A stretch of DNA of 32,340 nt, taken from NCBI GenBank assembly GCA_020431405.1, contig JAGQIK010000473.1, positions 1 to 32,340 of the forward strand, read 5' to 3'. A program made the position numbers and the translations under genes. Positions 1 to 32,340 of the stretch are shown one piece after another. Below the pieces are notes generated by a model. It did no database searches and was not told where the DNA came from. It saw only the letters and a program-made list of their open reading frames with translations. Numbering within the stretch: position 1 is the first letter of the stretch; each line of letters begins with the position of its first letter. Origin of the DNA: Myxococcales bacterium. Lineage in GTDB: Bacteria; Myxococcota_A; Polyangia; GCA-2747355.

Positions 1-740
1 CACGCGCCGCGCTCGCGCTGCCGCGCGCGCTGCTCGAGCGCGCCGAGCAGGCGGATCTCGTCTCGGGCCTGGCGGGCCTGCTGTTGGCCCTCGGCGCGCT
101 GGCCGATCACAGCGACGCTGACCTGCGCGAGCCGATGCGCGTTTGCGGCGAGCGGCTGCTGGCGCTCGCCGTCGCGCAGCCAGTGGGCATCGGCTGGCCG
201 CCGTTGGCCGGCGGCGCGCCGCTCTGCAGCATGGCCCACGGCAACGCCGGGATCGCGCTGGCGCTGGTCGAGGCCTGGCAACGCAGCGGCGAGGCGTCGC
301 TGCTCGAAGGCGCCCGCGCCGCCCTCGACTACGAGCACGCGGCCTTCGACGAGGTCCGCGGGGCCTGGCCGGATCTGCGCGCGCCCGACGCCCCGCCGAT
401 GAGCACCTGGTGTCACGGCGCCCCGGGGATCGCGCTCTCTCGCGCGCGTGTCCTGCAGCTCGACGATCGCCCGTCGTCGCGCCAAGACCTCGCGCGAGCG
501 CTGGCCGTCACCCGCGCGGCTGCGCTGCGCGCACCGCACCTGTGCTGCGGGCGCGCGGGGCTTTCGGAGATCCTGCGCGAGCTGGGCGCAGGCGCGGAGG
601 GATCCACAAAAACGACCGACGGCTGGCAGGATCTGCCAGCCGCCGGGCTGATGATCGGACTTTCTGGGGTCGGCTACGGGCTATTGGCCCGCAGCCTGCC
701 CGCGCCCAGACTGCCAAGCGTGCTACGGCTCGGCAGCTAG
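1..740 (+). CDS. Lanthipeptide synthetase (LanM), C-terminal cyclase domain; 5' partial
   Basis: The frame is open from base 3 at the window edge and ends at TAG 738-740, so only the last ~245 residues are present. They match the LanC-like cyclase domain, an alpha/alpha toroid that adds Cys thiols to dehydrated Ser/Thr. Visible motifs are DLVSGLAG near the edge, MAHGNAGIA, WCHGAPGIAL, HLCCGRAG and a closing PGLM-type segment read as AAGLMIGLSGVGYGLL. In this family the zinc is held by the Cys of WC-G and the Cys-His of CHG; here the second motif is CCG, giving a three-cysteine site as in ProcM-type class II enzymes. The C-terminal LPSVLRL ending fits LanM rather than stand-alone LanC, but the dehydratase half lies outside the window. 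The gene converges on the precursor gene with a 16-nt gap. Confidence 0.85.
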   Translation, partial: RAALALPRALLERAEQADLVSGLAGLLLALGALADHSDADLREPMRVCGERLLALAVAQPVGIGWPPLAGGAPLCSMAHGNAGIALALVEAWQRSGEASLLEGARAALDYEHAAFDEVRGAWPDLRAPDAPPMSTWCHGAPGIALSRARVLQLDDRPSSRQDLARALAVTRAAALRAPHLCCGRAGLSEILRELGAGAEGSTKTTDGWQDLPAAGLMIGLSGVGYGLLARSLPAPRLPSVLRLGS

Positions 741-756
741 ACCGCGGTACGTTCCG

Positions 757-1095
757 CTACCAGGGCACGCACTCCTTGCCCTGCGTCGAGGTGGGCATGG
801 AGAAGATCTTGCGGAACTTGGACGCGCTCGCCGAGAAGCTGCCGAAGGAGGCGCCGCCGGCCACGGCCGCGAGGTCGCCTTCGTCCAGCTCGTCCGCTGC
901 GGGCGGCGGCGGCGAGAGGGTGATGTAGGTGGTGGTGTCGTTGTTCTCGACAACCTTGATGTTCATGCCGTCGGGGACGGGCATGCCGTGCTCGGCGAGG
1001 ACGGCCTTCGGATCCGCCAGGAAGCGCTTCTTGAACGCCTCGTCCTTCCAACACTTACCAATGATTTCACCAAGTCTGCTCGTGTCGTCAGCCAT
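757..1095 (-). CDS. Lanthipeptide precursor with NHLP-type leader
   Basis: 112 residues. ATG at 1095 is chosen because AAGGAG lies about 10 nt upstream; the frame stays open far beyond, but that is the shadow of the oppositely transcribed gene. Residues 1-60 have the nitrile-hydratase-like leader pattern: CWKDEAFKKRFLADPKAVL, then EHGMPVPDGMNIKVVEN and a TYITLSPPP stretch. An acidic DELDEGDLAAVAGG (68-81) ends in the double-glycine site used by peptidase-containing ABC transporters. The 31-residue core (82-112) holds nine Ser/Thr but only one Cys (C109), plus a cationic KFRK stretch and the ending KECVPW. It therefore predicts at most one lanthionine, with other residues possibly left as Dha/Dhb. 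NHLP leaders are known partners of CCG-type LanM enzymes, which matches the neighbour. The structure of the product is inference. Confidence 0.85.
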   Translation of the reverse strand: MADDTSRLGEIIGKCWKDEAFKKRFLADPKAVLAEHGMPVPDGMNIKVVENNDTTTYITLSPPPPAADELDEGDLAAVAGGASFGSFSASASKFRKIFSMPTSTQGKECVPW

Positions 1096-1152
1096 CTCGC
1101 GCTTCTCCTTTTCGCTGCGCAGGCGTTGATTACCAAAGCTGTCAGAAAACCG

Positions 1153-2181
1153 ATGCATCATATGCGTTTTGTCGCAGACGAAGCAACCAGCACCCAAAAC
1201 CGGCCCTTGGCGGTGCGGCTGGCCAGCAGCTACGACGCCGAGACCCTCGCGCGGGAGGTGGCGGCGCTGGCCGGCACCGAGCACGGCCAGCCGGGGCCGT
1301 TCGCCACCCTCGGCTGGGACGGCATCGCGCTCGTGCAGGGCGACGGGCGCGCCGACGACGCTCGCTCGCCGCGCCCCAGCGTGGGCGGCGCCCAGCCCAC
1401 GGCGGCGCTCGCCCGCTGCCCCTACCTGACCGAAGCGCTCGGCGCGCTGCCGGCGCCGCTGCTCTGCGCGCGACTCTTGTATCTCGAGCCGGGCGGCACG
1501 GTAGGCGCCCACCGCGATCCCATCGGCCCGCCGGTGGGCGTGGTGCGGTTGCACATCCCGATCGTGACGCACGACGAGGTGCGCTTCTTTCTCGGCGGCG
1601 AGCGCCTGCGCTGGTCGCCCGGCGAGCTGTGGTACGGCGACTTCGCCTTCGCCCACTGGCTGGAAAACCCGAGCCCCATCACGCGCGTGCACCTCGTGCT
1701 CGACAGCACGCTCAGCGACGGGCTCCTCGCGCTGTTCCCCGAGCCGCTGCGCGCGCCGCTCTGCGCGGGGGGCGCCTACCTGCACGCGCCACCCGTCGGC
1801 CTCGCCGCCGCGGGCCTCGATCGCATCGCGGCGCATCGCCTCTACATGCCGGCCGCGGCGCTGCCCGGCGTGCTCTCGGACATGACGCTCGACGTGCACC
1901 CCGAGGGCGACGCGCTCTTCGCGTTGGGACGGCGCGACGACGGCAGCGAGCAGCGCGTCGTCTTCGATCCCGTCGGCGAGCGCTGCCTGACCATCCGCGG
2001 CTACTTTCCCGGCGTGACCATCGAGTACGCCCTCGACGACGACGGCGCCGCACGCGCGGCGACGCTGGTACATCGCGGGCGCCAGGCGCTGCCGGCGGGC
2101 GCCTCCAACGACGACGAGCGCGCGCCGCTGACGCTCTCCGAGGCGCGCTTCGACCTGCCGATCGACGCGGCGCACGGGTAG
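1153..2181 (+). CDS. Fe(II)/2-oxoglutarate hydroxylase, Asp/Asn/Pro hydroxylase-like
   Basis: 342 residues from ATG 1153 (ATG 1162 is equally possible; neither has a clear ribosome site). The frame is open upstream, but that part overlaps the precursor gene and looks non-coding. Residues ~105-190 match the aspartyl/asparaginyl/proline hydroxylase fold (PF05118): RLLYLEPGGTVGAHRDP, RLHIPIVTHDEVRFFLGG, then GELWYGDFAFAHWLENPS and ITRVHLVLD. Predicted iron ligands are H120, D122 and H168, with R178 as the 2-oxoglutarate anchor. The HxD carboxylate is present, unlike human AspH, whose site has two histidines only; bacterial cis-proline hydroxylases of the same family keep the triad. The C-terminal ~140 residues are unassigned. 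The next gene follows 9 nt later. The likely role is tailoring of the neighbouring RiPP; the substrate is unknown. Confidence 0.75.
   Translation: MHHMRFVADEATSTQNRPLAVRLASSYDAETLAREVAALAGTEHGQPGPFATLGWDGIALVQGDGRADDARSPRPSVGGAQPTAALARCPYLTEALGALPAPLLCARLLYLEPGGTVGAHRDPIGPPVGVVRLHIPIVTHDEVRFFLGGERLRWSPGELWYGDFAFAHWLENPSPITRVHLVLDSTLSDGLLALFPEPLRAPLCAGGAYLHAPPVGLAAAGLDRIAAHRLYMPAAALPGVLSDMTLDVHPEGDALFALGRRDDGSEQRVVFDPVGERCLTIRGYFPGVTIEYALDDDGAARAATLVHRGRQALPAGASNDDERAPLTLSEARFDLPIDAAHG
1157..1186 (-). promoter_or_regulatory. Possible sigma70-type promoter for the precursor gene
   Basis: On the minus strand TTGCTT (1186-1181) is followed after 18 nt by TATGAT (1162-1157), a 5/6 match to the -10 consensus with a weak -35. 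It would start transcription about 55 nt before the precursor ATG. It overlaps the start of the divergent hydroxylase gene, so either the site is fortuitous or that gene starts a little further in. Confidence 0.3.
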
Positions 2182-2190
2182 ACTCGCGCG

Positions 2191-3696
2191 ATGCCTCGTA
2201 CCGTCACGCTGCAACCCGACGCCGCGATGTGGCTGCTCTCGCGCGCCGACCACGACGCGCTCTTCGCCAACGACCCCGACGCCGTGCCGCACCCGCGCTA
2301 TCGCTGGGTCTCGTCGGCGCAGCTGATCTACTACGAGCCCACCAGCGTGGCGCAGGAGATGCGCCTCGCCGCGGCCTTCGAGCAGGCGCAGGCGCCCAGC
2401 GCGCCGACGGTCGAGCAAGCGCGCGCCATCTACGATGAGATCGCCGACGAGATCCCGCTCTTCGCCTTCGAGCGCGATGGCGACCTGTGGCACATCCGCA
2501 ATCAGAGCGCGCCGAGCTACGGCGATCCGCTCGTCGAGCGCGACTGGGTGCTCGTCGTCGGTCGCGAGGGCGAAGCCGGCTTCGAGCGCGCGCCGCTGGC
2601 CGGCGCGGAGGTCGCGCGCGCGCTCTCGTGGCTGCCGCTGCTCGACGGACACCACACCCTCGACGAGGTCGCCGCGGCGGTGCGCGGCAGCGCCGCCGCC
2701 GTGCGCGTCTTTCGCTGTCTCTCGCGCGCGGAGCTTTTTGCCGTCGACGAGACGGCAGGCTTCGATCGCGCCGCGCTGCCCGAGCTGCTCTTCGTCAGCC
2801 ACTCGTGTCTGTTCGTGCGCGGCGAGCGCGCCTCGGTGATCTTCGACCCGGCGATCCTGTCGTCCACCGAGGCGCTCGCGTCGGCGGGCCGGCGCCCCTA
2901 CGCGCTGATCGGTCAGGCCGACGCCGTCTTCGTCACGCACAACCACTGGGACCACCTCAGCTGCGAGACGATGCTGCGCATCCCGCGCCAGACGCCGATC
3001 TACGTGCCGCGCCTGAGCGAGCCTTCGCTGGCCAACCCGCCGATGCGCGTGGTGCTCGAGGCGTTCGGGTTTACCAACGTGCGCGAGGCGGCGCCGTGGG
3101 ACGAGGTCACCGTCGGCGACATCGATGTGCTGATCGTGCCATTCTTTGGCGAGCCGTTCGGCGTCGGCTCGCGCTTCGACGGCTTCACCTACCACGTCGA
3201 GGTCAGCGGCCACGCGCTCTACGGCACGGTGGACGCGTGGCGCGACGAGGCCGGCGACATGGACCCCGTGATCGAGGCGCTACGCCAGCGCAAGCGCGTC
3301 GACACGCTGCTGTTCGGCGCGTCCAACATGCACCACGAGCCGCTCTACAGCGCCGCGCACCTGCGTCACTACTCCAACGAGCTGGTCGCGCGCCCCGATC
3401 TGGTGCGCTTTCATCCGTGCGTCGACGACGTCGCGCGCTGGTCGCGCGTGCTCGAGCCGCAGCGCCTGATCCCCTACGCCGAGTTCATCTTCAGCGGCGC
3501 GCGCGACTGCGACGACCTGCGCGCCGCCACGTTATCTGCGCGCGGCAACCTCGCCGCCTACTGGCAGCACTTCGCCGGCGAGGACGGCGGCGTGCCCGAG
3601 TATCTGCGCGCCTTCAAGGGCGACATCGATCGGCTGGCCAGCGAGGTGCCGGCGCAGCTGGTCGCGTTGCACCCGCTGCAGGGCCTTTGGTTGTAG
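2191..3696 (+). CDS. Metallo-beta-lactamase-fold protein with PqqD-like N-terminal region
   Basis: 501 residues from ATG 2191, nine nt after the hydroxylase stop, so the two form a unit. Residues ~195-480 are a metallo-beta-lactamase fold: VIFDP near 217, the metal-binding signature VTHNHWDH (248-255), and later a GTVDAWRD segment that could supply the bridging Asp. Residues ~90-190 include the segment LSWLPLLDGHHTLDEVAAAV, which resembles the winged-helix domain of PqqD-like RiPP recognition elements and related fusions. The N-terminal ~85 residues are unassigned. UlaG-like hydrolases are the nearest superfamily I can name. Placement beside a precursor and LanM suggests peptide modification, hydrolysis or self-protection, which is inference. 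The stop codon directly abuts the stop of the opposing gene. Confidence 0.75.
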   Translation: MPRTVTLQPDAAMWLLSRADHDALFANDPDAVPHPRYRWVSSAQLIYYEPTSVAQEMRLAAAFEQAQAPSAPTVEQARAIYDEIADEIPLFAFERDGDLWHIRNQSAPSYGDPLVERDWVLVVGREGEAGFERAPLAGAEVARALSWLPLLDGHHTLDEVAAAVRGSAAAVRVFRCLSRAELFAVDETAGFDRAALPELLFVSHSCLFVRGERASVIFDPAILSSTEALASAGRRPYALIGQADAVFVTHNHWDHLSCETMLRIPRQTPIYVPRLSEPSLANPPMRVVLEAFGFTNVREAAPWDEVTVGDIDVLIVPFFGEPFGVGSRFDGFTYHVEVSGHALYGTVDAWRDEAGDMDPVIEALRQRKRVDTLLFGASNMHHEPLYSAAHLRHYSNELVARPDLVRFHPCVDDVARWSRVLEPQRLIPYAEFIFSGARDCDDLRAATLSARGNLAAYWQHFAGEDGGVPEYLRAFKGDIDRLASEVPAQLVALHPLQGLWL

Positions 3697-5178
3697 CTAG
3701 GGCGCGACGGCGTAGGCGCCGGCGGTGGGCATCGTCGTGTCGAAGCAGTTGCCCTCCATGTCCGAGAGCGGACCGAGCCCGATGTCGCGGTTGCTGCCGT
3801 AGCCGATGACCTTGCTGCTGGGCTTGAGCTTGAAGTTGCCGCTTTGCACGTCGACGAACTCGGGGTCGATTCCCGCGGTGGTGCCGGTGGTCGAGACGGG
3901 GAAGTTGGGCGTCGAGTCTTGCGGTGGCGCGTCGTGCGCGTACCAGGTGTTGTGCTCGAAGCCGAAGCTATTCGCGTCGGTGTCGGGGCCGATGTTTATC
4001 GCCGTCGCCACGTCGGCGCGCGCGAAGTAGAAGATGTTGTTGTAGAGCAGCCCCTTGCGCGCGGGAACGAAGGTGTAGCCGCCGCCGGTGGTGGTCTCCT
4101 GCAGGATGCGCAGCAGCCACTTGGTGGGGCTGACGATGGTGTTGTGCGCGGCCAGACAGCTGTCGCAGCCGACGAAGGCGAACGGCACTGTGCTGCCGAC
4201 GAACACGTTGGCCAGCACGCGGATGTTGATCGCCTCGGCGTTGTCGGCGCTCTGCGAGAGCGGCGGCCGGAAGAAGGTCAATCCCGTGGAGCCGCCCATG
4301 TTCACGCTGCGCTCGCCGGCGTCTTCGAACCAGTTGTTCTTGATGTCGATGTCTACCGAGCCGCCCTTGGCTTGCACGCCGTTGCCCGACGTCTGCTCGA
4401 AGCGGTTGCGCGCGATGACGCCCTTGTGGCAACCGACGTGATCGATGCCGCTGCCCGACATGCCGCCGCCGCAGCGCTTGAAGGTGCTGTCGAGCACCCA
4501 GAAGTCGTCGAGGCCGGATAGCTTGAGACAGTCTTGGTTGCCGCTCCCGCCGATGTCGTGAATGTCGAGCCCCTGAAACACGATCCAGCGCGTGGCCTCG
4601 GGGTCGGCGTAGTCGCCGCCGTCGTCGCAGTTGATGCCGTTGGCGGTGCTGCCGCTGACCTCGAGGTCGTGCACCACCAGGTAGCGCACCTTGGTCAGGT
4701 GCAGCGCTTCGCCGCCGCCTTGCAGCACGGGCTTGGTCTCGCCCGGCGCGCCGCCGATCCAGATCGGCGCCGCGGCCGTTCCCGCGAGGCCGGATATGGA
4801 GACGCCACCGCTGTACGTGCCGGAGTGCACGCGGATGGCGCTGCCCGGCGTGGCGTGCTTGACCGCCTCGCCGATGCTCGCGTAGGGCTTGGTGGCGCTG
4901 CCGTCGCCGTTTTGGTCGCTGCCGTTTTGCGCGACGTGGATTTCGTTCTGCGGCTGCTTGCCGCTGGCGAAGGTCTGGATGCCGCAGCCGCTGGGCGTAG
5001 CGTCGGGCTGCGTGTCGGGCTGCGGGCCGTCGGGGCGCAGCACGTCGTCGCGCGGACCGTCGACGCCGCCGTCGGCGCGTGACGCGTCGCCATCGGGGCC
5101 GGGGCTGCTGTCGGAGCAGCCGGGCGCGAGCAGGGTGGCAAAACAGAGCAAGGTAAGCGTCGGCAATAAGCGCTTCAT
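3697..5178 (-). CDS. Right-handed beta-helix lipoprotein
   Basis: 493 residues from ATG 5178. The start is set by a hydrophobic signal MKRLLPTLTLLCFATLLAPG ending at C21 (lipobox APGC) and a G-rich stretch just upstream; the frame upstream belongs to the kinase. Residues ~25-65 are a Ser/Asp/Gly/Pro linker typical of surface lipoproteins. From ~75 the sequence follows the parallel beta-helix pattern seen in DUF1565 and pectate-lyase-like proteins: IHVAQNGSDQNGDG, YASIGEAVKHATPGSAIRV, then many rungs with N-x-F/W and G-I/V repeats, several Cys pairs and a closing IGYGSNRDIGLGP. Such folds often bind or cleave polysaccharides; no catalytic residues are obvious. Its ATG lies 2 nt after the kinase stop, so the two are almost certainly co-transcribed and this could be a cell-surface partner or output of the kinase. 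Confidence 0.8.
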   Translation of the reverse strand: MKRLLPTLTLLCFATLLAPGCSDSSPGPDGDASRADGGVDGPRDDVLRPDGPQPDTQPDATPSGCGIQTFASGKQPQNEIHVAQNGSDQNGDGSATKPYASIGEAVKHATPGSAIRVHSGTYSGGVSISGLAGTAAAPIWIGGAPGETKPVLQGGGEALHLTKVRYLVVHDLEVSGSTANGINCDDGGDYADPEATRWIVFQGLDIHDIGGSGNQDCLKLSGLDDFWVLDSTFKRCGGGMSGSGIDHVGCHKGVIARNRFEQTSGNGVQAKGGSVDIDIKNNWFEDAGERSVNMGGSTGLTFFRPPLSQSADNAEAINIRVLANVFVGSTVPFAFVGCDSCLAAHNTIVSPTKWLLRILQETTTGGGYTFVPARKGLLYNNIFYFARADVATAINIGPDTDANSFGFEHNTWYAHDAPPQDSTPNFPVSTTGTTAGIDPEFVDVQSGNFKLKPSSKVIGYGSNRDIGLGPLSDMEGNCFDTTMPTAGAYAVAP

Positions 5179-5180
5179 GT

Positions 5181-7709
<2,529 letters not shown>

Positions 7710-7750
7710 CCTGAGCTGCTGAGGATAACGCGAATGGGCGCCGGGCGCGC

Positions 7751-7779
7751 GCGCTCGCTACGCGCTCGCTACGCGCTGC
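7751..7779. repeat. 11-bp tandem repeat at the speD stop
   Basis: GCGCTCGCTAC occurs twice in a row with a partial third copy, spanning the speD stop codon and the short gap before the kinase gene. It is probably a local slippage product with no clear function. Confidence 0.6.
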
Positions 7780-8170
7780 GCTTGGAGCGCACCACCACGG
7801 GGATCGGCTCGTGACCCTCCGCCAGGCGCACGCCGCGAAACATCACGTGCAGGTGAACGTCGCGTGGCTCGAAGATCTCGATCAACAGCTTGCAGGCGCG
7901 CTCGGCCGGCGCACGCTCGCCGCAGGTAAACAGGTCGGCCGCCGCGTAGCCCGACTCGGGCCAGGTGTGGATCGACAGATGCGACTCGGCCAAAAGCGCG
8001 ATGGCGGTGACGCCTTGGGGCTCGAAGCGATGCTCGATCTCACCCAGCAACGTCAGCTCGGCGCGCTCGATGGCGCTGTGCATGGCGCGCCGAATGAAGT
8101 CGGGATCGTCGAGCCGTTGCGGGTCGACGTCGCCGAGGTCGAGCAGGAAGTGGTAGCCAGCCGGTTTCAC
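7769..8170 (-). CDS. speD: S-adenosylmethionine decarboxylase proenzyme
   Basis: 133 residues, the usual size of the short bacterial class (SpeH type). The enzyme decarboxylates AdoMet to give the aminopropyl donor for spermidine. The self-processing site is in AESHLSIHTWPESGYAAADL: cleavage between E62 and S63 turns the serine into the pyruvoyl group, with the same numbering as the Thermotoga enzyme. The conserved H68 and TCG (C83) are present. The start is GTG 8170; no Shine-Dalgarno sequence is visible and an upstream TATACA suggests a very short leader. No spermidine synthase is beside it. It precedes the kinase gene by 59 bp on the same strand and may share its transcript. Confidence 0.95.
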   Translation of the reverse strand: MKPAGYHFLLDLGDVDPQRLDDPDFIRRAMHSAIERAELTLLGEIEHRFEPQGVTAIALLAESHLSIHTWPESGYAAADLFTCGERAPAERACKLLIEIFEPRDVHLHVMFRGVRLAEGHEPIPVVVRSKRSA

Positions 8171-8182
8171 GATCAGAGATCG

Positions 8183-8188
8183 TGTATA
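8183..8188 (-). promoter_or_regulatory. speD: Possible -10 box for speD
   Basis: On the minus strand TATACA sits 12 nt before the GTG start. The matching -35 region is only the pyrimidine tract of the preceding terminator, a poor match. If real, transcription would begin about 6 nt before the start codon, giving a nearly leaderless mRNA and accounting for the missing ribosome site. Confidence 0.3.
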
Positions 8189-8201
8189 CGGCCTGTGCGC
8201 T

Positions 8202-8238
8202 GAAAAGAAAAGGGGGCGAGTCGTGAGACCCGCCCCCT
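8202..8238 (-). terminator. Intrinsic terminator after the secreted 573-residue protein gene
   Basis: On the minus strand AGGGGGCG and CGCCCCCT form a perfect 8-bp stem around a 12-nt loop that can extend it with GTC/GAC pairs, followed at once by TTTTCTTTTC. It lies 40 nt after the stop of the gene ending at 8278 and separates it from speD. It is the clearest Rho-independent terminator in the window. Confidence 0.85.
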
Positions 8239-8277
8239 CGGATACTGCCTAGGTCAGTCTGCTAAGCGAGAGAATGT

Positions 8278-9999
8278 CTACTCGCCGGCCGGCACTTCCT
8301 GCGACGTGACGACCTTGTCGAGCAGCTTGGCGTTGACGACGGTACCGCCGTACTCGAGGCCGAGCAGACCCTGGCTGGTCCAGGTGCGGTCCTTCGACAT
8401 CGCCTGCAGGTGGAACATGTGCGGCGGCACGAACTGCAGGCCGGGGAGGGCGCGCGCCCGGTCGAGCAGCGGCTTGATGGCGGCGCGGAAGTTGTCGTAG
8501 GTGCCGTGGTTGGCCGCGATGACCTGACCGACGCCATCGAGCAGCTGCTGGACCTGGCCGGCCTGCTCTGGCGTCATCTGCGAGCGGTTACCCGAGCCTT
8601 GAAGCTGCGACATGATGCCGGCCTTCATCCCGCTCCAGGCGTCGGCCTGCACGCGGGAGCCAACCTGCTCGCCCCACTTGCTGCGCGGGAACTGCACGGC
8701 GAGGGCGTTGGCGATGATGTCGGCGGCGGTCATCGGACCGAACGCCATCTTCTTCGACTCGGCGGCGCGCAGGTTCTCGGGGGCGTACTCGTGGGCCGCC
8801 TTGAGGTTGCGCGGCGAGACGCCGATTTGCATGTGCTTGATCATCTCGTTCTCGGCCGAGTTCTTCGACGTGAACGCCGACTCTTGACCGCTGTTGTGCT
8901 TGCCGATCTCGCGCTTGAAGCGGCTCCAGGTGTCGCTGCTGATGCCCAGCTCGCGGACGGTCTTGTCGTTGAGCGGCGCGTGCAGCGCGGCGCTCATGGC
9001 GGTGTAGGCCAGCTCGGCGCAGTAGATCTGGTTGTTGGAGTCCTGGAAGAAGCGGCGCGACTCGGCCTGCTCGGCCGACGTGCCCGCCACGCCCTTGATC
9101 ATCATGGCGACGGCGTTGCGAACCTCGGCGGGGGTCTTGACGGTCAGCGGATCGCCGCCGTTGTAGTCGCCGGGGAAGTTGGCGACGGCGTTGAAGCCGG
9201 CCAGCATGGTGCGCATGTTCTTGGCGAAGGCGCGCTTCTGCGACTTGCCGATGTAGCTCGGGAACTTCGGCTTGACGAGCGTCAGGTTGCCGTAGGCCCA
9301 CTGTCCGCCCTCGTAGAGGCCGAAGCGGCCGGCACCGAAGTCGCCGCCGGGATAGCCCTGCGGCATGTTGAGCGTGATGACGCCGGCCTTCTTGTTGCCG
9401 GTGCTCGTCTTACGACGCACGCCGACGGGGATCGAGATGTGGGTGTCCCACAGCTTGGTCAGCTCTTTGTTGAAGCCGCCGCCCGCCGTCATGTCGACTT
9501 TGCCGCCGGCGTACTCTTGGTTGGCCTGGCGCTGGTGGATCAGGAAGCCGAACTCGCCCGGCTTGAGGTGCTTGGCCAGCTCGGCGTCGCCGCGAACCAG
9601 CGTGTGCTTGCGGCCCGAGCGCGCGGTGTTGGCGAACTGGATCTGGCCCAGGTCGTCGTGCGCGGGGATGATGGTCGGCTCGCGCGCGCCGTCCTTCTGC
9701 GGGTTCTTGAACAGGTGCGTCGGCACCAGGTCCTTGCCGCCGGGCAACGCCGGGTGGTGAACCTCGACCTGCAGCATGCGCTTGGCGTCGCCGGGGTTCC
9801 AACCGAACTGGCCTTCGAAGGCCTGGCCGTTGAGCTTGTAGTTGGTCTGGATGCGCCGGCGGGTGGTGCGGCGCTGCGGCGTGGTGCGGCCCGGATTGGG
9901 GCGCGCGTAGTTGCCCTTGCCGCCATTGGCGCTGGCTGCGGCGGGGGTGAGCAAGCAGGCGGTGAGCACTGCGATGGCAAATGCGCGTCGACGTCTCAT
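8278..9999 (-). CDS. Secreted protein of unknown function, possible permuted papain-like fold
   Basis: 573 residues. ATG 9999 is preceded by GAGGAGAT at good spacing. A Sec signal (MRRRRAFAIAVLTACLLTPAAASA, cleavage near residue 24) is followed by a basic Gly/Asn/Arg/Thr stretch. No family was recognised with certainty. Two local patterns recall YiiX/YebB-type permuted NlpC/P60 proteins: FGFLIHQRQ then WDTHISIPVG (H187), and later NNQIYCAELAYTAMSAA (C327), the usual order of catalytic His before Cys in permuted enzymes. The C-terminal ~200 residues are helical and have no assigned domain. The gene stands alone with its own terminator. A peptidase, amidase or acyltransferase role is inference only. 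Confidence 0.8.
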   Translation of the reverse strand: MRRRRAFAIAVLTACLLTPAAASANGGKGNYARPNPGRTTPQRRTTRRRIQTNYKLNGQAFEGQFGWNPGDAKRMLQVEVHHPALPGGKDLVPTHLFKNPQKDGAREPTIIPAHDDLGQIQFANTARSGRKHTLVRGDAELAKHLKPGEFGFLIHQRQANQEYAGGKVDMTAGGGFNKELTKLWDTHISIPVGVRRKTSTGNKKAGVITLNMPQGYPGGDFGAGRFGLYEGGQWAYGNLTLVKPKFPSYIGKSQKRAFAKNMRTMLAGFNAVANFPGDYNGGDPLTVKTPAEVRNAVAMMIKGVAGTSAEQAESRRFFQDSNNQIYCAELAYTAMSAALHAPLNDKTVRELGISSDTWSRFKREIGKHNSGQESAFTSKNSAENEMIKHMQIGVSPRNLKAAHEYAPENLRAAESKKMAFGPMTAADIIANALAVQFPRSKWGEQVGSRVQADAWSGMKAGIMSQLQGSGNRSQMTPEQAGQVQQLLDGVGQVIAANHGTYDNFRAAIKPLLDRARALPGLQFVPPHMFHLQAMSKDRTWTSQGLLGLEYGGTVVNAKLLDKVVTSQEVPAGE

Positions 10000-10297
10000 G
10001 TCTATCTCCTCGCTGGCGGGGCTGTTCGTGATGTCCGCGTTAGCGTTAGAAATGTTGTCGCCGCGGGAGAGTGCAACCGGTGTGCCGCGAGGTAGGTAAT
10101 GTAGGTGGCCACTGCCGTTGCGGCAGTTGTAGCCTGTAGGTTCCAGGGGTTACGAGAGAGCAGGCGGCGCGGCGGCGCGCGCAGAAGCCGCACTATCGGA
10201 GAGTTTGGAGGGTGGGCCGAGGCGTTCGGATTTCCGAAGGATGCCGGCCAAAGGATCCGCCAGGAAGCAGATCAGGGAGCGGGGGGCGAGAGCGCGG
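10000..10297. other. Intergenic region of 298 bp with two short inverted repeats
   Basis: No gene is supported here. ACTGCCG-TTG-CGGCAGT (10111-10127) and TTCGGA-TT-TCCGAA (10225-10238) are perfect short hairpins. Neither has a T-tract, so they are weak candidates for terminators of the upstream M28 gene or for operators. The promoter of the gene starting at 9999 should lie at the left end; I see only a poor TTGCAC-N17-ATTTCT candidate there. Confidence 0.5.
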
Positions 10298-11605
10298 CTA
10301 GAGGATGTTGCAGATGTTCTCGGGGTAGCTGGTGCCCGCGAGACACATGATGCGCTGCACCGCGCTGCGCAGCGAGCCGACCTCTGCGGCGCTGAGCTGG
10401 CCGCCGCCGTCGACCTTGGCTTTGGCGGCCTTGACGGCGTCGAGGTCCTTCTTGAGGTTGCCGCGGCTGACGCTGCCCACCATCTTGGCGAGCCCTTCGG
10501 GATCGAGCGCCGCCTCGATGACCTTGACCAGCGCGGAGGCGTCGTTCTCGTTGTCCATCGCCGTGGCGTTGAACGTCGGCGCGGCGTCGCCGCTGCGGTT
10601 GCCGAGCTGCTCGGTGATCGAGAGCAGCCAGTCGGCCTCGAGCGTCATCTTGGGCAGGTTGAGGCCGGCGATCTCGTCGCCGCCGGTGTGATAGGCCTTG
10701 TTTTGTCCGTTCGAGAAGAACAGCACCGGGATGTTCTTGAGCCGGAAGTCGTGATAGTCGCTCCACGGCTGGTCACCGAGCGGCGTCTTCTCGACCAGGT
10801 GCAGCGACGCGCGCTGCGCGTCGAGCGCGGGCGGTTTGGCGGCGGCGATGACGGCGGCCTTGACCTCGGGGCTCAGCTCGGCGCCGAGCACGAAGTGGTT
10901 CTGGTAGCCGGGCCACAGGTTGCCTCCCACCAGGTCGAGCACCAGCGCCGCGTCGACGCTCGCCAGCGGCAGCGTCGGGTGAGCGACCCAGAAGGCCGAG
11001 CCCATGGCGGCGGTGAGGAAGGTCGGCGGCTCTTCAGCGTCCCACAGCGCCACGATCACCGAGCGCTTGGGCGGGCTCTTGGCCAGCGCGCAGGCCACGC
11101 GGATAACGATCGCCACGCCGGCGGCGTTGTCGTCGGCGCCGTTGCAGATCTGGCCCTGGCAGTTGCCGAGGTGATCGAAGTGGGCGCTGATCACGACGTG
11201 GCGCGCCTTCTCGGCGGCCGAGCCGCTGCCCTCGATCTTGCCGATGACGTTGGTGCCTTTGCCGGCGGTGATCTTCTGCTCGAAGGTGCCGCCATCGCCG
11301 GCCGGCGTGACGTTGCACTTCTTGAGCTCGTCGATGACGTAGGCGCGCGCCTTGTCGCCGCCCGGCGTGCCTTCATCGCGGCCGTCCATGTTGTCGTCGG
11401 CTAGCGCGCTGACGATGCGCTTGAGCTCGGCCTCGGCAATGAGCGGCGTGTAGGGCGTGGTGGAGGTGTCGCCGCTGCCGGTGTCGCCAACCGTGCCTTC
11501 GCCTGCTTTGGCGTCGCCGGCGTCGGGCTTGGTGTCGCTGTCGCTGCAGCCGGCCGCTACGAGCGCTACCAACACGATATGCATAAGAAATGAACGAATA
11601 AACAT
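10298..11605 (-). CDS. M28-family zinc aminopeptidase, lipoprotein
   Basis: 435 residues from ATG 11605, chosen because GGAGG lies 8 nt upstream and the signal MFIRSFLMHIVLVALVAAG ends in a lipobox cysteine (C20). A Gly/Asp/Thr-rich linker runs to ~55. The M28 domain then shows the full two-zinc set: SAHFDHLG (H142, D144), GADDNAAG (D159, bridging), WDAEE (catalytic E191, zinc E192), LDLVGG (D224) and YHTGGDE (H306). The family removes N-terminal residues from peptides. The C-terminal ~110 residues are helical and charged, ending in a Cys pair (LAGTSYPENIC). It is divergent from the S9 peptidase, so two exported peptidases share a 95-bp control region, consistent with extracellular protein digestion. 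Active-site conservation is complete. Confidence 0.92.
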   Translation of the reverse strand: MFIRSFLMHIVLVALVAAGCSDSDTKPDAGDAKAGEGTVGDTGSGDTSTTPYTPLIAEAELKRIVSALADDNMDGRDEGTPGGDKARAYVIDELKKCNVTPAGDGGTFEQKITAGKGTNVIGKIEGSGSAAEKARHVVISAHFDHLGNCQGQICNGADDNAAGVAIVIRVACALAKSPPKRSVIVALWDAEEPPTFLTAAMGSAFWVAHPTLPLASVDAALVLDLVGGNLWPGYQNHFVLGAELSPEVKAAVIAAAKPPALDAQRASLHLVEKTPLGDQPWSDYHDFRLKNIPVLFFSNGQNKAYHTGGDEIAGLNLPKMTLEADWLLSITEQLGNRSGDAAPTFNATAMDNENDASALVKVIEAALDPEGLAKMVGSVSRGNLKKDLDAVKAAKAKVDGGGQLSAAEVGSLRSAVQRIMCLAGTSYPENICNIL

Positions 11606-11653
11606 CAGGTACCCCTCCATCGTCCGCGCCTCGTGCGCAGCCGGTCGCGAGGG

Positions 11654-11681
11654 ATTACTTAGAGATCCGGGCACCTGTCAA
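11654..11681 (-). promoter_or_regulatory. Sigma70-type promoter of the M28 peptidase gene
   Basis: On the minus strand a perfect TTGACA (11681-11676) is followed after 16 nt by AGTAAT (11659-11654, 4/6 to TATAAT). The predicted leader is about 40 nt to the ATG at 11605 and contains the GGAGG ribosome site. Confidence 0.5.
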
Positions 11682-11700
11682 GGCGTGCCATAGTGCGCGC

Positions 11701-14055
11701 GTGCTCAGGCTGCCCGTTTTTTCCGTCTTGCTCGCGGCTGTCGCGCTCGGTGCGTGCCCGCCCAGACCGACACCGAAGACGCCACTGCTCGGCGCCAAGG
11801 CCGAGCGCCCGCTGCGCTACCCGGAGCTGCTCGAGCGCTTCGCGCTGACCTATCGCTTCCGGCTCGGCCACCCGCGCGCCGTGCGCGTCACACCCGACGG
11901 CAAGCACGCGCTCTTTCTGCGCTCGGCGGCGCGCTCCTTCGAGCACCGCCTCTACGAGCTCGACCTCGCCAGCGGCCGCGAGCGGCTGGTCAGCACGGCG
12001 GCCAAGCTGCTCGGCGGCGCGCGGGAGAAACTGTCAGCCGAGGAGAAGGCGCGGCGCGAGCGCATGCGGCGCACGGCGCGCGGCATCTCGGCCTTCAGGA
12101 TGTCGCGCGACGGCAGCAAGCTGCTGGTGGCGCTGTCCGGGCGGCTGTTTGTCATCGAGCGCCAAAGCGGCAAGGCGCGCGAGCTGCCGAGCGCGCTCGG
12201 CTACGCGATCGACGCGCAGTTTTCGCCCGACGGCACGATGGTCGCGTGCGTGCGGCGCGGCGCGCTGTACGTCATCGATCTCGAGCGCAACACGCAGCGT
12301 CGTCTCACGCCGGTGGCGACCAAAGCCAAGCGCTACGGCGTGGCCGAGTTCGTCGCGCAAGAGGAGATGGGGCGCTACCACGGCTACTGGTGGGCGCCCG
12401 ACTCGCGGCGCATCGCGTTCGCCGAGGTCGACAACAGCAAGGTCGAGCGCCTCTACGTCGCCTCGCCGGCGCATCCAACCAAGCGGCCGCGCGCGTTTCG
12501 CTACCCGCGCGCCGGCCGCACCAACGCCACGGTGCGCCTCGGCGTGGTGTGGCTGAGCAGCGGCGCCACGCGCTGGCTGCGTCGCGACGCCAAGGCCTGG
12601 CCGTACGTGGCGACGGTGCGCTGGCAGGGCGGGCCACTGCTGGTGGTGATGCAGGACCGGCGGCAGCGCGCACAGCGCGTGGTGCGCTACGACGCTAAGG
12701 GGGCGGGCAAGGTGCTGGTCGAGGAGAAGGTCGGCAGCGGCTGGATCGCCATCGATCAGAGCGTGCCGCGCTGGGTAGGCCCCAGCCAGGCGCCGCAGCT
12801 TCTGTGGAGCGCGGTGCGCGGCGACCGGCGCGTGCTCGAGCTCTACGACGCCGAGGGCAAGAAGCTGCGCGCTGTGCTCGCCGCGAGCGCGGGTTACCGG
12901 CGTGTGATCGGCGTCGACCGCCGCGCAGCGCGCGTCTACTTCGAGGGCGGCGCCGAACCGACGCGCAGTCAGGTCTCGTGGGCATCGCTCGCGGCGAAGG
13001 ACGCGGCGAAGGCGCCGCACGCGCTGAGCAGCGGGCGCGGCCTGCACGACGGCGAGCTGGTGGCGCGCCGCGACGGCGGCCCGGCGCTGTGGGTGCATCG
13101 CTTTGCGGGTCCCGACGGCACGCGCCGCGTGGCCATCGCGCGCGTCGACGCGGCGGCGAGCCAGCCGGCGCCGTTGCCGACGAGCCAGCCCGCGCGTGCT
13201 CCCGGCGCCTCGACGGGCGCGGCGGCGCCGAGCGAGCGCGTGATCAAGAGCGTCGCCGAGCCGCTGCCGCCGCTGCCCGGCATCGAGCGCGTCAGCGTCG
13301 GGGCGCGCGGCTTTCACGCGCTGATCATCAGACCGCGCGACTTCGACGCGAAGAAGCGCTACCCGGTGATCGTCTACGTCTACGGTGGCCCGCATCACCT
13401 CGTGGTGCGCGACGTGGCGCACCGCTACGTGATCCAGCAGTGGCTCGCCGATCAGGGCTTCATCGTCGTGATGCTCGACGGGCGCGGCACGCCCTACCGC
13501 GGCGTCGCCTGGGAACAGGCCATCGCGGGCAACTTCGTGCGCGTGCCGCTGGCAGATCAAGTCTCGGGGCTCCTGGAGCTGGGCAAGCGCTACGCTGAGC
13601 TCGACGTGGCGCGCAGCGGCGTGTTCGGCTGGTCCTTCGGCGGCTACCTCTCGGCGATGGCCGTGCTGCTGCGCCCCGACATCTACAAGGCCGCCGTCGC
13701 GGGCGCGCCGGTGACGACGTGGGCCGACTACGACTCGCACTACACCGAGCGCTACCTCGGGCTGCCCAGCGAAAACCGCACGGGCTATCGCGACAGCTCC
13801 GCGCTGCATCACGCGACGAAGCTCGTACGCCCGCTGCTGCTGGTGCACGGCACCACCGACGACAACGTCTACTTCAGCCACACGCTCAAGCTCTCGCGGG
13901 CGCTCTTCCTGGCCGGCAAGCACCACGAGGTGCAGCCGCTTTCGGGGCTGACGCACATGGTGCCGGTGGCCAACGTGACAAAGCGCCTATATGGACGCAT
14001 CGCCCACTTCTTCCAGCGCCACCTCGGCGCGCCGCTACCGAGACTGAGGAAATAA
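11701..14055 (+). CDS. S9 prolyl oligopeptidase family / DPP IV-like peptidase, lipoprotein
   Basis: 784 residues from GTG 11701; the signal MLRLPVFSVLLAAVALGAC has a lipobox cysteine at C19. Residues ~60-480 are the DPP IV-type beta-propeller, with SPDG-type blades and the family signature VAEFVAQEEMGRYHGYWWAP, whose Glu pair binds the substrate N-terminus. An Ala/Pro/Ser linker (~485-505) precedes the alpha/beta-hydrolase domain. The catalytic triad is S645 (FGWSFGGYLSAM), D720 (LVHGTTDDNVYF) and H752 (LSGLTHMVP). Dipeptidyl peptidases of this type release N-terminal dipeptides, preferring Pro at position 2. No good ribosome site is visible. It ends 5 nt before the methyltransferase gene and is divergent from the M28 peptidase. 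Confidence 0.93.
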   Translation: MLRLPVFSVLLAAVALGACPPRPTPKTPLLGAKAERPLRYPELLERFALTYRFRLGHPRAVRVTPDGKHALFLRSAARSFEHRLYELDLASGRERLVSTAAKLLGGAREKLSAEEKARRERMRRTARGISAFRMSRDGSKLLVALSGRLFVIERQSGKARELPSALGYAIDAQFSPDGTMVACVRRGALYVIDLERNTQRRLTPVATKAKRYGVAEFVAQEEMGRYHGYWWAPDSRRIAFAEVDNSKVERLYVASPAHPTKRPRAFRYPRAGRTNATVRLGVVWLSSGATRWLRRDAKAWPYVATVRWQGGPLLVVMQDRRQRAQRVVRYDAKGAGKVLVEEKVGSGWIAIDQSVPRWVGPSQAPQLLWSAVRGDRRVLELYDAEGKKLRAVLAASAGYRRVIGVDRRAARVYFEGGAEPTRSQVSWASLAAKDAAKAPHALSSGRGLHDGELVARRDGGPALWVHRFAGPDGTRRVAIARVDAAASQPAPLPTSQPARAPGASTGAAAPSERVIKSVAEPLPPLPGIERVSVGARGFHALIIRPRDFDAKKRYPVIVYVYGGPHHLVVRDVAHRYVIQQWLADQGFIVVMLDGRGTPYRGVAWEQAIAGNFVRVPLADQVSGLLELGKRYAELDVARSGVFGWSFGGYLSAMAVLLRPDIYKAAVAGAPVTTWADYDSHYTERYLGLPSENRTGYRDSSALHHATKLVRPLLLVHGTTDDNVYFSHTLKLSRALFLAGKHHEVQPLSGLTHMVPVANVTKRLYGRIAHFFQRHLGAPLPRLRK

Positions 14056-14060
14056 CGACG

Positions 14061-15164
14061 ATGATGACCGCCAAGAAACCCAAGGGCCCGCCGCTGTGGG
14101 CCGTCGATGTGGCGCGCAAGGCCAGCCGCGGCATGACGCAGATCCAGCGCCGCATGGCGCCGCCGAGCGCCGTGCTGGTGGAGATGGTCTCCGGCATGTG
14201 GCGTCCCTACGCGCTGGGGCTCATCGCCGAGCTCGGCATCGCCGATCTGCTCGCCGGCGGCGCGCGCTCGGTGGACGAGCTGGCGCGCGAGACCGGCAGC
14301 AACGCCGAGGCGCTGCTGCGCGTGCTGCGCCCGCTGGCCCACGACGGCATCCTCGCTTCGCCGGCGCCGCGCACGTTCGCGCTCACGTCGCTGTCGCAGC
14401 CGCTGCGCAGCGACCATCCCAAGTCGGTGCGCCAGTCGGTGCGCCAATCGATGAGCGACTGGGCGCGCGGCTGCTGGAACGACCTCGCCGAGTGCGTGCG
14501 CACCGGCGAGCCGGCCTTTCCGCGCCAGCACGGCGGGCGCGACCTGTGGACCTGGTTTCACGAGGACGCGCAGGAGGACGGCGAGGTCTTTCACGACTCG
14601 ATGAACGAGTTCACGCGACTGACGCTGCCGCTGATCCTCGCCGTGCACGACTTCAGCGCCTATCGGCGGGTGCTCGATCTGGGCGGCGGGCAGGGCACGC
14701 TCGTCGGCGGATTGCTCGCGGCCCACGCGCAGCTCACCGGCGGGGTGCTCGATCTGCCGGGCGCGCTGGCCGGCGCACCCGACTATCTCGCGGGCCTCGG
14801 CGTGGCGCAGCGCTGCGAGCTTATCGAAGGCAGTGTCTTCGGCGACATCCCCGGCGGCTGGGACGCGTACCTGATGAAGCACATCCTGCACGGCTGCAGC
14901 GACGCGCAGATCAGCGAGCTGCTCGGCCACGTGCGCGAGGCGCTGCCGCCGGGGGCGCGCTTCATCGCGCTCGAGATGTTGGTGCCCGAGGATCCGAGCG
15001 GCACCTATCCGGCGTTTATCGACATCCAGATGCTGGTCGGCTCGGGCGGGCGCGAGCGCTCGGCGAGCGAGTACCGCGACCTCTTCGCCGCGCACGGGCT
15101 GAAGCTGGAGAGCGTCGCGCGCACGGCGTCGCCGGTGTCTCTGCTCGTGTGCTCGCGGGCGTAG
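14061..15164 (+). CDS. SAM-dependent O-methyltransferase (PF00891 type)
   Basis: 367 residues from ATG 14061, preceded by GAGGA overlapping the end of the peptidase gene; an ATG also follows at 14064. The N-terminal ~110 residues form the helical dimerisation domain (LGIADLLAGGARSVDELARETG). The SAM site is RVLDLGGGQGTL (~203-214), with the next acidic strand at VLDLPG. The catalytic-base region is LMKHILHGCSD, H277 matching the LHDW histidine of plant and bacterial small-molecule O-methyltransferases. Members methylate hydroxyls of polyketides, phenols or carotenoids; the substrate cannot be told here. The 5-nt spacing implies co-transcription with the S9 peptidase gene, an odd pairing. The gene ends at the long inverted-repeat region. 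Confidence 0.88.
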   Translation: MMTAKKPKGPPLWAVDVARKASRGMTQIQRRMAPPSAVLVEMVSGMWRPYALGLIAELGIADLLAGGARSVDELARETGSNAEALLRVLRPLAHDGILASPAPRTFALTSLSQPLRSDHPKSVRQSVRQSMSDWARGCWNDLAECVRTGEPAFPRQHGGRDLWTWFHEDAQEDGEVFHDSMNEFTRLTLPLILAVHDFSAYRRVLDLGGGQGTLVGGLLAAHAQLTGGVLDLPGALAGAPDYLAGLGVAQRCELIEGSVFGDIPGGWDAYLMKHILHGCSDAQISELLGHVREALPPGARFIALEMLVPEDPSGTYPAFIDIQMLVGSGGRERSASEYRDLFAAHGLKLESVARTASPVSLLVCSRA

Positions 15165-15386
15165 CGGGCCTCGGGCCTCGGGCTTGGCCTTGGCCTTGGC
15201 CCTAACCCCAAACTTCCGTTTCGACTCCGAGTGGAACCCTAAGGTTAAGGCCAAGGCCAAGTCGGGAGTAGAAGTGGAAGGTTGAAGTCGAAGTTGAGGC
15301 TCCTCGGTTGGCGCTCGATGCGCCAGCCCAGAGGCCGAGGAGCCTACAGCGCGACCCGAGGCCTGAAGCCCGAGGCCTGAGGCCGG
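15165..15386. repeat. Cloverleaf-like nested inverted repeats at a convergent junction
   Basis: Outer arms 15165-15183 (CGGGCCTCGGGCCTCGGGC) and 15368-15386 pair at 17 of 19 positions. Inside them are two hairpins. The first has arms 15189-15207 (CTTGGCCTTGGCCCTAACC) and 15243-15261, pairing 18 of 19, with a small ACTC-C-GAGT hairpin in its loop. The second has perfect 11-nt arms 15297-15307 (AGGCTCCTCGG) and 15335-15345, extended by TGGCGC/GCGCCA around a 5-nt loop. The element fills the whole 224-bp gap between two convergent stop codons, so a role as a bidirectional terminator or REP-like element is likely. Words such as GGCCTCGGG recur at 19470-19608. Confidence 0.85.
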
Positions 15387-15388
15387 TT

Positions 15389-17890
15389 CTACTTCGTGGT
15401 GAATCGCGCCAGCGGGAAGAGATCGTGCAGCACGATGACCGTGCTGCCGGCGGGGATCGCGCTCTGGCCGGTGCTCAACGTGACGCGCGTGACGCGGCCC
15501 GCGGCGTCGCGTTCGTTCTTGGTGCCGGTGCTGTAGGGCAGCTTCATCGGGGCGCCCTGCGCGTCGAGCACCAGCAGGCTCACCACGTGGTTGCGATCTG
15601 GCAGCGGCCCTTGCAGCGTCACGCTGACGCTGCCGTCCTGCTGCGCTTGCGGCGCGCTGATCACCGGCTCGGCAGCGCCGAGGTCCTTCGGGCGATCGCC
15701 TCCGCGCGGCGCCGCGGCGAGCAGGGCCGTGCCGTTGACGATCATCTGGTCGGAGATCGGGTTGCAGAGGCCTGCCACCTGCAGCAGCACGCCGTAGAAC
15801 TCGACCTTGCTGCAGGTCGTCGAGGCGAAGACCGACATCGCCGTCGAGTTGCCCTTGCCGTCGAGGCTGGCGCCGATGCGCAGCCGCTCGAGCGGCACGC
15901 TGACACCGCCGAATTCGACGCCGAAGCTGCTCGACTCGAGCACCAGCTCGCTGCCCGAGATAGTGCCGACCATCGGGAAGAGGATGCGCTGGTCGCTGCT
16001 CGAGTCGACGATGACGTTGTTGTTCTCGTCGCGCGCGCCGGCGACGACCCACGCCAGGGCGCGGCCGCTGGCGCTGTCGTGCTCGATGATGCCGATCAGC
16101 AGGTTCATGAAGTCGAACCCGATCTGATTGTAGGACGGCAGCAGCGTCGGGTTGGGGGCGGCGAGGCGCGAGAGGTTGAGCACCGGTACGCGGTCGTCGC
16201 TGCTCGCGAGCGGGAACGTCGAAAGCGCCTTGGGGCGCGCCTTGACGGTCAGCCTGTGGCGGAAGTTGCCCGTGCGCTTGCCGCCGATCACGCGGTTGCC
16301 GTTGCGCTTGCCGTCGGTGAGGTAGTCGCCGCGTACGTCGATGCTGTAGCTGGTGTCGGGCTCGAACGCGGTCACGGGCACGATCACGAAAAACGAGCCG
16401 TCGGAGGCGACGTCGATGGTGTGCGGCACAGCGGGCGTGAGGTCCACGCGCAGCGACGTCGGATCGATGGCGGCGTCGACGGTGTTGCCGCCGGCGCGCA
16501 CCACCAGGCGCAGCGCCAGCGACTCGCCGGCCGCGATCTCGGTCGACTCGGTGGCGATGGAGGCGCCGCCCGGGGTGAGCACGTAGAGCCCGGCACCCTC
16601 GTCGGCCAGGTCTTCCTTCTTCTCGGTGTTGCAGCGCGTGTCGTCGCGCTTACGGATGCAGTAGTCGTAGGGGATGCTCCAGACCTTGCCCTCCTCGCCG
16701 GCGATGATGATCGCGTCCTTGCCGAGGGCCGGGCTGGCGTTGAGGTCGTTGCGATCGTCGGACGACGTGTCGAACGACCAGCGCCGCGTGCCGTCGGGGT
16801 TGACGGCGTAGAGGCGCCCGTCGCCGGCGCCGAAGTAGATCGTGCCGCTGCCGTCCACCGCGGGCGACGAGCGGATCGGATCGAGGATGTCGAAGGTCCA
16901 CTTGACGCTGCCGGTCTTGGGATCGAGCGCGTAGAGCGTGCCGTCGGCGCTGGGCAGATAGACGGTGCCGTCCGGGCCTTCGGCGGCCGAGGCGTAGATG
17001 TGCTCGCGCGTGGGCAGGCTCCACAGCTGCTTGCCCGTCTTGGCGTCGACGCCGTAGGCGTAGCCGTCGAACGAGCCGGCGACGACGATGCCGTCTTTGG
17101 TCACCAGCGGGCTCGAGACCACCGAGCCCTTGGCGGCGAAGCGCCAGCGTACGGCGTTTTTCTGAGCGGCGGCGGGGTCGGCGGCGGCGGCGGCGGGATC
17201 GACGGAGTGCAGCGTCAGGTCGTTGGAGCCAAAGTAGAGCTTGCCGTCGGGGCCGACGGCGGCGGCGCTCCAGATCTGGTCGCCAACCTTGTAGGCCCAC
17301 TTCTCACGGCCGGTGTCGGGGTCGACGGCGTAGAGGTGAAAGTCGTCGTTTCCGGCGTAGAGCGTGCCGTCGCGACCCATCACGACGTTACCTTCGAACC
17401 AGGTGATAAAGGCGCCGCCGCGCGGCTGGAACTTCCACTTGATCGAGCCGTCGGCGGCGAACGCGTAGAGGTTGCCGTCGCCGCTGCCGACGTAGATCGT
17501 GCCGTCCTGGCCGATGACGGCGGCCGAGTCGACCAGCTCGCCGAGCTGTCGCTGCCACTTGACGGTGCCGTCGGCGTGCAGCGCGTAGAAGACGGCGTTG
17601 GCGCTGCCGATGTAGATCGTGCCGTCCTTGTCGATGACCGGCGAGCTGAAGATGCCTTTGCCGGTGTCGAAGCTCCACACCTCGGACTGTGCCCAGCCGG
17701 GCAAGCGCGGCGTGAAGCCCGAGCCGCGCGCCGTGCGGCGAAAGCGCGGCCAGTAGGCGCCGGTCTGCATCGGCACCTCGTACTTGGCGGGCGGGTCACC
17801 GGCGTGGTCGTCGTCGCAGGCGACGACGGCGAGCACGGCGATGGCGAGGACAAATGGGACGAAGCGCTGATCGGGGCGGCGAGGGAGCAT
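15389..17890 (-). CDS. PQQ-type beta-propeller lipoprotein (BamB-like repeats)
   Basis: 833 residues from ATG 17890, chosen for GGAGG 9 nt upstream and a signal that follows MLPRRPDQRF and ends at lipobox C25, followed by Asp-rich residues. Residues ~55-425 contain repeated PQQ/BamB propeller blades: DGTIYIGSANAVFYALHADG, DGTIYVGSGDGNLYAFAADG, DGTLYAGNDDFHLYAVD, DGTVYLPSADGTLYALD and GTIYFGAGDGRLYAVNPDG, most with SSP or AAV starts and W-F/S ends. The second half (~430-833) is beta-rich, with Ig-like and lipocalin-like patches, two spaced Cys pairs and a C-terminal LHDLFPLARF. No PQQ-dehydrogenase catalytic residues are evident, so a binding or scaffold role is more likely than an enzyme. It is divergent from the GH79-like gene over 53 bp. 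Confidence 0.85.
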   Translation of the reverse strand: MLPRRPDQRFVPFVLAIAVLAVVACDDDHAGDPPAKYEVPMQTGAYWPRFRRTARGSGFTPRLPGWAQSEVWSFDTGKGIFSSPVIDKDGTIYIGSANAVFYALHADGTVKWQRQLGELVDSAAVIGQDGTIYVGSGDGNLYAFAADGSIKWKFQPRGGAFITWFEGNVVMGRDGTLYAGNDDFHLYAVDPDTGREKWAYKVGDQIWSAAAVGPDGKLYFGSNDLTLHSVDPAAAAADPAAAQKNAVRWRFAAKGSVVSSPLVTKDGIVVAGSFDGYAYGVDAKTGKQLWSLPTREHIYASAAEGPDGTVYLPSADGTLYALDPKTGSVKWTFDILDPIRSSPAVDGSGTIYFGAGDGRLYAVNPDGTRRWSFDTSSDDRNDLNASPALGKDAIIIAGEEGKVWSIPYDYCIRKRDDTRCNTEKKEDLADEGAGLYVLTPGGASIATESTEIAAGESLALRLVVRAGGNTVDAAIDPTSLRVDLTPAVPHTIDVASDGSFFVIVPVTAFEPDTSYSIDVRGDYLTDGKRNGNRVIGGKRTGNFRHRLTVKARPKALSTFPLASSDDRVPVLNLSRLAAPNPTLLPSYNQIGFDFMNLLIGIIEHDSASGRALAWVVAGARDENNNVIVDSSSDQRILFPMVGTISGSELVLESSSFGVEFGGVSVPLERLRIGASLDGKGNSTAMSVFASTTCSKVEFYGVLLQVAGLCNPISDQMIVNGTALLAAAPRGGDRPKDLGAAEPVISAPQAQQDGSVSVTLQGPLPDRNHVVSLLVLDAQGAPMKLPYSTGTKNERDAAGRVTRVTLSTGQSAIPAGSTVIVLHDLFPLARFTTK

Positions 17891-17943
17891 CGAGGGGTAC
17901 CTCCGGGCTGGAAACTGCCGGCGCTGCACGCTATCACGGCGCT

Positions 17944-19470
17944 ATGAAGCGCGCATCGACGCTGCTGGTGGTCCTGATCGTCGCTGTCTTGCCGTGTGGT
18001 TGCGGCGGCGACGACGGCCCCGCGCCGAGCGCCGACCGAACCAGCCGCGTCAGCGTCGGCGAGGGCGACGGCGTGACGATCCCGGAGCGCTTCCTCTCGG
18101 TGGCGGTGGACACGGCGCAGGTGGTGGGCGGGCTGTTCTGGAACCCAGACGGCTCGTCGGGCACGGTGGGCGACTTTCCGGTGCCGCCCTACGACTTCGC
18201 ACGGCCGCGGCTGCGCGCGCTGGCCAAGGCGCTCGCGCCGGCGCTGCTGCGCGTGGGCGGGACCGACGCCGACCACACCTACTACGACCTCGACGGCACG
18301 ACGGGTGGCAAGGCGCCAGCGGGCTTCGAGTGGGTGCTGACCAAGGCGCAGTGGGACGGCGTGGCCGACTTCGCGCGCGCGCTCGACTACCGCATCCTCT
18401 TCACGCTCAACGCCGGCAAGGGCCCGCGCGATCAGAGCGACGTCTGGCAGGGCGACAACGCGCGCTCGCTGGTCGAGTACAGCGTGGCCAACAACGTGCC
18501 GGTGGACGTCTGGGAGCTCGGAAACGAGGTCAACGGCTACAGCGTGCTGCTCGGCTTCTTTCTGCAGCCGCAGCAGTACGGCGCCGACCTCGCCGCCGCG
18601 CGCGCGCTGATCGATGCGGCGGCGCCCGGCGCCAAGCTCGCCGCGCCGGCCATCGCCTACTGGCCCAAGGCGGGCGAGTTCAACAACTACTTCGGCCAGC
18701 TGATGGCCGTCGGGCCGCATCCCGTCGACATCGTGACGTGGCACTACTATCCGCAGCAGTCGCGCCGCTGCCCGCTCGCCACGCGCCGCGCGCGCGCCGA
18801 GGTGATGCTCGATCCGCAGAACCTCGACGAGGCGTCGCGCTGGGCCGCCGAGGTCGAAGCGCACACGAAGAAGGGCGCGCCCGGCGCCGCGGTGTGGCTC
18901 GGCGAGTCGGGCAACGCGCAGTGCGGCGGCGAGCCGGGCGTCTCCGACGCGTTCGCGGGCAGCTTCTGGTGGATCGACCAGCTCGGCGTGCTGGCAGCGC
19001 GCGGGCAGGGCGCGGTGGTGCGCCAGACGCTCTCGGGCTCGGACTACGGGCTGATCGACGACCAGACCCTCGAGCCGCGCCCCGACTACTGGGCTTCGCT
19101 GCTGTGGCGGCGCCTGGTGGGAACGCGCGTGCTCTCGGCGAAAAGCGACGACACCAAGCTGCGCGCCTACGCGCACTGCCGGCGCCAGGGCGACGGCGTG
19201 ACGGTGGTGCTGCTCAACGTCGATACGGCAAAGAGCGTGCGCGTCGACCTCGACGGCGCGCTCGGCGACACGCTCGTGCGCTACACCCTGACGGCGGCGA
19301 GCCTCGACGCCAAGGTCGTCGCGCTCGAAGGCGTGGAGCTGAAGCTGGCAAGCGACGACACGCTGCCGGCGCTCGACGGCGTCGAGCAGCGGGGGACGAA
19401 CCTGGTGATGCCGGCGGCGAGTATCGCGTTCGTGGAGTTGCCGCAGGCGGGCGTCGCCGCCTGCAAGTAG
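17944..19470 (+). CDS. GH79-like (heparanase-type) glycoside hydrolase, lipoprotein
   Basis: 508 residues from ATG 17944; the signal MKRASTLLVVLIVAVLPCGC gives a lipobox at C18 or C20. The mature protein is a clan GH-A TIM barrel: FLSVAVDTAQVVGG at the first strand, ALLRVGGTDADHTYY, ILFTLNAGKGP, then the acid/base in DVWELGNEVNGY (E195) and the nucleophile in VWLGESGNAQCGG (E321). The Asn-Glu pair and a Glu spacing of ~126 match heparanase/beta-glucuronidase enzymes of family 79. The last ~130 residues are the usual beta-sandwich domain. Substrates in the family are uronic-acid-containing glycans or glycoproteins; exact specificity is unknown. The divergent PQQ-propeller lipoprotein may be a binding partner. 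No strong ribosome site is visible. Confidence 0.82.
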   Translation: MKRASTLLVVLIVAVLPCGCGGDDGPAPSADRTSRVSVGEGDGVTIPERFLSVAVDTAQVVGGLFWNPDGSSGTVGDFPVPPYDFARPRLRALAKALAPALLRVGGTDADHTYYDLDGTTGGKAPAGFEWVLTKAQWDGVADFARALDYRILFTLNAGKGPRDQSDVWQGDNARSLVEYSVANNVPVDVWELGNEVNGYSVLLGFFLQPQQYGADLAAARALIDAAAPGAKLAAPAIAYWPKAGEFNNYFGQLMAVGPHPVDIVTWHYYPQQSRRCPLATRRARAEVMLDPQNLDEASRWAAEVEAHTKKGAPGAAVWLGESGNAQCGGEPGVSDAFAGSFWWIDQLGVLAARGQGAVVRQTLSGSDYGLIDDQTLEPRPDYWASLLWRRLVGTRVLSAKSDDTKLRAYAHCRRQGDGVTVVLLNVDTAKSVRVDLDGALGDTLVRYTLTAASLDAKVVALEGVELKLASDDTLPALDGVEQRGTNLVMPAASIAFVELPQAGVAACK

Positions 19471-19608
19471 GCCTCTGGCCTCGGGCCTCTGGCCTCGGGT
19501 TGCAGGCTCGCGCTTCGCGCTTCGCGGTCAACGGCAGCCGTGGGACGGGCGCAGTCTCCAGCAGCAGCGGCGGCGGATCCCGAGGCCTGAGGCCCGAGGC
19601 CCGAGGCC
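19470..19608. repeat. 30-nt inverted repeat (GGCCTC-rich) at a convergent junction
   Basis: Arms 19470-19499 and 19579-19608 pair at 28 of 30 positions. Each is built of GGCCTCGGG and GGCCTCTGG or GAGGCCCGAGGC words. The left arm begins on the last base of the GH79-like stop codon and the right arm ends 3 nt before the bshA stop. The 79-nt loop contains a CGCGCTTCGCGCTTCGCG direct repeat and a GCAGCAGCGGCGGCGG run. The element shares word content and position with that at 15165-15386. A bidirectional terminator or dispersed palindromic repeat is likely. Confidence 0.88.
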
Positions 19609-19611
19609 CCG

Positions 19612-20778
19612 TTACAGCGCGTGCGCCCTGTGCCGTTTCCCCGCGAGCACCCGCTCGTACATTGCCTCGTACTCGGCCACGCGCAGCGGCAGGCAGAAGC
19701 GGCGCTCGGCGTCGCGATGGGCGGCGGCGGCGAAGTTCGCGCGCTTGGCGTCGTCGCCGAGCAGGCGCTCGACGGCCCGGGTCATCGCTTCGATGTCGCC
19801 GAGGGGCACCAGCAAGCCCGTCTTGTCGTGGGCCACGACCTCGCTGACGCCGCCCACGTCGGTGGCGACCACCGGCACGCCGCTGGCCAGCGCCTCCAGC
19901 GCGGCGAGGCCGAAGCTCTCTTCTTCGCTGGTCAGCAGAAAGAGGTCCGAGGCGTAGAGGTAGCGCTGCACGTCGCCGACGCTGCCGGTCCACGTGACGT
20001 GCTCGTCGACGCCGAGCTCGCGCGCCAGCGTTCGCGCGGCGTCGTGCTCGGGGCCGTCGCCGACCATCAGCAAGCGCGCGTCGCGGCCGCGCTGGCGTAC
20101 GGCGGCGAAGACGCGCACCACGTCCGGTGCGCGTTTGACGCGCCGGAAGTTGGAGACGTGACACAGCACGCGTTGGCCGCGCGCGGCGCCGGCCAGCTCG
20201 CGCGCGGAGCGGGCGCGCTCGGCGTCGTCCTTGGGCTGCAGCGCCTCGCAGTCGACGAAGTTGGCGATGACGTCGATGTCGACCTCGCGCGGCAGATCGA
20301 AGCGGCGGCGCGCGGCGCCGGCGAGGTAGTGCGAGGGCACGCTGCGGGCGTCGGCTGCCAACACCGCGAAGCGCAGCGCGTCGCGGTAGGCGGGCTCGGC
20401 GCCGATGCGCGTCACGTCGGTGCCGTGCATGGTGACCACGACGCTCGGCCCCGCCGGACCCAACATCTGCTTGGCCAGGTAGGCGCTCACCGCGTGCGGC
20501 AGCGCGTAGTGCACGTGGATGATGTCGATGCCGTCGGCACGCGCCACGTCGGCGAGCTTGTCGGCCAGCGCCACGGTGTAAAAGCCGTCGCCGAAGAGCG
20601 AGTAGCCCGGCACGTCGACGCGGTCGAAGGGCACGCTCGAGGGCAGCCGGTGCGTGGGCGGCACCTCGGTGGCGACGAAGCGCACGCGGTGCCCGCGCGC
20701 GTCGAGCGCCTCGGCGAGGCTCGCCGCCACGCTGGCGCTGCCGCCGAAAGAGGGATAGCTAGTCATGGCAATGCGCAT
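19612..20778 (-). CDS. bshA: N-acetyl-alpha-D-glucosaminyl L-malate synthase (bacillithiol step 1)
   Basis: 388 residues. BshA joins UDP-GlcNAc to L-malate in the first step of bacillithiol synthesis in the cytoplasm. It is a GT4 glycosyltransferase very close to the Bacillus protein: SYPSFGGSASV at the N-terminus, IDIIHVHYALPHAVSAYLAKQM, MHGTDVT, HVSNFRRVKRAPDV, LLMVGDGPE and the donor-site SEEESFGLAALEALASGVP with the conserved E-x7-E. ATG 20778 lies 5 nt after the bshB1 stop, with AAGGA in the end of that gene as ribosome site. It is the last gene of the bshC-bshB1-bshA operon and stops at the inverted-repeat junction. Confidence 0.95.
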   Translation of the reverse strand: MRIAMTSYPSFGGSASVAASLAEALDARGHRVRFVATEVPPTHRLPSSVPFDRVDVPGYSLFGDGFYTVALADKLADVARADGIDIIHVHYALPHAVSAYLAKQMLGPAGPSVVVTMHGTDVTRIGAEPAYRDALRFAVLAADARSVPSHYLAGAARRRFDLPREVDIDVIANFVDCEALQPKDDAERARSARELAGAARGQRVLCHVSNFRRVKRAPDVVRVFAAVRQRGRDARLLMVGDGPEHDAARTLARELGVDEHVTWTGSVGDVQRYLYASDLFLLTSEEESFGLAALEALASGVPVVATDVGGVSEVVAHDKTGLLVPLGDIEAMTRAVERLLGDDAKRANFAAAAHRDAERRFCLPLRVAEYEAMYERVLAGKRHRAHAL

Positions 20779-20783
20779 GACGC

Positions 20784-21560
20784 TCAATCCTTGCCTGGAA
20801 AGAACAGCGGCGCGCCGCCGCCGCGCAGCAGCGCCACCGGGTCGGCGACGGGCAGCGCCTGCGCCGCGAGGTAGGGCTCGCCGTGGGTCGCGCCGATCAT
20901 CGCGCCGAAGTAGCGGTCGCGCGCGTCGAGCTGCTCGAGCAGCGACGGCGAGCTGACGGTGGTGCCGCTGGGCCCATCGGGCGAGGGCACCGCGCGCGCA
21001 GGATCGCGCGCGATCTGCGATGCGTGAGCACGGATGGCGGTGCGCTTGGCCTCGACGTGCGCCGAGATGTCGACGACGAAGCTCGGCCGCAAGGCAACAC
21101 GCATCTGATAGCTCAGCAGCGCGCGCGGGCGAAAGGGCGCGTGAGCGCCCGGCGCGTCGAAGCGGCGCAGGCCGCAGAAGAACACGGCGCGCTCGGCCAG
21201 CGCGCTGGCGGCGACGTGGTCGGGGTGACGCGCCTCGCGGTAGGGCGCGAGCACCAGCTCGGGTCGCAGCCGGCGCAGCGCCCCCACCAGCTGGGCGAGC
21301 TGCTCGCGATCGCCCGCGTCGAGCCCGCCGTCGGGCAGACCGAGGTTTTCGCGCACGCCTAGCCCGAGTGCCTCGGCGGCGAGACGGGACTCCTCGGCGC
21401 GCTGCTCGGGCGTGCCCTGGGTCGCCAGCTCGCCGGCGGTGAGGTCGAGGATGCCGACGTCGTAGCCGCGCGCGGCGAGGCTCGCCAGCAAGCCGCCGCA
21501 GCAGATCTCGGCGTCGTCGGGGTGCGGCGCCAGCGCCAAGCAAGCGAGCGCCGCCGTCAC
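20784..21560 (-). CDS. bshB1: GlcNAc-malate deacetylase (bacillithiol step 2), PIG-L family
   Basis: 258 residues from GTG 21560, which overlaps the bshC stop as GTGA; translational coupling is likely. The frame stays open far upstream, but that is a shadow of bshC. The zinc deacetylase motifs are APHPDDAEICCGG (H13, D16) and EARHPDHVAAS (H115), with D15 as likely base. TAGELATQGTPEQRAEES and LGLPDGGL also follow the BshB1 pattern. The enzyme removes the acetyl group from GlcNAc-malate to give GlcN-malate, the substrate for BshC. The combination with bshA and bshC makes this assignment firmer than PIG-L membership alone. Confidence 0.93.
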   Translation of the reverse strand: MTAALACLALAPHPDDAEICCGGLLASLAARGYDVGILDLTAGELATQGTPEQRAEESRLAAEALGLGVRENLGLPDGGLDAGDREQLAQLVGALRRLRPELVLAPYREARHPDHVAASALAERAVFFCGLRRFDAPGAHAPFRPRALLSYQMRVALRPSFVVDISAHVEAKRTAIRAHASQIARDPARAVPSPDGPSGTTVSSPSLLEQLDARDRYFGAMIGATHGEPYLAAQALPVADPVALLRGGGAPLFFPGKD

Positions 21561-23134
21561 AGCACCAGGTCCACGGTCTGGCCCGCGCGCGGGTCGTCGA
21601 TGGCGGCGAGCACGCGATCGCGCAGCTCGTCGATGCCGTAGCGCGCCATGAAGTAGGGCAGCGAGAGCAGCCGCTCCTGCGGGACGCCGGTGGGCATCAG
21701 CTCGTCGCGCGCGCGGGCCAGCCGCGAGCGCGCCACGGCGTCCTCGGCCGCGAGCACGCGCCGGTAGCGCGAGACGAGCTTGCTCACCGAGCGCGTCACG
21801 CTGGCGCGCGTCTTGTCGATACCGCTGCGCAGCGCAGGCTCGAGCGGCTCGCCCGTGCGCGTGAGGTCGCGCTCGAGCCGATCGAGCCGCGCCTCGAAGC
21901 CCGCCAGCAGCTCGAGCTCGAGCGTCTGCGGCGTGACGAGCGCTTGATCGCCGTGGTCGCTCTCGCGCGCGGCGCGGCGGCTCGCGAGCTGCGCGAGGTG
22001 CGCCTCGAGCGCCTCGTCGCTGGCCTCGCACAGCGTGGCGGCGTCGAGCTCGAGCAGCCCCAGCGCGGTGGCGACCTCGGTGGAGATCAAGCGGAAGCCG
22101 TGGCGCCGCACCACCTCGGAGGCCGTGACGTCGAGCGCGGCGTAGAGCGGCGGCAGCTGCGCCAGGTAGTCGACCTCGCTGGGGCCGCCCACCACGTGGC
22201 TCACCGGCAGCAGCGCGTCCTGCAGCACCGGCCGCAGCAGCGCCGAGCTGGAAAAACAGAGCGGGTCGCGAGCCAGGGCCTCGAGCAGCTCGGCGCGCGC
22301 CAGCGGCGCGGCGCCTTCGGCGCCGACGAGCGTGTAGTAGCCCTCTCCGGCGGGCTCGAGTCGGTAGCGCGGCCCGTTTGGCCCTCGCGGGTGGTAGAAG
22401 CAGAGCGGCGCGCCGGGGCGCACGTGCACGGGCGCGCGCGCGCCATCGCGCACGAGCTCGTCGGCGCGCTGGCTCAAGGCCTCGGCGATCTCGGCGGCGC
22501 GCTCGATGCACACCGCGACGTGCGGCGCGGCCGCGGCGGCGACACGGAGGTCGCGCGGGTCGAAGACGAGCAGCCCCTGCTCGGCAAACAGCGCGCCGAG
22601 CACCTGAGCGAAGGCTTCGGCGAACGTGCGCTCGGGCCGATAGGCGCCGCCAAAGAGCGCCATCGTCTGCTCGGCGTGAGGCAGCCCCTGCAGGCTCTCG
22701 GCGAGCTCGTCGAGGCAGCGCTGCACCGACGGACCGAGCACGCGCTGGCCGACGCAGACGCGGTCGCTGTCGTCGTCGGGCACGTCGGCCTGCCGCTGAT
22801 ACAAAGCCAGCCGCCGCGGCAGCGGCTCGTCGGGGTCGGCGGCGAAGCAGTGATCGACCTCGGCGATGTCGTGGTCCTCGCTGGCCATCCAGAAGAGCGG
22901 CGCGCAGCGCTGACCGCCGGCGCCGCTTACGCGCTGGGCGAGCCGCACGGCCGTGGCCGCCTTGTAGAACGAGTAGAGCGGCCCCAGAAAGAGCCCCACC
23001 TGCTGGCCGGTGGCGACCAGGCTGCAGGCGCCGCGCGCCAGCGCCTCGAGGCTCGCCTCGCGCGCCGGGCTGGGCGGCAGCGCGCGCTGCTGCTCGGCGA
23101 GCGCGTCGAGCACACCGGGGGGAAAGGCGGTCAT
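21557..23134 (-). CDS. bshC: Bacillithiol synthase, cysteine-adding enzyme (step 3)
   Basis: 525 residues. ATG 23134 is preceded by AAGGAT at 6 nt, better supported than a frame extension of nine residues to 23161. BshC adds Cys to GlcN-malate. Diagnostic segments are SLVATGQQVGLFLGPLYSFYKAATAV, PLFWMASEDHDIAEVDHCF, the nucleotide-binding-like DPRDLRVAAAAAPHV, and HVVGGPSEVDYLAQLPPLYAAL, followed by the long coiled-coil region and the C-terminal helical part with REERLL-type PQERLLSLPYFMARYG. Compared with the Bacillus protein, the N-terminus before the GQQ motif is about 45 residues shorter. It is the first gene of the operon, with a palindrome in its upstream region. Confidence 0.93.
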   Translation of the reverse strand: MTAFPPGVLDALAEQQRALPPSPAREASLEALARGACSLVATGQQVGLFLGPLYSFYKAATAVRLAQRVSGAGGQRCAPLFWMASEDHDIAEVDHCFAADPDEPLPRRLALYQRQADVPDDDSDRVCVGQRVLGPSVQRCLDELAESLQGLPHAEQTMALFGGAYRPERTFAEAFAQVLGALFAEQGLLVFDPRDLRVAAAAAPHVAVCIERAAEIAEALSQRADELVRDGARAPVHVRPGAPLCFYHPRGPNGPRYRLEPAGEGYYTLVGAEGAAPLARAELLEALARDPLCFSSSALLRPVLQDALLPVSHVVGGPSEVDYLAQLPPLYAALDVTASEVVRRHGFRLISTEVATALGLLELDAATLCEASDEALEAHLAQLASRRAARESDHGDQALVTPQTLELELLAGFEARLDRLERDLTRTGEPLEPALRSGIDKTRASVTRSVSKLVSRYRRVLAAEDAVARSRLARARDELMPTGVPQERLLSLPYFMARYGIDELRDRVLAAIDDPRAGQTVDLVL

Positions 23135-23155
23135 GGCTGGATCCTTAGCAACCGG

Positions 23156-23180
23156 TGGCACTGTACGCCATCCAGTGCCA
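23156..23180. promoter_or_regulatory. Palindrome upstream of bshC, possible operator
   Basis: TGGCACTG (23156-23163) and CAGTGCCA (23173-23180) are perfect 8-nt inverted arms separated by 9 nt, 22-46 nt before the bshC ATG in the 167-bp region shared with the divergent DUF2911 gene. The size and symmetry fit a dimeric repressor site. No regulator gene is adjacent. Confidence 0.45.
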
Positions 23181-23253
23181 TGCTCGCGCGCGCCGTGTCG
23201 ACAGATGATTGGAATGTCCTCGCTGGCGCGGCTGTTCAGGGAGCATTTCGCTG

Positions 23254-23276
23254 ACCGCGGAGCAGTCGTCCGCGGT
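23254..23276 (+). promoter_or_regulatory. Hairpin in the 5' leader of the DUF2911 gene
   Basis: ACCGCGGA (23254-23261) and TCCGCGGT (23269-23276) form a perfect 8-bp stem with a 7-nt loop, ending 25 nt before the ATG at 23302 and just before the GGAGGAA ribosome site. It could be an operator or an mRNA-stabilising hairpin. Confidence 0.4.
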
Positions 23277-23301
23277 GAGTAACACTTCGGAGGAACCCTC
23301 G

Positions 23302-24156
23302 ATGCTCGGTCGCAATTCCCTGGCGAAGTCCCTCGCCGTCATGCTCGCGTCACTCGTGCTGCTCCCCTCGGTCGCCTCGGCCGAGCTCAAGCTGCCCCAC
23401 AAGAGCCCCAAGGCCAAGGTCGTCCAGTACATCGGCATGACCAAGGTCAAGGTGCGCTACTTCAGCCCCGCCGTGCGCAAGCGTCGCATCTGGGGCGCGC
23501 TGGTGCCCTACGGCAAGGTCTGGCGCACGGGCGCCAACGGCTGCACGCGCCTGTCGCTCGACAAGAACGCGACCATCGGCGGCAAGCAGGTGCCCGCCGG
23601 CAAGTACTGCTTGCTGACGATCCCCAAGCGCAACAGCTGGACCATCATCCTCAGCAAGAACACCAAGCTGCGCGGCACGCGCAACTACAAGCAGAGCGAA
23701 GACTTCGTGCGCTTCACCGCCAAGCCGAAGCGCGCGCCGTACCGCGAGCGGCTGACGTTCCTCTTCTCGGATGTCACCGAGGATTCTGCGCGCCTCGACA
23801 TCTGGTGGCACCGCCTCTACGTGCCGATCCCGATCAAGGTCGACACGCGCAAGCAGGCGCTGGCTTCGATCAAGAGCACCGAGACGGGCGGCCACCGCGT
23901 CTACGCGCGTGCGGCGCAGTACCTGATGGACAACAACATCCAGCTCGACCGCGCGCTGCGCCTCGTCGACCGCTCGCTCAAGGAGAAGAGCGACTGGTAC
24001 GCGCTGTTCATCAAGGCGCAGATCCTTCACAAGAAGCGCCAGCACAAGGACGCCTACGCCGTGCTGCAGCAGGCCAAGAGCCTCGGCGAGAAGGCCAAGT
24101 TCTTCTTCTACAAGGACCAGGTCGAGAAGGCCCTCAAGAAGTGGAAGAAGCGGTAG
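23302..24156 (+). CDS. Exported DUF2911 protein with C-terminal helical repeats
   Basis: 284 residues from ATG 23302, with GGAGGAA 7 nt upstream. A Sec signal follows MLGRNSLAKSLAVMLASLVL and is cleaved after ASA near residue 27. Residues ~30-175 match DUF2911: VRYFSPAVRKRRIWGALVPYG, KVWRTGANGCTRLS, DKNATIGGKQVPAGKYCLLT, IPKRNSWTIILSKN and a late FSDVTEDSARLDIWW. The remaining ~110 residues are helical and TPR-like (RVYARAAQYLMDNN, RALRLVDRSLKEKSDWYALF). DUF2911 has no established function; it is common in Bacteroidetes and related secreted proteomes. It starts a four-gene unit: the next gene follows by 1 nt. Confidence 0.88.
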   Translation: MLGRNSLAKSLAVMLASLVLLPSVASAELKLPHKSPKAKVVQYIGMTKVKVRYFSPAVRKRRIWGALVPYGKVWRTGANGCTRLSLDKNATIGGKQVPAGKYCLLTIPKRNSWTIILSKNTKLRGTRNYKQSEDFVRFTAKPKRAPYRERLTFLFSDVTEDSARLDIWWHRLYVPIPIKVDTRKQALASIKSTETGGHRVYARAAQYLMDNNIQLDRALRLVDRSLKEKSDWYALFIKAQILHKKRQHKDAYAVLQQAKSLGEKAKFFFYKDQVEKALKKWKKR

Positions 24157-24157
24157 C

Positions 24158-26647
24158 GTGGGCCCGAGGGCCTGCGCGCTACTCGTCGTCGTCGTTTCGC
24201 TCGTGAGCAGCTCGCCTCCCGCCGGCGCGGCACCGGCACCCCCGGCGCCCGACGCCGGCCGCCTGCGCCTCGCGCTCGAGCGTCTGCGCGTGCTCGGTCG
24301 CGTGCTCTATGTCGCGGCGCACCCCGACGACGAGAACACCCACGTGCTGTCGTGGCTCGTCAACGGGCGCGGCGTGCGCGCGGCGTACCTGTCGATGACG
24401 CGCGGCGGCGGCGGGCAGAACCTCATCGGCGCCGAGCGGGGGCCGATGGCGGCGCTGCTGCGCACGCAGGAGCTCTTGCAGGCGCGCAGCATCGACGGCG
24501 CCGAGCAGTTCTTCACGCGCGCGCGCGACTTCGGCTACAGCAAGCGCGCCAGCGAGGCGCTCTCGATCTGGGGCGAAAAGGACGTGCTCGGCGACGTGGT
24601 GTGGGTCATCCGCCGCTTCCGCCCCGACGTGATCGTCACGCGCTTCGCCGGCGACGGCAGCGGGCGTCACGGTCACCACACCGCCTCGGCCCAGCTCGCC
24701 GTGCGCGCGTTCAAGCTCGCCGCCGACAAGAACGCCTACCCCGAGCAGCTGCGTCGCGGCGCCCAGGTCTGGCAGGCCCGGCGCGTGGTGTGGAACGCCT
24801 ACTCGTGGCGCCGCGTGCCCTCGGCAAAGCTGCGCGGCGCGCTCGAGGTCGACATCGGCGGCTACAGCGCGCTGCTCGGCGAGTCCTACGGCGAGATCGC
24901 CGCGCGCAGCCGCACGATGCACAAGAGCCAGGGCTTCGGGCGTTCGGGTAAGCGCGGGCCCACCATCGAGCGCTTCAAGCACCTGGCGGGCGCGCGCGCG
25001 CGCAGCGACCTGCTCGAAGGCATCCCCAAGCGCTGGACCAGCATCAGCGGCGGCGGCGCGCGCGTCGAACGCCACCTCGGGTACGCGATCAAGGCGCTCG
25101 ACCCGATGGCGCCCGAGCGCGCCATCCCGCACCTGGCCGCGGCGGCGCGCGAGATGAAGCGCACGGCGCATCATCGCGACAAGCAGTCCAAGCTGCGCGA
25201 GGTGGCCGAGACGATCGCCGCCTGTGCGGGACTCTACGTCGAGGCGCGCGCGCCGTCGGCGAGCGTGGTGGCGGGCGGCAAGCTCAAGATCGATCTCGCG
25301 CTGCTGGCGCGGCGCGGCCATGACCTCTACCTCGAGCAGGTGCGCTTTCCCGACGGGCACACCGTGCGCCCGCGCAAGACGCTGCAGGCACACCAGTGGC
25401 TGCGACGCTCGCACAGCATCACCGTGCCGCGCTCGGCCAAGGCAACGCAGCCCTACTGGCTCTCGGGCGCGCCGAGCAAGGGCCTCTATCACGTGGCGGA
25501 CAGCTCGCAGCTCGGCCTCGCGGAGAGCGCGGCGCCGTTTCAGGTCGAGCTGACCTTCGCTGTCGGTGACTATCGCTTCACGCTGCGGCGACCGGTGATC
25601 TATCGCTTCACCGATCGCGTGCGCGGCGAGCGGCGGCTCTCGGTTCAGGTGGCGCCGGCGGTGATGGTGACGCCGAGCTCGCCAGTGCTGCTGATGCCGG
25701 GGCGCACGGCGAGCATCACCGTGCGCGTGCGCGCCGGGCGCGCGCGGGTCTCGGGTCACGTCGAGCTCGAGCTGCCCGCGGGCGTGCGCGCCACGCCGAG
25801 CAAGCACGCCTTCAAGCTCGCCAAGAAGGGCGCCGAGGCGGCGCTGACATTCAAGCTGCGTCGCGGCGCCAAGGCGCGCGGAGCGTTTCGCGCGCTGCCG
25901 GTGGCCGTCGTCGGTGCACGCCGCTACTCGCAGGGCGTGGCGACCATCGACTACCCGCACATCCGGCGCCAGACGGTCTTCCCGTCGTCGGCGGTGCGCG
26001 TGGTGCCGCTTTCACTGCGCCTCGGCCGGCGCCGCATCGGCTACGTGATGGGCGCCGGCGACGACGTGGCCAAGAGCCTGCGCCGCGTGGGCTATCAGGT
26101 CACCGTGCTGACGCCCAAAGACCTCGACGCCGCGCGCCTGCGCCGCTTCGACGCGCTGGTGATGGGCGTACGCGCCTACAACACGCACCCCGAGCTCGAG
26201 CACCGCCACAAGGAGCTGATGCGCTACGTGCGCGGCGGCGGCACGTTGCTCGTGCAGTACAACACGAGCAATCGCTGGCGCAAGCTGACCATGCCCATCG
26301 GTCCGTGGCCGCTTTCGATCTCGCGTGGCCGCATCACCGACGAGCAGGCGACGCTCGCCGAGATCAAGCCGCGACACCGCGTGCTGCGCGCGCCCAACCG
26401 CATCGGCAGCGCCGACTTCGACGGCTGGGTCCAAGAGCGCGGCCTGTACTTCGCCAGCAGCTGGGACAAGCGCTACCGCGCTGTGCTGCGCGGCAACGAC
26501 AAGGGCGAGTCTCCCCTCGACGGCGCGCTGATCGTCGGTCGCCACGGCCGCGGCCACTTCGTCTACACCGGGCTGTCGTTCTTTCGTCAGCTGCCCGCGG
26601 GCGTCGCTGGCGCCTACCGCTTGTTCGCCAATCTGCTCGCCCTATGA
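24158..26647 (+). CDS. Exported PIG-L family deacetylase with C-terminal GATase/ThuA-like domain
   Basis: 829 residues from GTG 24158, one nt after the preceding stop. The signal (ALLVVVVSLVSSSPPAGAAP) implies action outside the cytoplasm. Residues ~45-290 are the PIG-L zinc deacetylase domain: YVAAHPDDENTH (H55, D58), SMTRGGGGQN, TRFAGDGSGRHGHHTAS (H174) and SYGEIAARSRTMHKSQGFG. Family members remove N-acetyl groups from sugars or conjugates. Residues ~330-600 are beta-rich, with an NEW3-like repeat. The C-terminal ~215 residues (RRRIGYVMGAGDDVAKSLRR, FDALVMGVRAYN, YVRGGGTLLVQYN, GHFVYTGLSFFRQLPAG) look like a degenerate class-I amidotransferase/ThuA fold. The stop overlaps the next start as ATGA. 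The neighbouring symporter suggests import of the product. Confidence 0.9.
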   Translation: MGPRACALLVVVVSLVSSSPPAGAAPAPPAPDAGRLRLALERLRVLGRVLYVAAHPDDENTHVLSWLVNGRGVRAAYLSMTRGGGGQNLIGAERGPMAALLRTQELLQARSIDGAEQFFTRARDFGYSKRASEALSIWGEKDVLGDVVWVIRRFRPDVIVTRFAGDGSGRHGHHTASAQLAVRAFKLAADKNAYPEQLRRGAQVWQARRVVWNAYSWRRVPSAKLRGALEVDIGGYSALLGESYGEIAARSRTMHKSQGFGRSGKRGPTIERFKHLAGARARSDLLEGIPKRWTSISGGGARVERHLGYAIKALDPMAPERAIPHLAAAAREMKRTAHHRDKQSKLREVAETIAACAGLYVEARAPSASVVAGGKLKIDLALLARRGHDLYLEQVRFPDGHTVRPRKTLQAHQWLRRSHSITVPRSAKATQPYWLSGAPSKGLYHVADSSQLGLAESAAPFQVELTFAVGDYRFTLRRPVIYRFTDRVRGERRLSVQVAPAVMVTPSSPVLLMPGRTASITVRVRAGRARVSGHVELELPAGVRATPSKHAFKLAKKGAEAALTFKLRRGAKARGAFRALPVAVVGARRYSQGVATIDYPHIRRQTVFPSSAVRVVPLSLRLGRRRIGYVMGAGDDVAKSLRRVGYQVTVLTPKDLDAARLRRFDALVMGVRAYNTHPELEHRHKELMRYVRGGGTLLVQYNTSNRWRKLTMPIGPWPLSISRGRITDEQATLAEIKPRHRVLRAPNRIGSADFDGWVQERGLYFASSWDKRYRAVLRGNDKGESPLDGALIVGRHGRGHFVYTGLSFFRQLPAGVAGAYRLFANLLAL

Positions 26648-26793
26648 CAAGCCACCCCGGACCGCAGCGAGATGACGGCGACGAGCGCCCGCCGATCCTC
26701 GGCCGCTGGTCGGTGCTCTACGCCGTGGTGATCGGCGCGCTGGCGCTGCAGGTGCTGCTCTACTACCTGCTGACCAGCGCCTACGCGCGATGA
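26644..26793 (+). CDS. Small single-span membrane protein
   Basis: 49 residues. ATG 26644 overlaps the preceding stop (ATGA), so translation is probably coupled. A polar, acidic first half (residues 1-20) is followed by one membrane helix, VLYAVVIGALALQVLLYYLL (24-43), and a short tail ending SAYAR. Residues RW just before the helix favour an N-in topology. It ends 7 nt before the symporter start. Small one-helix proteins encoded next to sodium:solute symporters are seen elsewhere and could act as accessory subunits; that role is inference. It is not the larger DUF4212 small subunit. Confidence 0.75.
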   Translation: MTSHPGPQRDDGDERPPILGRWSVLYAVVIGALALQVLLYYLLTSAYAR

Positions 26794-26800
26794 GCTCGCC

Positions 26801-28510
26801 GTGAGCAGCCCCGCCCTCAGCTCGTTCGACTGGGCCGTGATGGCCGGCACCATCGCGCTGATCGTCGTCTACGGCGTCTACAAGACGCGCAGCGCGTCGA
26901 AGGATCTGGCCGGCTATCTGCGTGGCGGCGACATGCGCTGGTACACCATCGGCCTGTCGGTGATGGCGACGCAGGCGAGCGCGATCACGTTCCTCTCCAC
27001 GCCGGGGCAGGCTTACGAGGACGGCATGCGCTTCGTGCAGTTCTACTTCGGGCTGCCCATCGCGATGGTGATCCTCTGCGCGCGCATCGTGCCGGTCTTT
27101 CACAAGCTCAACGTCTACACGGCCTACGAGTATCTGGAGTCGCGCTTCGACCTGCGCACGCGCCTGCTCACGGCGCTTCTGTTTCTGCTGCAGCGCGGCT
27201 TTTCGGCGGGCGTGACGATCTACGCGCCGTCGATCATCCTCTCGTCGGCGCTCGGCTGGCCGCTCAACCTGACCAACGTCGTCGTGGGCGTGATCGTGAT
27301 CGTCTACACGGTCTCGGGCGGCACGCGCGCGGTGAGCCAGACGCAGAAGCACCAGATGATCGTGATCATGGGCGGCATGATCGCGGCCTTCGTCTACATG
27401 CTGTCGCGGCTGCCCGAGGGTGTGGCCTTCGGCGACGCGCTCGACATCGCCGGCGCCGCGGGGCGCGTCAACCCGGTGGGCTTCGAGCTCGACCCCAAGA
27501 CGCGCTACACGTTCTGGTCGGGCATCACCGGCGGCCTGTTCGTGGCGCTGGCCTACTTCGGCACCGACCAGTCGCAGGTGCAGCGCTACATCACCGGAGG
27601 GTCGCTCTCGCAGTCACGGCTGGGGCTGCTCTTCAACGGCCTGCTCAAGGTGCCGATGCAGGCCTTCATCCTGCTCATCGGCGTGGTGCTGTTTTCGTTC
27701 TACCACTTCCATCCGACGCCGGTGTTCTGGAACCAGCCGGCGCTCGCTCGACTCAAGGCCAAGGGCAGCGTCGCGCTGCTCGACGCCGAGACGAGCTACC
27801 AAAACGCCGAGCGCGAGCGGCGCGCCGCCGCGCGCGCGCTGGTGGCCGCGCGCGATCGCGGTGACACGAGCGCCGCCGCCGCCGCGCGCCGCCGCCTCGT
27901 CGAGCACGGCGCCGCGATGAAGGCGGCGCGCGTAGCGGCCAAGGCGGCGATCAAGCGCGCCGACCCGCGCACCGAGACCGAAGACGCCGACTACATCTTC
28001 ATCGCCTTCGTGATGGGCTTTCTGCCGCGGGGGCTGATCGGCCTGCTCTTGGCCGTGATCCTCTCGGCGGCCATGTCGTCGACGGCCAGCGAGCTCAACG
28101 CCCTCGGCACCACCACCGTCGTCGACTTCTACAAGCGCGTCTTTCGCAAGGACCGCGACGACAAGCACTACGTGCTCGCGTCGAAGTTCTTCATCGTGAT
28201 GTGGGGTGTGCTCGCGATCCTCTTCGCCACCCTCGCGGCGCTCGTCGACAACCTGATCCAGGCGGTCAACATCCTCGGCTCGATCTTCTACGGCACCGTG
28301 CTCGGGGTGTTTCTCGTCGGCATGTTCCTAAAGCACGTGCGCGCCACGCCGGTCTTCGTCGCCGCCATCATCTCGCAGCTCGTCGTGGTGGCCGTCTTCC
28401 TGCTCAGCGACGTCGGCTTCCTCTGGTACAACGTCATCGGCTGCGGCCTGGTGGTGGCAGTCGCGCTGGCGCTGCAGGGGGCGATGCGCAGCGGGGCGCG
28501 CGCGAGCTAG
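26801..28510 (+). CDS. Sodium:solute symporter (SSS family)
   Basis: 569 residues from GTG 26801; the nearby ATG 26790 is out of frame. It is a multi-span membrane protein with the SSS core: YKTRSASKDLAGYLRGGDMRWYTIGLSVMATQASAITFLSTPG, AYEYLESRFDLRTR, YTVSGGTRAVSQTQKHQM, YFGTDQSQVQRYITGGS and AVILSAAMSSTASELNALGTTTVVDFY, the last holding the Na+-site Ser/Thr. Between helices, residues ~308-395 form a long Ala/Arg/Glu-rich helical loop (ERERRAAARALVAARDRGD) that is larger than in most relatives. It is the last gene of the DUF2911-deacetylase-small protein-symporter unit; the substrate is probably released by the exported deacetylase. Its stop overlaps the opposing stop as CTAG. Confidence 0.93.
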   Translation: MSSPALSSFDWAVMAGTIALIVVYGVYKTRSASKDLAGYLRGGDMRWYTIGLSVMATQASAITFLSTPGQAYEDGMRFVQFYFGLPIAMVILCARIVPVFHKLNVYTAYEYLESRFDLRTRLLTALLFLLQRGFSAGVTIYAPSIILSSALGWPLNLTNVVVGVIVIVYTVSGGTRAVSQTQKHQMIVIMGGMIAAFVYMLSRLPEGVAFGDALDIAGAAGRVNPVGFELDPKTRYTFWSGITGGLFVALAYFGTDQSQVQRYITGGSLSQSRLGLLFNGLLKVPMQAFILLIGVVLFSFYHFHPTPVFWNQPALARLKAKGSVALLDAETSYQNAERERRAAARALVAARDRGDTSAAAAARRRLVEHGAAMKAARVAAKAAIKRADPRTETEDADYIFIAFVMGFLPRGLIGLLLAVILSAAMSSTASELNALGTTTVVDFYKRVFRKDRDDKHYVLASKFFIVMWGVLAILFATLAALVDNLIQAVNILGSIFYGTVLGVFLVGMFLKHVRATPVFVAAIISQLVVVAVFLLSDVGFLWYNVIGCGLVVAVALALQGAMRSGARAS

Positions 28511-29088
28511 CGACGCTTGCGGCGGCGCTTGCGGACCACGACGGTGGTCTTGGGCCGGCCGCGGCGCTCGAGGCGGCGCAGCGGCGTCAGCGCGTCGGAG
28601 AGCAGCGCGTTGGCACGCTGGGCGCGCGCCTGCATGTCGGCCATCGCGACCGCGGGGCCGGAGGCGTGAAGGGCGCTAGCCGCCGCCGAGAGCTTGAGAT
28701 TGGCGAAGTCGAAGGCAGGGCGCACCAGACGCGCCGGATTGCGAAGCACCCAGCGGCTGCGCTTGAGCCGTGCGATACGCGCCACGCGCGCCTCGTAGGT
28801 TCCCAGCGGGCCGTAGGCCGTGTTGAGCATGCTGATCGCGGCCTTCATCTGCTCGAGCTTGTCGTCGCCTTTGGCCTTCTGCGAGGCCTGGTAGGCCGCG
28901 GTGGCGGAGGCGATGCGCTTGGTGATCACCGCCTTGAAGTCTGGGTAGCGCGTGGCGAAGCCGTTGGCAGCCGACTCGTTGCGCGTCCACTGCTCCTGCA
29001 GGTCCTTGGCGCTCTTGGAGCAACCGAAGAGCGTGGTAGCGAGCAGCGCAGCGCTGGCGACGAGCAGCACGGGGCGTCGATTGGTCAC
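28507..29088 (-). CDS. Small lipoprotein of unknown function
   Basis: 193 residues from GTG 29088, preferred over ATG 29103 because GGAGGA lies 7 nt before the GTG and contains that ATG. The signal VTNRRPVLLVASAALLATTL leads to lipobox FGC (C23). The mature part is Ala/Lys/Arg-rich and helical (KAVITKRIASATAAYQASQK, MKAAISMLNTAYG) with probable coiled-coil stretches, and it ends in a very basic tail (RRGRPKTTVVVRKRRRKRR). A basic tail of this kind could bind acidic surface polymers or nucleic acid; no family was recognised. Its stop codon overlaps that of the opposing symporter gene. Confidence 0.75.
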   Translation of the reverse strand: MTNRRPVLLVASAALLATTLFGCSKSAKDLQEQWTRNESAANGFATRYPDFKAVITKRIASATAAYQASQKAKGDDKLEQMKAAISMLNTAYGPLGTYEARVARIARLKRSRWVLRNPARLVRPAFDFANLKLSAAASALHASGPAVAMADMQARAQRANALLSDALTPLRRLERRGRPKTTVVVRKRRRKRR

Positions 29089-29144
29089 GGGACAGTCCTC
29101 CATCGAAGGATGAGTTTTCTTCGGGTTGGCGCGGCAGAATACAT

Positions 29145-29163
29145 CCCCGATGCAACGTCGGGG
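29145..29163 (-). terminator. Weak hairpin after the DNA polymerase IV gene
   Basis: CCCCGA (29145-29150) and TCGGGG (29158-29163) form a 6-bp stem with a 7-nt loop about 30 nt after the stop at 29194. No T-tract follows, so it is at most a weak terminator or a boundary before the small lipoprotein gene. Confidence 0.3.
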
Positions 29164-29193
29164 AGAGGTCGCAGCGGTTTTCGTGCGCGGCCG

Positions 29194-30642
29194 CTATTCG
29201 TCTGTGATAACGCTGGATTCCGTGGGTTCGAGCCCTCGCTCGCGCCACTCGTCGTCGAGCACGATCTGGGCATCGCCGCGCGGCGTTTGGGCGGGCTCTT
29301 CGTCGCCGTCGAACACGCCGTCGCGCCGTCCCTCCACGCGCCGCGGCGCGCGCGAGCCGGCGAAGCGCACCGCCTCGAAGCCGAAGCGCTCGCGGATGTC
29401 GTCGAGCGATCCGAGCAGCTCGGGGTCGCCGCGATGAAACAGCTCGAGCTGCGACGCGTCGGCGAGCTCGAGCTTGGAGACCGCCACGCCGAGCAGGCGG
29501 ATGCCCAGCGAGCGCGTGCGTGCTGCGGTGTAGAGCTCGCGCAGCACGGGCAGCACCTCGCGCTCGGAGCAGGTGGCTGGGATCGTGCGCGAGCGCGAGA
29601 GCGTCTGAAAGTCGGTGTAGCGCAGCTTGAGCGTGACGGTGCGCGCGACGACGCCGCGCTTGCGCGCGCGCCAGCAGACACGCTCGGCTAGCGACGAGAG
29701 CATCTGCAGCACCGAGTCCTCGTCCTCGAGCGCGGCGAAGAACGTGCGCTCGTTGGAGATGCTGCCCACGGTGCTGCCGCGCGGGTCGTGCTCGCGAAAG
29801 GCCGGTCGATCGCGGCCGAGGTGATCGCCATCAGCGCGGCTCGGCTGCTCGTCGCCGTCCTCCGGCTCGTCGTCGTCGCTTTCGGTGTTGCCGCGCGCGC
29901 CGCGCAGAAACATCGAGGCCCGCGAGCCGAGCACCTGCTTGACGTCGTCGGGCTCGAGCGCTGCGAGGTGCCCGAGGGTGCGGATGCCCAGCGCCTCGAG
30001 CTTCTTTTGCGCCACCGGGCCGATGCCGGGGTATTTGCCCACGGGCAGCGGCGCCAGCATCTCGCGCTCCTTGCCGGCCGGCACGAGCAGCACGCCCGCC
30101 GGCTTGGCCATGCCGCTGGCGATCTTGGCGATGGGTTTGCTGCTGGCGATGCCGGCGCTCGACGGCAGGCCGATCTCGTCGCGGATCGCCGCTGTTATCG
30201 CGCGCACGGTGCGCTCGATGGTGGCGTCGCCGTCCGCGTCGCCGGGGCGAGCGAACAGCCGCTCGCAGCCGCGGAAGTCGAGATAGAACTCGTCGATGCT
30301 GGCCACCTGCGTGCGCGGGCAGCGCGCCTCGATCACGGCGCGCACGCGCTTGGCGTAGCCGCCGTAGGTGCCGTGGCGTCCCGAGAGGAAGATCGCGTGC
30401 GGCGCCAGGCGCGTCGCCGTCGCCAGCGGCATGCCCGAGCGCACGCCGAATTCGCGCACCTCGTAGGAGCAGGCCGTCACCACGCCGCGCGGGCGTTCGC
30501 GCTGGCCGCGCTTCCAGCTGCCGCCCACCACCACGGGTTTGCCCACCAGCGACGGGTCGAGCAGGCGCTCGACGGAGACAAAGAAGGTGTCGAGATCGAG
30601 GCAGACTATGCGCGCGGCGCGCAGCGGTGCTTCAACCGTCAT
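29194..30642 (-). CDS. dinB: DNA polymerase IV (Y family)
   Basis: 482 residues, longer than the usual 350-420. Y-family translesion polymerase: CLDLDTFFVSVE holds metal ligand D16 and steric-gate F21, SIDEFYLDF gives D117/E118, and SAGIASSKPIAKIASGMAKP plus KYPGIGPVAQKKLEALGI form the palm/thumb and HhH region. Between thumb and little finger is an acidic insertion (~253-284, SDDDEPEDGDEQ) absent from most relatives. The little finger shows SISNERTF and KLRYTDFQTLSRS. A beta-clamp motif, QLELF (398-402), is followed by the usual IRERFGFEAVRF and a ~55-residue acidic tail. The start has no strong ribosome site. It lies 37 nt after the preceding gene on the same strand. Confidence 0.95.
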   Translation of the reverse strand: MTVEAPLRAARIVCLDLDTFFVSVERLLDPSLVGKPVVVGGSWKRGQRERPRGVVTACSYEVREFGVRSGMPLATATRLAPHAIFLSGRHGTYGGYAKRVRAVIEARCPRTQVASIDEFYLDFRGCERLFARPGDADGDATIERTVRAITAAIRDEIGLPSSAGIASSKPIAKIASGMAKPAGVLLVPAGKEREMLAPLPVGKYPGIGPVAQKKLEALGIRTLGHLAALEPDDVKQVLGSRASMFLRGARGNTESDDDEPEDGDEQPSRADGDHLGRDRPAFREHDPRGSTVGSISNERTFFAALEDEDSVLQMLSSLAERVCWRARKRGVVARTVTLKLRYTDFQTLSRSRTIPATCSEREVLPVLRELYTAARTRSLGIRLLGVAVSKLELADASQLELFHRGDPELLGSLDDIRERFGFEAVRFAGSRAPRRVEGRRDGVFDGDEEPAQTPRGDAQIVLDDEWRERGLEPTESSVITDE

Positions 30643-30679
30643 CGCAAACGGGTCCCTCGCCCCGATCCCGACACCTATA

Positions 30680-31510
30680 TTAGCAGACCGCGGCGATGCA
30701 GAGCTGCGCCACCAGCTCGCTCGCCGTCACCGCGCTCTGCAGCGCGCCGTAGCTGACCTCGCCGCCGGCGCAGCCGAGCGCCTTGGCCACGCCGTCCGGC
30801 GAGAGGCCGAGCGCCTCGTGCAGGAAGCGCTCGCCCGGCTCGCCGTGGCGCTCGTGCTGGTTGCGCGTGCGCTTGAGCCAGAAGTGGCTGATGGCGTGAA
30901 ACACGCGGCCCTCGCCCCACAAAAACGACGCCGCGACCACCGGCGCGTCGTAGCGCGCGAGCATGTCGTGGCTCGCCGCCTCGATCCGGACGCGCGCGTC
31001 GTGGACGGCGATGGCATGGCTTCCGCCTTCGAGCCACCACTGCGGCAGCACACCCGGCACCACGATCTCGCGCCACAGGCTGTCGCGCGCCGGCTCCACC
31101 GAGACCACCTCGTCGCGGGTCGAGCGCTGGCGGTCCCAGCCGATGGTCTGCGGGAAGGCCTTGGCGACCACGTGGCCGAGCGCCCAGTCCGAGCTGACCA
31201 GCCAGCCGCCGTCTTCGACGAAGCGGCGCACGGCCGCGACGCGCGCGTCGGTGGCACTCGAGGCGCAGTTGACGAAGGCGATCTTGAACCGCTTGCGGCG
31301 CAGGCCGCCGCGCAGGCTGCGCGGGTTCATGCGGTAGGGCACGTCGAGCACGCCCAGCACGCGCTGAGCCTCGTCGTAGGTGCCTTGAAAAACGGCTACG
31401 TCGTTCTTGCCGAGCGAGGCCAGCGCCTCGAAGCGCCGCGGGTCCTGCTCGAGCAGTCGCTGGCGCACCGCCGCGCCGGCGACCGCGTACGCTCGCTGCA
31501 TCTCGGTCAT
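30680..31510 (-). CDS. Unrecognised cytoplasmic protein, possible GATase-like fold
   Basis: 276 residues. ATG 31510 has GGAGGT 6 nt upstream, which decides against the 30-residue frame extension. There is no signal peptide or membrane span. The middle of the protein (KRFKIAFVNCASSATDARVAAV, RRFVEDGGWLVSSDWALGHVV, and later APVVAASFLWGEGRVFHAISHFW) has the strand-helix rhythm and GG-turn of class-I amidotransferase-like or ThuA-like domains, with a Cys at the possible nucleophile elbow (FVNCAS), but no catalytic His-Glu pair could be assigned. The C-terminus is helical and ends with a Cys. It lies between the PhnD-like gene (49 nt upstream) and dinB, probably in one transcript. Function unknown. 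Confidence 0.75.
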   Translation of the reverse strand: MTEMQRAYAVAGAAVRQRLLEQDPRRFEALASLGKNDVAVFQGTYDEAQRVLGVLDVPYRMNPRSLRGGLRRKRFKIAFVNCASSATDARVAAVRRFVEDGGWLVSSDWALGHVVAKAFPQTIGWDRQRSTRDEVVSVEPARDSLWREIVVPGVLPQWWLEGGSHAIAVHDARVRIEAASHDMLARYDAPVVAASFLWGEGRVFHAISHFWLKRTRNQHERHGEPGERFLHEALGLSPDGVAKALGCAGGEVSYGALQSAVTASELVAQLCIAAVC

Positions 31511-31559
31511 CTGCGCACCTCCGGTAAAGGCGCGCCTATGACCGCGCGGGCGCTTGGTG

Positions 31560-32340
31560 TCAACGGCGCGTGCGGGCCATCTCGGCGGCCAGCGAGGCAA
31601 ACGCCTTGGCGTCGGGCTTGTCGAAGCCCGAAAAGCGCAGCGTGTCGCTCAGCACCTTGCGCCCGAGCTCGCGCTGCACGTCAAATCCGAGCAGCGCCGC
31701 GCGGATGCGCCGCGCGACAGCGCGCGGCACGTGCGAGCCGGCGCAGAACACGCCGTGGGGGATCGGCTGCGAGATCTTGAGGATCCGCACGTTGGCGATG
31801 GGGATGTGCTGGCGTCGCGCGCTGACGTAGGCGCCCGAGGTCACCGCCGCGACGTCACAGCGCGCCGCCAGCAGGTCGCGCAGCGCGCGGTAGTGGTTGC
31901 CAGAAAACTGCACCGAGCCGAAGAAGCGGTCGGGATCGAAGCCGGCCGCGCGCACCATCACGCGCGGCATCAGATAGCCGCTGGTCGATGTGCTGTCGAC
32001 GTAGCAGATGCGCTTTCCACGCACGTCGCCGATGCGCTCGGCCTTCGACTCGCGCGGCACCACCAGGTAGCTCTCGTAGGTCTTGCTGCTCTCGGTGACG
32101 GCCGTGGCGAGCGGCTGGATCTTGGGATCGCGCTGCTGCGTGAGCAGAAACGGATAGGCGGTCAAATCGGCGACATCCACCTGCCCTTTGACCAGCGCGT
32201 CCATCATCTGCGTGTAGCTGTCGCTGACCACCAGCTCGAAGCGACGATGCACGCGGCGCTCGAGGTAGGCCAAAAGCGGCGCGATCGAGCGCTGCAGCAC
32301 GGCGCGCGGAAGGTAGGGCGTGACGCCGATCTTGATCGCC
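31560..32340 (-). CDS. PhnD-like phosphate/phosphonate-type substrate-binding protein; 5' partial
   Basis: At least 260 residues; the frame continues through the right edge, so the start and any signal peptide are missing. The first visible residues IKIGVTPYLPRAVLQRSIAP and the segment VVSDSYTQMMDALVKGQVDVADLTAYPFLL are characteristic of PhnD-type periplasmic binding proteins; KTYESYLVVPRES, GKRICYVDSTSTSGYLMPRVM and CDVAAVTSGAYVS complete the two-lobe pattern. Such proteins serve ABC importers for oxyanions, phosphonates or small organic ligands, or act as sensors. No transporter permease is inside the window, so the ligand is open. It ends 49 nt before the 276-residue gene. Confidence 0.88.
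   Translation of the reverse strand, partial: AIKIGVTPYLPRAVLQRSIAPLLAYLERRVHRRFELVVSDSYTQMMDALVKGQVDVADLTAYPFLLTQQRDPKIQPLATAVTESSKTYESYLVVPRESKAERIGDVRGKRICYVDSTSTSGYLMPRVMVRAAGFDPDRFFGSVQFSGNHYRALRDLLAARCDVAAVTSGAYVSARRQHIPIANVRILKISQPIPHGVFCAGSHVPRAVARRIRAALLGFDVQRELGRKVLSDTLRFSGFDKPDAKAFASLAAEMARTRR

Follow-up and report, generated by a model that had tools for sequence, protein, structure and literature searches.

A 32,340-nucleotide stretch of DNA from a Myxococcales bacterium (hereafter the window) holds, on balance, probably one end of an undescribed hybrid class II lanthipeptide-type RiPP cluster with a RiPP-dedicated CmlA-like oxygenase. The window is a single contig (C265) of a genome of 11.2 Mb in 733 contigs with a completeness of 95.7%, and its start, at the contig end, falls inside a LanM gene. 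The first 3.7 kb hold, in order, the end of LanM, an NHLP-type precursor gene, a hydroxylase gene of family PF05118 and a gene for a metallo-beta-lactamase (MBL)-fold protein. The C-terminal (cyclase) part of LanM (nucleotides 3-740, plus strand), cut by the contig start, matches PF05147 (E = 1.1e-30) and positions 683-929 of TIGR03897 (E = 8.3e-47). Convergent with it, 16 bp from the LanM stop codon, lies the gene for the 112-residue precursor (757-1095, minus strand). A divergent intergenic region of 57 bp (1096-1152, from the coordinates of the start codons at 1095 and 1153) probably bears the promoters of both the precursor gene and the gene for the 2-oxoglutarate (2OG)/Fe(II) Asp/Arg-hydroxylase family protein (1153-2181, plus strand). 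The gene for the CmlA/FrsH-like MBL-fold protein, a predicted diiron oxygenase (2191-3696, plus strand), begins 9 bp past the hydroxylase stop codon. The gene that follows (3697-5271, minus strand) encodes a beta-helix protein without a RiPP link. Each of the four cluster genes passes a curated family cut-off (for the truncated LanM fragment, that of Pfam only), and the gene set is therefore not a product of chance. The sequence-only reading of this DNA had proposed a RiPP cluster with a CCG-type LanM, an NHLP precursor with a GG site, a 57-bp divergent gap and a 2OG hydroxylase-like gene, all of which are borne out.

The precursor reading frame runs from an ATG at 1095, preceded by an AAGGAG ribosome-binding site, to a stop codon ending at 757. 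Its product belongs to the NHLP family, scoring 76.2 bits against TIGR03793 (leader_NHLP; cut-off 50.9). Cleavage is predicted after the GG at residues 80-81, and the translated core that follows, ASFGSFSASASKFRKIFSMPTSTQGKECVPW (760-852, minus strand), has many Ser and Thr residues and one Cys, so that the precursor combines the leader cleavage site with the core residues of a class II lanthipeptide substrate. A second NHLP precursor, 52% identical, is encoded on contig C200, where its surroundings showed no recognisable tailoring genes. The core before the tail varies between the two, and the last seven residues, GKECVPW (760-780 in the window, minus strand), are identical. This heptapeptide is a predicted modification or recognition site; it may serve for recognition or as a follower and not be the modified site itself. 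Among 379 genomes of the phylum, GKECVPW followed by a stop codon was found in this genome's two precursors only, and the remaining NHLP matches across the phylum are distant. No dedicated NHLM exporter was seen adjoining the cluster; the best C39 exporter of the genome, on contig C11, falls under the TIGR03796 cut-off and adjoins a different, Gly/Tyr-rich peptide.

MBL proteins of the type found in the window recur in other phyla together with 2OG-type oxygenases and together with lanthipeptide enzymes. On plasmid pPg_03 of Pseudanabaena galeata a LanM, a Nif11 precursor, the MBL protein and two 2OG-Fe(II) oxygenases are encoded in a row. In Streptomyces sp. ADI95-16 the ends of the MBL and LanC genes share a few bases, and the locus also has GrrM and LanB; on a Burkholderia arboris plasmid the MBL gene overlaps a gene for a Cupin_8/JmjC-type oxygenase. 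Several Polyangia encode a CmlA-like MBL protein with LanB and C39 exporters, and in one genome (G116) the MBL protein is fused to Lant_dehydr_C, with Lant_dehydr_N as a separate gene, a fusion that ties it directly to lanthipeptide enzymes. Among the matches listed in the genome-contig search, the full-length relative is that of Enhygromyxa salina, where the MBL gene adjoins two TIGR04267 peptide beta-hydroxylases (HExxH) scoring above cut-off. In the LanB-type loci the MBL gene had no recognisable 2OG oxygenase gene next to it, and no precursor was found at the MBL loci of Streptomyces, Enhygromyxa, Burkholderia, L161 and L162. The other annotated plasmid matches lie in NRPS or other adenylating pathways, and in a tree the RiPP-locus and NRPS-type proteins fall on opposite sides of a branch with 100/100 support. 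The window and Enhygromyxa proteins form a 100/100 pair of their own without a supported place in the MCPxW-type RiPP branch, so their link to the other RiPP-locus MBL proteins is one of homology and context and not of a supported clade.

Precursors were recognised in eight lineages, and only loci with a recognised precursor were counted; almost all of these precursors have a C-terminal Trp, mostly within Cys-x(0-2)-Trp (MCPSW, MCPW, MCCW, ECVPW). Five Trp-ended precursors were known before the idea of a common tail arose, namely those of the window and C200 (ECVPW), G116 (IMCCW), G260 (VMCPW) and Pseudanabaena (PPIKW), the last of which has the C-terminal Trp and no core Cys. At the new loci open reading frames were sought as Trp-ended or Cys-Trp, and the lineages are related; for these reasons, and given the loci counted, the tail probability calculated for the rule is no more than illustrative. 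A search of the class with the G260 protein added nine genomes, most loci of which encode LanB-like dehydratases and C39 exporters; their recognised precursors end in MCPSW (eight copies in three genomes of one genus), MCPQWY and MCSGWT, and one divergent precursor ends in MCAF. The G462 precursor is a decayed, leaderless form ending in MCPSR, and the MBL protein of that genome has lost D254, losses fitting a joint decay. A C-terminal Cys-x(0-3)-Trp-x(0-1) occurs in one of the 353 called genes in these loci, which is the G116 precursor, and Trp within the last two residues in 8 of the 353.

The single core Cys bears on what LanM does. Its cyclase domain in the window looks intact, with WCHG at nucleotide 408 and the CCG motif at nucleotide 543, and this speaks against the possibility, somewhat unlikely in our estimate, that LanM makes no lanthionine here and the product is a dehydrated, thioamidated and hydroxylated peptide whose near-C-terminal Cys is used by another reaction. 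Such an outcome would suit a core with one Cys, at a position also occupied by Cys in LanB loci where no LanC turned up, as well as the Pseudanabaena LanM precursor that has no core Cys at all.

The MBL protein resembles CmlA (chloramphenicol) and FrsH (FR900359), which are beta-hydroxylases of carrier-protein-bound NRPS substrates. Pfam, which detects generic MBL domains only, places it above the cut-off for PF12706/PF00753. A profile of two sequences, the window protein and its Enhygromyxa relative, matches CmlA (4jo0, E = 1.1e-19) and FrsH (8a90, E = 5.1e-15). An AlphaFold2 model (pTM 0.83; weak at residues 379-401 and 432-455) aligns over residues 1-495 with FrsH (Z = 22.6) and CmlA (Z = 20-22), with about 19% of the structurally aligned residues identical. 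The CmlA-like N-terminal domain is thus included in the match (Z = 20-23 over 1-495), and almost all further structural matches cover the MBL domain only. Helices at about residues 138-179 were considered as a candidate RiPP recognition element; this region, too, is covered by the alignment with CmlA and FrsH. The metal ligands H250, H252, D254, H255, E321 and D348 make up the HxHxDH motif, motif-2 Glu and motif-4 Asp shared with CmlA and FrsH; all 30 aligned proteins have five of them, and 29 have D254. For the last His ligand of CmlA (H432), H382 is a candidate counterpart common only to the Enhygromyxa protein, in a region where the alignment is unsure and the model has pLDDT <50. E321 aligns with CmlA E377, the Glu altered in PDB 5kil (E377D), and motif 2 is thus Glu as in CmlA, in contrast to the His of hydrolases. 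Glu at motif 2 has been described for iron oxidoreductases of the superfamily, the flavodiiron proteins (PMC7785958).

Given the full-length homology with CmlA and FrsH and the diagnostic motif-2 Glu, the MBL protein probably acts as a CmlA-related iron oxygenase and not as a hydrolase. The close pairing of an MBL gene with the hydroxylase gene, noted from the sequence before, stands as to fold and spacing; it is the function suggested by the fold name that probably changes. A role as zinc hydrolase, in which the protein would release the peptide or trim its leader or a C-terminal follower, seems unlikely. Hydrolases are common in the MBL superfamily, Pfam by itself points no further than this superfamily, and in the std pathway discussed below a C-terminal EWQE is cut off after Lys (PMC13174530), a Lys-Glu junction similar to the start of the tail KECVPW. 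However, it is CmlA and FrsH, not hydrolases, that match over the full length, the motif-2 Glu is that of iron oxidoreductases, and cleavage in related RiPP loci is covered by C39 peptidase-exporters.

The missing half of LanM is probably to be found at the end of another contig, C23. A TIGR03897 search of the genome found two LanM pieces only, at C23:5-1885 (model positions 3-598) and C265:24-692 (683-929). The C23 piece carries a dehydratase domain (DUF4135, E = 1.7e-97), and the doubt raised by the sequence-only reading, that LanM might have no such domain, is thereby removed. It ends in TLYSGR, resembling the start of a LanC-like domain, inside which C265 opens. No overlap of the contig ends was found, so that about 80 model positions are missing and we infer the adjacency. 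The simplest reading is one LanM gene broken by an assembly gap, which with its halves joined would have both the dehydratase and the cyclase domain of a class II lanthipeptide synthetase. Beside LanM on C23 is a gene for a radical SAM protein with a weak PF04055 match. Divergent to these two are genes for a NodU-like carbamoyltransferase, a YcaO protein (PF02624, E = 8.4e-71), whose nearest model is that for McrA-glycine thioamidation, and an adjacent TfuA protein (PF07812, E = 1.2e-45), the gene pair of YcaO-TfuA thioamidated RiPPs, which would belong with the window if the two contigs are neighbours. The carbamoyltransferase matches carbamoyltransferase domains only and shows no std-type fusion to an S8 peptidase. 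Neither an MNIO nor its partner protein was found among those neighbours of LanM on C23 that were scanned or within the first 5.3 kb of the window.

The cluster thus probably extends beyond the window to the YcaO, TfuA, carbamoyltransferase and radical SAM genes, and its extent as first described was incomplete. Conservation of the tailoring genes, which that description had made a test of the idea, holds in part: other phyla repeat the pairing of this MBL type with 2OG-type oxygenases, and also that with lanthipeptide enzymes, but searches for the whole cluster gave no close copy: no relative of the radical SAM protein was found in 318 genomes of the class or in plasmids, and the tail was confined to this genome among the 379 of the phylum. 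Alternatively, C23 and C265 may lie apart, with a LanM/hydroxylase/MBL lanthipeptide cluster in the window and a separate pathway for the YcaO-TfuA, carbamoyltransferase and radical SAM genes; contig ends without sequence overlap in an assembly of 733 contigs allow this. We regard it as improbable, since each of the two contigs breaks off within LanM, the two pieces are complementary and there is no other LanM piece in a genome that is 95.7% complete, and Gly-Lys-Glu in both precursors suits YcaO-TfuA and carbamoyltransferase chemistry.

The 2OG hydroxylase scores 57.4 bits against PF05118 (cut-off 22.6, E = 2.1e-15) and has, by alignment, the HxD...H iron ligands H119, D121 (HRD, 119-121) and H167, with weak matches to the proline hydroxylases 1e5r and 4p7w; its structure model is poor (pTM 0.54). 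Relatives in the class occur in varied settings without RiPP genes and give no functional lead, so membership in the family tells nothing of the substrate. These settings, together with the orientation of the hydroxylase-MBL pair divergent from the precursor, would fit an unrelated operon next to the precursor by chance, which is very unlikely because in four or more further lineages the same MBL type occurs with RiPP hydroxylases or lanthipeptide enzymes, in one case as a gene fusion.

In the pathway that we infer, from its substrate to the reactions, their order and the altered residue, LanM would bind the NHLP leader and dehydrate core Ser and Thr residues, and would then either form one thioether with the only Cys of the core or leave dehydro residues. 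By analogy with std, YcaO-TfuA would thioamidate the backbone before the Lys, and the NodU-like carbamoyltransferase would convert that Lys to homocitrulline. The MBL-fold protein would be a CmlA/FrsH-like non-heme diiron oxygenase that has adapted to a ribosomal peptide as substrate, and may work at or near GKECVPW, where the 2OG hydroxylase may add a second hydroxylation. These two enzymes may replace the MNIO of std, or may target the Cys or Trp of the tail. A C39 transporter encoded elsewhere would export the peptide and remove the leader. The predicted product thus bears a thioamide, a carbamoyl-Lys and two hydroxylations. Tentatively, RiPP-dedicated CmlA-like diiron oxygenases of several phyla may modify C-terminal Cys-x-x-Trp or Trp-ended tails of lanthipeptide-type precursors, to which the window cluster would add thioamidation, Lys carbamoylation and 2OG hydroxylation within one peptide.

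Parts of this chemistry have been described. Class II lanthipeptides with NHLP or Nif11 leaders, such as the prochlorosins, are made by CCG-type LanM enzymes; the window shares the CCG-motif LanM, NHLP leader and GG site with prochlorosin-type systems, but the cluster adds oxidative, carbamoylating and thioamidating genes. PqqB is an MBL-fold oxygenase in the pathway of the RiPP-derived cofactor PQQ, and by this description resembles the window protein as an MBL-fold iron enzyme of a ribosomal-peptide pathway, although the full-length match of the latter is to CmlA and FrsH. We know of no CmlA-like oxygenase or NHLP leader in the nocathioamides. These are described, as cited in PMC13174530, as chimeric thioamide lanthipeptides (Saad et al., 2021), and on that account they combine thioamide and lanthipeptide chemistry as proposed for the window cluster. 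In the std cluster of Streptomyces thermodiastaticus thioamidation is followed by Lys carbamoylation and then by homocitrulline hydroxylation by an MNIO (PMC13174530). C23 and the window share with std the YcaO-TfuA pair, the NodU-like carbamoyltransferase, a Lys-Glu near the precursor C-terminus and a predicted hydroxylation step. Confined to std are the MNIO for hydroxylation and the S8 peptidase fused to the carbamoyltransferase, with no lanthionine synthetase listed, whereas the present cluster has LanM, the 2OG hydroxylase, the CmlA-like protein and the radical SAM gene instead. Thioamide-lanthipeptides, homocitrulline RiPPs and the action of CmlA and FrsH on NRPS substrates are therefore already described. 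No description of MBL or CmlA-like proteins in RiPP or lanthipeptide clusters was found in the open-access literature, and as far as found there CmlA-type diiron hydroxylases are known from NRPS-type pathways only. The window protein differs from CmlA and FrsH in its separate branch and in its likely substrate, a ribosomal precursor.

In Myxococcota, Cyanobacteria and Actinomycetota, genes for CmlA-like MBL proteins recur next to those for lanthipeptide enzymes, and on the Burkholderia plasmid one adjoins a gene for a JmjC-type oxygenase; their only annotation is 'MBL fold metallo-hydrolase'. The short common precursor tail points to where the change should be sought, and a new peptide-modifying oxygenase is thereby open to direct testing by co-expression. 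The window cluster would also give homocitrulline chemistry, described only recently, a second context.

The genome encodes a second NHLP precursor (locus L011 on contig C200, 13333-13680, plus strand), which carries the same C-terminal GKECVPW tail as the window precursor. No tailoring genes were recognised around it, and the cluster enzymes would probably modify this second precursor in trans. On contig C23, a Cupin_8/JmjC-type oxygenase gene lies approximately 2 kb past TfuA (L010, 10025-11371, minus strand); whether it is part of the cluster is uncertain. The window's own genome encodes a second CmlA-like MBL at one end of contig C527 (L012, 3036-4253, minus strand), its nearest relative being an MBL of genome G469 that adjoins LanC and a C39 exporter. 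The C39-type ABC exporter and neighbouring gene of contig C11 (L093, 7627-12107, minus strand), adjoined by a Gly/Tyr-rich, GG-containing peptide, constitute a separate bacteriocin-like system.

In genome G116 a single gene (L134, 6444-8708, minus strand) encodes a fusion of a CmlA-like MBL domain with the C-terminal domain of a lantibiotic dehydratase (PF14028), and Lant_dehydr_N is encoded by a separate gene; this locus also includes a C39-type exporter and a Nif11-like precursor ending in IMCCW. Polyangia clusters in three genomes of one genus (L156, L157 and L158 in G466, G464 and G461, respectively) encode two to four short tandem precursors ending in KT[VI]MCPSW or similar, together with a CmlA-like MBL, a LanB-like dehydratase and a C39 exporter, and L156 contains a polyprenyl-synthetase-like gene (10052-11011). 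At L159 (genome G462), a leaderless precursor ends in MCPSR and the adjoining MBL has lost a metal-binding Asp, a case of joint decay. The Pseudanabaena Nif11 precursor adjoining LanM (L129, 4406-4744, plus strand) has a core without Cys, and therefore the activity of this LanM may be limited to dehydration, or its substrate may be a different precursor.
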